NCBI GenBank assembly: GCA_028819235.1 | Contig: JAPPMC010000311.1 | Span: 48,310 to 112,309 of the forward strand | Reading direction: 5' to 3' | Origin: Bryobacterales bacterium | GTDB taxonomy: Bacteria > Acidobacteriota > Terriglobia > Bryobacterales > UBA6623 | Length of the DNA stretch: 64,000 nt | Shown: positions 1 to 64,000 of the stretch, piece after piece | Layout of the letters: every line of letters starts with the position of its first letter | How positions within the stretch are numbered: position 1 is the first letter of the stretch | Notes under the pieces: generated by a model | Database searches by the model: none | What the model was told of the DNA's origin: nothing | Seen by the model: only the letters and a program-made list of their open reading frames with translations | Translations under genes and position numbers: made by a program

Positions 1-750
1 AACGTAAACCGTACGGTCGGTACGATGCTCTCGCATGAGATCGCGAAGCGATACGCAGAGGGAGGCCTGCCGGACAACACCATCAAGATCCACTTCTCCG
101 GAAGCGCAGGGCAGAGCTTCGGGGCGTGGGCAAGCCGCGGCATGACCCTGCAGGTCCGCGGGGACGCGAACGACTACTTCGGCAAGGGACTCTCCGGAGG
201 ACGCTTGGTCATCTCGCCCCCGCCCGGGTCGACCTTCGTTTTCGAAGAGAACATCATCATCGGCAACGTCTCGTTCTACGGCGCCACCGGCGGCGAGGCG
301 TTCGTCAACGGGATGGCGGGCGAGCGCTTCTGCATCCGCAACTCCGGGGCCACAGTAGTCGTGGAGGGCGTGGGCGACCACGGGTGCGAGTACATGACAA
401 ACGGCCACGCGGTCATCCTCGGCGAATGCGGCCGCAACTTCGCGGCTGGGATGTCCGGCGGAATCGCCTATGTCTTGGACGAACGAGGCGACTTCGAGAC
501 GCGCTGCCTGCAGAACGCGGATGTCGACATTGACCCTCTCGATGCGGAGGACAGGGAGTTTGTTAGGCGGCTGCTGGGACGGCACGTCCGGTATACGCGC
601 AGCCCAAAGGCCGTGTGGGTGCTCGAACACTGGGACTCCATGAGCAGCCTCTTCAAGAGGGTCTTCCCGCGAGAGCTGCGCCGTGCGCTCCGCGAGCGTG
701 CGACGAGCCAAGCGGCCCAAGCAGATGCGCCTTCCGGGCGGCGCGCCTAA
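1..750 (+). CDS. gltB: Glutamate synthase large subunit, C-terminal GXGXG (alpha) domain; 5' end lies outside the window
   Basis: Frame is open from base 1 ([18 protein letters not shown]...[10 protein letters not shown]...[16 protein letters not shown]), the typical C-terminus of GltB. Confidence 0.93.
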
Positions 751-2147
751 TAGTCGGCGTTTCCCGGCGTGCGCGGAAACGGTATCACATCGCGCACATT
801 GGCCATTCCCGTCACATAGCTGATCGTGCGCTCGAACCCGAGACCGAAGCCGGCGTGGGGAACGGTCCCGTAGCGCCGCAGGTCCCGGTACCACCCGTAT
901 GGCTGCGGCTCGATCCCGCACTCGGCCATTCGCCGGTCCAGAACCTCCAATCGCTCCTCACGCTGGCTGCCGCCGATGATCTCGCCGATCCCGGGCGCCA
1001 GCACGTCCATAGCGGCCACTGTTTCGCCACCGTCGTCGACGCGCATGTAGAACGGCTTGATCCCCTTGGGATAGTTCGTGACGACCACCGGGCCCTTGAC
1101 GTGCCTCTCAGTCAAGAATCGCTCGTGCTCAGAGTGCAGGTCGGCACCCCAGGAGACCTCGAATTCGAACCTGCGGCCGGAACGCTGGAGAATCCTGACG
1201 GCGTCAGTGTAGGTCAGCCGCTCGAAGGGCTTGTCCACGACGGCCTGCAACCGCGCGACCGCCCCCCTGTGGATGCGCTTGTCGAAGAACTCCATGTCAT
1301 CGGGGCGCCGCTCGAGGACAGCCCGGAAGAGGTGCTTGAGCAGGGCCTCGGCCAAGTCCGCGTTCGCACTTAGGTCCGCAAAGGCCATCTCCGGCTCGAT
1401 CATCCAGAACTCCGCCAAGTGCCGGCTCGTGTTGGAATTCTCCGCACGGAACGTGGGGCCGAAGGTGTACACCCGGCTCAGCGCCTGGCAATAGGCTTCA
1501 ACGTTGAGCTGGCCCGAGACCGTGAGGAAGGCCTCGCGTCCGAAGAAGTCCCGGGAATAGTCCGGCTCGCCGCCAGCCGTCATAGGAAGGCGCGAGAGGT
1601 CCAATGTGCTGACGCGGAACAGCTCGCCGGCACCCTCAGTGTCCGATGCCGTGATGATCGGCGTGTGGATCCAGAGATAGCCGTTCTGGTCGAAGAACTC
1701 GTGCACTGCCAGCGCCAAGCAGTGGCGCACCCGGGCCACTGCGCCGAACGTGTTAGTCCGCGGCCGCAGGTGGGCGACTTCGCGCAGAAACTCGAAACTG
1801 TGGCGCTTCGGTGAGATCGGGTACGTGTCGGGTTGCTCGACGCGGCCCAGCACGATCAGCTCCTCGGCGCGCAGCTCCACACGCTGCCCCCGGCCGGGCG
1901 AATCGACGAGCGTTCCCGACACCGACACCGAGCAGCCGGGGCCGGCATGGAGGACCTCGGTGCTGTAGTTGGGAAGCGCCTTGTCCGCCACCACCTGCAG
2001 GGCAGCGAAGCAGGAGCCATCGGAGACTTGCAGGAACGAGAAGCCCGCCTTGGAGTCCCGGCGAGTTCGGACCCAGCCCTTCACGCGCACTCGGGACTCA
2101 ACTGCCACCGTTCCCGCGAGCACGTCGGCAATAGGACGTTCAGGCAT
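747..2147 (-). CDS. asnS: Asparaginyl-tRNA synthetase
   Basis: [12 protein letters not shown]...[28 protein letters not shown]-fold plus class II core ([58 protein letters not shown]). The ORF track extends further upstream; start set at ATG 2147. Confidence 0.96.
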
Positions 2148-2240
2148 ACTGTCTAGTTTGAAGCACCGCTCACCGCCACAGCGAGGAAGACGGTTGAAGG
2201 GATCTGCGCCTCGTCCCGGCGGGGACCTTCCGGTACGCTG

Positions 2241-3296
2241 ATGGCCGCGCAACGAACACGAGTCGCGATCCTTTTCGGAGGCCGCTCCGCCGAGCACGAT
2301 GTGTCAGTGCGGTCGGCGGCCTCGATAGTTTCCGCACTCCCGCCCGACGCCTTCGAGGCCGTTCCGGTGGCCATTTCCCGCTCCGGGCGGTGGATCCAAC
2401 CTAGCGAGGCAGTCCGGCTGCTGCCACCCGATGCCGCCGTCCGCTGCGGACTCGGCGATGTCAAGCTGCGTCCCGAGCCCGGCCGCTCCAGCGGCTTCGA
2501 CGTAGTCTTCCCAGCCCTGCACGGGCCATACGGGGAAGACGGACGCCTGCAGGGGCTGCTGGACTTGGCCGACGTGCCCTATGTGGGATGCGGCGTGCTG
2601 GGCTCTGCTTGCGGAATGGACAAGGACGTCATGAAGCGCCTGTTCCTCTCCCACGGCATTCCCACCCTGCCCCACATTACCGTGCGGTGGGCGGATGCCG
2701 AGGCGAAGCTGCCCGAGGTGGAGAAAGCGATCGGCTATCCGGCGTTCGTCAAGCCCGCAAATCTTGGCTCGTCAGTCGGCATCAGGCGGGCTGCAGACCG
2801 GGCCAATTTGGAGCAGGCCCTAGCCCACGCCGGCCAGTTCGACGACAAGCTGATCGTCGAGCCCGCCGTGGATGCCAGAGAGATAGAGTGCGGCGTGCTC
2901 GGCCTTGACCCACCAAGGGCGTCCGTGCCAGGGGAGATCGTCACGCACAAGGGCTTTTACGACTACGAGACCAAGTACCTTACAGACTCCGCGGAGCTTC
3001 ACGTTCCGGCTGCGATCCCGCCGGCCACGACGCGGGCAATCCGAGAACTCTCGGTTAAGGCCTTTCGCGCCATCGGCTGCGACGGCCTAGCGCGGGTCGA
3101 TTTCTTTTTGGACACAGAGAGCGGGGAGCCGCTGGTCAATGAGGTGAACACGATGCCCGGCTTCACCTCCATCAGCATGTACCCGAGGATGTGGGACGCG
3201 AGCGGTGTTCCCTTCCCTGAACTGATCGCGCGCCTGATCGAGTGCGCCGTCGTCCGCCATCGGCGCAACCAGCGGCTGCGTGTCGACCGGGCCTGA
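2241..3296 (+). CDS. ddl: D-alanine--D-alanine ligase
   Basis: ATP-grasp ligase motifs: [69 protein letters not shown]. Confidence 0.96.
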
Positions 3297-3368
3297 AGCG
3301 TCACCGGGCAGGGGAAGCCAGCGCGCCGGCGCAAGCTGACGACCACGGTATCGCGGCGGCGGCCGCCG

Positions 3369-4652
3369 CTATCGACCGGGCAGCTCCGCCCCCTGCGCGG
3401 TGACGGGATCGTTCGCCACCCCCAAAGCAACCTGCGGCCGGCTCGACTGGCGCAATTCCATGAATCGGCCTAGAGCCTCCCGGGCCTCGGCTTCGCGCCC
3501 CATCAGGCGCAGCGCCTGGGCCATGCGGTAGTGGGAGACCTCGTTGCTGTCGTCGATCGCTATCGCTGCCTCGAGGTGTTCGATCGCCCGTTCCGGCTCG
3601 CGCAGGCTCGTCAGGACGCCGCCCAAGGCGATCCGCGCCTGCTCGAACTCGGGATAGAAGCCGATTGCCTGGGCGAAGAGCTCGCGGGCGCGGTCCAGCT
3701 GGCCGCGCTTGCGGTAGATCTCTCCCAGCTCGTAAGCCGCGTTCGCATTGGAGGGATCCGCTTGGAGCTCGACGCCGAACTCGCGAATGGCCTGCTCCAG
3801 GGATTCCGGATTCGAGGAGTCCCGCAAGAGCGTGCGTCCCATGCGGTAGTGGATTCCCCGCTGGCCCGGATTGGCCCGCAGCGCCCGGCGGTACTCGGCC
3901 AACGCCTGCTCCACCTTTCCCTCGCTCTCGTACGCCTCGCCCAGAGCCTGGCTGGTCCATACAGAGCCGGGTGCAACTGTCGAGAGCTTGTTGACCATCA
4001 CGAAGGCCAGATGCCCCAGGACGCGCCCGGCGTGGTAAAGCACTTCCGGATCCTCCGGGTACAGCTGAGCAAGCCGCAGGGCCGTCTCCGCGGCTTCGCG
4101 GTCGCGCCCGAGTCCGCTGTAGGACCGCTGCAGCTGCAGACCTGACAGTCGGCGCAGTGCCGGATCTGCCGTGGCGTGAAAGGCCCGCTCCAGATCGCGC
4201 AGCGCCTCGGCGAACTGGCCGGTCTCGCTGAGAGAAGCGGCCAGCAGCGTCGCGACTCCCGGAAGCTCCGGCTTCAGCTCCACGGCCCTCCGAAGCACCG
4301 GAATCGCGTCGTCAAACCTCGCCTGCTGGAAGTAGGAGAACCCGAGGCTTGCCAGAACTTCCGGGATGTCCGGGCCGAGTTCGACCGCTCTTTCCAGAGC
4401 CAAGGACGCCTCTGCGTAGCGGTTCTCCACGATCGCACGCTGCCCGCGCTCGAAGAGCGAGCCGAGGTCGGCCGACGCCTCCTGCTGCGCAGCGCACGGC
4501 AACGCTGCCAGCAGCACCGCCAGTGCGGCCACAGGTCTGCTCCGGGGGACGGGGCCGACCGCAAGTTTGGACGGCCCACTCACTGGCGGGTCGGGCTGAC
4601 GCGCGAACTGGCCTGAACCCGTGCGCGGCCAGTGACCCCCAGGCAGGTTCAA
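3369..4652 (-). CDS. Exported tetratricopeptide-repeat protein
   Basis: Hydrophobic N-terminal segment (VAALAVLLAALPCAAQ) followed by many TPR units (e.g. AVELGPDIPEVLASLGFSYFQQARFDDAIPVLRRAVELKPE). True start may be further downstream. Confidence 0.85.
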   Translation of the reverse strand: MNLPGGHWPRTGSGQFARQPDPPVSGPSKLAVGPVPRSRPVAALAVLLAALPCAAQQEASADLGSLFERGQRAIVENRYAEASLALERAVELGPDIPEVLASLGFSYFQQARFDDAIPVLRRAVELKPELPGVATLLAASLSETGQFAEALRDLERAFHATADPALRRLSGLQLQRSYSGLGRDREAAETALRLAQLYPEDPEVLYHAGRVLGHLAFVMVNKLSTVAPGSVWTSQALGEAYESEGKVEQALAEYRRALRANPGQRGIHYRMGRTLLRDSSNPESLEQAIREFGVELQADPSNANAAYELGEIYRKRGQLDRARELFAQAIGFYPEFEQARIALGGVLTSLREPERAIEHLEAAIAIDDSNEVSHYRMAQALRLMGREAEAREALGRFMELRQSSRPQVALGVANDPVTAQGAELPGR

Positions 4653-4655
4653 GGA

Positions 4656-7600
4656 TTACCAGACCACCTTCAATCCAACCTGATTGATGCGAGCCGGGCG
4701 CGTGCCCGTGATCTTGCCGAAATTGGGCGAAGCGCGGTTCCTCTGGGGTGGGCTCCACTGGGCGTGGTTCCACGCGTTGAACGATTCAAACCGGACCTGG
4801 ACGCTAAGCGTTTCTGTGATCGAGAAGTTCTTGAACAGGCCGGTGTCAAAGTTATTGATCCCGGGCGCTTTCATGATGCTCCGGCCCGAGTTGCCGAGCA
4901 CGCCGCGTGCGGGCTGCTCGAACGCATCGGTGTTGAACCAGCGGTCGATCGTGCGATTCGAAGGGCTCAGCAGAGGATCGCCGACGAGGTTGGCTCGGTT
5001 CGTGCCGAACGTGTCGTTCAGCCCGCCTATATCCGCTGCCTGCACGGTCATGGGGAAGCCGTCTTGGAACGTGACGATCGCATTCACCTGCCACCCGCCC
5101 AAGATGTGATTGGCTACGGCCGGCAGGTTCGAGAGCAGCTTCCTGCCGCGGCCCACCGGCAGCTCGTAGACGAAGCTTGTGACCAGCCGATGGTCCACGT
5201 TGAAGTCGGAGAGCCCGTAGTCGCGCCGCCAATCGTGGTTGTCCAAGAAGCCCTGCCAGCCGGCCACGGCCCCGCCGACGCCAATGCCGGCTGCCGCGGA
5301 CTTGCTGTCAAGGCTCTTCGACCAAGTGTAGGCTGTCGTGAAGATCATCGAGCTGGTGCGCCGCTCAAACTTGAAGTTGAACGCGTTGTAGCTTGAAATG
5401 CCGCTCCAGTCGCTGTCGATGTAAACCCCGAAGTTGGGGAACGGCTTGCGCGTCGGCACCGGGCAGTCCCGCAGGCCCTCGTTGCCGGAAGTGCCGCAGA
5501 AGCCGGGATCCTGCATCTGCAGGGCTTGGGCGATGTTGCGCCGCATCAGTAGGGCCGTGCCCTTCGTGCCGACATAGCTGAAGTCGATCTTCGAGTACTG
5601 GTCCAAGGCGCGCTGGATGCCGAACGTCCACTGGGTCACGTACGGATTGCGCGGCTCCGGTGACATGCTGACCGCCAGGAAGGTATTGAAGGCGGGATCG
5701 GCGGGATCGCCGCTGCGGATCGCTGGAAACATTTGGTCGGTCGAGCGCAGCGCGCCGCCGGGACCCTCCCCGTTGCCGATCGTCTGCTGATAGAGGCCGC
5801 GGCTGACATAGGGGTAGATGTCGGACGCTCCGTCGATCTCGCGTCCCTCGGCTGAGTCGAAGAAGACACCGAAACCGCCGCGGATGACAGTCTTCTCGTC
5901 GTCGAACGGACGGATCGCAAAGCCGAAGCGGGGCGCGAAAACGCGCCGCGAGCCGGGATAGGGGTTGCGACTGCCCGCGAACCGATAGTAGGACTGGTCG
6001 CCGACGATCCCAGAGTCGACCAGATTCTGGTCGGCTACAAGCAACCCTCCGGTCGGATTCGAAAGGTCGCGCCATCCCATCCGGTCGTTGGTCTCGTTTG
6101 GCGTGGTGCGGAAGTCGTAACGCAGGCCGAGATTGAGCGTCAGGCGCGAGTTGACCTTCCAGTCGTCCTGGAAGTACGGGGCGAAGTACAGGAAGTTGAA
6201 ATCGCGGGGGTTGCCGGCTTGGTCACCCACCGCGAATCCCCCGGGCTGGAACACGCTGGCGTTGTTGTAGTAGCCCAGCAGCATGTCCGCGACAGCGTGG
6301 TCCCAATTCTGGTTCCCGCTGAAGAAACCGCTGAACGTGAATTGGCCCAAGAAGTCGTTGGCCAAGTCGCGCTGCAGGGACCACTGGCGGAAATTGGCCC
6401 CGAACTTGAACGTATGGCTACCCCGGATCCACGTCGTGCCGTTTGAGATGTCCCACATCGGCTGGTTGCTGGCCTGATAGTCGTTCACGGCGCTGCCGCC
6501 TCCCGAGAGGCCCGCACCGTTGCCGCCGAAGCCCACGCCCGGGTAGGACCGCTGCTCCTCGTTGAGCCCCTGGAACACGCCACTCAGCGCGAGCGTGTCG
6601 ATGTCGGCCTGGTCGGCCAAGGCGCTGTGCTGGTTGGCCAGCGCCCGCACGTACCCGAAGCGGAACTCGTTGATGAGGTTGGGGCCAAACAAGCCCGTGT
6701 GCGAGACCTGCCAGTTCTCGGTCTCCTGGACGAAGAAGACATCCCCCAATTCGGTGGTGTTTCCCAAGGTGATGGCGGTGTAGTCCGTTCGCGTGTAGCG
6801 CCCGAAGAGGTTTCCCCACGACCCGAGGTTCTGGTCGACGCGGAAGGTGTACTGGTCGGTGTCGGTCGGAATCGAACGCTGGCGTAGGTAGTTCCCTCGG
6901 TCCGAGCTTGCGTTCGGGGCCGGGATGAATTTCTGGACGGTCAGACTGGCGAGCCGAGAGTAGCGGCTCTTTGGGACGCGGTTGTCCGGGAACGGGACCG
7001 TCGGAGCTCCAACCGGACCGCTCAGGGGGTCGAGAACCGGTTGGGGGTTGGCTGCGCGGCCGGGCCCCTGATACCCGGTGAAGACGCCGTCGAGCTGGTC
7101 CGGGGTGGGAACGTTCAGGAAGCCCAGCGCCGCCCTGCGCGTCCGGCGGCCCTCGAAGTTGCCGAGCCAGAATGTCCGGTTCTTAACAGCCGGGCCGCCG
7201 GCCACAAACCCGAACTGGTTCTGCCGCAGCGGATTCTTCTCGCGGCCGGCAAGGTTGTTGAAGAACGTGCTGGCGTCCAGCGCGTCGTTGCGCAGGAAGT
7301 GGAAGAGTGTCCCGTGCAGTTCGTTCGTCCCGGTCTTGCTCACGATGTTGACCTGATTGGCGCTGAATCCGTACTCCGCCGAGTACGTCGCCGTCTGCTC
7401 CTTGAATTCCTGGATAGCGTCGATCGACAGGATTGCGGCCGGCGTGCCGAGGGCCGTGTCCGTGTTCGAAGTGCCGTCAAGGAGGTAGTTGTTGGAAGTG
7501 GGCCTGGCGCCGTTGATGCTGATGGCCCCGCCTGCGTCCCTTCGCATGGAGCTCTGCTCGCCCCGGGTCTCGACCGCCCCGTTGCCGAGGAAGAGCAACT

Positions 7601-8066
7601 GCAGGAAACTGCGCCCGTTGAGCGGCAGCTGCGTGACTTGTCGCTGGCTCACGATGTGACCGACGGCGGCCGTCTCGGTGTCGATCGCGGCCACGACGCC
7701 GGCAACTTCGATCGTCTCGGTAACCTCGCCGATCACCATGTCGAAGTCGACCCGGAGCGTCTGGTTGACATTGAGGACAACATCCGTCCGGCGGGCCTGC
7801 TGGAAGCCTTCGGTATTGGCCTGAACGGTGTAGATGCCCACCGGCAGGTAGGGAAACGTGTAGTCGCCACGCTCATTGGTCGAGGTCTCGCGCTGTAGGC
7901 CTGTTTCCTGGTTGGTCACCGTAACGCCGGCCCCCGGCACGACCGCCCCGGTAGCGTCCGCCACCGTCCCGTTGATCTGTCCTGTCGCCGTCTGCGCGGG
8001 CACGTGGCCCGGAACGAAGAGGAAGACCGCCAGCGACAGCGCTAGCCCAATCCACCTCCATTGCAT
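4656..8066 (-). CDS. Oar-like TonB-dependent receptor with N-terminal carboxypeptidase-regulatory (Ig-like) domain
   Basis: Signal peptide, then QINGTVADATGAVVPGAGVTVTNQETGLQRETSTNERGDYTFPYLPVGIYTV, plug region (QVTQLPLNGRSFLQLLFL...SINGARPTSNNYLLDG) and long beta-barrel ending GLKVVW. GTG at 8075 is an alternative start. Confidence 0.92.
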   Translation of the reverse strand: MQWRWIGLALSLAVFLFVPGHVPAQTATGQINGTVADATGAVVPGAGVTVTNQETGLQRETSTNERGDYTFPYLPVGIYTVQANTEGFQQARRTDVVLNVNQTLRVDFDMVIGEVTETIEVAGVVAAIDTETAAVGHIVSQRQVTQLPLNGRSFLQLLFLGNGAVETRGEQSSMRRDAGGAISINGARPTSNNYLLDGTSNTDTALGTPAAILSIDAIQEFKEQTATYSAEYGFSANQVNIVSKTGTNELHGTLFHFLRNDALDASTFFNNLAGREKNPLRQNQFGFVAGGPAVKNRTFWLGNFEGRRTRRAALGFLNVPTPDQLDGVFTGYQGPGRAANPQPVLDPLSGPVGAPTVPFPDNRVPKSRYSRLASLTVQKFIPAPNASSDRGNYLRQRSIPTDTDQYTFRVDQNLGSWGNLFGRYTRTDYTAITLGNTTELGDVFFVQETENWQVSHTGLFGPNLINEFRFGYVRALANQHSALADQADIDTLALSGVFQGLNEEQRSYPGVGFGGNGAGLSGGGSAVNDYQASNQPMWDISNGTTWIRGSHTFKFGANFRQWSLQRDLANDFLGQFTFSGFFSGNQNWDHAVADMLLGYYNNASVFQPGGFAVGDQAGNPRDFNFLYFAPYFQDDWKVNSRLTLNLGLRYDFRTTPNETNDRMGWRDLSNPTGGLLVADQNLVDSGIVGDQSYYRFAGSRNPYPGSRRVFAPRFGFAIRPFDDEKTVIRGGFGVFFDSAEGREIDGASDIYPYVSRGLYQQTIGNGEGPGGALRSTDQMFPAIRSGDPADPAFNTFLAVSMSPEPRNPYVTQWTFGIQRALDQYSKIDFSYVGTKGTALLMRRNIAQALQMQDPGFCGTSGNEGLRDCPVPTRKPFPNFGVYIDSDWSGISSYNAFNFKFERRTSSMIFTTAYTWSKSLDSKSAAAGIGVGGAVAGWQGFLDNHDWRRDYGLSDFNVDHRLVTSFVYELPVGRGRKLLSNLPAVANHILGGWQVNAIVTFQDGFPMTVQAADIGGLNDTFGTNRANLVGDPLLSPSNRTIDRWFNTDAFEQPARGVLGNSGRSIMKAPGINNFDTGLFKNFSITETLSVQVRFESFNAWNHAQWSPPQRNRASPNFGKITGTRPARINQVGLKVVW

Positions 8067-8206
8067 TGAGATCACTTTGGATACCCCCTTGGTATTTGTA
8101 AAGCCCCACCCACCTCGGCAAGACCAGCCGACTCGGTCCGGAAGGAGGGCGATTCGCAACGAACCGATTGAGAGAGTTTAGCAGACCCAGCGCACGTTGG
8201 CGACGC

Positions 8207-9634
8207 TTACGACAGTACTTCCCTCACCACTCGGCCAGCGGTGTCGGTCAGGCGGAAATGCCGGCCCTGATACTCGTAGACCAGTCGCTCATGGTCCAAG
8301 CCCAGCAGGTGCAGAATCGTCGCCTGAACGTCATGGACCGCCACGGATCCGCTGGAAGCGTTGAACCCAAACTCATCCGTAGTGCCGTGCGTGACGCCCG
8401 CCTTCAGGCCTGCCCCGGCCATCCAGATCGAGAAGCACCGGCCGTGGTGGTCGCGACCGTAGTCATCCAGCCGCATTTCTCCCTGAGCGTACGGCGTGCG
8501 CCCGAACTCCCCGGCCCAGACCACCAAGGTGTCCTCCAGCATCCCCCTCTGCTTCAAGTCCCGCAGAAGCGCTGCCGATGGCTGGTCCGTGTCCCTCGCG
8601 GACACCGGAAGCCGCCGGGGCAGTTCCTGATGGTGGTCCCAACCCCGATGATAGAGCTGCACGAAGCGCACGTTTCTCTCGGCCAAGCGCCTGGCGAGCA
8701 GGCAGTTCGCAGCATATGTGCCCGGAATCCTCGCGGCCTCTCCGTACAAGTCGTACACCCAGTCCGGTTCTCCCGATACATCCATCAGGCCGGGAACGCT
8801 CGCCTGCATGCGATAAGCCAGCTCGTACTGGTCAATCCTGGCCTCGATCTCGGGATCTCCTGAGCGACTGCTCGCCAGCCGATTCAGGGACGAGAGACCG
8901 TCCAAGAATATCCGGCGGCGGTCTCGGCTGATGCCAGGCGGATCGCTCAGGTACAGGACCGGATCGCCCCTCGGGCGCAGAGGCACACCCTGATGGCGGC
9001 TCGGAAGGAACCCGGCCCCCCAAAGGCGGGCCAAGAGCCCCTGCCCGGCCGGCCCCTCGCTGGCTACCGAGTGCAGCACGACAAACGCCGGCAGGTCCTG
9101 ATTCGCGCTGCCGAGGCCATAGTGGACCCATGCGCCCAAGCTGGGCCGTCCGGGAAGCTGGCTGCCGGTCTGGAAGAAGGTGATGGCAGGGTCGTGATTG
9201 ATCGCGTCGGTGTGAACGGCACGCAAGAGGCAGAGCTCGTCGGCGACCTCTCCCGTGAACGGAAGCAGCTCGCTGAGCTCCATCCCGCACTGGCCGCGCG
9301 GCTTGAAGGCATACGTCGAAGGCATCGCCTGATAGCTCTTCTGGTGCGCAACCATGCCGGTCACGCGCTGGCCCTTGAACACGGACTCCGGAATCTCCTC
9401 TCCCGCCCGCCTGGCGAGGACCGGCTTGGGGTCGAAGAGGTCGACGTGCGATGGCCCGCCCGACTGGAACAGGAAGATCACCCTGGCGGCCTTGCCAGGA
9501 GGCTGTGTCTCCTCGGGCAGGCCCGACGAGTCGCACGCGGCCAGCCAGTGGAGCCCTGCCGCGCCAAGGCCGTAGGCCGACCGGACGAGCAGATTCCGCC
9601 GAGACGGACCCACCGGAGTTCGCAAGCCCGTCAT
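8207..9634 (-). CDS. DUF1501 domain protein (alkaline phosphatase/sulfatase-like fold), Tat signal
   Basis: SRRNLLVRSAYGLGAAGLHWLAAC signal; IFLFQSGGPSHVDLFDPKP, VVWAGEFGRTPYAQG, DDYGRDHHGRCFSIWMAGAGLKAG, HDVQATILHLLGLDHERL are typical of DUF1501. ATGA overlap with the upstream gene. Confidence 0.92.
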   Translation of the reverse strand: MTGLRTPVGPSRRNLLVRSAYGLGAAGLHWLAACDSSGLPEETQPPGKAARVIFLFQSGGPSHVDLFDPKPVLARRAGEEIPESVFKGQRVTGMVAHQKSYQAMPSTYAFKPRGQCGMELSELLPFTGEVADELCLLRAVHTDAINHDPAITFFQTGSQLPGRPSLGAWVHYGLGSANQDLPAFVVLHSVASEGPAGQGLLARLWGAGFLPSRHQGVPLRPRGDPVLYLSDPPGISRDRRRIFLDGLSSLNRLASSRSGDPEIEARIDQYELAYRMQASVPGLMDVSGEPDWVYDLYGEAARIPGTYAANCLLARRLAERNVRFVQLYHRGWDHHQELPRRLPVSARDTDQPSAALLRDLKQRGMLEDTLVVWAGEFGRTPYAQGEMRLDDYGRDHHGRCFSIWMAGAGLKAGVTHGTTDEFGFNASSGSVAVHDVQATILHLLGLDHERLVYEYQGRHFRLTDTAGRVVREVLS

Positions 9635-12600
9635 CTCTTCGTGATGGCCTCGTCCAGATTCAGCACGAGGCTCGCCAGCGCCGTGTAAGTGGCCCACTCG
9701 TTCAGGCTCCAAGGGCCGCGGGCCGCATCGCCCGCCACCTCGCCAGCCGCAGCCCTGTCCCAGCGGTAGGAACGCATCAGGCGCGCGAGCGTGTCAAGCA
9801 TCACGGCCGTTTCCTCTGGCAGCGGCTCGCGGGCGAGCACGAGGCGAAACAGTGCGTCGGTTCGAGCCCGCGCACGGGACGCCCCCTCCAACACTTGGCC
9901 AGCAATCTCCCGGGCCGCCTCCGTGAAGACCGGGGCATTCATGAGGGCGAGCGCCTGCAGGGGCGTGTTGGTCACTTGACGCCTAGCCGTGCATACCTCT
10001 CTGGCGGGGGCGTCGAACACCGTCATCAGCGGATGCGGAAGCGTGCGCTTCCAGAATGTGTACAGGCTTCGCCGGTACAGATCCTCCCCGGCCCCTTGGT
10101 CCCAAGTCGTTCCCGGGAACGCCTCGCCGACCACTATGCCCTCATAGAGGCCCTCCGGCTGGTGCGGGCGTACGCTTGGACCGCCGACCTGAGACCCGAG
10201 AAGACCCGCCACGGCCAGCGCTTGGTCCCGAATCATCTCTGCGGGCAGCCGAACAATGGGCCCGCGGGCGAGAAGGCGGCTGTCGGGATCGCGACCTCGC
10301 ATCTCAGGACGGCGCTCGGACGCCTGCCGATAGGTGGCGGAGAGCACGATCTGCCGAAGCAGCCGCTTGACGTCCCACCCGGATTCGACGAACTCAGCCG
10401 CCAGCCAGTCGAGCAGGGCCGGATGGCTGGGCGCCTCGCCACGCGTGCCGAAGTCCTCGCTCGTCCTGACAAGCCCGGACCCGAAGAACTGCTGCCAAAG
10501 ACGGTTCACAACGACCCTCGCTGTGGTTGGATGGTCCGGACGGGTCAGCCACCGCGCCAAGCCCAGCCGCGTCTTGGGCTGGCCCTTGGGCCAAGCGCCG
10601 AGCAACGCCTCCGGGACACCTGGCCCAACTGGATCGCCCGGAGCGTCATAACGGCCGCGGAGGAGGACGCGCGTCTGCCTAGGGACGGCCAGCTCCCGCA
10701 TTACCATGGTTGTCGGAAGTTCGCGTCGCAGCGCGAACAGGCGGCGGCGGGCGGCCCCGGCAAGGCTCTCGGAACTGAGCGCTCTGAAGAGCCAGCCGCG
10801 CTCGCGCGGCGACCGGGCCCGCTGAAGGGCCCAAGGCAGGGCCACAGACTCGAAGACTTCCCGCAAATCGCGCTCCGGCAGGGCCGTCCGCCAGACCCCC
10901 AACTCGTCGATCCGACCGCTGAAGCGCTTTGCCTGCCTGCCATTCTCGAGCCCGATGCGATATGGCTCGCGGAACGATGCGGCGGACTGCAAGTCGTCGT
11001 TCAACACCTGCGTCGCCACTTCCCGACCGTCGACGAACAGCCGTACGGAGCTGGCACGCGCCCGCGGCGTCGTCTGGTCCGGCAAGCTCGCGTAGCGTGC
11101 CGCAGCGTGGTGCCACTGGTTGGGACCGATGCCGGCGCCTTGGCTCTGCACCGTAATCGAATACGAGGGGAATCGGTGGCTGAGCCGCAGCTCGATCTCA
11201 TCTCCGACAAGCCGCAACTGGACGCCTGCGCCGTGCACGGCCGATGCCTGGTCGGGGTCGTAGTCGATCGCGGAGAACAGGGGCGCGTCGGACTGGGGTC
11301 TGTCCGCTCGCAACCAGAGGCTGAGAGTGAAGTCTCCTCCTGATCTCAGTTCGCCGAGCTCCGCGCCGCCGAGTTCCGTTGGGGTGCACGCCGGGCCTGA
11401 AACGCCCGGAACGGCACCATCGTCGCAGCCGACCGACAGGTCGGGCAGGCTCGGGTGGCGGGGTGCGCGCAGTGCCTCCAGATCGCCGGTCCCGGGCCGC
11501 CACGCTGCCAAGGCATGGCGCTCCTCAATCTCCAACCGATGGACCGTTTCTTGCAAGGCACGAAGCCGCAAGGCTTGTGACGGTGTGGGGGCGGCAATGA
11601 AGGGGGCGGCGTTCGCCACCCTTCCGGCCTCGCCATGCTCGGGCTGGTTGTTAAAGAACGCGAAGAGGCGGTAGTAGTCGCGCTGCGAGATCGGGTCGTA
11701 ACGGTGGTCATGGCAACGGGCACACTCCAGGGTGATCCCGAGCCACGCTATTCCGACGGTCCGCACGCGGTCGGCGACGTACTCGACGCGGTACTCCTCG
11801 TCGATGATCCCGCCTTCCGAGTTGATTCCGTGGTTCCGGTTGAAGCCAGTCGCGATGCGCTGATCAAGGGTTGGATCTGGGAGCAGGTCGCCAGCCAGCT
11901 GGGCGGTGATGAAACGGTCATATGGAAGGTTGCTGTTGAACGCATCGATCACCCAGTCCCGCCAGCGCCACATCGAACGCTCGGAATCGTTGTTGTACCC
12001 ATGGGTGTCGGCGTAGCGAGCCACGTCCATCCAGTCCATCGCCATTCGCTCCCCGTAGCGCGGCGAGGCCAGCGCCCGATCCACGGCTTCTTCGAAGGCG
12101 CGCTGTCCTCGATGGGCAGCATCCCTGCCAAATGCCACGGTTTCCGGCCAGCTGGGCGGCAGCCCGTGCAGGTCGAGAGTCATCCTCCTAAGCCACACGG
12201 CGGCTCCAGCCTCAGGAGACGGGGCCAAGCCTTCCGCGTCCAACCTCCCGAGGACGAACGGGTCGATCCGGCTCCGGACCCATGAGGGATCCGACACTGG
12301 CGGCGGGGCCGATTTGCGGGGAGGCGAAAAGGCCCAGTGGCCTTCGTAGGCTGCACCTTCGCGGATCCACTGCCGCAGCAGGTCGACTTGGCGCGGATTC
12401 AGAGCAGCCCGGTTTGACGACAGAGGCGGCATCCTAACGGACTCGTCGGCCGTGCCGACGCGGCGGACCAATTCGCTGGAGTCCGGGTCACCCGGAACGA
12501 TTGGGACGCGACCGGAGAGCGTTCTTCCGGTGGCAGACTCTCTCCGGTCAAGCCGCATCCCCGCCTGGCGCAGGGCGGCGTCCGGCCCGTGGCACGGGAA

Positions 12601-12732
12601 GCAGCGCTCGGCCAGAATTGGCCGCACGTCGCGGGTGAAATCGACCGGCTGCCCCTGTATGGCCCCGATTGCCGCGCATCCGGCCAGCGCGGCCGAGCGA
12701 CGCACAACCCATTCAAGACGATTCCGCTGCAT
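9631..12732 (-). CDS. PSD1/DUF1549-DUF1553 protein with N-terminal planctomycete-type cytochrome c domain and a LamG-like domain
   Basis: FTRDVRPILAERCFPCHGPD (CxxCH), HWAFSPP, DUF1549 motif CARCHDHRYDPISQRDYYRLFAFFNN, central LamG-like stretch (DFTLSLWLRADRPQSDAPLFSAI...RIDELGVWRTALPERDLREVF), DUF1553 (NRLWQQFFGSGLVRTSEDFGTRGEAPSHPALLDWLAAEF). Confidence 0.92.
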   Translation of the reverse strand: MQRNRLEWVVRRSAALAGCAAIGAIQGQPVDFTRDVRPILAERCFPCHGPDAALRQAGMRLDRRESATGRTLSGRVPIVPGDPDSSELVRRVGTADESVRMPPLSSNRAALNPRQVDLLRQWIREGAAYEGHWAFSPPRKSAPPPVSDPSWVRSRIDPFVLGRLDAEGLAPSPEAGAAVWLRRMTLDLHGLPPSWPETVAFGRDAAHRGQRAFEEAVDRALASPRYGERMAMDWMDVARYADTHGYNNDSERSMWRWRDWVIDAFNSNLPYDRFITAQLAGDLLPDPTLDQRIATGFNRNHGINSEGGIIDEEYRVEYVADRVRTVGIAWLGITLECARCHDHRYDPISQRDYYRLFAFFNNQPEHGEAGRVANAAPFIAAPTPSQALRLRALQETVHRLEIEERHALAAWRPGTGDLEALRAPRHPSLPDLSVGCDDGAVPGVSGPACTPTELGGAELGELRSGGDFTLSLWLRADRPQSDAPLFSAIDYDPDQASAVHGAGVQLRLVGDEIELRLSHRFPSYSITVQSQGAGIGPNQWHHAAARYASLPDQTTPRARASSVRLFVDGREVATQVLNDDLQSAASFREPYRIGLENGRQAKRFSGRIDELGVWRTALPERDLREVFESVALPWALQRARSPRERGWLFRALSSESLAGAARRRLFALRRELPTTMVMRELAVPRQTRVLLRGRYDAPGDPVGPGVPEALLGAWPKGQPKTRLGLARWLTRPDHPTTARVVVNRLWQQFFGSGLVRTSEDFGTRGEAPSHPALLDWLAAEFVESGWDVKRLLRQIVLSATYRQASERRPEMRGRDPDSRLLARGPIVRLPAEMIRDQALAVAGLLGSQVGGPSVRPHQPEGLYEGIVVGEAFPGTTWDQGAGEDLYRRSLYTFWKRTLPHPLMTVFDAPAREVCTARRQVTNTPLQALALMNAPVFTEAAREIAGQVLEGASRARARTDALFRLVLAREPLPEETAVMLDTLARLMRSYRWDRAAAGEVAGDAARGPWSLNEWATYTALASLVLNLDEAITKR

Positions 12733-12856
12733 GGACCGATGGCGCCGGACCCGTGCCCATGATAGCCGCGCACGGACGGGCCACGCCCACGGCCGCCGGC
12801 CGGCACCGGCGCTCCTCCGCACGGACGGCTAGCCAAAGTCTGCCGCTTCAGTCCAG

Positions 12857-13366
12857 TCAATGCACGGCACGGGCGTGGCGCGCGCGTGGGTCCGGCAGCT
12901 GTTGGAGCAACTCCCTGACCGTGACCAGCCTGGCCGGGTGGATGACCTCAGGTGCAATCTCGGCCAGCGGCTCCAGCACGAACCGCCGCTCGCACATCCT
13001 CGGATGGGGAATGACCAAGTCCGCGTCCGATCGGCGCTCCCCTTCGTAGAGGAGGATGTCGATGTCGAGCGTCCGTGGAGCGTTCCGGGCAGATCGTCGA
13101 CGCCCACGCCGACGCTCGATGCGCAGCGCGAGCTCCAGCAGCGCCCGCGGGCTCAGGTCCGACTCCAAGCAGACGCAGGCGTTCAGGAACGGACCGCCAT
13201 CCGGGCAGTCCACCGGCTCCGTCTCGATCATCCGTGAGCGCGCCGCCACGCTACCATGCCGGGCCAATGCACGAACGGCGAACTGCAGGTGCCTGCGCCG
13301 GCAACCGAGATTCGATCCGAGGCCGAGGTACGCCCAAACCAGGGGCTTACTTCGAATGCTGGGCAT
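12857..13366 (-). CDS. folK: 2-amino-4-hydroxy-6-hydroxymethyldihydropteridine diphosphokinase
   Basis: AYLGLGSNLGCRRRHLQFAVRAL...NACVCLESDLSPRALLELALRIERRRGRRR...PRTLDIDILLYEGERRSDADLVIPHPRMCERRFVLEPLAEIAP. Confidence 0.95.
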   Translation of the reverse strand: MPSIRSKPLVWAYLGLGSNLGCRRRHLQFAVRALARHGSVAARSRMIETEPVDCPDGGPFLNACVCLESDLSPRALLELALRIERRRGRRRSARNAPRTLDIDILLYEGERRSDADLVIPHPRMCERRFVLEPLAEIAPEVIHPARLVTVRELLQQLPDPRARHARAVH

Positions 13367-13535
13367 TCGGAGACGGTCCTAGAGCGACGCACGGCCCAGC
13401 GGCCGACGTTGGCGCTGCGGCGGCGATAACCCCAGCCGCCAGCGTCAGCGTCTGCCTTCGCTGAATTCTGAACAGCCCGACCCATGGGACGGGACGAGCA
13501 CTTCGGCTTATTGATCGCTGATTCATCTCGGCCTG

Positions 13536-13910
13536 TCAATCGTTGGATGTAGTCCCCGTTCGATACACCTCGACAGCGGCCCACGGGACCCCGTGCTCGG
13601 CCAAGGCTGACGGCTTTCTGACCCGGATCCGGGCCGCTGATGCCGCGAATCTCTCCAGCAAGGCCGCCGCAACCCTTTCCGCAATGGTCTCAATGAGAGC
13701 GTAGGGCCGAAGGGCGGCCACTCGCGCCGCCTCGCGACGCACGCCCACGTAGTCAATGGCGTCCGCGATCGAGTCCGTCCTCGCAGCGCGGCTCACATCG
13801 CAGATCAGCTCAACGTCGACGAGGATCGGCTGCGGGTATCGACGCTCCTGCTCTGTGCAGCCGACGGCCGCCTCCAGCGGGATCCGGGGAATCAAGATCC
13901 TATCGGCCAT
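13536..13910 (-). CDS. folB: Dihydroneopterin aldolase
   Basis: ILIPRIPLEAAVGCTEQERRYPQPILVDVELICDVSRAARTDSIADAIDYVGV...IRVRKPSALAEHGVPWAAVEVYRT. Confidence 0.92.
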   Translation of the reverse strand: MADRILIPRIPLEAAVGCTEQERRYPQPILVDVELICDVSRAARTDSIADAIDYVGVRREAARVAALRPYALIETIAERVAAALLERFAASAARIRVRKPSALAEHGVPWAAVEVYRTGTTSND

Positions 13911-14727
13911 CGCACGCCTCCAACACCTCTACGAGAACTTCCAGGACACGGCGGCACTGTGGCACGTCGTGGACGCGCACGATCGCGGCCCCGTTCATCA
14001 CCGCCGCCGCAACCGCCGCAAGCGTCCCCTCCAGCCGGTCCACTACCGGAAGGCGGCTGGGCAGGGTCCCCAAGAACGACTTGCGCGAGGGACCGACAAC
14101 GACGGGATACCCCAGATCAGCGATGTCGCGCAGGCGTCCAAGGATTTCGAAGTTCTGCCTGGCCGTCTTGCCGAAGCCCAAACCCGGGTCCACGGCGATC
14201 TCCCGGACCCCGGCACGCTTGGCGGCCTGAGCCTGGCTCTGCAGGTAGCCACGGACCTCGAGCACCACATCTTCGTATGCCGTATTGCGCTGCATCGTCG
14301 CGGGCGTGCCCCGCATGTGCATCAGCACGACACTCGCGCCCGTCTCCGCGGCTACCCTGACCATTGCGGGATCGCGCAGGCCGCTGACGTCGTTGATGAT
14401 CGCGGTGCCGCGGTCCACGCAGAACCGGGCCACGCGGGCCTTCCTGGTGTCGATCGAGATCGGCACATCAGTGTTGGCGGCAAGCCTCTCCACCACAGGG
14501 AGCACGCGACCGAGCTCCACGTCCTCACTGACGGCGGTCGCGCCAGGACGCGTGCTCTCTCCGCCAACATCCAAGATGTCCGCACCCTCCGAAACCATCT
14601 CTAGGCCGCGGTCCACCGCGAGCACGGGGTCCAAGTAGCAGCCTCCGTCAGAGAACGAGTCCGGAGTGACGTTCAGCACGCCCATGAGGAGCGGCCGTGG
14701 CGAGTCGAAGCAGCGGCGGCGCGGCAC
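13900..14727 (-). CDS. folP: Dihydropteroate synthase
   Basis: LLMGVLNVTPDSFSDGGCYLDPVLAVDRGLEMVSEGADILDVGGESTRPGA...ISIDTRKARVARFCVDRGTAIINDVSGLRDP...IAVDPGLGFGKTARQNFEIL. Start placed at GTG 14727; the ORF-track start at 15018 would overlap the divergent sulfatase gene. Confidence 0.93.
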   Translation of the reverse strand: MPRRRCFDSPRPLLMGVLNVTPDSFSDGGCYLDPVLAVDRGLEMVSEGADILDVGGESTRPGATAVSEDVELGRVLPVVERLAANTDVPISIDTRKARVARFCVDRGTAIINDVSGLRDPAMVRVAAETGASVVLMHMRGTPATMQRNTAYEDVVLEVRGYLQSQAQAAKRAGVREIAVDPGLGFGKTARQNFEILGRLRDIADLGYPVVVGPSRKSFLGTLPSRLPVVDRLEGTLAAVAAAVMNGAAIVRVHDVPQCRRVLEVLVEVLEACDGR

Positions 14728-14800
14728 TTGCCTACCATTGTGCCCGTCTCGCCTCGGGCCGCTATGGAACGCTAGCCCCCTCTGATATCCTTGCCATGCA

Positions 14801-16219
14801 ATGCGACAGACGCGCCGGGAAGTGCTGGGCACTCTTGCCACAGCGGCGGGGGCCGCACTCGGGTGCGGACCGCGTGCCTCGCCCGCACGGCCCCCGAACG
14901 TCCTCATCCTGCTCACCGACGACCAGCGCTTCGACATGTTCGGAGCCGGGGGCAACCCGATCATCCGCACCCCCAACATGGACCGTCTCGCGGATGAGGG
15001 GGTCCTCTTCACGAACAACTACGTCACGACCTCGATCTGCGCGGTCTCGCGGGCGTCGTTCTTCACCGGCCTGTACGCCCGTTGCCACGGAATCCACGGC
15101 TTCGCCACGCCGCTGAGCGACGAGCAGCACCAGCAGAGCTATCCGGTGCGCCTGCGCGAGGCGGGTTACCGCACGGGCTTCGTCGGTAAGTACGGTGTCG
15201 GTAACGCGCAACACATCGAGGACGCCGCCAAGCGCTTCGACTACTTCGAAGGCTGGCCGGGTCAGGGCCAGTACTTGGTTCCCGACCGGGCGCACATGAC
15301 GGAGCACCTCGGGAACCAGGCGCTGGAATTCCTGCACGGGACTACGACCGACCAGCCGTGGAACTTGTCGGTCAGCTTCAAGGCGCCCCACGTCCAAGAC
15401 GGGGTCGCACCGTACTTCATCAACGATCCGAGGCTGGATGACATGTATGACGGCCTGCGGCTGCAACCGTTCCCGCACATGGACGGCTCGTACTACCGCT
15501 CGCTGCCTGAGTTCCTGCAGGCCGACACCGAAAGCCGCATCCGATTCGAGCGGCGCTTCGGGACGCCGGAGCGGTGGGAGGAGTCGGTCAAGCGCTACTA
15601 CGCGCTCATCCACGGTGTCGACCTCCAGATAGGGCGCATGCTCGAAACGCTCGAGGCCAACGGCCAGCTGGACAACACGGTTGTCATCTTCACGGGCGAC
15701 AACGGCTTCTTCCTCGGCGAGCGAGGCTGGGCCGGCAAGTGGTATATGCACGAGGAGTCAATCCGCACGCCGATGGTCATCCGCGACCCGAGGCCGGGTG
15801 CCCGGGCCGGGACGAGGTGCCGGGAGATGACGCTGAACATCGACGTCTGCCCGACGATCCTGAGCGCGGCCGGGCTCGAAGCGCCACGCTCCATGAACGG
15901 CCGCGACCTACTCCCGCTCGTCCGGGGCGAGTCTCCCGCATGGCGCTCGGAATGGTTCTACGAGCACCTCTTCGAACATCCGCGCGTTCCAAAGAGCGAA
16001 GGAGTCCACACCGGCGACTGGAAGTACTTCGTCTTCCACGAATCGCGACCGCCGCATGAGGAGGCGTACCATCTGGCGGCCGACCCACACGAAACGATCA
16101 ATCTGGCGGATTCTGAGCAGCACGCCGCCGAACTCGATCGACTGCGGGGCCGAATGCAAGCTTGGACGGAGAATCTTGAGGCGTGGACCTTTAGCAGCCC
16201 TTGGTCTGAGCCAGCCTGA
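14801..16219 (+). CDS. Sulfatase (arylsulfatase family), secreted
   Basis: Twin-arginine-like start MRQTRREVLGTLATAAGAALGCG; PNVLILLTDDQRFDMFG; SICAVSRASFFTGLY active-site region; GDNGFFLGERGWAGKWYMHEESIRTPMVIRDPRPG. Confidence 0.93.
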   Translation: MRQTRREVLGTLATAAGAALGCGPRASPARPPNVLILLTDDQRFDMFGAGGNPIIRTPNMDRLADEGVLFTNNYVTTSICAVSRASFFTGLYARCHGIHGFATPLSDEQHQQSYPVRLREAGYRTGFVGKYGVGNAQHIEDAAKRFDYFEGWPGQGQYLVPDRAHMTEHLGNQALEFLHGTTTDQPWNLSVSFKAPHVQDGVAPYFINDPRLDDMYDGLRLQPFPHMDGSYYRSLPEFLQADTESRIRFERRFGTPERWEESVKRYYALIHGVDLQIGRMLETLEANGQLDNTVVIFTGDNGFFLGERGWAGKWYMHEESIRTPMVIRDPRPGARAGTRCREMTLNIDVCPTILSAAGLEAPRSMNGRDLLPLVRGESPAWRSEWFYEHLFEHPRVPKSEGVHTGDWKYFVFHESRPPHEEAYHLAADPHETINLADSEQHAAELDRLRGRMQAWTENLEAWTFSSPWSEPA

Positions 16220-16416
16220 GCACCCGGGGCCGTCGGCCGACCTGCCGCGGCGCCGCCGAAGAGGCCGCGGCTCGCGCGCGCCGTCGGACCTGAACATCCG
16301 TGTAGTCGGAAGGCGTGCCGGAACGTGGAGGATCCCCAGCCGCGGAATGAGTTCGGAACGGCGGACCGAGGAGGCCCGACTGGAAGCAGGTCTCCAGGCA
16401 AGGCTTGGCGGGCCAC

Positions 16417-17187
16417 CTAGCCCACCAGCCCTTCCAAGGGCGAGCTAGCCGAAGCGTACAGCCGCCTCGGCATGCGACCGGCCTCGTACGCCAGCCTTCC
16501 GCCGTCCACGGCCAGCTTCATCGCTTCGGCCATCTTCACCGGATCGTCCGCCAAGGCGATGGCCGTGTTCATCAGGACGCCGTCGGCACCGAGTTCCATG
16601 GCGAGCGCGGCGTCCGAAGCAGTGCCGACCCCCGCGTCGACGATCAGAGGGACAGCGTCGATCTTCTCTCGCAGGATGCGCAGAGCTGCAGGGTTTTGCA
16701 CTCCCAGCCCTGATCCGATGGGAGCCGCCAGCGGCATGACTGCGGACGCCCCCGAGTCGATCAGCTTCCGCGCGACTATCAGGTCGTCACTCGTGTAGGG
16801 GAGCACGACAAAGCCTTCCCTGACCAACGTTCGCGTCGCCTCAAGGAGCCCCTCGGTGTCCGGGTACAGCGTCTCAGAATCTCCGATCACCTCAAGCTTG
16901 ACCCAGTTAGACATGCCCACTTCCCGAGCGAGGCGTGCCGTCCGAATGGCGGCATCGGCGGTGTAGCAGCCGGCGGTGTTGGGAAGGAGGAAGGTCTTCT
17001 CCCGGTCGATGTAGTCGACCAAGGACTCCTTGCTGGGATCATTCAGGTTGACCCTCCGCACGGCCACGGTGACCATGGACGCGCCTGACACGCGGTGGCA
17101 ACTGCGCATCTCTTCGAAGGTGCGATACTTGCCAGTACCGACGATCAAGCGCGAAGCGAATTCGCGGCCAGCGATCCGGAGGCTCAT
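16417..17187 (-). CDS. thiG: Thiazole synthase
   Basis: [27 protein letters not shown]...[25 protein letters not shown]...[26 protein letters not shown]...[15 protein letters not shown]...[68 protein letters not shown]. Confidence 0.96.
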
Positions 17188-17253
17188 GTCTTCGATGGTA
17201 GCGGGTGCGGGCCAGCGGATTCCGAGGCCGGCTGGCAGGATCGTGACGGGGCG

Positions 17254-18288
17254 ATGTTCGTAGACGAGGCGTTGGTGAAAGTCCGGGCCGGAGACGGCGG
17301 CAACGGCTGCATAGCGTTCCGCCGGGAGAAGTTCGTGCCTAGGGGCGGCCCTTCGGGCGGCGACGGAGGAAACGGTGGGGACGTCGTGCTGCGGTCCACA
17401 TCCCGGCTCAACACCCTGACGCACTTCCGCTACCAGCCCGAGCAGATGGCTGAGAACGGCCGGCATGGCGAAGGCAGCAATCGCACGGGCCGGTCAGGGT
17501 GTGAGCTCGTCCTAGAGGTACCCGCCGGAACGCTTGTCTACGATGCCGAGAGCGGCGAACTGCTGCGGGACTTTGACGGGCCGGGACAACGGTTCCTGGC
17601 GGCGCTCGGGGGACGCGGCGGACGCGGAAACACGCGCTTCAAGTCCTCCACGAACCGAGCGCCCCGCTTCGCCGAGGACGGCTTGCCGGGCCAAGGGGCC
17701 ACCCTGCGCCTGCGGCTCAAGCTGCTGGCCGACGTCGGGCTGGTGGGATTCCCCAACGTCGGCAAGTCGACCCTGATCTCAGTCGTCTCCGCCGCGCGCC
17801 CAAAGGTTGCAGACTATCCCTTCACAACACTGCACCCCAATCTGGGCGTGGTGGAGCTCGGGGACTTCGAGACGTTCGTGATGGCTGACATTCCCGGGCT
17901 GATCGAGGGCGCACATGAAGGACACGGCCTCGGTGACCGGTTCCTGCGCCATATCGAGCGCACGAAACTGCTGCTGCACATGGTGGACCTCAGCGACGCG
18001 GACGGCAGGGACTGCGTTGAGGACTTCGAGATCGTGGAGCGGGAGCTGCGCAGCTTCTCGACCGCGCTGGCCTCGAAGCCGCGCATCGTGGCAGGCTCGA
18101 AACTGGACGCCATGCAGGATCCGAGTCGGCTGGAATCCCTCCGAAGCCACTGCGGAGCGCGTGGCCTCGAAGTCAAGGCAATCTCATCCGTCACGCGTTC
18201 GGGAATCCGCGACCTGCTCGAGTCTGTCCGGAGGCGCCTACACGAGATGCGCAAATCGGCTCAAGCGCCTGTGGAAGAGGGGAACTAG
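17254..18288 (+). CDS. obg: GTPase Obg/CgtA
   Basis: Obg fold [46 protein letters not shown] and G-domain [40 protein letters not shown]. Confidence 0.97.
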
Positions 18289-18884
18289 TGCGGCTCGGAC
18301 TGTTTGGCGGCTCCTTCGACCCCGTCCACGGTGGTCACGTCGAGGCTGCGCTCGCAGCCGCCGAGGCATGCCGGCTGGACCGTGTGCTGGTCATCCCCAG
18401 TGGCCATCCGCCGCACAAGCATGGCGGCTGTCGCGCGGACTACGAGCACCGCTACGGGATGGTCAGTCTGGCCTGCAAGGCCGATCGGCGCCTGCGACCG
18501 AGCCGGCTGGAACAGCCGCGCGCCTCGGGCAAGCCGCACTATTCCATCAACACGGTGGACGCCGTGATCGCGTCAATGGCCCATGAGCCCCCGTTGCGCC
18601 TGATCCTCGGGGCCGATGCCTTCGCGGATCTGGCTTCATGGAAGAGCGTTCGCCGCGTCGTCGCTTCGGTCAGCTTCGTGGTGGTCACCCGCAAAGGGTA
18701 CGAAGCCCACGCCGGTCGCAATGCGCCCGCCACCCCCGAACGGATTGTGCATTGCGCACACCCCGCGTCGTCACGGCTGGTCCGACACCGGGCCAAGATC
18801 GGGGGATCCCTGGCCGACCTTGCACCTCCCAAAGTGTGCGCGTACATTTGGGAACACGGCCTGTACCGCGCGGAGACGGTCTAG
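18288..18884 (+). CDS. nadD: Nicotinate-nucleotide adenylyltransferase
   Basis: RLGLFGGSFDPVHGGHVEAALAAAEACRLDRVLVIPSGHPPHK...PHYSINTVDAV...LRLILGADAFADLASWKSV. GTG start overlaps the obg stop (TAGTG). Confidence 0.93.
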   Translation: MRLGLFGGSFDPVHGGHVEAALAAAEACRLDRVLVIPSGHPPHKHGGCRADYEHRYGMVSLACKADRRLRPSRLEQPRASGKPHYSINTVDAVIASMAHEPPLRLILGADAFADLASWKSVRRVVASVSFVVVTRKGYEAHAGRNAPATPERIVHCAHPASSRLVRHRAKIGGSLADLAPPKVCAYIWEHGLYRAETV

Positions 18885-18925
18885 TCGGAGGGCCCGAGCA
18901 CGGCCGTGCGCCCTACAATTGGGCA

Positions 18926-20248
18926 ATGAGCACGAGGCGCCATTTCCTGTCCATGCTTGCGGCTGCGCCTTTGGGGGCCGCATCTCCCAATCACTGGCCC
19001 CAGTTCCGGGGACCCGGCTCGCTGGGAACTTCCGGCGACGATCCCCGCCTGCCGGAAGCTTGGAGCGCCACGGAAAACGTAGTGTGGAAGACGCCGGTGC
19101 CCGGAATGGCCTGGGCGTCCCCTATCGCTTGGGAAGACCGGATCTTCTTGGCGAACGTGGCCAGCGAGGGAAGCGTGGAACCGGTCAAGAAGGGGCTCTA
19201 CTTCGGCGGAAATCGTCCGGACATCCCGCAGGATCCGCACCGCTGGTCGCTGCTGGCGATCGATTTCGACACCGGCGAGGTCGCTTGGGAGACCGAACTG
19301 CGCACGAGCGTTCCAACCGCTCCCCGGCACTTGAAGAACTCCTACGGGTCCGAAACACCCGTCACCGACGGAGAGCGGATCTTCGCGCACTTTGGGTACT
19401 TGGCCACTTGGGCCCTGGACATGGACGGCAACGTTGCCTGGCGGCGGGACTGGAAGCCCCACAAGATGCGCAATGACTGGGGCACGGCAGCGTCGCCGGT
19501 GCTGCATGGGGGCAGGCTGTACCTTGTCAACGACAACGAGGAGCGCTCCGTACTGACCTGCCTGGACAAGGACAACGGCAAGACGATCTGGGAGGTCGAG
19601 CGGGACGAGGGCAGCAACTGGTCCACACCTTTCGTTTGGGAGAACGACTCGCGGACGGAGATCGTCACGACCGGCACGGACAGGGTACGCTCCTATGACC
19701 AGGACGGAAAGCTGCTCTGGGAATTGGGCGGCATGTCTTCGATCGTGATCCCCGTGCCGTTCGCGGGGCACGGGATGCTGTACATCGCTTCGGGGTACGT
19801 GGGCGATCAGAAGCGGCCGGTGTTCGCGATCCGCCCCGGGGCCGCTGGCGACATATCGCTGCGCGAAGGCCAGGCGGAGAACGAGTTCATCGCTTGGCAC
19901 CAACCCCAAGCAGGCCCCTACAACCCTTCACCGCTCCTGTACGGGGATCTGTACTACACGCTGTACGACCGAGGATTCCTCACGTGCCACGATGCGCGGA
20001 CCGGCAGCGAAGTATACGGCAAGCAGCGCTTCGAGGCAGGAGCAAACGCATTCACCGCATCCCCTTGGGCCTACAACGACCGTGTCTTCTGCCTCAGCGA
20101 GGATGGGGACTGCTTCGTCGTCGAGCACGGGCGGGAGTACCGCCTGGTCCGAAAGAACTCCATCGGCGAGCTGTGCATGGCCACACCGGCCATCTGCAGG
20201 GGCAGCCTTGTGCTGCGGACCGCCGAGAACCTATACCGCATCGGCTGA
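18926..20248 (+). CDS. PQQ-like beta-propeller repeat protein, Tat-type signal
   Basis: MSTRRHFLSMLAAAPLGAASPNHWPQFRGPGSLGTSGD...ENVVWKTPVPGMAWASPIAWEDRIFLAN; repeated W-rich propeller blades (DGNVAWRRDWKPH, DNGKTIWEVERDEG, DGKLLWELGG). Confidence 0.88.
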   Translation: MSTRRHFLSMLAAAPLGAASPNHWPQFRGPGSLGTSGDDPRLPEAWSATENVVWKTPVPGMAWASPIAWEDRIFLANVASEGSVEPVKKGLYFGGNRPDIPQDPHRWSLLAIDFDTGEVAWETELRTSVPTAPRHLKNSYGSETPVTDGERIFAHFGYLATWALDMDGNVAWRRDWKPHKMRNDWGTAASPVLHGGRLYLVNDNEERSVLTCLDKDNGKTIWEVERDEGSNWSTPFVWENDSRTEIVTTGTDRVRSYDQDGKLLWELGGMSSIVIPVPFAGHGMLYIASGYVGDQKRPVFAIRPGAAGDISLREGQAENEFIAWHQPQAGPYNPSPLLYGDLYYTLYDRGFLTCHDARTGSEVYGKQRFEAGANAFTASPWAYNDRVFCLSEDGDCFVVEHGREYRLVRKNSIGELCMATPAICRGSLVLRTAENLYRIG

Positions 20249-20418
20249 GGTCCGGAAGCTCCAATCGTCCGGGCTGGCCAAGAAGGGCTGCACGCGGCCC
20301 GTCCTGAGCCTGACCTGAGGCCGGTTGCCGTTCGCGCCAACCTGCGGCGGGCTCCGCAGCACGGCGCTCGCTTGGCGGCAGCGCCGCCGGACGGGAGGTG
20401 TTTCGAGACGAGAGGGGA

Positions 20419-22029
20419 TCAGGGCGCGAACGCGGCCGTGACCTTGGGGAAAACCGCACGCAGCCGCCGCGTGCGTTCCGGCGAGCGGAGCGACTTCAGC
20501 GCCTTGGCCTCGATCTGGCGAATCCGCTCGCGCGTCACCGAGAACTCCTGACCGATCTCCTCTAGGGTGTGCTCGCGGTCGTAGCCGATCCCGAAGCGCA
20601 TCTTGATGACCTTCTCTTCCTTAGGGGAGAGGGTCTTGAGGACCTCGCAAGTCTCGTCCCTGAGCGTCGAGTCAATGACCGTCTCTACCGGAGACTCGAC
20701 CTCCTTGTCCTCGATCAGGTCCCCAAGTGCGGACTCGCCGTCCCTTCCGACTGGCGTCTCAAGCGAGACCGGGTCGCGGGAGATGCTCTTGAGCTTCTGA
20801 ACCTTTTCGGCCGTGATCTCCATGCGTTCGCCGATCTCGTCATTGGTCGGAGTGCGCCCGAGCTCCTTCTCTAGCTCACGCGACGCCCGCAGGAACTTGT
20901 TCATCGACTCGTTCATGTGCACGGGTATGCGAATCGTGCGCGACTGGTCGGCGATCGCCCGCGTGATCGCCTGCCGGATCCACCAAGTCGCGTACGTGGA
21001 GAACTTGAAGCCCCTGCGGTACTCGAACTTCTCCGCCGCCCGCATCAGGCCGATGTTGCCCTCCTGAATGAGATCCAGCAGGTGCAGCCCTCGGTTGACG
21101 TACTTCTTCGCAACGGACACCACAAGCCTGAGGTTGGCCTCCACCAGCGCCTTTTTGGCCTGCTCGGCCTCATCCTCGCCAAGCTTTAGCATCTTGGTGC
21201 ATGCACTCGCCTCCCTCGCATCCATCAGGTACTTGGCCTTGGCCTCGCGCAAGTCCTTCTGGCGCCGGCGCAGCACAGTGTGGTAGTCGGCCGGCTTCCC
21301 GGGTCGCGCCCTTGCTTCCTCGACCCGATTCGTCAAGAAAACGAGCTCCGTGCACGCTTCCCGCAGATTGCGGCAGTATTTGTCCCACAGAAGCTGCTTG
21401 AGGCGGATGGACTGCATGGACTGGGAGACCCTGATGATCTGCCTCCTCCGCAGCCAGTCGACCCTGCGATACTCCTTGCGGCTTGCCGCAGTGCGGCGCT
21501 TGATCTTGGACTGCTCAGCCTCAATGTCGAGAAACTTGCCGTACTCGCGACGGACTGTCACAAACTGCCGGCGGACGGCCCTCACCTTGCGCTTGAAGCC
21601 CTCGGGACCGTCGTCCCCATGTGGAATGTCGGCGAGCTGGGTGATCTTGACTTCCTCTCTCCTCTCCCTCGTGCAGTCGTTGAGGAATGCATTGATCGTG
21701 TAGGCGTTGCGTGACATAGCCTTCCACATCCGGAACTTGCCGCGCTCCATCCTCCGCGCCAAGTCGACCTCGCCCTCGCGCGTAAGGAGGGGCACGGCGC
21801 CCATCTCACGCAGATACACGCGCACTGGGTCGTCGGTGAAGACCGCGTCCTCGGGCGCGGGGATGGGCTTGCGGCGCGGGCGCCCGCGTCTGCCTCGGGC
21901 GAACTTCGTTGCCTTCTTCTTCGCCTTGACGGCCACTCTGGCCTTCCGCTTGACCGCCACTCTGGCCTTCCGCTTGACCGCCACTCTGGCCTTCCGCGCC
22001 CCTGCGGCCCTTCCGAACTGATCAATCAC
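20419..22029 (-). CDS. rpoD: Primary RNA polymerase sigma factor (sigma-70) with unusual basic repeat N-terminus; GTG start
   Basis: Region 1.2 [30 protein letters not shown]; region 2 [74 protein letters not shown]; region 4 [49 protein letters not shown]. Confidence 0.96.
21925..21996. repeat. Three tandem 24-bp units (CTTGACSGCCACTCTGGCCTTCCG) inside rpoD
   Basis: Copies at 21925-21948, 21949-21972 and 21973-21996; the last two are identical and the first differs at one base. On the minus strand it encodes RKARVAVK x3. Confidence 0.95.
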
Positions 22030-22212
22030 TGCGCACCCCTTTCGCTGTCGTGCACGGCCCGCCGTCTGCTGCCCAACGCCAAGCTTGCGGAGGTCCCGGT
22101 CGCGGCTGGATGCGTCTGTGCCTCGCCCGTCTCGGAGACTGGGCCCGGGTGTCCACGACCACCCCCTTCGGCCCGCAGGCCTGGCAACCCGCGAACCCGC
22201 CTAAGTTCACTT

Positions 22213-22241
22213 AGTATGCCGCATTAAGTGCGTATGCGCAA
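22213..22241 (-). promoter_or_regulatory. Candidate sigma70-type promoter upstream of rpoD
   Basis: Minus strand TTGCGC - 17 bp - CATACT, about 185 bp upstream of the rpoD GTG. Confidence 0.35.
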
Positions 22242-22426
22242 TATCTGCCTCGGGCCGCCGATCGGAACAGTGCGCTGCGCCCGTGTCGGGCAGGCCTGTT
22301 GCAAGAGGATGGGCGACGCGGCCCAAGCTGGCCCCGTCGACAATTCGGTGGGACGGGCAGGCGTCCGTCGGACCGGGATTAGTCAGCGCCCAGCGAGGCC
22401 CCAGGCTAGCAGTTTCGCGGTCCGGG

Positions 22427-22903
22427 CTAGGAAGGCTCGCCCAGTGTAGTGTCCATAGCCGCCAGGCGCCGTTCCATCTCCTCCTCAGAGACGTCCTCCA
22501 CGTGCGTTGCAACAGTCCACTGGTGCCCAAAGGGATCCTTCAGGACGCCGGCCCGATCGCCATAGAACTGGTCTTCGGGCGGCCGGATCGGCGTAGCGCC
22601 GGCGCTGATCGCACGCTCGAAGACTTCATCGCAGTCCTCCACGTAGAGCGACAGCGATACCGGCGTCCCGCCGACAGTCTTGGGGGACACTGCGCCAACG
22701 TCGGGGAACTCGTCGGCCATCATCACGCGGCATCCGTCGATCGTGAACTCGGCATGGCCAAGCTTGCCCCCGGACATCGCCATGCGCATCAGCTCGATGG
22801 CCCCGAACACGTTCTTGTAATACTCCAGCGCGGCTGCGCCGTCGTCGACGATGAGATAGGGCGTGAGGGGCGCGTAGCCCTTGGGGATGTGGTGGACAGC
22901 CAT
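22427..22903 (-). CDS. VOC/glyoxalase-family (PhnB-like) protein
   Basis: YAPLTPYLIVDDGAAALEYYKNVFGAIELMRM...HAEFTIDGCRVMMADEFP...SLSLYVEDCDEVFERAISAGATPIRPPEDQFYGDRAGVLKDPFGHQWTVATHVEDVSEEEM. Confidence 0.93.
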   Translation of the reverse strand: MAVHHIPKGYAPLTPYLIVDDGAAALEYYKNVFGAIELMRMAMSGGKLGHAEFTIDGCRVMMADEFPDVGAVSPKTVGGTPVSLSLYVEDCDEVFERAISAGATPIRPPEDQFYGDRAGVLKDPFGHQWTVATHVEDVSEEEMERRLAAMDTTLGEPS

Positions 22904-22973
22904 CTGTACTGAACCTATCAACCAATCATAACCGCCGATGCCGCTACCGAAGATTCTGGCTTAGACTCGAAAG

Positions 22974-23963
22974 ATGTTCCGAGTATGGTCCGAACGCCAG
23001 ATCCTTTCCGACTGCATGGGACTGCTCGAAGGCGTCGCGGAGCCCATCGGGCCGGGCTCCGCCACGCCGGAAGCGCCGCTGATCGCGCTGCCCCAAGCCG
23101 ACAGCATTCTGGCCGGAGGACTGCGCTATGACGGCGAGCTAATGGACTTGGCGCCCCGCCTTCTGGTGATCTCGAGGATGGGGATCGGTTTCGAGAACAT
23201 CGATGTCGCAGAAGCGACGAAGCGCGACATCGCCGTCACGTACACACCTGACGGGCCGACAATCGCCACCGCCGAGCACGCCATCGCTCTGATGCTCGCC
23301 GTGGGCAAGGATCTCAAGAAATCTTCGGACGGCTTGATCCACGACCGTCGCCCAGACTACTACGGACGGCACTCCGCCGTCGAGATCTTCAGTTCTCGAG
23401 TGGGACTCGTGGGCCTCGGGCGCATTGGTTCTCGAGTAGCCAAGATCCTGCTCGCCGCGGGTGCCCGTGTGTCGGCCTTCGACCCGTACGTGGACCCCGG
23501 CAAGGCAGTCAGGCTGGGGGTCGATCTCTGCCAGGATCTCGGGCGGATGCTCAGCGAATCGGACATTGTGTCCTTGCATTTGCCACTTAACGCTGAGACG
23601 CGCCACCTAGTCTCAGAGAAGACGCTCGCGCAGATGAGGTCGGGCTCCATTCTGATCAACGTCTCCCGTGGCGGACTGGTCGACGAGGCTGCGCTCTTGG
23701 CCGCGCTGGATGGCGGGCACATCCGCGGCGCTGGCCTTGACGTGACCGATCCGGAGCCTGCCAGTGCGGACAACCCGCTCCTTCACCGGAATGACGTGAT
23801 CGTCACGCCGCACGTCGGCTCGGCGAGCTATGAGGGAAAACGTCGCATCCTGACGCACGCGATCGAGAACCTCAGTCTCGTGTTGGCGCTGGAGAGGCCC
23901 GAGCATCTGCTCAACCCCGATGCTTGGGAAGGGGCCCGTGCGCGCATTGCAGGACGGAGCTGA
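22974..23963 (+). CDS. D-isomer specific 2-hydroxyacid dehydrogenase
   Basis: VGLVGLGRIGSRVAKILLAAGARVSAFDPYV...SDIVSLHLPLNAETRHLVSEKTLAQMRSGSILINVSRGGLVDEAALLAAL...HRNDVIVTPHVGSASYEG. Confidence 0.92.
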   Translation: MFRVWSERQILSDCMGLLEGVAEPIGPGSATPEAPLIALPQADSILAGGLRYDGELMDLAPRLLVISRMGIGFENIDVAEATKRDIAVTYTPDGPTIATAEHAIALMLAVGKDLKKSSDGLIHDRRPDYYGRHSAVEIFSSRVGLVGLGRIGSRVAKILLAAGARVSAFDPYVDPGKAVRLGVDLCQDLGRMLSESDIVSLHLPLNAETRHLVSEKTLAQMRSGSILINVSRGGLVDEAALLAALDGGHIRGAGLDVTDPEPASADNPLLHRNDVIVTPHVGSASYEGKRRILTHAIENLSLVLALERPEHLLNPDAWEGARARIAGRS

Positions 23964-23997
23964 GCTCCGGCAGGGCTTTGGTATTGTTGGGTACACC

Positions 23998-24030
23998 GCC
24001 GGGAGCGAGCTTGGGCTTGCCGCTCCCGGC
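23998..24030. other. Intergenic hairpin, 10-bp perfect stem
   Basis: GCCGGGAGCG (23998-24007), 13-nt loop, CGCTCCCGGC (24021-24030). No T-tract on either side, so not a classical intrinsic terminator. Confidence 0.7.
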
Positions 24031-24032
24031 CT

Positions 24033-24827
24033 GTGGTGGTAGGAGGCGTCCCGACCCTGCAAGTCTGTGTACTTGGTAGCGGCTCGAGCGGCAACGCGAC
24101 CTTTGTGAGCAGCGGGGGGACGCGGGTCCTCTTCGATGCTGGTTTCAGCTGTCGGCAGATCCAGCTCAGGCTGGCACAGATCGGCGAGGACTTCAGGGAC
24201 TTGGACGCCGTCGTCGTTTCCCACGAGCACTCGGACCACGTCAAGGGCCTCGAAGTCTTGGCGCGCAGAACGGATGTGCGGGTCTTCGCCTCCGAGCGCA
24301 CGGCCCCTTACCTCTCATGGAAAAGGGAACCGCCGGACTTGCTTACCTTCGCGGCCGGTTCCAGCATCGCCATAGGAGAGATCGAGGTCCGAACTTTCAC
24401 CGTCTCCCACGACGCTGTGGACCCCGTTGGGTTCTGCGTCCGAGGCGACCGCCGAAGGGCCGCCATCGTGACCGACCTTGGCTATGTCACGGATTCGGTC
24501 CGGCATCACATCCGACGTTCCGACCTGCTGGTCCTGGAATCGAACCACGACCTTGAAATGCTCAAGTCCGGGCCCTACCCGTGGGACCTCAAGCAGCGCG
24601 TGATGAGCCGCAGCGGCCACCTGTCCAACACCGCCGTCGCGGAATACCTTTCCCAAGACTGGGACCGGCACTCACGAACGGTCGTCTTGGCGCACTTGAG
24701 CACCAACAACAATCATCCGGCCATCGCCGAGATGGGCGCCACTGGGGCGATTGCGTCCGCGGGAGCCGACGACACGCAGGTCTGCGTCGCAGCGCAGGAC
24801 ACCCCGACTTCGGTCTTCAAACTCTAG
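24033..24827 (+). CDS. MBL-fold metallohydrolase (WalJ/YycJ-like)
   Basis: LGSGSSGNATFVSSGGTRVLFDAGFSCRQIQLRLAQIG...VVVSHEHSDHVKGLEVLARRTDVRVFAS. Start uncertain: AGGAGG at 24040-24045 suggests initiation downstream, around 24057. Confidence 0.9.
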   Translation: MVVGGVPTLQVCVLGSGSSGNATFVSSGGTRVLFDAGFSCRQIQLRLAQIGEDFRDLDAVVVSHEHSDHVKGLEVLARRTDVRVFASERTAPYLSWKREPPDLLTFAAGSSIAIGEIEVRTFTVSHDAVDPVGFCVRGDRRRAAIVTDLGYVTDSVRHHIRRSDLLVLESNHDLEMLKSGPYPWDLKQRVMSRSGHLSNTAVAEYLSQDWDRHSRTVVLAHLSTNNNHPAIAEMGATGAIASAGADDTQVCVAAQDTPTSVFKL

Positions 24828-25181
24828 CCTGCACTTCGATTGAGCCGACAGTTGACACAGCGACGCCCCGAGCATGGGGCACTCCGACCCGTAGACGGGG
24901 CACTCCGGCGGCTTGGGAATGTGAGACCCGAGACCCATTCCTCTCCGGGAGGCTGACGCGGCCACCCGTGGCTCCGCCGCGCTAATCGGCATCTTCGCTG
25001 TGCCCCAAGAGTGGACCGGTGTCTCCGTTGCGGGACGCGGCAATCGCTTCCAAGCCTCCCGTGTCCGCCACCTGGGGCACTTCGTGCGCACGGCTGCCAC
25101 CATCCGGATCTGCCACGACTGCATCGATTCGCCTCGGGCACGGCGCCGAGAGCCGCGTCCTGCTTGCCGCTGGCTCCCACT

Positions 25182-25454
25182 ATGAACCGTAGCGTGAACG
25201 CGCCGCCTCTGGGTCCGCTCGAGCCTGCTCTCTTCCGGACCGTACCGCAAAGGACCGCAAAGGCGCTCGTCGTCAAGCTGCTGGGGGCGCGCTTCGCGTT
25301 AGTGGCGGTCGAATCCCGACAGGCTACGCCAGACGAGGGACGGGCCGATTCGCCGTTGCCGATCAAGAGGGCGGCGCAAAGGCACGGGTCCACCGTTCCA
25401 TCCAAGGCTTGGCAGCACTTCACCATTGATTGGCGAGCCACTAGGATCCGGTAG
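25182..25454 (+). CDS. Small hypothetical ORF or gene remnant in a long intergenic region
   Basis: 90-aa ORF with GC-rich third codon positions similar to neighbouring genes; no family confidently recognised. Confidence 0.2.
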   Translation: MNRSVNAPPLGPLEPALFRTVPQRTAKALVVKLLGARFALVAVESRQATPDEGRADSPLPIKRAAQRHGSTVPSKAWQHFTIDWRATRIR

Positions 25455-25494
25455 CTAGATGAGACTGCGGGGGTAGTCGATAGAATGTCTGGCG

Positions 25495-28107
25495 ATGCCC
25501 CCGCGCTATGTCCCCCCAGCGGTGGTCGGCGCGCTGCTGGCCGGTCTCGCCGCGAATCCCGCGGGCTTTGCCCAAGGCCCGCAGCACTCCTACCTGTCCG
25601 ACGAATTGAGGCAACGCGTTGACGAGCTGCAGCTTGCAGCCCGCAGCGATGGGACCACCGTTGCCAACCTCAAGGCTCGGCTCGACACTCTCTGGCCTTG
25701 GATCAATGCGTACTCTCTCACTGGGGGCCCCGTGCCGGTCAACGCCACGCTCCAGGTGGCGACAGCCTTCAGAGCACTGGAGGCCCAACGCTTGGAGGGA
25801 AACCAACCCGGACCGAGTGTCTTGGCCGACGTTGACGCACTGATCCACGAGTTCACCGTCAAGGACCTCCACCCGGAGGCGCTAGGAACGGTCTCCTTGG
25901 AGACCGAGGGCCCCGTCCACGTGGGCTCTTGGGCCACCATCCGCCAGACATACACCGTCGGGAAGGCCCCGCTCAACCCGGGAGCCCGGATCATGGTGGC
26001 CAGGCAGTTGCAGGCCGACGGAGGACACGTCCAGAACAGGGACGCCGCAGGCCCCCACTACGTTTCCGCATCGGCGTCGAGACCGACAGTGCGGCTGGAA
26101 CGCACGACTGTTCCGCATTCTGGAATGCACGGTGGGTTTCGCAGTCCCGAGGCGATGCCCACGTTCGAAGTAGTCGGTGGCTCGTTGGAGCCGGGCGAGA
26201 CCGTCACGATCGTGTACGGCGACCGTAGAGAGGGATCCGAAGGCTGGCGAATGCAGACCTTTGCTACGGACGAGGCGATCCTCCCGATCTACGTCGACCT
26301 GGACGGGTCCGGGAACTTCCTGACGCCCGGCTGGCCTGCCTTTTCGATCCTGGGAAACTCGGCCGCTGGCGTCACGGCCGTCGTCCCCTCGATCGTTGCT
26401 CCGGAGGAACCATTCACGCTCGCGATCCGCTGGGAGGACGACGCCGGAAACCGTGCCACAGGAGAAATGCCGGCGGCGGAGATTCTCGTCAACGGCGAGC
26501 CGTTTCGGATCTTGGCTCCAAGTCCTGAGCCCCTGCGGAGATTTCCGGACGTTTGTCTGTCGCAAGAAGGTGTCTACAGGTTCTCCGTGGTCAGCGACGA
26601 CGGGAAGATCCGTGGCCTGAGCAACCCAGTATGGGTCCGCCGCGAACCGTCCTATCGCATCTGGTGGGGAGAAACGCATACGCACACCGGCATGGCTGAG
26701 GGTCAGGGTTCGATCCGGCGGTCGTACGAGTTCGCTCGTGAGGACGCGCGCTTGGACTTCCTAGGCCTCTCTGAGCATGACATCTGGCTGGACGACCGCG
26801 AGTGGCGGACCATGCAGGAGTTCGCCCGGGCGAACACCGTGGCGGGCGAGTTCGTCGCGTTCTTAGGGTACGAGGGAACCTTGCGAAGGCAGTGGGGCGG
26901 CCACCACAACGTCTTCTTCCGTTCTCCAGATGCCAACCGGGTCGGGGCCCAGATCGCGCCAACGCTGACCGGGTTGTACCAAGGCCTGCGGGAGAGATAC
27001 CCGACCGAAGACGTTCTGATCATCCCCCACGCGCACCAAGCGGGCGACTGGCGAACCAACGATCCCGAGATGGAGACGATGGTCGAAATCATGTCGATGC
27101 ACGGAACGTTTGAGTGGTTCGGGAACTACTACCTGCGCCAAGGCCACCAAGTCGGATTCTTGGCCGCCTCCGACGACCACCGCTCGCGGCCAGGCTACAG
27201 CTGGACCTCCGGCCGCCAGCCGAGATCCTCGCTGAGCCAGTTCGGCGGCCTGGCCGGTGTGCGAGCCGACCAGAAGACTGCGGACGCAATATTCGACGCC
27301 CTCAAGGAGCGTAGCGCCTACGCCGTCACCGACGCCCAGCGCATCATCCTGGAAGTGGACGTCAACGGTGCCGGAATGGGCTCGCGGACCACCCAAGGCC
27401 AGCGTCGCAAGGTGCGGGCTAGAGTGATCGGCACCTCCCCGATCCGCAGGCTGACAGTGGTCAAGAACGGTGAGACCGTCTACTCCAGCCGACCTCTCAG
27501 TTCCGGACTGCAGGGCATCACCAGCCTCGTGGTGGGCTTCGCGTCCTCGTCCGAGCCTTTCTTCCGCGACAACCCCCGTGGCTACCGGCCGTGGACGGGT
27601 TCGCTGACCGTGCGCGATGCCAAGCTCGCGAGCATGCGCCCGCTCCACTTCGACAACCGCCACAACGAGTGGGCCGCAACCGCCGAGAACGAACCGAACA
27701 CCGTCCGGTTCAGCACTGGGACCAGAGGGCAAGCTGACACGCTGCTGCTCGAACTGGAGGGCGCATCGCCCTCGACCTCGATCGAATTCCGCCTGGACGA
27801 GGCCACAGAGTGGGGCAAGTCTCCCGTGCCCATACGTCCGCCTGGAAAGCTCAAGGCAAGGCAGTTCCAGGTCGCCCTGGGCGAGATGGCAGACGGCTTC
27901 GCGCGCAAGGCACTGTCCGAGACTGTCGACCGCGACTCGGTGACGCTGGAGGCGATCGGATCGCACCAACCCATGGAGGCGGAGATCGAGTTCACCGACA
28001 CTGGCGAGGCACGTCCGGGCGACTACTACTACGTGCGTGTGGACCAGCTTGACGGCGCACGCGCCTATTCGTCACCAGTTTGGGTGGGCGGAGAGCCCCG
28101 GCGGTGA
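25495..28107 (+). CDS. DUF3604/PHP-domain secreted protein
   Basis: N-terminal hydrophobic segment; RIWWGETHTHTGMAEGQGSIRRSYEFAREDARLDFLGLSEHD...VAFLGYEGTLRRQWGGHHNVFFRS...DVLIIPHAHQ...VGFLAASDDH. Confidence 0.85.
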   Translation: MPPRYVPPAVVGALLAGLAANPAGFAQGPQHSYLSDELRQRVDELQLAARSDGTTVANLKARLDTLWPWINAYSLTGGPVPVNATLQVATAFRALEAQRLEGNQPGPSVLADVDALIHEFTVKDLHPEALGTVSLETEGPVHVGSWATIRQTYTVGKAPLNPGARIMVARQLQADGGHVQNRDAAGPHYVSASASRPTVRLERTTVPHSGMHGGFRSPEAMPTFEVVGGSLEPGETVTIVYGDRREGSEGWRMQTFATDEAILPIYVDLDGSGNFLTPGWPAFSILGNSAAGVTAVVPSIVAPEEPFTLAIRWEDDAGNRATGEMPAAEILVNGEPFRILAPSPEPLRRFPDVCLSQEGVYRFSVVSDDGKIRGLSNPVWVRREPSYRIWWGETHTHTGMAEGQGSIRRSYEFAREDARLDFLGLSEHDIWLDDREWRTMQEFARANTVAGEFVAFLGYEGTLRRQWGGHHNVFFRSPDANRVGAQIAPTLTGLYQGLRERYPTEDVLIIPHAHQAGDWRTNDPEMETMVEIMSMHGTFEWFGNYYLRQGHQVGFLAASDDHRSRPGYSWTSGRQPRSSLSQFGGLAGVRADQKTADAIFDALKERSAYAVTDAQRIILEVDVNGAGMGSRTTQGQRRKVRARVIGTSPIRRLTVVKNGETVYSSRPLSSGLQGITSLVVGFASSSEPFFRDNPRGYRPWTGSLTVRDAKLASMRPLHFDNRHNEWAATAENEPNTVRFSTGTRGQADTLLLELEGASPSTSIEFRLDEATEWGKSPVPIRPPGKLKARQFQVALGEMADGFARKALSETVDRDSVTLEAIGSHQPMEAEIEFTDTGEARPGDYYYVRVDQLDGARAYSSPVWVGGEPRR

Positions 28108-28149
28108 TGCCGGGACGGCCTGCCCGACCAGCCTAGCTCTGAAGCTCGC

Positions 28150-28998
28150 ATGCTGATCATCGACACTCACGCCCACGTCTTCTCCCCGGATGAGGCCGCC
28201 TATCCTCCGAAGCTCCAACCCTCACGCCCGCCAGAAGGCTCCGGAACGCTGGAGCGGCTTACCGATGAGGTGGAACGCCACGATGTGCGCGCGGTCACGG
28301 TCGTGCAGGTCAGCGGGTTCTATGGGTTCGACAACCGGTACGTCCGGGCAGTGGCGCGAGAGAACCCTCACTGGATCGCGGCCATTTGCACGCTCGACCC
28401 ATTGGACGAGGCAGCCCCCGCCTTACTGCGGAAGTTCGCGAGGGAAGGCACCATGCGGGGCCTGCGAAGCGTTCCTGCACCTGGCAACCGGCTCGACCAT
28501 CCAGGAGTGAGAGCCCTCTGGCGCGCCGCCAGCGACGAGGGCCTTCCGGTCAACGTGCTGGGCAGGCACGGGCTGGAAGGCCAATTGTCGAACCTGCTGC
28601 GAGAGTTTCCCAGCCTGCCAATCATCCTGGACCACAGCCTGGGCCTTCAGGCCGGACCCGAACGCGAGAGGACGCTCGAGACCTTGGAGCGCCTCTGCGG
28701 GAACCGCCACCTGTATGCCAAGCTCTCATTCATCGCCAATGGCGCAGCGGGCTGTGCGGACCGCTATCCATGCGAGGACATGCACGACACCGTCCTGAGG
28801 GTTGTGGGCCTGTTCGGAGCCGAGCGCTGCACCTGGGGGTCCCACTTCCCGACAGAACGTTACGCGCGCCCGCTCACGTACGGCCAACACCTGGAGGTCT
28901 TCCGTTCCGGGCTTGACCTCTCGGACCGCGACCGGCGGCTGATCTTGGGGGGAACGGCCCGTCGCATATGGTTCCCGGAGATGGACCGTCGGCTGTGA
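28150..28998 (+). CDS. Amidohydrolase 2 family (TIM-barrel metal-dependent hydrolase)
   Basis: MLIIDTHAHVFSPDEAAYPPK...MRGLRSVP...PIILDHSLG...LYAKLSFIAN...GAERCTWGSHFPTERY. Confidence 0.9.
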   Translation: MLIIDTHAHVFSPDEAAYPPKLQPSRPPEGSGTLERLTDEVERHDVRAVTVVQVSGFYGFDNRYVRAVARENPHWIAAICTLDPLDEAAPALLRKFAREGTMRGLRSVPAPGNRLDHPGVRALWRAASDEGLPVNVLGRHGLEGQLSNLLREFPSLPIILDHSLGLQAGPERERTLETLERLCGNRHLYAKLSFIANGAAGCADRYPCEDMHDTVLRVVGLFGAERCTWGSHFPTERYARPLTYGQHLEVFRSGLDLSDRDRRLILGGTARRIWFPEMDRRL

Positions 28999-29981
28999 GC
29001 GGGACCGGGCTTGCGCCAGCCGTCGCCATCGTTGGCCCGACCGCCTCGGGAAAGACGGAACTAGCCTTGGAGTTGGCGCGGCGGCATGCGGCCGAAATCG
29101 TCAACTTCGATTCCGTCCAGGTCTATCGGTTCCTCGACATCGGCTCCGCCAAGCCTAGCCGCGCGGTCCGCCGTGAGATACCGCACCACTTCGTCGACCA
29201 CGTCGCACCGTGCGACGTCTATTCTGCCGGAGAGTTCTCGCGCGACGCGAAAGCGGTGCTCGCCGATCTGCGCGAGCGCCGCACGCTGCCCATCCTGGTC
29301 GGAGGGACCGGATTCTACCTCGAAGCGCTGCTCAAGGGCCTGTTCGATGGCCCGCCCCGGGACGACGCGCTGCGGCGGAACCTGGACGAGTCGGCCGCGC
29401 GCCATGCGGACGGGCACCTTTGGCGGATGTTGGCGCGGCTGGACCGTGCCGCGGCAGACAGGATCCACCCGAACGACCACCCGAAGCTCGTGCGCGCCAT
29501 CGAAGTGTCCGTGGGAGGAGGACGCCCGATGACAGAGCAGTGGAATCAGCCCAGGGATTCATTGCGCGGGTACCGTGTGCTCCTGTTGGGGCTGGATCCA
29601 CCAAGGGACGCACTCAACGCCCGAATCGACCTGCGAGCACGGCGTATGTTCGATGAAGGCTTGATCGAAGAGGTCAAGGGACTCCTCGATCGAGGAATCC
29701 CGGAATCTTGGCGTCCGCTCGGATCGCTTGGCTACGCGCAATGCCGCCGTTACCTCGCGGACGAGTGCAGCCTCCAGGAAGCGGTGGAGGCCACCGCCCT
29801 CAAGACACGTCGCTATGCGAAAAGACAGATGACCTGGTTCCGAAACCGGGCCGGCGAAATCCGCTGGCTGCACGGGTTCGGTGACAAGAGAGGCGCTTGG
29901 GCGTGGGCCGAGGCCGAATTCCGGGAGTGGATGGCGAGCCATTCGGGCCAGTCGGAGGTGGAGTGCGACGCCGCGCCTTGA
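28995..29981 (+). CDS. miaA: tRNA dimethylallyltransferase
   Basis: AVAIVGPTASGKTELALELARRHAAEIVNFDSVQVYRFLDIGSAKPSRAVRREIPHHFVDHVAP...LPILVGGTGFYLEALLKGLFDGPP. Start GTG 28995 overlaps the previous stop; ORF track starts at 28968. Confidence 0.95.
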   Translation: MSGTGLAPAVAIVGPTASGKTELALELARRHAAEIVNFDSVQVYRFLDIGSAKPSRAVRREIPHHFVDHVAPCDVYSAGEFSRDAKAVLADLRERRTLPILVGGTGFYLEALLKGLFDGPPRDDALRRNLDESAARHADGHLWRMLARLDRAAADRIHPNDHPKLVRAIEVSVGGGRPMTEQWNQPRDSLRGYRVLLLGLDPPRDALNARIDLRARRMFDEGLIEEVKGLLDRGIPESWRPLGSLGYAQCRRYLADECSLQEAVEATALKTRRYAKRQMTWFRNRAGEIRWLHGFGDKRGAWAWAEAEFREWMASHSGQSEVECDAAP

Positions 29982-30817
29982 TCCTGGGATGTGGCTTCAC
30001 GGGCCGCAGGGTGGCCAAGCTGCTGCTGGAGCAAGGATGGGAAGTCGCGGCGACGACCCGAAAGCCTGAGCGCCTCCAATGCCTGAGACCGGCAGGAGCG
30101 CTCGTGTTGCCCTTTGATGCAGCTTCCGAAACGGGAACCACCGTATCGGCGGCGGGTGCGCACGTCCTGATCTCGATACCGACCCTGCGCCGCCGAGGGC
30201 GGCTAGACGAGCCCACACCGCGCGTCGTCAGCGGACTCAAGGGGCTGCCGCACCACGTCACGTACCTATCGACCACTGGGGTCTACGGAGATGTGCGCGA
30301 TGTGGACGAGCGGACCCCGCCGGCCCCACGGACAGAGCGCCAGCGCCTGAGAGTGTTGGCCGAGCGGCACGTGCGGCGCTTGGCGTGCAGGACGGCCGTT
30401 CTGCGCCCGGCGGCCATTTACGGTCCTGGCAGGGGCGTCCACGCTAGGATGCGCGCGGGAGACTTCGTGCTGCCCTCCGGACGGCCACGGATGGTGTCCC
30501 GAATCCACGTCGACGACCTCGCCGCCATCGTCGCCGCGAGCATGGCCCTCGACGTGGACGGGGCCTTCCCAGTGGCGGACGAACTGCCGGCCCCGTCCGC
30601 AGAGGTCGCCCGCTTCTGCTCGGAAGCGATGGGCCTCCCGCCGCCCCCATTCGTCCCGGCCTCCGAAATCTCGGCAACGAGGAGGGCCGACCGGCGGGTC
30701 GACGGCGGGGCAATCCGCCAGCTCACCGGCGTGCGCCTGCTCTATCCCACGTATCGCGAGGGCATCGCGGCATGTCTGGCGCAGGAAGCCTACCGCCAGA
30801 ACCGCGATCAGGCCTAG
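29963..30817 (+). CDS. NAD-dependent epimerase/dehydratase-like (SDR, YeeZ-like) protein
   Basis: ALILGCGFTGRRVAKLLLEQGWEVAATTRKPERLQCLRPAGALVLPFD...VTYLSTTGVYGDVRDVDERTPPAPRTERQRLRVLAE. GTG start overlaps miaA. Confidence 0.85.
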   Translation: MRRRALILGCGFTGRRVAKLLLEQGWEVAATTRKPERLQCLRPAGALVLPFDAASETGTTVSAAGAHVLISIPTLRRRGRLDEPTPRVVSGLKGLPHHVTYLSTTGVYGDVRDVDERTPPAPRTERQRLRVLAERHVRRLACRTAVLRPAAIYGPGRGVHARMRAGDFVLPSGRPRMVSRIHVDDLAAIVAASMALDVDGAFPVADELPAPSAEVARFCSEAMGLPPPPFVPASEISATRRADRRVDGGAIRQLTGVRLLYPTYREGIAACLAQEAYRQNRDQA

Positions 30818-31437
30818 CCAGAGGCCACCTGCGGGTGGAGACCGTCACGCAATTCCAGCAGTCGGGTGACGTGCTTCGCCAGAACGTCACACTCGATGTT
30901 CACCGATTCCCCGGCACTTCGCACGGCGAGGTTGGTCACCTCGTAGGTGTGGGGGATGATCGCGAAGCCGATCGTGTCGCCCTTCAGCGAAGCCACCGTC
31001 AGGCTGATGCCGTCGATCGCCACGCTGCCCTTGTACACCAAGTACTTGAGCAGGTCACGGGGAATCCGGACCGAGAGCCACCAGTTGCCATCCCCAAGCG
31101 GATCTAACACGTCGACCGTCCCCGTGCCGTCAACATGTCCGAGGACAAAGTGTCCGCTAAGCCGGCTGGTCGGGAGCAGGGGCCGCTCCAGGTTGACCAG
31201 ATCCCCGCCGGTGAGCGTCCCGAGGCCGGTTCGGGCCAGCGTCTCAGGTGACAGGTCGGCCGCGAAGCCCCTTTCGTCGACCTCCACGGCAGTCAGGCAG
31301 CAACCGTTGACCGCGATGCTCCCGCCCCTGCGAAGGTCAGAGAGAACCTCGCTTGCCTCCACCTGTATGCGGGCTCCGGAACTTGACCGCTCCATGCGGC
31401 GGATGCGGCCTGCCTCTTCGACGATTCCGGTGAACAT
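30814..31437 (-). CDS. ribE: Riboflavin synthase alpha chain
   Basis: MFTGIVEEAGRIRRMER...GGSIAVNGCCLTAVEVDERGFAADLSPETLARTGLG...GDLVNLERPLLPTSRLSGHFVLGHVDGTGTV - lumazine-binding duplicated fold. Confidence 0.96.
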   Translation of the reverse strand: MFTGIVEEAGRIRRMERSSSGARIQVEASEVLSDLRRGGSIAVNGCCLTAVEVDERGFAADLSPETLARTGLGTLTGGDLVNLERPLLPTSRLSGHFVLGHVDGTGTVDVLDPLGDGNWWLSVRIPRDLLKYLVYKGSVAIDGISLTVASLKGDTIGFAIIPHTYEVTNLAVRSAGESVNIECDVLAKHVTRLLELRDGLHPQVASG

Positions 31438-31449
31438 AACGGTCTACGC

Positions 31450-32583
31450 TCAATCGCCGGGCGAAACATGGTCGTTGACAACTGTCGCCTCGACCAGAAA
31501 CTCGTCGGGACCGACGGGGCGGGTCCGCAGGTTCCGCACCCGAATCGCGCCCGACCGCGAGCGGCGGCCCGCGCCTCCGACCATGGGCAGCGAATCGAAG
31601 CCCCCAAGGATCTTCGGAGCGAAGTACAGCAGGATCTTGTCCACGGCACCCCCTTCAAGCAGGGCCCAGTTCAGCTTCGCGCCTCCCTCGACCATCACAG
31701 ACGTAATGTCCCGCCGGCCGAGCCACGCGAAGAGCGCGTGGAGGTCCACTCGGCCGGTCGGCGAGTCGAACACCCTGATGGCCACCTTGGCCCGTTCTAG
31801 AGCACGCCTCCGACGCTCGGTGGCGGCCGAGGTGGTCGCCACAATCAAATCACCCCGCACCGATTCCACGATGCGTGAATCCGTGGGAATGCGCAGAAGC
31901 GAGTCGAGGATGACACGCTGCAGGCGTCGGCGCCTCGGCAAGCCCGTACGGTCGGTGAGGCGGCAATCGTCCGCCTGGACCGTCCCAATGCCGGTCATGA
32001 TCGCGTCGTGACTGTGCCTCACTCGGTGCACATGCGCCCTAGCGGTGGAACTCGTGATCCAGCCGGTGTTGTCGTCGGGAGCCGCGATCTTCCCGTCCAA
32101 GGTCAGGGCGGTCTTAAGCGTCACTAAAGGCCGGCCGGTCTGCGCGAAGTGGAAGAAAGCCTGATTCAGGCGGTCGGCTTGGCGGGCGACCTCGCCGTTC
32201 GCCGCGACCACCTCGACTCCGGCCTGGCGGAGCGCGTCCAGCCCTGCGCCGTTGATCTTCGGGTTGCGGTCGCGGCTGGCGCAGACCACACGGGCGATGC
32301 CCGCCTCCAACACCGCACGAACGCACGGCGGCGTTCGCCCTTGGATGGAGCAGGGCTCAAGCGACACGTACAGGGTCGCACCCTGCGAGCGGCCCCCCGC
32401 CTGCTCCAAGGCAAGCACTTCGGCATGCTTGCGGCCTTCGTAGGAATACCAGCCCTCGCCGGCGCGTAGGCCCGTGCTGTCCACCACGACCGCTCCAACC
32501 ATCGGGTTGGGGCTGGCGATTCCCGTCCCTCGACGGGCCAGCTCGACCGCCTCCGCGAGCCATCTGGCGTCAGACTGGCTCAC
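31450..32583 (-). CDS. ribD: Bifunctional diaminohydroxyphosphoribosylaminopyrimidine deaminase / uracil reductase
   Basis: AVELARRGTGIASPNPMVGAVVV...HAEVLALEQAGGRSQGATLYVSLEPCSIQGRTPPCVRAVLEAGIARVV; reductase domain RPLVTLKTALTLDGKIAAPDDNTGWITSS. Confidence 0.96.
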   Translation of the reverse strand: MSQSDARWLAEAVELARRGTGIASPNPMVGAVVVDSTGLRAGEGWYSYEGRKHAEVLALEQAGGRSQGATLYVSLEPCSIQGRTPPCVRAVLEAGIARVVCASRDRNPKINGAGLDALRQAGVEVVAANGEVARQADRLNQAFFHFAQTGRPLVTLKTALTLDGKIAAPDDNTGWITSSTARAHVHRVRHSHDAIMTGIGTVQADDCRLTDRTGLPRRRRLQRVILDSLLRIPTDSRIVESVRGDLIVATTSAATERRRRALERAKVAIRVFDSPTGRVDLHALFAWLGRRDITSVMVEGGAKLNWALLEGGAVDKILLYFAPKILGGFDSLPMVGGAGRRSRSGAIRVRNLRTRPVGPDEFLVEATVVNDHVSPGD

Positions 32584-33542
32584 GCTTGCTCCCGCGAGTC
32601 GAACATCGAACGCACGAACGTCTCCGCGTCGAAGGGAACCAGGTCGTCAATGGTCTCACCGACGCCCACCCAATGGATCGGTATCGCGAGCTCCCGTGCG
32701 ATGCTGACAGCGATTCCGCCCTTTGCCGTCCCGTCGAGCTTTGCCAAGACAAGGCCCGTCACGCCAGCGGTCGAGGCGAACTGACGGGCCTGTTGCAGAC
32801 CGTTCTGGCCCGTCACTGCGTCGAGGACCAGCAGCACTTGGTGGGGGGCGCCCGGAACGAGCCGCGCCGCCGTGCGCCGGATCTTGGCGAGCTCCGCCAT
32901 CAAGCCCGCCTTGTTGTGAAGCCGGCCCGCCGTATCTGCAATGACCGTGTCGGCTCCCCGTGCCTTGGCAGCCTGCAGGCTGTCGTAGACGACCGCGCTG
33001 GGATCCGCTCCCGCGTGTTGGCGGATGACCGGGCATCCGGACCGCTCGCCCCAAATCTGGAGCTGTTCGGCGGCTGCGGCCCTGAACGTGTCTGCCGCGC
33101 ACAGCAAGACCTCCCGCCCCTCGGTTCGCAGGCGGTGCGCCAGCTTCCCGATCGTAGTGGTCTTGCCAACGCCGTTGACACCAACCACCAGAATCACCTC
33201 TATCTCGGGACTGCGCCGCGTTTCGTCTGTGGCGGTGGCCTGGCCCAATATCGCCACAAGACGCTCGGCGATCAACCCGCGCACGGCGTCGGCGCGCGCG
33301 GCCTCCTGGCTTCGAACCGCGGAGCGCAGGTCGGAGAGGATTTCATCGGTGGTGCGCACGCCGAGGTCGGCTCCGATGAGCGCCATCTCGAGGTCCTCGA
33401 GCAGCTCAGCGTCCAGTTCGACAGAACCGGAGAGGATCCCGTCGAGCTGCTCCGAGAGCGTCTCGCGCGTCTTGGTGACGGCCTTCCGGAACCGGCCGAA
33501 CAGTCCGGGCTTCTTGGGCGGGGCGCCGAAGAGCGACTGCAT
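32580..33542 (-). CDS. ftsY: Signal recognition particle receptor FtsY
   Basis: VILVVGVNGVGKTTTIGKLAHRLRTEGREVLLCAADTFRAAAAEQLQIWGERSGCPVIRQHAGADPSAVVYDSLQAAKARGADTVIADTAGRLHNKAGLMAEL...GTAKGGIAVSIARELAIPIHWVGVGETIDDLVPFDAETFV. Confidence 0.97.
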   Translation of the reverse strand: MQSLFGAPPKKPGLFGRFRKAVTKTRETLSEQLDGILSGSVELDAELLEDLEMALIGADLGVRTTDEILSDLRSAVRSQEAARADAVRGLIAERLVAILGQATATDETRRSPEIEVILVVGVNGVGKTTTIGKLAHRLRTEGREVLLCAADTFRAAAAEQLQIWGERSGCPVIRQHAGADPSAVVYDSLQAAKARGADTVIADTAGRLHNKAGLMAELAKIRRTAARLVPGAPHQVLLVLDAVTGQNGLQQARQFASTAGVTGLVLAKLDGTAKGGIAVSIARELAIPIHWVGVGETIDDLVPFDAETFVRSMFDSREQA

Positions 33543-33654
33543 GGCCGGAATGCGGGTAGCGCGCCCGCGCCCCGATCATATCAACCGGAGACTCCTCCCA
33601 GTCCGCCCGAAGCGGTCGGAGACGCTCGGCGGAAAGCCGGGCGCACGCACGCCG

Positions 33655-35133
33655 TCAGGCCAGCAGATCGCCGATCACCTCGCCACCGTTGATCGTCGGG
33701 CGCTCGGCGCGGCCATTGTGAAGGTAGGTCAGATCGAGGTGGTTCAGGCCCAACAAGTGCAGGATCGTCGCGTGGATGTCGTGGACGTGGCAAGGCCTCT
33801 CTGAGGCCCGGAAGCCTATCTCGTCCGTCGACCCCACCACCTGACCGCCTGCGATGCCCGCGCCGGCGAGCCAGATCGTGAAACCCCAAGGGTTGTGGTC
33901 GCGACCATACACGTCTGGCGCGATCGAGCCCGGGCCTCCGTCGCTGAAGGGGGTGCGCCCGAACTCCCCGCCCCACACGACCAGCGTCTCCTCGAGCAGC
34001 CCCCTCGACTCCAGATCAATGAGCAGGCCGCTGATGGGCGTATCGGACACCCTGCACATCTTGGAGTGGTTGCGCTCGAGGTTGGCGTGGGAATCCCAGC
34101 CTCCGCCGCTGCCGCAATAGACCTCCACAAAGCGGACGCCGCGCTCCACCAGCCGTCTCGCCAACAGGCAGTTTGTGCCGAACCTTCTTGCGTCCTCGTC
34201 GTCCATGCCGTACAGCCGCTTGGTGGCGGCGGATTCCTGTCCCAGATCGACGGCTTCGGGTGCGGCGCTCTGCATCCGAAATGCGAGCTCGTACGACTCG
34301 ATGCGCGCCTCAAGCTCGTCGTCGTCCGGGAAACGGCCGGCGTGGTGCCGGTTGAGGACTTTCAGGTAATCGAGACGGCTTCGCTGCTGCTCCTCGCTCA
34401 TGTGCTGGGGAGGGCGCAGGTTGAGGATCGGCGGACCCTCCTGCCGAAGGTGGGTGCCTTGGTAGGTTGCCGGAAGGAAGCCGGAGCCCCAGTTTGTCGG
34501 CCCTCCCTTCACCGCCTTGCTGTCACTGAGCACGACAAATGCCGGCAGGTTCTGGTTGGAGCTTCCCAGCCCGTAAGTTGTCCAGGCGCCCATGGACGGC
34601 CTGCCGGCCAGTATCGAACCGGAGTTCATCTGCCGGTTGGCGCCCACGTGGTTCACCCCGTCGGCCCAGCACGATCGGACGACCGCCATCTTGTCGACGT
34701 GCCCCGCGATCTGCGGGTACCAGTCCGATACCCAGAGCCCGCTCTGCCCGTGGCGCTTCCAATCCCGCATCGACGCAACGATGGGCATCCTGTGGGATCC
34801 CGTGGCGCTGGTGACGGGAAGCTTGAACGACTCCGGCGTGACCTGTCCGGCAAGCCTCTCAAGCGCCGGCTTTGGGTCGAAGAGGTCGAGATGGCTGGGG
34901 CCGCCCTCCATGAACAGCCAGATCACCGACTTGGCGCGGGGAGCGTGATGGGGCTCGCGCGGGTCCAAGGGGCCGCTGGCGGCACCGGAAGCCCTGCGCA
35001 GGATGCCGGCACCTGCGAGCAGGTGGGCTAGGGCCAAGCTCCCGAGACCGCTGCCGGAGCGCGCCAAGAACTCCCGGCGCGGCGACCCTGTCGGACCGCC
35101 GGATGGCTTTCTGGCCTGGGTTGCGAGTGCCAT
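33655..35133 (-). CDS. DUF1501 domain protein, Tat signal (second copy)
   Basis: SPRREFLARSGSGLGSLALAHLLAGAG; SVIWLFMEGGPSHLDLFDPKPALERLAGQ; VVWGGEFGRTPFSDGGPGSIAPDVYGRDHNPWGFTIWLAGAGIAGGQVVGSTDEIGF. Confidence 0.93.
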   Translation of the reverse strand: MALATQARKPSGGPTGSPRREFLARSGSGLGSLALAHLLAGAGILRRASGAASGPLDPREPHHAPRAKSVIWLFMEGGPSHLDLFDPKPALERLAGQVTPESFKLPVTSATGSHRMPIVASMRDWKRHGQSGLWVSDWYPQIAGHVDKMAVVRSCWADGVNHVGANRQMNSGSILAGRPSMGAWTTYGLGSSNQNLPAFVVLSDSKAVKGGPTNWGSGFLPATYQGTHLRQEGPPILNLRPPQHMSEEQQRSRLDYLKVLNRHHAGRFPDDDELEARIESYELAFRMQSAAPEAVDLGQESAATKRLYGMDDEDARRFGTNCLLARRLVERGVRFVEVYCGSGGGWDSHANLERNHSKMCRVSDTPISGLLIDLESRGLLEETLVVWGGEFGRTPFSDGGPGSIAPDVYGRDHNPWGFTIWLAGAGIAGGQVVGSTDEIGFRASERPCHVHDIHATILHLLGLNHLDLTYLHNGRAERPTINGGEVIGDLLA

Positions 35134-35139
35134 GACTGT

Positions 35140-37566
35140 TCAGAATGCGTATGCGAATTCGTTCGAGTTCAGGAGCATCTGGGAAAAGTCGACCAGCGCA
35201 GCCGCTGCCTCCTGCGACACTCCGGACGGGACCCGCTCCGGGACAAACGTGGAGGCGCCCGCCTCGACCTGAGCGGCGATGATTCGGCGATGTCGATCCA
35301 AGAATGCGGCCGCGGACTCCCTTTCTACGGCCGTTGGCTCCCTGGAATAGGCCAGCTGGTAGGCGGCTCCAACTTGCTCGTCCCTGTCTTCCCCGGCTAT
35401 CCCGAGGATCCTGCCGGCAAACGCGCGGGCCCACTGTGCGGCCTCTTCCCCATTCAGGAGCGACAGGGCCTGCGGTGCCGTGATGGTTCGGTCTCTCGCA
35501 GCGCAGGACTCATGCGTGTCCGGTAAGTCGAACGCGGCCAGCAGAGGGTACGGACTGTTCCTCTTGGCGAAGAGGTAGATGCTGCGCCTGCGGTGCTCGA
35601 ACGGTCTCTCGCTGACCTTCCATCCGCCTGTGGGCGCGGGCATTCCCGAAGGCAGCGGCGCGAAGACGCTGGGCCCTCCGACCCGCGTGTTCAGCAAGCC
35701 CGCCGCCCAAAGCGCAGAGTCGCGCAGGACCTCCGCCTCAAGCCGGCGCCGCGGAAACTTCCAGAGCAGCCTGTTGGAAGGATCGAGCCGTGCCGCCCTG
35801 CGGCTGCCAGTGTCTGTGCCGCCGCCCAAAGCCGTCTCCAGTCCTGCCGTCTGGCGGTAGGTGCTCGACAGCATGATCAGCCGATGAAGCCGCTTGACGC
35901 TCCAGCCGGAGGTGACGAACTCGTCCGCCAGCCAGTCCAGCAGCTCCGGGTGCGTGGGACGCTCGCCCATCATGCCGAAGTCGCTGGGCGTGGCCACGAT
36001 CCCTCGACCGAAGTGGTGCTGCCAGACTCGGTTCGCCATCACCCTCGCCGCCAGGGGATTCTCCGGCGTCGACAGCCATTTCGCCAGTGCCGTCCTGCGT
36101 CCGGTCGACCTCAAGTGGGTCGGCTCGTCGATGCTGGCCGGCCCGGGATCCAAGATTGACAGGAAGCCCGGCTGGACGGACTCTTGGGGGCTTGTGTACT
36201 GCCCGTTGGAGAGGATGCGGGTCACCGGCGCGGAGCCGCTCACGTCGAGCATGCCGCTGGCGCGTTGAATCTCCGGGGGTCTGAGATGGGCAAGCTGCGC
36301 GAGCTGGCGGTCGAGCTCGTCGAACCGCTCCTTGCGCTCGCCCGTGAGCTTGCCAACCACCGACCGAAAACGCCGGTCCAGGTACGGCGGCGGGCGGAGC
36401 GCACAGGTATTGCAGTCCTTGATCGCAAGCAAGTTCTCCATCCACGCCTCGATGGGTGTCCGATCGCTGGCCGGCTTCGTGACGGCCGTGATCACGTAGT
36501 CCGGGTACCTAGCCAGAAGCTGTTGGGGAGAATACTGGCGCAGCGGCATGAGGAGATCCGACATCTCCGCCCAGATGGGCGCGGTTTTCTCCTCCCAAAT
36601 CGCGAGCCGGCGCTCGTACTCGCGGAGGGCGGCTCGCGGAACGATCGGAATGCGGTCGTCATGGTTGACGTTCGCGAAGAATGCCTGGAGCCTGTAATAG
36701 TCCTTCTGGGTGATGGGATCGAACTTGTGGTCGTGGCATTGCGCACAACCGTAGGTCAGGCCCAGGAAGGTGGAGCCGACAACGGAGGTGATGTCGTGGA
36801 GCATCTCTTGGCGGGCCAGCAGCAAGTCTTTCTGGTTGCCCTCCTCGGCGTAGTGGCGGTTGAATCCTGTGGCGACTGTGGCCTCGGCGCTGTCGGGCCA
36901 GATCTCGTCGCCTGCTATCTGCTCCTGCACGAATCGGTCGTAAGGCTTGTCCGCGTTGAACGCTGACACCACGTAGTCGCGGTAACGCCATGCGTTCGGC
37001 CGGGTGACATCCGTCTCGAAACCGGAACTCTCGGCATAACGCGCAAGGTCCAGCCAGTGCCGGCCCCAGCGCTCGCCGTAGTGGGGGGAGGCGAGCAGGC
37101 GCTCTACCACTCGCTCGTACGCCTGGTCGGACTCGTCCGCGAGGTATTTGCGCACCTCTTCAGGAGAGGGCAGCAGGCCGATCAGGTCGAGCGACGCCCT
37201 TCGGATCAGTGCTGTTCTGCCTGCTTCCCGCGACGGGCGGAGACCATTCGCCCGCAGCCCCCGCAGGACAAAGCCGTCTACCGGATTGCGCGCCCAGCGC
37301 TCGCCCCAAGCCACCGGGGCTTCAGGTCGGGCAACCCCCTGAAAGGCCCAGTAGCCTCGCTGCGCAGCAGTGAAGGGAGCCTCCCCTCTCGCGGGCACGG
37401 CGAGCGCGAGCGCAAGGACGGCCCCGACGACAGGCCCGTGGCTGCGGGCAAGGCTCACGATGTCGCGCAGGCGCCCTGCGTTCTGCTCGCTTGGCGCGTG
37501 CAGAACGATGCTACCACAGCGTTCCGGATTCCGGCCCCGTGGAAGGCCTCCAAGGGAATTAGCCAC
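35140..37566 (-). CDS. DUF1549/DUF1553 (PSD1-like) protein lacking the N-terminal cytochrome c domain (second copy)
   Basis: YWAFQGVARPEAPVAWGERWARNPVDGFVLRGLRANGLRPS; CAQCHDHKFDPITQKDYYRLQAFFANV; NRVWQHHFGRGIVATPSDFGMMGERPTHPELLDWLADEFVTSGWSVKRLHRLIMLSSTYRQ. Confidence 0.92.
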   Translation of the reverse strand: MANSLGGLPRGRNPERCGSIVLHAPSEQNAGRLRDIVSLARSHGPVVGAVLALALAVPARGEAPFTAAQRGYWAFQGVARPEAPVAWGERWARNPVDGFVLRGLRANGLRPSREAGRTALIRRASLDLIGLLPSPEEVRKYLADESDQAYERVVERLLASPHYGERWGRHWLDLARYAESSGFETDVTRPNAWRYRDYVVSAFNADKPYDRFVQEQIAGDEIWPDSAEATVATGFNRHYAEEGNQKDLLLARQEMLHDITSVVGSTFLGLTYGCAQCHDHKFDPITQKDYYRLQAFFANVNHDDRIPIVPRAALREYERRLAIWEEKTAPIWAEMSDLLMPLRQYSPQQLLARYPDYVITAVTKPASDRTPIEAWMENLLAIKDCNTCALRPPPYLDRRFRSVVGKLTGERKERFDELDRQLAQLAHLRPPEIQRASGMLDVSGSAPVTRILSNGQYTSPQESVQPGFLSILDPGPASIDEPTHLRSTGRRTALAKWLSTPENPLAARVMANRVWQHHFGRGIVATPSDFGMMGERPTHPELLDWLADEFVTSGWSVKRLHRLIMLSSTYRQTAGLETALGGGTDTGSRRAARLDPSNRLLWKFPRRRLEAEVLRDSALWAAGLLNTRVGGPSVFAPLPSGMPAPTGGWKVSERPFEHRRRSIYLFAKRNSPYPLLAAFDLPDTHESCAARDRTITAPQALSLLNGEEAAQWARAFAGRILGIAGEDRDEQVGAAYQLAYSREPTAVERESAAAFLDRHRRIIAAQVEAGASTFVPERVPSGVSQEAAAALVDFSQMLLNSNEFAYAF

Positions 37567-37592
37567 GTAGCGCCTGGCCGCTCCGAGGACGC

Positions 37593-40568
37593 CTACGGCG
37601 CCGGACTCGTCCAGATCGGGCTAGACCAAGCCAGCTCCCCATCGGCTTGCTCGACACGCACGTAGTACCAGTGGTCCCCGGGCGGAGCATCGACATCCAA
37701 GTACTCGAATTCGGCCTCCTGCGTCCCGGGCTCGGCCTTGTAGACGTAGGTGCCGTCCCGAATCACGTGGACTGCTGCGACGGCATCAGTACCCCGGACC
37801 CGCACCCGCGCTGGGACCGGTCCCGACATTTGCACGTCCTCGCCCATGAACGCGCTCCCCATCCGGAACTCGAGCACGATGTTGTCCGTGGCGCCATAGG
37901 TCCGGCGCGCCCGGATCGAGTCGTGAATCGCCTCCCTGCCGGTGCCGGGACTGTAGACCATGGCGTAGGAGATGTGGGTCGAGTAGTGATCAGAGCTGGC
38001 GATCACGCCAATCTTGTAGCCCTTCGACCATGCGTTCCAGAACATCCCCGGCTCTTGGAACCCGCCAGCAGCGCTGGACTCCTCGCCGTCGAAGATTCCG
38101 CGCGGGGCGTTCTTGTGCTCATAGCTCTGACGCGCCCCTTGGTAGATCTCCGCCACCGTGTCGACCTCCGGATCGTGATCCCGCCAGTCCGTACCCATCG
38201 AGTTCGTGCCCGATGTGTGGGGGATCGCAATGCCGCCCGTCCTACGGGCGATGTCATACATCAGCCGCGTCTCGTTGCGCACTCCGCTGCCGAAGCCCAT
38301 GGAGGAAAACGTCAGCAGCTCCCCGTCGGGGCTGTCCGGGAGCAGGAAGCGCGGGTGCATGGGCATGTAGAAGGGCACGATGGGGTAGTCGCGGTGCGTG
38401 TAGATGAGGTTGCGGTGGCCATAAGGGTTCCCCGGGTTGCGCTCGTACCCGTAGAGCGTGGAGAAGCGCTCCGGAAAGTGGTACATGTCCGCGAGCTTCT
38501 GTGTCACGGCGTTCCAGAAGTCCGTGCCGCCCGCTTGGTGGTCGGTTGAAGCTCCGAAGTCCATCTCCGCGGCGTCGATCATGTAGCGGTAGAACTCAGG
38601 CAGGGACCCGTCGTCGAGACCGCCAACGTCCTGCGAGAGCTCGGTGTGCCGATGCAGGTCTCCGCGCAGGATGCGCAGAGCCTTCCCGCCGTGCTCCGTC
38701 CTGTAGCCGCGGATGTAGCGGACGTCGGCGAGCTCCGTGGGGTGCGAATCGGGCCGCGACTCGCCCGGCTCGGGACGATAGTCGGACAGCTCGGGTGGCC
38801 GCCCGGGACCGGGCAGCGGCAGGGAGCCAGCGACGACGCGGTTGAGCAGCGGCCGGCTGGCGAAGGCCCACTGGCGGCTCTCGTCGGGCCAGAACGCCCA
38901 CAGCCGCCCTCCGGCAGCGGTTATGCCCATCCGCGTGCTCTTGCGCGACCAGCTCCGGGGGAGCGTGATTGGGTCGGTCCAGCGGTCCCCGTCTAGCCGC
39001 GTAACGAAGTACTCCCAGTAGGAGGTCGGCCGGTAGGACCGCCGGCTGTAGCGCCTCTTGAACGACATCCACAAGCTGCCGTCCGGGTCGAAGAACAGCT
39101 GCGGGCGGCTCTCGCCCGTGGATCCCGGCGCTGCCGGGTCGGAGAATCGCACGGGCGGGGGAGCCTTCCAGCGGCCCCCGTCCAAGCAGACCAGCTCGAT
39201 TCGCCTGGCGGAGCCGAGCGGCGTGCCCGGCTGCCGATTTCCGAGACCGCGTCCCAGATCCTTGCCCCAGCCCACGCCGGACGTCTCCCAAGCGATCCAA
39301 GGCCGTCCCTGCCGGTCCACGGCAAGGCTAGCGTGGGCCTCGAAACGGGTCGTCGATGCAACGGTCATCTCCGGCCCCAAGCCCTCACCCGGGGCGAACG
39401 ATCTGGCCACGATGTCGTAGCTTCCGCCCGAACCCTTGCGGTACCGGTCCCAAGCGACCCAAGCCACCCCTCCCGGACCGGCCGCAACGGCCGGGGCCCA
39501 GTCGTTAGAGTCCGTGTTGGTAACGGTCACGGCCCTCGACCAGCGACCGTCTCTCAGGTACCTGAGGCGGACCTGCGTGTGCCTGCCGGCCATCGCCTGC
39601 CAGACTATGTAGATCGTGCCGTCTCCAGCGCGGGCGACGTGCGGCTCGATGTCCGGCAGCGGGCTGTCCGTGAGCCGGTGCTGTCTGCCCCACTCGCCGT
39701 CCTCCCAGGCCATCGCGTAGATGTCCCAGTTAGCGGGCCGCCTGTGCAGTGGGCTCTGGGAGTAGACCAGCCACGGCGTGTCCCCGTCATCGACCGCCAC
39801 CTGCGGCCGCCATAGGTCCTCGGCCGCCCTTCCGACCGGGATCAGCCGCGACCAGCGGCCCTGGTGGTAGCGGCGGAAGTTCAGCTCTTCGCGACGGTCG
39901 TGATAGCTGTACCACGTAGCGTAGAGGTTGCCTGCCGTGTCGGCGGCGATGTCCGGCGAGTCGTGCTGCCGAAGCTCCGTCCCTGACAGGTCGGTGGCGG
40001 GCACGGTCCGCTGGATGGCTACCCGGCCGCCCACCGCCCGGGCCCACGGGCCGACCGGCATTTCCGTGGGCCGGAACTCGAAGTCGCCCTGCGCGGTGCG
40101 GACGGCCACGATCGTGGACGCGTTCCCGCTGCCGCGGATCCAGAGACCCTTCGGCAGGACTTCCACCCGCTCCACGGGCGTCGGCCTCGGCACGACGGTC
40201 GACCGCAGCATGATCCGCACGTCCTGCGTCCGCAACCGCCAGCCGCCCTCCGGCAGGATGCGGTCCGGCGGCTCCTGCCGATGCGGCCCGAGTGAGAGGA
40301 TCTCCCCGTTACGCACCGACAGGCTCCCGTCCCAGGACTCGCCGGCGTCGTCGCCGACGCCGAAGAGCACGAGGACCTGCCACATGTCGGCCTCGCGCGT
40401 GCCTCCGGGCAGCCAAGTGAACGCGCCCAGGAAGTCCTCCCCGGCAGCTGCAGCGGCCCCGGACTGTGACGCCGGGACGGCCTGCGCCTTGAGGGGCCTC
40501 GCCGCCGAACTAGCCAGCCAGGCTGCCAACAGTGCGCAGAGGACGGCTGACTTCGCGGCATCGGTCAT
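37593..40568 (-). CDS. Large secreted DUF3604/PHP-domain protein with N-terminal beta-propeller-like region (second copy)
   Basis: ILRGDLHRHTELSQDVGGLDDGSLPEFYRYMIDAAEMDFGASTDHQAGG...FSTLYGYERNPGNPYGHRNLIYTH...GVIASSDHYSTHISYAMVYS; N-terminal repeats such as DTPWLVYSQSPLHRR, GTIYIVWQAMAGRHTQ, GVAWVAWDRYRKG. Start set at ATG 40568 before a hydrophobic signal. Confidence 0.87.
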   Translation of the reverse strand: MTDAAKSAVLCALLAAWLASSAARPLKAQAVPASQSGAAAAAGEDFLGAFTWLPGGTREADMWQVLVLFGVGDDAGESWDGSLSVRNGEILSLGPHRQEPPDRILPEGGWRLRTQDVRIMLRSTVVPRPTPVERVEVLPKGLWIRGSGNASTIVAVRTAQGDFEFRPTEMPVGPWARAVGGRVAIQRTVPATDLSGTELRQHDSPDIAADTAGNLYATWYSYHDRREELNFRRYHQGRWSRLIPVGRAAEDLWRPQVAVDDGDTPWLVYSQSPLHRRPANWDIYAMAWEDGEWGRQHRLTDSPLPDIEPHVARAGDGTIYIVWQAMAGRHTQVRLRYLRDGRWSRAVTVTNTDSNDWAPAVAAGPGGVAWVAWDRYRKGSGGSYDIVARSFAPGEGLGPEMTVASTTRFEAHASLAVDRQGRPWIAWETSGVGWGKDLGRGLGNRQPGTPLGSARRIELVCLDGGRWKAPPPVRFSDPAAPGSTGESRPQLFFDPDGSLWMSFKRRYSRRSYRPTSYWEYFVTRLDGDRWTDPITLPRSWSRKSTRMGITAAGGRLWAFWPDESRQWAFASRPLLNRVVAGSLPLPGPGRPPELSDYRPEPGESRPDSHPTELADVRYIRGYRTEHGGKALRILRGDLHRHTELSQDVGGLDDGSLPEFYRYMIDAAEMDFGASTDHQAGGTDFWNAVTQKLADMYHFPERFSTLYGYERNPGNPYGHRNLIYTHRDYPIVPFYMPMHPRFLLPDSPDGELLTFSSMGFGSGVRNETRLMYDIARRTGGIAIPHTSGTNSMGTDWRDHDPEVDTVAEIYQGARQSYEHKNAPRGIFDGEESSAAGGFQEPGMFWNAWSKGYKIGVIASSDHYSTHISYAMVYSPGTGREAIHDSIRARRTYGATDNIVLEFRMGSAFMGEDVQMSGPVPARVRVRGTDAVAAVHVIRDGTYVYKAEPGTQEAEFEYLDVDAPPGDHWYYVRVEQADGELAWSSPIWTSPAP

Positions 40569-40744
40569 GGCGGTGTCGGGGTCCCGGAGCGGCCTGGCCC
40601 GGCGGAACGCGCCGATTGTAGCGCGGGCTGGGCGCCGGCCCGCCCCGAGGCCCGGCCCGCCGAAGGGTGGCGAGAGCGCAGTGTCCCGCGGGCGGTCGAA
40701 ATATGACATGCATAGAGAATTCCAGTCTCTTGTACTATGGTCCA

Positions 40745-40760
40745 TGTTTCACGTGAAACA
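40745..40760. promoter_or_regulatory. parS: parS centromere-like site (ParB/Spo0J binding palindrome)
   Basis: Exact TGTTTCACGTGAAACA 16-bp palindrome (18 bp with flanking A...T, 40744-40761), intergenic between 40569 and 40848. Confidence 0.88.
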
Positions 40761-40848
40761 TATGCATGCCGCTTATGGAGGCTTCCAAGCCTACCATGGC
40801 CACCCGGCGATCGCCGGAGCTTGGGGCCCGGTTATGAGAGGCTGGGAC

Positions 40849-41985
40849 TCAGAGCCCGGTCCCAACCCAACGCCGCTCTCGGTCTGAGCGTTCGATGGCG
40901 TGCAGCACGCGCTGGACCGCGAGTCCGTCCTCGAACGTCGGCCTTGCCGGCCGGCCCGAGTCCAGGCCGTCGAGGAAGTCCGCTAGGGACGCGATGAACG
41001 TGTGCTCGTACCCGATCGGATGGCCAGCCTTCCAAAAGTTGGGGCTGTCAAGCGGGCCCCTTGCTGGAGGCAGGACTTTCCTCCGGCCGCGCAGGTCTGG
41101 ATCGCCGGAGACTGCGGCGTATGTCAGGTGGTTCATGTCCTCGAAGTGGAACTCCAGCATGCCCTTCTCGCCGTGCACGGCGAAGCTGTTGTCATTCTGG
41201 AACCCGGTCGCGAAACGGGTCGCCTCAAACGAGCCAAGCGTCCCGTCGGCGAAGCGCGCCTGGGCGAGGACGGCATCGTCGACATCCACAGCGTAGGTCC
41301 TGCCGGGAGCCGCCGGGTCGGGCTTCTCCGGCAGGAACGACTGCAGCGTAGCGGAAACCTCACGGATCGGCCCCAACAGCATCATTGCGGTGTCGATCAG
41401 GTGGGAGTTGAGGTCGCCGTTCGCCCCTGAACCGGCGGTCCGCCTGGACATCTTCCAGTTGTTCGGGCGGCCCGGATCCGGGCCCCACTGCTGCAAGTAC
41501 TGCGCCCGGTACTGGTAGAGCCGGCCCAGCCGGCCTTCCCTCAACAGGCGGGCAGCAAGCTCGACGGCGGGGATCCTGCGGTAGTTGAACCACACGAATG
41601 TGGGCACCGCCCGCGTGGCCGCGACCATGGCCTCGGCTTCTCGGAGGTCGTTCGCCAGGGGCTTCTCGCATAGCACGATCTTTCCCGCACCTGCAGCGGC
41701 GGCGGCCATTTCGGCGTGCAGGTAGTTGGGGGCACAGATGTCCACCAGGTCGACGTCGGGGCGCTCGACGACCCTCCGCCAGTCGGTCTCGACACTCTCC
41801 CAGCCCCAAGCGCGAGAGAGCGCCTCCAGTCCCGCCGTGCCCCGGCAGCAGGCCACCCGCCTGCGGATCTTGCGCACGTGCGGGAAGAAGTGGCCGACCT
41901 GTGCGTAGGCGTTGCTGTGCGCCTTGCCCATGAAGCCGCAGCCGATCAGAGCAACGTTGAGGGCCACCGCGCTTGCCATTTCCAA
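40849..41985 (-). CDS. Gfo/Idh/MocA family oxidoreductase
   Basis: NVALIGCGFMGKAHSNAYAQVG...DLVDICAPNYLHAEMAAAAAGAGKIVLCEKPLANDLREAEAMV...LGRLYQYRAQYLQQWGPDP. Confidence 0.94.
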   Translation of the reverse strand: MEMASAVALNVALIGCGFMGKAHSNAYAQVGHFFPHVRKIRRRVACCRGTAGLEALSRAWGWESVETDWRRVVERPDVDLVDICAPNYLHAEMAAAAAGAGKIVLCEKPLANDLREAEAMVAATRAVPTFVWFNYRRIPAVELAARLLREGRLGRLYQYRAQYLQQWGPDPGRPNNWKMSRRTAGSGANGDLNSHLIDTAMMLLGPIREVSATLQSFLPEKPDPAAPGRTYAVDVDDAVLAQARFADGTLGSFEATRFATGFQNDNSFAVHGEKGMLEFHFEDMNHLTYAAVSGDPDLRGRRKVLPPARGPLDSPNFWKAGHPIGYEHTFIASLADFLDGLDSGRPARPTFEDGLAVQRVLHAIERSDRERRWVGTGL

Positions 41986-41991
41986 GTACGG

Positions 41992-43464
41992 TCAGCTGTC
42001 GCGGCCGGACCCGACGCGCGCCTGGGCCTCATCCCAGCGGTCGGCGTCCGCAAGTCCCGGAGCGAAGGTCACAGGCCGGACGGACTGCCGGACCACTTCC
42101 CTGCCCTGCGCAAGGCCCCCAATGCGCCCGCTGGCGATGAACTGCATGAGGGCATTGCCCACCGCGGTCGCCTCCACCGGCCCGGCCATCACGGGAATGC
42201 CGCACGCGTCGGCAGCCAGCTGCGAGAGCATTGTGTTGCGGGAGCCGCCACCAACGACGTGCAGCACGGACGGACGGATCCCCGTCACGCCTGCTATCTC
42301 GGCTAGCACGGAGCGGTACCTCAGGGCTAGGCTCTCGAATATCGCCCGCACGAACTGCCCGGGCGTCTCCGGGGCCGGCTGGGCGCTCGCGCGGCACCTC
42401 TGCGCGATCCGCCCGGGCATGTCGCCGGGGGCCACGAACTCGGGGGCGTCCACGTCGAACACGGAACGGAACGGCTCGCTGGCAGCCGCCGCCCCCAGCA
42501 GGATGTCGTAATCCACGTCCCAGCCATGGCCCGCCCACTCCCGCCGGCACTCTTCGAACAGCCACAGGCCGCTGATGTTCTTGAGCAGGCGGATGGTCCC
42601 GCAAACACCACCCTCGTTGGTCAGGTTTCGGGCCATCACTGAAGGGTTGACGTGGGGCCGGCTGACCTCAACGCCCAGCAGGGACCAAGTTCCCGAGCTG
42701 AGGTAGGCCCAACTGTCCCCCTCGGCGGGCACGGCAGCGACGGCCGAGGCGGTGTCGTGCGTGCCGGGCGCCACGACCTTCGCCGCGCCAAGCCCACACT
42801 CCGCTCCAATCCCCGTCAGCAGGGGCCCCACCACCGTTCCCGGCTGGATGACGGGGCCGAAGATCGACGTCGGCAGGCCAAGCCGCTCCAGCAGGGGCAC
42901 GGCCCACTCGCCGCGGGTCGGATCGAAGCACTGGGACGTGGTCGCGTCGGTGTACTCACAGGCCATTTGCCCGGTGAGCCAGTAGTGGAACAGGTCCGGC
43001 ATCATCACGAGCGAGCTGGCGGACTCGAGAGCGCGAGTACCCTTAAGGGCCCACAGCTGGAAGAGGGTGTTGAGTTCCATGAACTGTAGCCCGGTCCTCC
43101 GGAAGATCTCCTCCTTCGGCACGATCCGGGTAACCTCCTCTATCGTTCCGGCCGTGTGGCGGTCGCGGTAGTGCAGGGGGTTCGCCACCAGCGCTCCGTC
43201 CCGGTCGATGAGGGCAAAGTCAACACCCCAGGTGTCCACTCCCAGCGAGACCGGCCGGGCCCGTGCGCCAGCGGACAAGCCATGGCACACTTCGCGAAAC
43301 AGCCGCAGCACGTCCCAGTGCAAACGGCCGAGCACATCCACACCGGCATTGCCGAACCGGTGCAGTTCTTCAACGCCGAGGCGCTCGCCGTCGAATGAAC
43401 CCAGCATCACGCGGCCGCTTCCGGCCCCGAGATCAACCGCGAGACAGTGTTCGGCGGGCACCAA
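41992..43464 (-). CDS. rhaB: Rhamnulokinase-like FGGY carbohydrate kinase
   Basis: CLAVDLGAGSGRVMLGSFDGERLGVEELHRFGN...GRLHWDVLRLFREVCHGL...VSLGVDTWGVDFALIDRDGALVANPLHYRDRHT...FQLWAL...YLSSGTWSLLGVEVSRPHV...GVCGTIRLLKNISGLWLFEECRREW. Confidence 0.88.
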   Translation of the reverse strand: MVPAEHCLAVDLGAGSGRVMLGSFDGERLGVEELHRFGNAGVDVLGRLHWDVLRLFREVCHGLSAGARARPVSLGVDTWGVDFALIDRDGALVANPLHYRDRHTAGTIEEVTRIVPKEEIFRRTGLQFMELNTLFQLWALKGTRALESASSLVMMPDLFHYWLTGQMACEYTDATTSQCFDPTRGEWAVPLLERLGLPTSIFGPVIQPGTVVGPLLTGIGAECGLGAAKVVAPGTHDTASAVAAVPAEGDSWAYLSSGTWSLLGVEVSRPHVNPSVMARNLTNEGGVCGTIRLLKNISGLWLFEECRREWAGHGWDVDYDILLGAAAASEPFRSVFDVDAPEFVAPGDMPGRIAQRCRASAQPAPETPGQFVRAIFESLALRYRSVLAEIAGVTGIRPSVLHVVGGGSRNTMLSQLAADACGIPVMAGPVEATAVGNALMQFIASGRIGGLAQGREVVRQSVRPVTFAPGLADADRWDEAQARVGSGRDS

Positions 43465-43712
43465 GCTTCCTCAGGGTGATTGTCACGCACTCTCCGGTGT
43501 CGACGCAAACCCGGCGCTTGGCCTATCAGTAACGGTTGCCAAGGCCGACGAAGGCGGCGCTAATATCGTGCTATCCTTCGGGCAATCAGGCGCTGGCCAT
43601 CCAGCGGCGGCGTGCTGGGGCCGCTGGGCGAAGGGCCGCAAGGCATGCGACGAGGGCAGGCTACTGCAGCGCGGGACGGGGCCGCCTGCCCAGACCCGGG
43701 CGAGAAGGATCC

Positions 43713-44738
43713 ATGAGACTTCGATCTCTGATGTCGCTGTTCTCCCACGATCTTGCGATCGATCTGGGAACGGCCAACACACTCGTCTATGTCATGAACC
43801 AGGGCGTCGTCGTGGACGAGCCCTCGATGGTGGGCATCAACACCCGAACCGGGGACATTGAGGCCGTCGGACAGGAAGCCAAGCGCATGCTCGGCCGCAC
43901 GCCCGGGATCATCTCCGCGGTCAGGCCTATGCGCGACGGGGTCATCGCAGACTTCAACGTGGCCGAACGCATGCTCGAGTACTTCATCAGGAAGGCGCAC
44001 GACCGGCGCATTTTTGTCCACCCCCGGATCGTGATCGGCGTGCCGGGCGGCATCACGCATGTCGAGCGGCGCGCGGTCTACGACTCCGCGATGCGGGCAC
44101 GTGCGAGTCAGGTTTTCCTGGTCGAGCAGGCGATGATGGCCGCCATCGGCGCAGGCCTGCCGGTGGAGGAGCCGGAAGGCAACATGGTGGTGGACGTCGG
44201 CGGCGGGACGACCGACGTGGCGGTGATCTCGCTGTCCGGCGTGGTGTTCTCCAAGACCGTCACCGTTGGCGGGCACGCGATCGACGAAGCGATCATCCGA
44301 CACCTGAAGTCCAACTACAAGTTTTTGATCGGAGAGCGAACAGCGGAGCGGATCAAGGTTGACATCGCGGCAGCCCGCGAACCGACCGAAGAAATCTCGA
44401 TCGAGGTCAAGGGGCGCGACCTGGTGATGGGCATCCCTGCCAAACTGGAAATCACCAACGTGGACATCTACAATGCGATTGCGCCCTGCGTGGACCAGAT
44501 CATGGTCGCCGTGCGGGAGGCCCTTGAGCACACGCCGCCAGAGCTGAGCAGCGACATCTGCGACCGCGGCATCGTCCTCACAGGCGGGGGGGCGTATCTC
44601 CAGCAACTGGACAGCCGCATCAGGGACGAGATCTCCATTCCGGTGTCGATCGCGGACAACCCGCTGCACTGCGTGGTCGAGGGGACGGGCCGAGTGCTGA
44701 AGAACGTAGCTCTGCTCTCACGTGTGATGATAGAGTAG
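43713..44738 (+). CDS. mreB: Rod shape-determining protein MreB
   Basis: SHDLAIDLGTANTLVYVMNQGVVVDEPSMVGIN...AVGQEAKRMLGRTPGIISAVRPMRDGVIADFNVAERMLEYFI...GNMVVDVGGGTTDVAVISLSGVV. Confidence 0.97.
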   Translation: MRLRSLMSLFSHDLAIDLGTANTLVYVMNQGVVVDEPSMVGINTRTGDIEAVGQEAKRMLGRTPGIISAVRPMRDGVIADFNVAERMLEYFIRKAHDRRIFVHPRIVIGVPGGITHVERRAVYDSAMRARASQVFLVEQAMMAAIGAGLPVEEPEGNMVVDVGGGTTDVAVISLSGVVFSKTVTVGGHAIDEAIIRHLKSNYKFLIGERTAERIKVDIAAAREPTEEISIEVKGRDLVMGIPAKLEITNVDIYNAIAPCVDQIMVAVREALEHTPPELSSDICDRGIVLTGGGAYLQQLDSRIRDEISIPVSIADNPLHCVVEGTGRVLKNVALLSRVMIE

Positions 44739-44744
44739 GGTGGG

Positions 44745-45827
44745 GTGCAAGCCCAACCTACCAACCGGGGAAGCCCGGCAAAGCGCATAGCAGGGGCCAA
44801 TAGCGGCCGATTGGACGGCATTTTGCTTGCAGCGCTGGTGTTGGCCCAGGCTGGGCTCGTCGTCTACCAGATCGGGAAAGACGGGAAAGAGCCGTCGGAC
44901 GTCGGCGTGGGCTATTGGGTCGCCAGCGCCGTGTCGCCGGTCCAGCACGCCGCCGCGTGGGCCGCGCGGTCCGCGACGAGCCTCTGGTCAGCCTATCGCT
45001 CGCAGGTCGAAGCGGTGCAGGAAATCGAGGCTCTGGACGCCCAAGCACGGAATCTGCGGATCCAGAACGAACGCCTGGAGGGCGAGCTGCTGGCGATGAA
45101 GGCGCGACTCGAGACGGACACCTATCGCAGCAGCCTCGACGTCGACACGCTAGCAGCGAAGGTGATCGTTCAACGCCACGCCGGTTCCCCCAAGCAACTG
45201 GTGGTCAACCGAGGGATGGATGACGGAATCCGATCCAAGATGGCCGTGCTTGCGCCTGGCGGCATCGTCGGAAGGGTGTTTGAAAGCTATAAGAATTCGG
45301 CGACAGTGATGCTGCTGCACGATCCCGACTCCGCGGTGGGTGTCGTACTTGCCGGGAGCGGTGCCCGGGGAGTGCTGGTCGGCACGGAAGGCGCGGCCTG
45401 TGAGATCAGGTACATCCGGTCAGCCGTGCCAGTGGCTCCGGGCGAACGCATCTACACTTCCGGAATGGACGGAATCTACCCTCGGGGGCTGCCAGTCGGC
45501 GCGGTTCGCTCGGTGGATGGCGGCCAGGAGATGCACCGCATCACCGTCCGGCTGGCGGCCGACATGGAACGGCTGACCGACGTGGCGATTCTGCTACAGG
45601 TACAGGACAGCGAGTTGCCGGAACCCGTTCGCATTGCGCTGGATGACTCGCTGAAGGAGCCTCCGACGGGCGCCGGGCGAGTGAAGGTAGCCTTTAGCGA
45701 GGCGCTGGCCGAGCAAGAGCGGCAGATCGGCGAGACTGGCCGGAGCCCCCCGGACTTCAGCGCGGTCGTGGCCTCGCTGGGAGACTCTGGCGGCCTGTCG
45801 GAAGCCTCAAGCCTGAACGAGGAGTGA
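44745..45827 (+). CDS. mreC: Rod shape-determining protein MreC
   Basis: N-terminal TM, coiled coil, KVIVQRHAGSPKQLVVNRGMDDGIRSKMAVLAPGGIVGRVFESYKNSATVMLLHDPDSAVGVVLAGSGARGVLVGT; follows mreB. Confidence 0.94.
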   Translation: MQAQPTNRGSPAKRIAGANSGRLDGILLAALVLAQAGLVVYQIGKDGKEPSDVGVGYWVASAVSPVQHAAAWAARSATSLWSAYRSQVEAVQEIEALDAQARNLRIQNERLEGELLAMKARLETDTYRSSLDVDTLAAKVIVQRHAGSPKQLVVNRGMDDGIRSKMAVLAPGGIVGRVFESYKNSATVMLLHDPDSAVGVVLAGSGARGVLVGTEGAACEIRYIRSAVPVAPGERIYTSGMDGIYPRGLPVGAVRSVDGGQEMHRITVRLAADMERLTDVAILLQVQDSELPEPVRIALDDSLKEPPTGAGRVKVAFSEALAEQERQIGETGRSPPDFSAVVASLGDSGGLSEASSLNEE

Positions 45828-46474
45828 ACGGGATCGCTGGTTCCCGCGAGGGCGGAACTCCTGCGGCGCGGGAATCCCCGTCGGTGCGGGTGGCCGTGGG
45901 CCTTCTGGGCGCCGCACTCGCGCTGCAGGCCATCCAAGGCGTGCTTGACTCGCCGCTGCCGACGGCGAACTTCCCGCTGCTTGTGGCGGTCCTGACGATG
46001 GTGCGGTGCTCCGCCAACCTGCACGGAGCCCTGTACGGGGCCTTGGCAGGGTGCGCCTACGATGGGCTTACCCACGCTCCTGTCGGGCTGAGCGGCATCG
46101 CTTGGACCATCGTCGGCTTCTTCCTGCCCTCTGTCGCCAAGGGGCTGCGCATTCACCACGCTGGCGTGATCGCCTGCTTGTGCGCCGTGGCCTTCGTGTT
46201 GCAGGCGGCCCTCTATTCCGGCCTTGAGTTCATCCTGCTGCGGGACCGGTTGACGGTCGAGTTCTCGTGGCAGATCCTGCCGGCCGCCGTGCTGCACGCC
46301 GGCCTCGGAATGCTGCTGTGGCTTATGCTGAACAGGGTTACGGTCCGTGCAGACCGTGTTCTACGAGAGGCGCGCGGCGTTGGAGTTCCGGGTCCTCGTC
46401 TTCCGGGCGGTAAGCGCGGGCGTCTGCGTCGTTCTGCTCCTGGCGTTCTGGGGCATTCAGGGCGCGGGCGATAG
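45824..46474 (+). CDS. mreD: Rod shape-determining protein MreD
   Basis: Several hydrophobic helices and position between mreC (GTGA overlap) and mrdA. C-terminal ~40 aa overlap the PBP2 gene out of frame. Confidence 0.85.
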   Translation: MNGIAGSREGGTPAARESPSVRVAVGLLGAALALQAIQGVLDSPLPTANFPLLVAVLTMVRCSANLHGALYGALAGCAYDGLTHAPVGLSGIAWTIVGFFLPSVAKGLRIHHAGVIACLCAVAFVLQAALYSGLEFILLRDRLTVEFSWQILPAAVLHAGLGMLLWLMLNRVTVRADRVLREARGVGVPGPRLPGGKRGRLRRSAPGVLGHSGRGR

Positions 46475-48203
46475 CCGCTACCGGGAGCGCGCCGAAGACA
46501 ACAGCACCGAATCGCACCCGATCCCGGCGGCCCGCGGCGCAGTCCACGACAGGAACAGGAACCTGATTGCTGGCAGCAGCACGAGGATCTCTGCCCAGAT
46601 CGAGGGCGGGGAGGTCACGCCCGACCTGCTGAGGAAGGTCGCAGCAAAGCTCCGGCTCGGCCCGGGGCACATCGAGCGGCTGCTCGACCAGGCCCCGTCG
46701 CTGGCCCCGTACGAGCACCTCGTGGTCAAGCAGGACCTGCAGTCGTCCGACTTGGCCTTCTTGAGCGCGAACCGCGAGGAGTTCCCCCAAGTCAAGCTGG
46801 TCGAGGAGTTCCGCAGGCACTACGGGCACGAGCGCGTCGCGGTGCATGCGGTCGGATACGTGGGCCGTGCGAGCAGGCAGGACCTAGCGAGACGCGAGTT
46901 CCTGACGGTGGACTACGGGGCAGAGATCGGAAAGTCCGGGATCGAGCGCCAGTACAACCACTGGCTGGCCGGAAAGGCCGGCCGCCGCCGGAAGGAGGTC
47001 GACACACATGGGCGCGCGGTGAAGAAGCTCGACGAGGAGCGCCCCTTGCGAGGCCGCGACCTCGGCCTGACCATCGACGGCCAGCTGCAGGCCGTCGCCG
47101 AACTGGGGCTGAGGGGCCGAAGGGGAGCGGCCGTCGCCATCGACCCCAACACCGGCGAGATCCTGGTGATGGCGAGCGCCCCGTCCTTTGATCCCAATGG
47201 CTTTGCCAACGGCATGGTCCCCGAGGACTGGGCCAGATTGACCTCGGACCCGTCCACTCCCTTGCTGAACCGCGCAATCCAGGGCACCTGGGCCATGGGC
47301 TCGGTGTTCAAGCCCATCGTCGGCCTTGCGGGCCTGGAAGCCAACATCGCGGGGCCGTCATTCACCGCGACCTGCAAGGGGGGAATGGCAATCGGCGGGC
47401 GATACTTCCGCTGCCACAAGCGCGACGGTCACGGCACGGTCGACCTATCGCGCGCAATCGCAGCATCCTGCGACGTCTATTTCTACACGCTTGGGCTGAG
47501 GCTGGGTATTGAGACGCTGAGCGAATACGCAGAGGCTGCCGGGCTCGGCCGGAAGACAGGCGTAGACCTGCCCGGGGAGGCGTCTGGACTGGTTCCGTCG
47601 GCGGAGTGGAAAGCTCGCCGCTCGCTGCAGCCATGGTTTCCAGGCGAGACAGCGGTTGTCTCGATCGGCCAAGGTGCCATGGCCGTAACCCCGCTGCAGG
47701 CTGTGCACGCGATCGGCGGGCTCGCGCTAGGTGGAATCTGGCACCGCCCGAGGCTGGTGTCGGACTCCTTCAGGCGAAAAATGGACGAGAATTGGCGCGC
47801 TCCGCAGCCCGCCATAGCTCGCATCGATAGGGAGCACCTGCGCACCCTCCGCGATTCAATGTTCAACGTGGTCAACGGCGGCGGGACGGGAGGGCAGGCC
47901 AGGCTGGCGGGCGTGGACGTATGCGGCAAGACGGGCACTTCGCAGCGCGTCTCGAACAGCCTGCGCATCCGGTCGGGACGCCCCGACTTCGAGGACGATG
48001 CTTGGTTCGTGGGCTTCGCACCGTGCGACTTCCCGAAAATCGTCGCGGGGGTGCTGATCGAGAACGGCAAGTCGAGCAGCCTCGCCGCGGCCGTCGTGCG
48101 CGACATCCTTCAGGCCTGGCACCTCGGGAGGCCGCCCGATGACGACCCCAAGCCCAAGCGGCGGGAAACGCCCACGTTGGCGATGGCGGGACCGGGCTTG
48201 TGA
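46347..48203 (+). CDS. mrdA: Penicillin-binding protein 2
   Basis: N-terminal TM, IPAARGAVHDRNRNLIA, AVAIDPNTGEILVMASAPSFDPNGF, GTWAMGSVFKPIVGLAGLE (SxxK), DVYFYTLGLRLGIE, CGKTGTSQ. Confidence 0.95.
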   Translation: MQTVFYERRAALEFRVLVFRAVSAGVCVVLLLAFWGIQGAGDSRYRERAEDNSTESHPIPAARGAVHDRNRNLIAGSSTRISAQIEGGEVTPDLLRKVAAKLRLGPGHIERLLDQAPSLAPYEHLVVKQDLQSSDLAFLSANREEFPQVKLVEEFRRHYGHERVAVHAVGYVGRASRQDLARREFLTVDYGAEIGKSGIERQYNHWLAGKAGRRRKEVDTHGRAVKKLDEERPLRGRDLGLTIDGQLQAVAELGLRGRRGAAVAIDPNTGEILVMASAPSFDPNGFANGMVPEDWARLTSDPSTPLLNRAIQGTWAMGSVFKPIVGLAGLEANIAGPSFTATCKGGMAIGGRYFRCHKRDGHGTVDLSRAIAASCDVYFYTLGLRLGIETLSEYAEAAGLGRKTGVDLPGEASGLVPSAEWKARRSLQPWFPGETAVVSIGQGAMAVTPLQAVHAIGGLALGGIWHRPRLVSDSFRRKMDENWRAPQPAIARIDREHLRTLRDSMFNVVNGGGTGGQARLAGVDVCGKTGTSQRVSNSLRIRSGRPDFEDDAWFVGFAPCDFPKIVAGVLIENGKSSSLAAAVVRDILQAWHLGRPPDDDPKPKRRETPTLAMAGPGL

Positions 48204-49306
48204 GCGGGGACCGAGGGGCCAAGGCCCGCTTCTGGACCGACTTCGACGGGCGGATGACGGGCGTGATGCTCGCGATCGCAGTCTTGGGGCTGTTGCAGAT
48301 CTACAGCGCAACGCACAATTCGGACCTCGCGGCCGCATTCCCGCAGCAGTGCACATGGCTCGCGGTCGGACTTGTGGCCTACGTCGCGGTGTCGAACGCG
48401 GATTACCACAACTTAGTCGCCCTGTCCCCTTGGATGTGGGCAGTCATCGTGCTGCTGCTGGTGTACGTGCTGGCGTTCGCGGATCCGATCAACGGCGCGC
48501 GCCGTTGGCTGGTGCTGCCAATCGGCGCGTCGGTCCAGGTCTCCGAGATGGCCAAGGTGGTGCTACTCTTGGTAGTGGCGCGGTACTGCGGAGGGTTCGT
48601 GGCCGGGAAGGTGCGCGCCAGGGACGTTGTCCCGGTCATCCCACTGTTCTTCGCGGTGTTCTTGCTGGTGATCCTGCAGCCGGACCTGAGCACGGCGCTC
48701 AGTCTGCTGCCGCTTCTCGCTATGGCCCTGTTCTTGTCCAAGATCCGTAAGCGCTACTTCGCCATCGCCGGACTGCTGATGGCGCTGCTCGCCCTGCTGG
48801 CATGGTCGACTCTCAAGCCGTACCAGAAGGACCGCATCATGGGCTTTCGGGGACCCAGCGAAGCCCCGCTGAGCAGCGGCTACCAGATCCTGCAGGCGAA
48901 GATCGCGGTCGGCGCGGGCGGACTGTGGGGACAGGGCTTGGGCCAGGGATCGCAGACCCAGCTGCGGTTCCTGCCGGCGGCCCACACGGATTTTGTCCTT
49001 GCCTCATTCGCCGAAGAGCGGGGATTCGCGGGCGTCGCCGTGATAGTGTCCCTCTACATGTGGCTGCTCTGGCGCATCACCGACACGGCAAGGAAGGCGC
49101 GCGAACCGGAGGGGATGCTGATAGCAATGGGGGTGGCAGCTCTGCTGCTGTTCCACTTGCTCGTCAACGGCGGGATGGTGGCGAACCTGCTGCCGGTCAC
49201 CGGCCTGCCCCTCCCGCTGATGAGTTACGGAGGTTCCAACCTGCTGGCCGCCATGGCCATGCTGGGAATGGTCAACAGCGTGCGGATCCGCCGATTTGTG
49301 AATTGA
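48200..49306 (+). CDS. rodA: SEDS-family rod shape protein RodA
   Basis: Polytopic membrane protein: INGARRWLVLPIGASVQVSEMAKVVLLLVVARY, IILQPDLSTALSLLPLLAMALF-type segment, QGLGQGSQTQLRFLPAAHTDFVLASFAEERGFAGV, LPVTGLPLPLMSYGGSNLLAAMAMLGMVNSV. Confidence 0.96.
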   Translation: MSGDRGAKARFWTDFDGRMTGVMLAIAVLGLLQIYSATHNSDLAAAFPQQCTWLAVGLVAYVAVSNADYHNLVALSPWMWAVIVLLLVYVLAFADPINGARRWLVLPIGASVQVSEMAKVVLLLVVARYCGGFVAGKVRARDVVPVIPLFFAVFLLVILQPDLSTALSLLPLLAMALFLSKIRKRYFAIAGLLMALLALLAWSTLKPYQKDRIMGFRGPSEAPLSSGYQILQAKIAVGAGGLWGQGLGQGSQTQLRFLPAAHTDFVLASFAEERGFAGVAVIVSLYMWLLWRITDTARKAREPEGMLIAMGVAALLLFHLLVNGGMVANLLPVTGLPLPLMSYGGSNLLAAMAMLGMVNSVRIRRFVN

Positions 49307-49586
49307 GTGCTGTTCGCGCGCCCGGCCAACGGGCGCGACGGACGCTAGGAAAGTTTGGTGGGGAAGACTTCCACTGGAGGGCCGAAGACGCAGAGGCCGG
49401 GCAGACCGGCCTGGCAGGCACCCGTTCATTTTTCGAACGGCCTGTGCCGCAGGGGCCGCAGTCAAGCGGCCCGCCGTGCGACCGGCCACCGGCCCATGAT
49501 AGGGAATTGCGCATGAGGTGGGAAAGCGCGACGCCCGCCTGGGCACACCGGCGTGGCAAGGCAGTCTTCCCCGGGAGGGGAATCCC

Positions 49587-51818
49587 ATGTCTCAAGAGAT
49601 CGTCATCTCATCGAATCCCGTTGAGACGACAGTGGCGTTCCGAGAGGATAATCGCCTGGTTGAAATCTACGTAGAGCACACGAAGCAGCGGAGCATCACA
49701 GGGAACATCTATAAGGGACGGGTCACGCGCGTGTTGCCCGGGATGCAGTCGGCGTTCGTCGACCTGGGCCTGCAACGCGACGCGTTCCTATACGTGAGCG
49801 ACGTGCTCCGACCGTCCGGGCCTACCGCCGGAGACGACGGATCGCAGCCTTCCCCCGGGGCCGTCGCGGACGCGGCGGGCAAGAGCGACCCGGCAGGGAC
49901 GGCAAGTCCCGGAACGCCGCGGCCCTCGCGGCGAAGGCGCCGCAGAAGGCGCCGGCGCCGGCGCCGGAGGTCCGGCCGAGGGCCCAAGGTGCAAGACGGC
50001 ACTGACAACGGCGAGACCGCCGCCGCGGCGGCGGGACGAAAGGGCGCAGACTCTGGACCGCCGGACGGCGAGCCCAGCCCCGTGCTCCCGGGGGAGTCCT
50101 TGGCAAAGTACCGAAGGCGTCAGAGGGGCCGCCGGCGGCGGGGCAGGCGAAGGGCCGCCCGCGCGGCGGCGCCCGGTGATGACCGACCTGCCGAACAAAA
50201 GGCCGAAGGCCCGGCCACTGCGGACGATAGGATTGTTGGGCCCCCGACCAAGAGCGCAACGGTCGAAGCGCCGTCGGTTGTGGCAAACCTCTGGAATCCC
50301 CTAAAGTGGCTGACGGGCGGGAAGGCAGCTGTCCCAGAGCCGCCTGCGCGGGCCGAGCCCGCCAAGCCGAAGCGGCGGCGCAGACGTCGGCGGCCTCGTC
50401 CGGGCAAGTCCCCAGCCGCCGCGACGGCTGGCGAAGGGCCCCGGGCCAAGGACGGGAAACCCGAGGCCCCCAAGAGAAGGCCGAGGCGCCGCTCTCCCCG
50501 ACGCCGGCGCAGACGCTCGGCCTCATCCAGACCAGCACCAAGTACCGCCCGGAAGAGGGCCGGCAATGGGGCCCGCTCCAAACCCCAAGAGCCAGCAGCC
50601 AGCATCTCCGACCTCCTCAAGCCCGGCCAGAAGGTGATCGTGCAGGTCAACAAGGAGCCGGTCGGAAAGAAGGGGGCGCGAATCACGTCACACGTCCACC
50701 TTCCGGGGCGCTACACGGTGTACATGACTTCGGCGGACAAGAACGGCGTGGCCAAGCAGATCCAGCCGGAATCCGAGCGCACCCGGCTCCGCAGGCTGGT
50801 GGACAGGCTCTCGGACGGCAAGGAGGGGGCCTTTGTCGTCCGCACGGCAGCCGGCGGAGTGAGCGATGAAGACCTCGCCACGGACATCGAACACCTCCAA
50901 GGGCTCTGGGACGCCATCCGGCAGAAGGGCGAGTCCGCGGCAGCACCGGCCGAGCTTCACCGCGACCTCGACCTCGTCGAGAGGGTCCTGCGCGACCATC
51001 TCAGTGACGACTGCCGCGCGGTCTGGGTCGACTCTAAGGAGCAGCACGAGCGCGTCGCGGCGTTCGCCAAGCGATTCCGGCCGAGCCTCGCGGACCGCAT
51101 CAAGCTGTACACAAAGAGCCAGCCCATTCTCGAAGCCTTCGGGATTCGCAAGGATCTCGAGAAGGCCCTACGGCCGAAGGTCTGGCTCAAGTCGGGGGGC
51201 TACCTCGTGATCAACCAGACTGAGGCTCTCGTGGCGATCGATGTCAACACGGGGCGCTACGTAGGACAGTCGGACCGGCTCGAGGACACCGTCCTGAAGA
51301 CGAACCTAGAGGCGGCCGGGGAGGTGGCTCGCCAGCTGCGCCTGCGGGATCTCGGCGGGATCATCGTGGTCGACTTCATCGACATGGAAAACCGCAAGAA
51401 CCGCCAGAAGGTGCACCAGGTGATGCACGAGGCCCTCAAGAAGATGAAATCGCCGTCGCGGCTGCTGCCATTCAATGACTTCGGCATGGTGGTCATCACC
51501 CGCAAGTCGGCCCGCCAGTCTCTTGAACGGGCCATGTGTGTGCCGTGTCCTGCCTGCTCGGGCGCGGGCACAGTCAAGTCGTCCGAGACCGTGCTCTCGG
51601 AGGTCTTCTCGGCGGTGAGCCGCAGGGGCCGAGACTCCCGCAAGCCCAGCAAAGGGCAAGACGGGCGGGAAATGACCCTGAGGGTGCATCCGGAAGTGGC
51701 CAGATCGCTCAAACGCAGGGCCAGTTCCCACCTTCACGACCTTGAGCTGGCCGCCGGCGCGTCGCTAACGGTGAAGGGGGATGCGTCTTTGCACCCGGAG
51801 AAGTTCCGGCTGAGCTAG
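49587..51818 (+). CDS. rng: Ribonuclease E/G family protein with large Arg-rich insertion in the S1 domain
   Basis: NRLVEIYVEHTKQRSITGNIYKGRVTRVLPGMQSAFVDLGLQRDAFLYVSDVL, insertion, ISDLLKPGQKVIVQVNKEPVGKKGARITSHVHLPGRYTVYM...TEALVAIDVNTGRYVGQ...LRDLGGIIVVDFIDMENRKNRQKV...CPACSGAGTVKSSETV. Confidence 0.95.
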   Translation: MSQEIVISSNPVETTVAFREDNRLVEIYVEHTKQRSITGNIYKGRVTRVLPGMQSAFVDLGLQRDAFLYVSDVLRPSGPTAGDDGSQPSPGAVADAAGKSDPAGTASPGTPRPSRRRRRRRRRRRRRRSGRGPKVQDGTDNGETAAAAAGRKGADSGPPDGEPSPVLPGESLAKYRRRQRGRRRRGRRRAARAAAPGDDRPAEQKAEGPATADDRIVGPPTKSATVEAPSVVANLWNPLKWLTGGKAAVPEPPARAEPAKPKRRRRRRRPRPGKSPAAATAGEGPRAKDGKPEAPKRRPRRRSPRRRRRRSASSRPAPSTARKRAGNGARSKPQEPAASISDLLKPGQKVIVQVNKEPVGKKGARITSHVHLPGRYTVYMTSADKNGVAKQIQPESERTRLRRLVDRLSDGKEGAFVVRTAAGGVSDEDLATDIEHLQGLWDAIRQKGESAAAPAELHRDLDLVERVLRDHLSDDCRAVWVDSKEQHERVAAFAKRFRPSLADRIKLYTKSQPILEAFGIRKDLEKALRPKVWLKSGGYLVINQTEALVAIDVNTGRYVGQSDRLEDTVLKTNLEAAGEVARQLRLRDLGGIIVVDFIDMENRKNRQKVHQVMHEALKKMKSPSRLLPFNDFGMVVITRKSARQSLERAMCVPCPACSGAGTVKSSETVLSEVFSAVSRRGRDSRKPSKGQDGREMTLRVHPEVARSLKRRASSHLHDLELAAGASLTVKGDASLHPEKFRLS

Positions 51819-52771
51819 GCTCGACCGTACGCCCCCTCGAAGAACCCGCGCAGGCGCGCGAAGTCGCGCTCGATCGCCTGCATCTCACGGTCGATCCGCC
51901 GGGCCTCGGTCGGAGCGTCGATGTGATACTCCACGTGGAGCGAGATCGGGCCGCTGAAGCCGCTTGCGGCGAGTAGCTCGAAGAATCGAGGGTAGTCGAC
52001 CATGCCCTCGCCGAGCGGACACATCCGCGGGCGCCAGCGGCCCCCTTGTGCGCGCTCCCACCGGAAGTCCTTGCAGGCGACCATCCTGACGTGCGGCTGG
52101 AGCCGGTGGAAACCGATCTCCCATCCGGCGGAGCCACCCTCGATCGTTGCGTGGCACGGGTCGAAGTAGAACCCGACGTGGTCCGGATTCGTGTCCCGCA
52201 GAACCCACCAGTGGTCCCAGAGGGCGCTGCCCACGTAATCGCCAGAATGGTTGTGGAAACCACCCGTGATGCCTGCGTGCGAGGCAATGGCCGCCAAGCT
52301 CTCGACGTCAGACTTTACCCGCGCCAAGCGCTCGTCGAAGCCATCGTAGCCGCGATAGCGGAAATAGCCGAGCTTGAAGAAGGGCACGCCAAGCCCGGCG
52401 GCTGTGTAGAGCGTCGACCGGGCGGCCGGGTCCCGGCTGGAAAGCAAGCCGGTCGTGATCATTGGCAGTGCAACCCCCTCTGCCGCCAGAGCCTCGTAGG
52501 CCCTCGGCAAGTCGCGCTCGACATTCTCCGGGAGCACGTGGCCGCGCGGCCGAGCCGTGAGGTCGGCGCCCGCAAAGCCCATCAAGCGCAGCGTCGACGC
52601 CAGTTCCCTGTACCCCAGGTGGGGCAGGTGCTTCGTGAACAGGCACAGCACCGGCGCGGGCGATGCGGCGGCGGCCAGCGGCGCGGCGGATGCCGCCGCC
52701 AGCAACTGGCGGCGGCTCAGAGCGAACTCCCCGGTTCCGCCCTCTGAGCAGGAGGCCCGTTGGCGCGTCAT
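51815..52771 (-). CDS. Sugar phosphate isomerase/epimerase (xylose-isomerase-like TIM barrel)
   Basis: LSRRQLLAAASAAPLAAAASPAPVLCLFTKHLPHLGYRELASTLRLMGFAGADLTARPRGHVLPENVERDLPRAYEALAAEGV...GGFHNHSGDYVGSALWDHWWVLRDTNPDHVGFYFDPCHATIEGG...PISLHVEYHI. Confidence 0.9.
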   Translation of the reverse strand: MTRQRASCSEGGTGEFALSRRQLLAAASAAPLAAAASPAPVLCLFTKHLPHLGYRELASTLRLMGFAGADLTARPRGHVLPENVERDLPRAYEALAAEGVALPMITTGLLSSRDPAARSTLYTAAGLGVPFFKLGYFRYRGYDGFDERLARVKSDVESLAAIASHAGITGGFHNHSGDYVGSALWDHWWVLRDTNPDHVGFYFDPCHATIEGGSAGWEIGFHRLQPHVRMVACKDFRWERAQGGRWRPRMCPLGEGMVDYPRFFELLAASGFSGPISLHVEYHIDAPTEARRIDREMQAIERDFARLRGFFEGAYGRA

Positions 52772-53796
52772 CGGGCGCGGTACTCAGTCCGCAGACGGAC
52801 GACTTCATCGAGCATTTCGCCTGGGGCGTAGCGGTCCCGCAGGCCCGGGAAGGCTGCGTCAATCTCCCGCCGCCACTCCAGCAGGCCCGCCTCGCCGATC
52901 TCGACAACCTTCAGCCCGTATTTCCCCATTTCGCGGATGGCGGCCTCTTCCTGAGCGCGGACGGACGACTCGATCACTTCGGTCATCTCACTGGCAACCC
53001 TCTTCATCTCAGCCCGCTGGTCCTCCGGGATCGCATCCCACGACTCTTGGGCGACGAGCAGTCCGCCGACGATCGGGACAAAGCGCAGGTCCAGCATGTA
53101 GGGCGCTGACCCGAACCACTGGTAGCCCGCAGCAATCAGCGGAGGCACGGCGAACACGTCCACCAGCCCCGTCTCAAGGTTGGTCTGCAGCTCGGTGAAG
53201 TCCAGCGGAACAGCGCGGAACCCGAACTCGTCGTACAGCCGGAGCATGTCGTCGTCGCCCTTGGACGTGTACAGCTTCATGCCGCGCAAGTCCTCAGGCG
53301 TGCGGAACTCGCGAACGGAGAAGAAGTACGCCCAGCCGGCGTCGCCCCAGCCAATAACGGAGAATCCCTTCTCTTGCAATCGTCGCTCCAATGTGGGGGC
53401 GACCTTTCGCAGAACGTAGTCGAACTCCTCGAGCGACTCGAACATGAGCGGAACCTGCAGGGCGCTGATCCCTTCGTCGAGGAAGGACATGCCGCTGCCG
53501 GAGATCAGCGCGGCCTGCATCTGCCCGGCGCGGATCTTGCGCAGCATGGTGACCTCGTCCCCGGCGACACCTCCCGGATAGACGGCTAGATCCACGGCTC
53601 CGCCCGAAATCTCGCGCCAGCGGTCGCGCATCTCGAGCAGCTTCTCGTGATAGACGCTGTTCTTCGGGGCGACCGTACCGAGCCGCAGCTTGCTGACCCT
53701 TCGGCGCTGGCCATTCGCGGTGTCGACCCACATTGGCGCAACGAGGCCGGCGAACAGCACCGCAACAAGCACCAGACCGACCCTGTTGACCCGCAT
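52768..53796 (-). CDS. TRAP transporter solute-binding protein (DctP family)
   Basis: Signal peptide, KLRLGTVAPKNSVYHEKLLEMRDRWREISGGAVDLAVYPGGVAGDEVTMLRKIRAGQMQAALISGSGMSFLDEGISALQVPLMFESLEEFDYVL...FRTPEDLRGMKLYTSKGDDDMLRLYDEFGFRAVPLDFTELQTNLETGLVDVF. Stop overlaps the next gene's start (ATGA). Confidence 0.93.
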   Translation of the reverse strand: MRVNRVGLVLVAVLFAGLVAPMWVDTANGQRRRVSKLRLGTVAPKNSVYHEKLLEMRDRWREISGGAVDLAVYPGGVAGDEVTMLRKIRAGQMQAALISGSGMSFLDEGISALQVPLMFESLEEFDYVLRKVAPTLERRLQEKGFSVIGWGDAGWAYFFSVREFRTPEDLRGMKLYTSKGDDDMLRLYDEFGFRAVPLDFTELQTNLETGLVDVFAVPPLIAAGYQWFGSAPYMLDLRFVPIVGGLLVAQESWDAIPEDQRAEMKRVASEMTEVIESSVRAQEEAAIREMGKYGLKVVEIGEAGLLEWRREIDAAFPGLRDRYAPGEMLDEVVRLRTEYRAR

Positions 53797-53888
53797 TTCC
53801 CGTGTTCCGCACAGCGTGACGGCCATCACGACCGTCGCTGAGCCAGACTTAGTATAGGCACCGGTGCGGCGGGTGCCGGAACGGCAGC

Positions 53889-55871
53889 TCACGGACTGCC
53901 GGGAGGGGCCACGACTCGGTTCGCCACTGCGATGTAGGCCGTGTTCGACAGTCTGCCTCCGACGCGGACGCCTAACGCGACGGCACTGCCGGATGGCGCT
54001 GCCGCCGGGACCTGTATGGTCACTAGATAGAGCCCAGCAAAGCCGGGAACCAACCCGGCGAAGGCCACGGGCGCCGATGCGCCCCCGATTTGGGCCAGCA
54101 CGTCCGCTTCCACCTCAGACATCGGCACCGACACAGCCGCGAACCCGGTGGCAGGCGCGTTGGTCACCGGCCCGAGCCCGGTGGCGAAAATGTGCACGGT
54201 CTCGCCGGCCACCGCCGGCCGTGCGCCAGCAGAGGGACCGGACGGGCCGGCCAATAGTCCCGTTGACCCGACGAGGGCAAAAGCTTGGTCGGAACGCCCG
54301 AGGGTGAAGACCCCGGGAGCAATGTCGACGAGTGCGACGGGGACAGCGGGGCTGGCCACATCCCCAACCATCACAGTGAGGCTCGCACTCGAGAGCCCGG
54401 CAAGCTCCCAAGGGACCTGGAAGTTGCGCTGCCCCGGGGAAGCGAACACCTGCGGTGCCACATGATCACTGCCGAAAACGACGGACCCTCCGCCGAGGCC
54501 CAAGGGCAGCTGGGAACGCTTGGCAGCGGCCGTGCGGAGAGCGAGCCCGGTCCCGAACACGGTGGCGAGGCTGCCAGGGGCAAGCCCCGCGCCTGCCTCC
54601 AGGGTTGCAGCGTTGACGGCTCCGAGGCTCGATACTTGTGGAGGCGGCCGCGGCACTTCCAGCCTGTAGAGCACGGACGGTCCCGCAAAGTAGAGCTCTC
54701 CCTGCTCGTCCTCCCCGAACGTTCGGATCTGAAAGGAAGTCTGGCGGGGCCCGAGAATGGTCCATCCCGACTGTCCCTCCTGAGCGCCGTAGAAGTTCCC
54801 CGTGCAGTAGTCGGCGAAGAAGTATAGGCCGGACATCTCCGGGAACATGTCCCCTCTGTAGCGGTACCCTCCGGTCACGGATGCACCGCAATTGCCTTCC
54901 AGGTGGCCGTACTCCAAGATCGGAAGAACGAGCGAACCGTCGTTGCACCCCGAAGTCGGGCGAAAGCAGAGCGAGCCCTCCATCAGGCGCCATCCGTAGT
55001 TTTCTCCCCCTGTGCTTGCCGCCGGCTGGAACGAGATCTCCTCCGCTGCATTCTGGCCGACGTCGGCGATGAACAGATCCCCGGTCAGCCGATCGAAGCT
55101 AAACCGCCAGGGGTTGCGTAGGCCGTAGGCCCAGATCTCGTCGAGCGCACCCGATGTTGAGACGAACGGATTCGACGGAGGCGCGACTGCCGGGGCTCCC
55201 CTGTCCACGTCGACCCGCAGCAGCTTCCCCAGCGGGGTCCCGAGGTCCTGGCCAGCGTCCAGCGGGTCCCCCGCCCTCCCACCGTCCCCGAGCCCGATGT
55301 AGAGGTATCCGTCCGGCCCGAACTGCAACTGGCCTCCGTTATGGTTGCGCCACGGCTGCGTCGCCCGGAAATAGACCGCCTCAGACCCGGCATCCGCGAG
55401 GTTGGGATCTTCGGTGACCAGGAACTCGGAGACCACGGTGTTTCCCCCGAGATCGGTGTAGTACACGAAGAAGCGGCCGTTCATCGCGTACTCGGGGTGG
55501 AACGCGACGCTCAGCAGCCCTCGCTCGCCACCAGCCGCGACGCGGTCGCGAATGTCGAGGAATGGCGTCGCAAGAAGGTCCTGCTCGTCGTGGATCCGGA
55601 TCGTCCCAGCCTGCTCCGTCAGGAACAGGCCCCCGGAGCCGTCTCCGGCATGCGCAATTGAGGTCGTGCCGTCGATGCCGCGAGCGACCTCAACAAACTC
55701 CAGATCTTCAAGGTCAAACTGGGCGGCCATCGGGAGCGCGGCAGCCAGGCTCCCCGCCCCCAGCATGGCCGCGAGCGACACCACGCGATCGCGCCGCAGC
55801 AAGCCTGCGAGCCAGCGCTGAAGCACGCTTCCCGGCCAACGATCCTCCTGCACTCGCTCACCGTACACCAT
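53889..55871 (-). CDS. Soluble aldose sugar dehydrogenase-like (GSDH/HHIP) beta-propeller with Solibacter-type C-terminal domain
   Basis: RNHNGGQLQFGPDGYLYIGLGDGGRAGDPLDAGQDLGTPLGKLLRVDVDRG...EIWAYGLRNPWRFSFDRLTGDLFIADVGQNAAEEI; C-terminus VNAATLEAGAGLAPGSLATVFGTGL...NFQVPWELAG...ATGLGPVTNAPATGF...AGLYLVTIQVPAAAPSGSAVALGV. Start uncertain; ORF extends to 55949. Confidence 0.9.
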   Translation of the reverse strand: MVYGERVQEDRWPGSVLQRWLAGLLRRDRVVSLAAMLGAGSLAAALPMAAQFDLEDLEFVEVARGIDGTTSIAHAGDGSGGLFLTEQAGTIRIHDEQDLLATPFLDIRDRVAAGGERGLLSVAFHPEYAMNGRFFVYYTDLGGNTVVSEFLVTEDPNLADAGSEAVYFRATQPWRNHNGGQLQFGPDGYLYIGLGDGGRAGDPLDAGQDLGTPLGKLLRVDVDRGAPAVAPPSNPFVSTSGALDEIWAYGLRNPWRFSFDRLTGDLFIADVGQNAAEEISFQPAASTGGENYGWRLMEGSLCFRPTSGCNDGSLVLPILEYGHLEGNCGASVTGGYRYRGDMFPEMSGLYFFADYCTGNFYGAQEGQSGWTILGPRQTSFQIRTFGEDEQGELYFAGPSVLYRLEVPRPPPQVSSLGAVNAATLEAGAGLAPGSLATVFGTGLALRTAAAKRSQLPLGLGGGSVVFGSDHVAPQVFASPGQRNFQVPWELAGLSSASLTVMVGDVASPAVPVALVDIAPGVFTLGRSDQAFALVGSTGLLAGPSGPSAGARPAVAGETVHIFATGLGPVTNAPATGFAAVSVPMSEVEADVLAQIGGASAPVAFAGLVPGFAGLYLVTIQVPAAAPSGSAVALGVRVGGRLSNTAYIAVANRVVAPPGSP

Positions 55872-56016
55872 CGCGGGCGGAGAGCCTGCCAGCGGCCGGG
55901 GGGTCCGCATCGAGGGACAGTGGGCCGGTCCCGGGGCCCGGCCAGTCAAGTGAAGCCTCTTCCAATCTGCGCCGGTCGGTCTGGCCTCGGGCCCGTGGGC
56001 GGGGCCTTGCCGGATG

Positions 56017-58396
56017 TCAGGTCCGTGCGGAGGTCGGAAAGTCCTCCGAGGTCAGCCGCAGCGTGTGGCCGGCTGGCAGTTCGACTCGCATCTCCGTACC
56101 CCTGTAGCGCACGGTGAGAGGCAAGCCCAGTCGCGACTCGATGCCGGCCTGGATCAGGCCCTTGTCCCTCCACTCCAAATCCACGGTGAACCCGCCGCGG
56201 GCCCGCAGGCCTCCGATGCGACCGCTGGCCAGCCTTGCCGGCAGAGCCGGGAGCAGGTGCAGGAAGCCGGCGGCCCCAGACTGCACCGCACCTGAGCCGA
56301 GCGGGGTGCCGTGAGGGTCGTGGCTCTGCAGCAGCATCTCGGCGATCCCCGCCGTCGCGCCGAAGTTCCCGTCGATCTGGAACGGGGGATGGGCATCGAA
56401 CAAGTTGGGATACAGGCCGCCCCTCCTACCGTCGGGTGCACGTGCAGCGCTGTCCGGGACGGGAGCCAATAGCCCCTCCAAGATCTTGAACGCCCGGTCG
56501 CCATCCAGCAGACGCGCCCAAAGGTTGACCTTCCACCCCATGGACCAGCCGGTCGCGCCATCGCCGCGCATCTCCAGCGAAGTGCGCGCTGCCGAGAACA
56601 GGTCTGGAGTGCCGAACGGCGTGATTTCGACGCCTGGGTGCAGGCCGAACAGGTGCGACACGTGCCGGTGCTTGTCCTCGGGGTCGTCCACGTCCGCCAT
56701 CCATTCCTGAAGCTGTCCGAGGCGGCCGACCTGATTCGGAGCGATGCGTTCCCTGACGGCGGACAGCCGCCGCCGGAACCCCTCATCCATGCGGAGGACT
56801 TCCGCGGCAGCGACCGTATTGCCGAACAGGTTGCGGATGATCTGATGGTCCATGGTGGGCCCCATCACAAGGCCGCCGTTCTCTGGCGAATTGCTCGGCC
56901 CGGAAATCAGCCAAGCGGCGTCCGGCGATTCGACAAGCGTGTCCAGAAAGAACTCGCACGCCCCCCGCATCAATGGATAGGCCTCGTTCCGGAGAAAGTC
57001 CTCATCCCCGCTGAAGAGGTAGTGCTGCCACAGGTGCTGGCAAAGCCATGCCCCGCCGGTTGGCCAGATGCCATGGTTGGAGTGGTTGATCGGCGCCGAC
57101 CCGCGCCAGAGGTCGAAGTTATGGTGCAGGACCCATCCATGGGCCCCGTAGTGCTCGCGAGCCGTCTCCGCTCCCGACTCGGCGATCTCGCGCAGAGCGG
57201 CGAACAGCGGCCCGTGGGTCTCGGAGAGGCCCGTCGTCTCCGCCGGCCAGTAGTTCATCTGGGTGTTGATGTTGACGGTGTATTTGCTATCCCAAGGCGG
57301 GTCGTCGCGGTCGTTCCACAGTCCTTGAAGGTTCGCCGGCTGGCAATCGCCGCGGCTGCAGCTGATCAAGAGGTAGCGCCCGTACTGGAACAACAGCGCG
57401 ACCAGCTGCGGGTCGTCCCGGGAGCCGAACCGCTCGATGCGCAAGTCGGTCGGCTCGCGGACCGCCTCCGTCCGCCCGAGGTCTAGGTGCACCCGGTGGA
57501 ACAGCTCGCGATGGCTGGCGACGTGCTCCGTCCGCAGGGCGTCGAACGACACGCCAATCGCGTCCCCCATAGTCGCCGCATTGCGCGCAGCAGGATTGGC
57601 CGAGACATCTCGGAAATCGACGAAATTCGTGGCGCCAGCGAGCAGGAGAGTGGCTTGCCGGGCTCCCCGCACTCGGACTGAGCCTCCGCCCATGCGCACA
57701 TCACCGTCGGTGACGACCGCCAACCGGGCCTCAAAGCGAATGGCCCCGTCACGGACGCGGCCCCGCAAGGCCAGCCCGTCCTGCAACTCCTCGACCGGGT
57801 CCGCCACGTGCGAGGATGCCAAGCCGGCTGCGAACGCCAGTTCTCCCGCAGCCGCGGTAAGGCGCACTGCCAACAGCTGCCGCGGGAAGCTCGCCAGAAC
57901 CTCCTGGAAGTGGCGCACTCCTCCCGCCGAGAACTCCACCCACGCCAGGGCACGCTCAATGTCAAGAGAGCGGCGGTAGCCCTCGATAGAACGCCCCTCG
58001 ACGCCGTCTCTCTCGATCGACAGGTCTACAAACGGCTGGTATGCCTTCTGGCGCAGGGGCACGCTCATGAACCGTTCCATGGCAAGGGCCTCAGCCTGGC
58101 CCCGCTTGCCGGAACTCAGCAGGGATCGGATCTCACCGAGCCAACGCCGTGAGCCTCGATTGGCGTAGCTTCGCGGTTCCCCCTTCGTTGACCTGGATGA
58201 GCTCGGACGCGGGCCTTCCGTGCACCATTGCACCCAGCCGCCCGTTGCCGACAGGCAGCGCCTCAACCCAGCGTTCGGCCGGCCGAGGATACCAGAGCTC
58301 TAGTGGCGGGCGGGCTTGGCGGCGCCCGCAACCGACTGCCGCTACAGACCCAGCGACGGATGCGAGGAAGCCGCGACGGTCGATGCTTGCAGACAT
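56017..58396 (-). pseudogene. GH95-family glycoside hydrolase (alpha-L-fucosidase-like), N-terminal frameshift near 58179-58183
   Basis: Frame 58133-58396 encodes a Tat-lipoprotein signal plus [41 protein letters not shown]; another frame (56017-58266) continues [33 protein letters not shown]...[10 protein letters not shown]...[54 protein letters not shown]...[13 protein letters not shown]. Confidence 0.7.
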
Positions 58397-58446
58397 GGGG
58401 CCAGTCTAGTGCCTCGCAGTCGCTTGCCTACAATGGGCGAACAGCC

Positions 58447-61137
58447 ATGGTCCGTTCGCTAGCGCTGAACAGCATGCCCTATGCACTGGCCCTCCTCGCC
58501 CTCCCGCAGGCGGCCCGGCCGGCCGAATTGCCGGAGCCGGTCGCCGGCGAGATCGACTTCATGCGCGATGTCGACCCGATTTTCATGCGGCACTGCTACA
58601 CCTGCCACGGGGATGAGGCGGCAATGAACGGCTACAGCCTCTGGCGGAGAAAGTCCGCCGAACGGGGCGGGTATTCCGGCAAGCCCGGGTTCGTCGCCGG
58701 CGACAGCGCCAATAGCCGCCTGATCCACCTGGTCGCGGGCATGGAGGACAACCTCCTGATGCCCCCCACGGGCGAGCGCCTCAGCGACCGGGACATCGGC
58801 ATCCTGCGGGCATGGATCGACCAGGGTGCCCGGTTCTCGGCAGCCCGCTTCGACGACAGCACGCTGCGGCACGACGAGCCTTGGCTCCACATGGACTACG
58901 GGCCGGTCATCTCGGCCAGCGTCACTGTGAGGGAGCCAGAGGATCCCCGCGCCGACAAGGTTCACGGGGACAACGTGAGCTACCGCTCGCACGCCCTCAT
59001 GCTGGCCCCTGAGCGCCGCGCCGGCATGATCTTCGACACCGAACTGCTGCGCATGGCGGCCGGCTGGAACGGCCCGCAGTACGTCCTCACGGGAACGGTC
59101 TACGACTGGAAGCACGGACCCCACCCCCATCTGGACGGCGAGCCTGTCTTTGAGACCTCGGTGGCCCCGGGATGGGCAAGGGACGGGAGCTTCGAGGATC
59201 CGCGCGAAGAGCCCTTCGGCCCCCTCCCAGCTGACTGGGCGCGCTACACGGGCCGCTACGTGTACGGCGGCAAGGTGGTGCTGGAGTACCGGGTGGGGGC
59301 CACCCAGGTGCTTGAGATGGCCGGGATGCACTCGGGATGGGGCGTTGAAGCCCTCACCCGCACCGTCGAGATTGGACCTTCGCGGGAGGACTTGTCGCTC
59401 GCGGTGGCGACTACCGGCAAGCGCGAGGCCAGGCATCTCTCGATACGTCGGCTCGCTCCCGGGCGCGGCCCGGCGCTGGAACACATGGTCCACATCCCTG
59501 GCGACTCTTCTACGGCAATTGCGGTCGCCGGCTTGTCAAAGCGGGCGCGCTGGGACCTCGACACCGCAGGGGAGGTACGCCTTCGGATCCCGCGGTCGGG
59601 CGAGACCCAGAGGTTCACGCTCTTCTACGCCGCCCTGCCCGATCGCCGCTTGGGCGCGTTTGCGGGCGCAATGCGGGACGCCCCCCGCACCGAGCGCTTG
59701 GAACCCTACACGCGCGGAGGGCCACGGGTGTACCGTGAAACGATCGTCACGCAAGGGCGGCTGGGCGGCGAAGGCGGCGCATGGGCCGTCGACGAGATCA
59801 CGCTGCCGTTCGACAACCCGTGGAAGTCTTGGCTCCGCCCCACAGACTTCGCGTTCTTCGACGATGACCGCGCGGCCGTGGCCACCTGGTCGGGCGACGT
59901 GTGGATCGTGGATGGCGTGGACGCCGACCTCGACAGGCTCGAGTGGACGCGCTTCGCAACCGGATTCCACATGCCCCAAGGCCTGGAGGTGGTGGACGGC
60001 AAGGTGCACGTCCTGGACCGAGATCAGATCACGATCCTCCACGACCTGAACAGGGACGGCGAAGCGGACTACTACGAGAACCTGAACAACGAGTTCCACG
60101 TCACGCACCACTTCCATGAGTTCACCTTTGACCTGGACAGGGACGGGGAGGGCAACTTCTATTTCGCAAAGGCGGCGCGCCACGCCCTGCCTGCAATGGT
60201 GAAGCACCACGGGGTGATCTTCAGGATGAGCCCGGACGGCAGCAATCTAGAAGTGGTGTGCACCGGGTTCCGCGTTCCCAATGGCGTCGCCGTCGGCCCG
60301 AACGGCGAGATCACCACATCCGATCAGGAAGGCCACTGGATCCCTTCGACGCGGGTCAACCTATGTACGCCGGGCAGTTTTCACGGCTACATGTGGGGAG
60401 GGAGCGTTCCTGACAGGGAAGGCTATGACAACCCCATCACCTGGCTCCCGATCTCCGTCGACAACTCGGGAGCCGGACAGGCCTGGGTCAGCGGCGAGCG
60501 ATGGGGGCCGTTTGACGGCCACCTTGTGCATTCCTCATTCGGCCGAGGGAAGATCTTCCTCGTGCTCATGGAGCGCGCGGAAGGCGTGATTCAAGGCGGA
60601 GCAGTCGAGCTGCCCGTCGACTTCGGCACTGGGCTGATGCGCCCGGCCTTCCGCGATAGTGACGGGAACCTGTACCTAACGGGCCTCTACGGGTGGGGGA
60701 CGAAGCGCAAGGCGGTAGGCGGCTTCTACAGGGCACGGCGATCTACGGGGGAGATCCTTGTTCCGACGGAACTGCACGTCAGCCGCAAGGGCATCGACAT
60801 CACCTTTCTGCACGAACTCGACCCGGCCAGCGCAGGGGATCCTGCAAACTACGCGGTCAAGCGCTGGAACTACAAGTGGCTCAGCCGCTACGGCTCGGAT
60901 CGCTGGAAGCTGGACGGCGACCGGGGGGTCGAGACCATGACAGTCCTGTCGGCTAGACTCCTCCCGGACGGCAAGACGGTCCGAATCGAGGTGGACGACC
61001 TCAGGCCGGTGATGCAGATGATGACCAATGCCAGCATCCGCACAGCTACGGGAGAGCGGATCGAGGCCGAGATTAGCCACTCAATCCACGTGGTGCCGGA
61101 CGAGCCGGGCAGTGCATTCACCGCAACCCGCAAGTGA
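58447..61137 (+). CDS. DUF6797/membrane-bound dehydrogenase-like protein with N-terminal planctomycete-type cytochrome c
   Basis: IDFMRDVDPIFMRHCYTCHGDEAAMNGYSLWRRKSAERGG...MPPTGERLSDRDIGILRAWIDQGARF; then GRYVYGGKVVLEYRVGATQVLEMAG and a propeller (WSGDVWIVDGVDADLDRLEWTRFATGFHMPQGLEVVDGKVHVLDRDQITILHDLNRDGEADYYENLNN). Confidence 0.85.
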   Translation: MVRSLALNSMPYALALLALPQAARPAELPEPVAGEIDFMRDVDPIFMRHCYTCHGDEAAMNGYSLWRRKSAERGGYSGKPGFVAGDSANSRLIHLVAGMEDNLLMPPTGERLSDRDIGILRAWIDQGARFSAARFDDSTLRHDEPWLHMDYGPVISASVTVREPEDPRADKVHGDNVSYRSHALMLAPERRAGMIFDTELLRMAAGWNGPQYVLTGTVYDWKHGPHPHLDGEPVFETSVAPGWARDGSFEDPREEPFGPLPADWARYTGRYVYGGKVVLEYRVGATQVLEMAGMHSGWGVEALTRTVEIGPSREDLSLAVATTGKREARHLSIRRLAPGRGPALEHMVHIPGDSSTAIAVAGLSKRARWDLDTAGEVRLRIPRSGETQRFTLFYAALPDRRLGAFAGAMRDAPRTERLEPYTRGGPRVYRETIVTQGRLGGEGGAWAVDEITLPFDNPWKSWLRPTDFAFFDDDRAAVATWSGDVWIVDGVDADLDRLEWTRFATGFHMPQGLEVVDGKVHVLDRDQITILHDLNRDGEADYYENLNNEFHVTHHFHEFTFDLDRDGEGNFYFAKAARHALPAMVKHHGVIFRMSPDGSNLEVVCTGFRVPNGVAVGPNGEITTSDQEGHWIPSTRVNLCTPGSFHGYMWGGSVPDREGYDNPITWLPISVDNSGAGQAWVSGERWGPFDGHLVHSSFGRGKIFLVLMERAEGVIQGGAVELPVDFGTGLMRPAFRDSDGNLYLTGLYGWGTKRKAVGGFYRARRSTGEILVPTELHVSRKGIDITFLHELDPASAGDPANYAVKRWNYKWLSRYGSDRWKLDGDRGVETMTVLSARLLPDGKTVRIEVDDLRPVMQMMTNASIRTATGERIEAEISHSIHVVPDEPGSAFTATRK

Positions 61138-61536
61138 CGGCAGCTGCTCGGCTGGCCCGGACGCGCTGCGGGAAGGACACTTCTCCCCCGGAGGCTGTCC
61201 CAAGCGGATCCCCAGCCGGCCAGCACAGGACAGACCGGGCTTGTTCGCGCCGATGCCATGCGCGAGGTCTCGGGTGGGTCGGGCGGGATTCACTGCCGAT
61301 GGGACGCCCTAGGACCGCCCACGTCGAACCGACACGTAGCGCGTCGGCCCTTTCCGTTGGGGATGGCGCGAACCGACAGGGCTGCGGCCGGACCTTTTGA
61401 GGTCAGGACTCATTCCGGGCCGTGCCTAAGTGCCTCTCGGTGCCCGCGGCTATCGGCCTGACCCGTCCCGCCGCCGCCGACGGCAATGCGCAACAAGTAG
61501 GCTTCGGCCCGGCGGCAGGTTGGTAGACTCGAGGCG

Positions 61537-62400
61537 ATGATCGTCCGGGCCCTGCTTTGCCTTTCCGTCCTTGCCGCGGCTGCCGCACCGGCTCAACAGC
61601 GCGAGTTTGAGCCAGGCAAGCAGATCGTGTTCAAGGAATTCGAGAACGACCCATTGGAGCTAAACGTATTCCTGCCGGACGGCTGGAAGGCGGGTGACAA
61701 GCGAGCGGCTATCGTCTTTTTCTTCGGCGGAGGCTGGGTCGGCGGGAACCCGTCCCAGTTCTTCCCGCAAAGCGCTTACCTAGCCTCGCGCGGGATGGTT
61801 GCCGTCAGCGCCCAGTACCGGACCCGCGGCAGCCATGGAACAGACCCGGTGACGTGTGTCATCGACGCGAAGTCGGCCGTTCGCTGGATGCGCGCGAACG
61901 CCTCGGATCTGGGCATCGATCCAGACCGCATCGCTGCCGGTGGCGGGTCTGCCGGTGGTCACGTCGCTGCGGCCGCAGGCGTTATCGGCGGCCTTGAGGA
62001 GCCGGGCGAGGACGCCTCGGTGAGTTCCAGGCCAAACGCGCTCGTGCTGTTCAACCCGGCCACGGACGTGAGCAGAATCCAGCGCTGGGGCGAGGAAGCG
62101 GAGCGCGGCTCACCGCTGCACCATGTCGACGCGGGCGACCCGCCAACGATCGTCTTTCACGGCAAGGCCGACAGCACCGTGCCGTACGACACGGCAGTGG
62201 CATTCTGCGATGCCATGCAGCAGGCGGGCAACCGCTGCGACCTCGTCGGCTTTGAGGGGCGGCCGCACGGATTCTTCAACTACGGACGCAGTCGGACGAT
62301 GTACACCAGCACGGTCTGGCACATGGACCGCTTCTTGGCGTCGCTGGGATACCTCCACGGCCAACCCACCGTCGGCCGGCCCGGTGACCCTACCTGGTAG
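61537..62400 (+). CDS. Secreted alpha/beta hydrolase (esterase/lipase-like)
   Basis: Signal peptide; AAIVFFFGGGWVGGNPSQFFPQSAYLASRGMVAVSAQYRTR...VIDAKSAVRWMRANASDLGIDPDRIAAGGGSAGGHVAAAAG; PPTIVFHGKADSTVPYDTAVAFCDAM. Confidence 0.92.
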   Translation: MIVRALLCLSVLAAAAAPAQQREFEPGKQIVFKEFENDPLELNVFLPDGWKAGDKRAAIVFFFGGGWVGGNPSQFFPQSAYLASRGMVAVSAQYRTRGSHGTDPVTCVIDAKSAVRWMRANASDLGIDPDRIAAGGGSAGGHVAAAAGVIGGLEEPGEDASVSSRPNALVLFNPATDVSRIQRWGEEAERGSPLHHVDAGDPPTIVFHGKADSTVPYDTAVAFCDAMQQAGNRCDLVGFEGRPHGFFNYGRSRTMYTSTVWHMDRFLASLGYLHGQPTVGRPGDPTW

Positions 62401-63976
62401 CGGCGGGCTCGCGGGGCACGCTGCGCTAGCGCTGGCTCTGGCGTTGGCCGCGGTTCCCGCGGCTTCGGACCAAGGCTGGCCCCCCAAGCGGAGGGTGCCG
62501 AGGGGTCCGGCGGAAACGCTGTACTACAACGGCAAGATCATCACGATGTGGTCCGACCGGCCGGTCGTGGAATCCATGACCGTCGCCGACGGGCGCATCC
62601 TAAATGTGGGCACGACGCAATTGGTGGGCCGCAACGCGGGCCCGCGGACCCACCAGGTCAACCTCAATGGCCAGACCGTGATTCCCGGCCTGATCGACAG
62701 CCACGTGCACCCGATTAGCGCTGCCCTGGCGGAGGCTGAGTCCGCGATTCCCGCAGTGCGCAGCTTCGACGACCTTAGGAGCTTCGTACGACGCGCCGAG
62801 GGGGAGGGACTGGTGTTCGTGCCCAAGGTCTACTCGACGAGGCTCCGCGAGCGGCGCTACCCGACCAGGTGGGAGATTGACGATTACTCCGGGGACCGCC
62901 CGGTCATGCTGGACAACGGATATGCGGCCGTTCTGAACTCGGCCGCCCTGCGCCTCGCGGGAATCTCAAGTCTGACGCCGGACCCTGAGAACGGCAAGCT
63001 GATCCGGAACGAGTCGGGAGAGCCGACCGGGCTGGTCATAGGGGCACGGCAGCTCGTGGCCCCGCTGCTGCACCGAAGGACCGCCAGCCACTCCGAGATG
63101 GTCAAGGCGCTGGCCCGCATGCAGCTTGCCTACAGCAGTGCGGGCCTGACGAGCGTCGGGGATCGCAGCCAAGGGCCGGACGGCCTTCGGGCGTACCAAG
63201 AGCTGTGGCGCACAGGCAGGCTGCAGGTTCGCACTACGGTCACGCGCTTCGTGAACGCAGAGCGTCCCCTGGCGGACGTGCTAGCGGAGATTCGGGGCGC
63301 AGCCATGGTCACCGGCCACGGGGACGACATGCTGCGCATGGGCCCGCTGAAGGTCGCCTTAGACGGCGGCATCCTGCTTGGAACGGCGTATCTTAGGACC
63401 CCGTACGGACCGAACACGGCTGTCTACGGCTACAAGGACCCCGACTACCGCGGTGAGCTGCGCATCGAACCAGAGGCCCTCAGCGAGATTGTGCGAACGG
63501 CCGCGTCGCTCGGCTGGCAGGTCACAGCCCACACCACTGGCGGGGGCTCCACCGACATCTTGCTCAACGCTTATGCGGAGTTGCACCGCGAATCCTCCAT
63601 CACGACGCGCAGGTTCACCCTGACGCACGCCAACTTCCTGCACGGAGAGGCAATCGCACGCGCGGCCGAGATGAACGTGGCAGTGGACATGCAGCCGGCT
63701 TGGTACCACTTTGACGGGACGGCCTTGGCCGGCGTGCTGGGTCCGCGCCGCATGGCGACCCTTCAGCCGTACCGATCGATCCTAGACGCGGGGGTGGTGG
63801 TATCCGGCGGCTCAGACCACATGGTCAAGCTCGACCCCCGCGAGGCAGTGAACCCCTATGACCCGTTCTTCGGTATGTGGGTGGCCATGACTAGGATCAC
63901 TGCGGACGGGACGGTGCACAATCCGGAGCAGCGCGTGTCCCGCATCTGGAGTTCGCCAAGAGACCACGACATATAG
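62384..63976 (+). CDS. Amidohydrolase family protein (YtcJ-like), C-terminus apparently short
   Basis: TLYYNGKIITMWSDRPVVESMTVADGRILNVGTTQLV...NLNGQTVIPGLIDSHVHPI...WQVTAHTTGGGSTDILLNAY...SGGSDHMVKLDPREAVNPYDPFFGMWVAMTR. Start placed at GTG 62384. Confidence 0.88.
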   Translation: MTLPGSGGLAGHAALALALALAAVPAASDQGWPPKRRVPRGPAETLYYNGKIITMWSDRPVVESMTVADGRILNVGTTQLVGRNAGPRTHQVNLNGQTVIPGLIDSHVHPISAALAEAESAIPAVRSFDDLRSFVRRAEGEGLVFVPKVYSTRLRERRYPTRWEIDDYSGDRPVMLDNGYAAVLNSAALRLAGISSLTPDPENGKLIRNESGEPTGLVIGARQLVAPLLHRRTASHSEMVKALARMQLAYSSAGLTSVGDRSQGPDGLRAYQELWRTGRLQVRTTVTRFVNAERPLADVLAEIRGAAMVTGHGDDMLRMGPLKVALDGGILLGTAYLRTPYGPNTAVYGYKDPDYRGELRIEPEALSEIVRTAASLGWQVTAHTTGGGSTDILLNAYAELHRESSITTRRFTLTHANFLHGEAIARAAEMNVAVDMQPAWYHFDGTALAGVLGPRRMATLQPYRSILDAGVVVSGGSDHMVKLDPREAVNPYDPFFGMWVAMTRITADGTVHNPEQRVSRIWSSPRDHDI

Positions 63977-64000
63977 GGGTTGATGTTCCGTTACACACCA

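Follow-up and report, generated by a model that had tools for sequence, protein, structure and literature searches.

An 18-bp palindrome located in an intergenic region of a Bryobacterales bacterium is very probably a genuine chromosomal parS, predicted from sequence comparisons to be a high-affinity loading site for the lone Spo0J-type ParB of this organism. We consider the site to be accessory to a pair of parS sites linked to parAB, and not a core centromere. A real but ordinary accessory site is the most credible assignment because the palindrome is the same as the parAB-linked tag and because it is kept in a sister species. The stretch of DNA that was analysed, called the window, comprises 64,000 nucleotides and corresponds to positions 48310-112309 of contig C215 in an assembly of 7.19 Mb and 318 contigs.

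The initial annotation of the window reported an exact parS 16-mer enclosed by an 18-bp palindrome and placed it between two genes, and both statements are confirmed. The sequence TGTTTCACGTGAAACA at positions 40745-40760 matches the parS palindrome at 16 of 16 positions and sits within the 18-mer at 40744-40761. The gap that holds it is bounded by the stop codon of a Gfo/Idh gene (40849) and by the start of the downstream ORF (approximately 40568), both of which are encoded on the minus strand. The site and its surroundings include the following features.

37593-40568, minus strand: DUF3604-like gene, downstream of parS (PF12228, E 3.7e-4, 19.5 bits versus a cut-off of 20.4)
40611-40636, minus strand: conserved 26-bp block GGCGCCCAGCCCGCGCTACAATCGGC, 5′ of the DUF3604-like gene
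40681-40800, no strand: fast-diverging segment flanking parS, with 64% identity to the sister genome G002 outside the 16-mer
40704-40713, minus strand: second conserved block of 10 bp, ATGCATGTCA, from the alignment with G002
40744-40761, no strand: 18-bp perfect palindrome ATGTTTCACGTGAAACAT, which encloses TGTTTCACGTGAAACA
40849-41985, minus strand: Gfo/Idh/MocA-family oxidoreductase gene, upstream of parS (PF01408, PF02894, PF22725)
41992-43464, minus strand: FGGY carbohydrate kinase gene (Pfam)
43536-49306, plus strand: cell-shape operon with mreB, mreC, mreD, the PBP2 gene and rodA

Within the window, TGTTTCACGTGAAACA is the sole match at three or fewer mismatches, a loose criterion by which shuffled sequences give a mean of 0.09 matches. 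For the exact 16-mer, the expectation from base composition (GC approximately 0.66) is approximately 1.7e-6 per window and 1.9e-4 per genome. The core of the region around parS (40690-40775) has a GC content of 0.44, compared with 0.66 for the genome. The GGCGCCCAGCCCGCGCTACAATCGGC block may represent a promoter element; a consensus scan yielded no sigma-70 match supporting this role, and scanning across parS by consensus revealed neither a promoter nor a terminator. The TACAATCGGC core of the same block is also present in congeners that do not carry parS.

A genome-wide search returned two exact copies of the 16-mer and one copy with a single mismatch, giving three sites at one or fewer mismatches in all. 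The main pair is located on contig C31, where an exact copy at 44231 lies at the start of parA and the one-mismatch copy at 43771 lies at the 3′ end of rsmG, 460 bp away. Genes on this contig are ordered mnmG, rsmG, parA, parB, with the first three names assigned by reading translations. Both sites of the pair (L016:6231-6246 and 5771-5786) overlap coding sequence, namely a possible ParA start ATG (MFHVKH) and the end of rsmG. A profile search at E values up to 1e-3 identified one ParB_N protein in the genome, encoded on C31 and scoring 112.8 bits, and at this threshold there was no second ParB paralogue of the Noc type. The protein carries GERRLRAA and ENIQRQDLNPIE motifs and matches solved Spo0J/ParB structures with E values reaching 3e-51, the best PDB match being Spo0J (6sdk).

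The contig with the intergenic parS carries neither dnaA nor parAB. The earlier statement that parB is absent from the window is correct, as the genome has a single ParB_N match and this adjoins mnmG, rsmG and parA on C31. Similarly, the assignment of the palindrome to the parS type is borne out by the presence of a matching ParB and by the identical 16-mer at parAB. The initial annotation had named two outcomes that would speak against its proposal, a genome devoid of ParB homologues and a palindrome that is widely scattered. Neither is what we observe, because ParB exists and the source genome has just the three sites at one or fewer mismatches.

The surroundings of the site had been described as a catabolic neighbourhood, a description that is incomplete: on the right side, a block beginning at approximately 43.5 kb carries mreB, mreC, mreD, the PBP2 gene and rodA alongside a gene for RNase E/G. 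The start of mreB is 2.8 kb from parS. Likewise, the downstream gene resembles DUF3604 proteins as had been proposed, but its PF12228 score is below the Pfam cut-off, and it is termed only DUF3604-like. A second DUF3604-family gene, which scores above the cut-off, is present at 25495-28107 of the window, approximately 10 kb from the DUF3604-like gene. Among the neighbours scanned with Pfam, neither a regulator gene nor a mobile-element gene was recognized; the scan covers nearby genes, and distant regulators could exist.

Comparison with ten congeners reveals that parS is next to parB in all of them; in three that were checked for dnaA, this gene and parB are approximately 13-20 kb apart. An exact parS at the place orthologous to the intergenic site occurs in G002 only. 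In the nine other congeners, no match at five or fewer mismatches was found in the 600 bp that follow the Gfo/Idh gene. Six of these nine keep the same downstream gene with a shorter gap (a count read from the sequences, with alignments bearing it out for G005 and G009), and a different sequence directly follows the Gfo/Idh gene in G004, G007 and G008. Nine of the ten congeners do without the intergenic parS, which is thus dispensable for the genus. A solitary exact parS exists elsewhere in G007 (L053:9834-9849), inside what appears on reading to be an epimerase coding sequence, and its contig differs from that of the G007 parB.

The sister genome G002 is 92.5% identical to the source genome over its 8.8 kb contig. 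Identity is 95% in the Gfo/Idh part, 93% in the DUF3604-like part, 78% in the gap excluding parS, and 64% in the 120-bp segment around parS. The parS itself is identical at 16 of 16 positions and resides inside an unchanged run of 20 bp. The chance of such identity is approximately 9e-4 at the identity of the segment (64%) and 0.02 at that of the whole gap, for a test that comprises one genome pair and segment limits picked after the alignment had been viewed. Other runs of 8-26 bp in the gap are also conserved relative to G002. On this comparative evidence, the intergenic parS behaves like a selected ParB site that was gained or kept by one lineage.

The location of the site on the chromosome can be estimated from the relatives G008 and G004, where dnaA maps to 4.876 Mb and 342 kb respectively. 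Up to approximately 43.5 kb of the window, contig C215 is collinear with 6.00-6.10 Mb of G008 and largely so with 862-916 kb of contig C2 of G004, in reversed orientation. From the mapped dnaA positions, the Gfo/Idh gene is 1.22 Mb from dnaA in G008 and 0.52 Mb in G004. The segment from 43.7 to 53.7 kb of the window, extending from mreB to a DctP-family gene, matches 4.614-4.625 Mb of G008 and 435.6-445.8 kb of G004, which are 0.25-0.26 Mb and 0.09-0.10 Mb from dnaA respectively. The origin-proximal location suggested earlier is thus only partly supported: in relatives the right block is 0.09-0.26 Mb from dnaA, and the left block, on which parS resides, is 0.52-1.22 Mb away. GC skew in the single-contig genome G008, sampled in 31 stretches of approximately 16-20 kb, is too flat to indicate the origin.

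The junction between the FGGY kinase gene and mreB (approximately 43490-43536) is found in the source genome (G000) and G002 and is absent from G004, G005, G008 and G009, and parS is located 2.8 kb to the left of this lineage-specific junction. Starting from a gene order like that of G004, a single inversion could account for the divergent arrangement in the window and would then put parS approximately 0.5 Mb from dnaA.

If the intergenic parS functions as do those of known ParABS systems, ParB-CTP dimers would load at the site and slide over adjacent DNA, and the sliding ParB could become part of the main ParB complex or bring in SMC locally. By this analogy, ParB binding, spreading and SMC loading, as well as some benefit to the cell, may be expected. 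Several points count against an accessory site. The intergenic parS is single and isolated, it is dispensable for the genus, and the chance figure of 9e-4 for its conservation rises to 0.02 at the identity of the whole gap, where other conserved runs exist. Caulobacter tolerates a second parS cluster within approximately 500 kb around ori, and clusters in the middle of the chromosome arm are disfavoured (PMC5815017); this disfavour of ectopic clusters far from the native one weighs against our assignment. The same is true of the finding that dispersed parS sites of P. aeruginosa are unable to replace the oriC-proximal ones (PMC4368675).

An alternative is that a real ParB site has retained a local role in silencing or tuning the DUF3604-like gene or the nearby mre operon. 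This would agree with the presence of parS upstream of a gene, with the short distance to the start of mreB, and with the ability of parS-bound ParB to repress nearby genes in P. aeruginosa (reviewed in PMC7022226). However, loss of Spo0J in B. subtilis left parS-adjacent genes unchanged (PMC7022226), congeners that lack parS retain the TACAATCGGC block, and the consensus scan gave no promoter overlapping parS. We regard a local role as unlikely.

The site could also be a neutral relic that arrived with a mobile element or through a rearrangement and has yet to decay, and both the nearby lineage-specific junction and the deviating base composition of the segment are compatible with such a history. 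In contrast, parS has remained unchanged while its surroundings fell to 64% identity, the 111-bp segment carrying it has no second copy in the genome as a mobile repeat would, and the scanned neighbours include no mobile-element gene. Because parS is conserved, a relic is less likely, and we give this explanation a low probability. Least probable by our estimate is an operator for a transcription factor controlling the DUF3604-like gene, with a mere resemblance to parS: although the palindrome is in a gap upstream of a gene and has a second conserved block nearby, the identical 16-mer occurs at parA with no further exact copy in the genome, no regulator was recognized among annotated neighbours, and six congeners keep the gene pair without parS.

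Perfect parS copies are also found beyond the genus. The exact 16-mer is present in 70 of 257 genomes of the order, with 207 copies compared with 1 for a reversed control (per-genome counts added by hand). Carrier genomes mostly have one to three copies, and larger numbers are found in G169 (46), G191 (22), G240 (16), G243 (11) and G170 (9) (loci L225-L244). In these multi-copy genomes the copies are spread over many contigs, with as many as seven in an array; in G169 they occupy 24 contigs and form arrays of at most six, and some copies in G169 and G191 adjoin parB. These assemblies are fragmented, and the counts would fit origin clustering or genome-wide spread alike. A single regulon behind the multi-copy sites was considered and rejected, as ten sampled sites have heterogeneous flanking genes. 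It is conceivable, if doubtful, that the solitary parS is the minimal case of a wider habit among Bryobacterales-like Acidobacteriota of using perfect parS sites outside the core centromere as extra loading points for ParB and SMC, with 9-46 copies in some relatives.

We found no usable paper on parS in Acidobacteria or Bryobacter in the open-access library searched. The accessory site described here would be a naturally evolved case of a lineage-specific additional parS, one missing from close relatives. If ParB binds, the site bears on the origin of extra centromere sites and on where they are tolerated, and the multi-copy relatives would provide a stronger test case than the single parS of the window.

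The system resembles that of B. subtilis Spo0J/parS and its relatives in having the same 16-bp palindrome, a Spo0J-type ParB and a site at mnmG-rsmG-parA-parB. Unlike B. subtilis-type parS, the intergenic copy is solitary, its contig carries neither parAB nor dnaA, and it occurs at this place in only one lineage of the genus. As in Streptomyces coelicolor and Listeria innocua (22 near-origin sites, as cited in PMC5815017), the number of sites exceeds the needs of one core cluster, but in comparison with the number given in that citation the source genome has only three at one or fewer mismatches. The multi-copy pattern occurs in other genera of the order (represented by G169, G191, G240, G243 and G170) and not in the source genome. 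With parS5-10 of P. aeruginosa (PMC4368675) the intergenic site shares a location away from the oriC-proximal cluster, but those sites have two mismatches and are weak (PMC4368675), whereas the palindrome described here is perfect.
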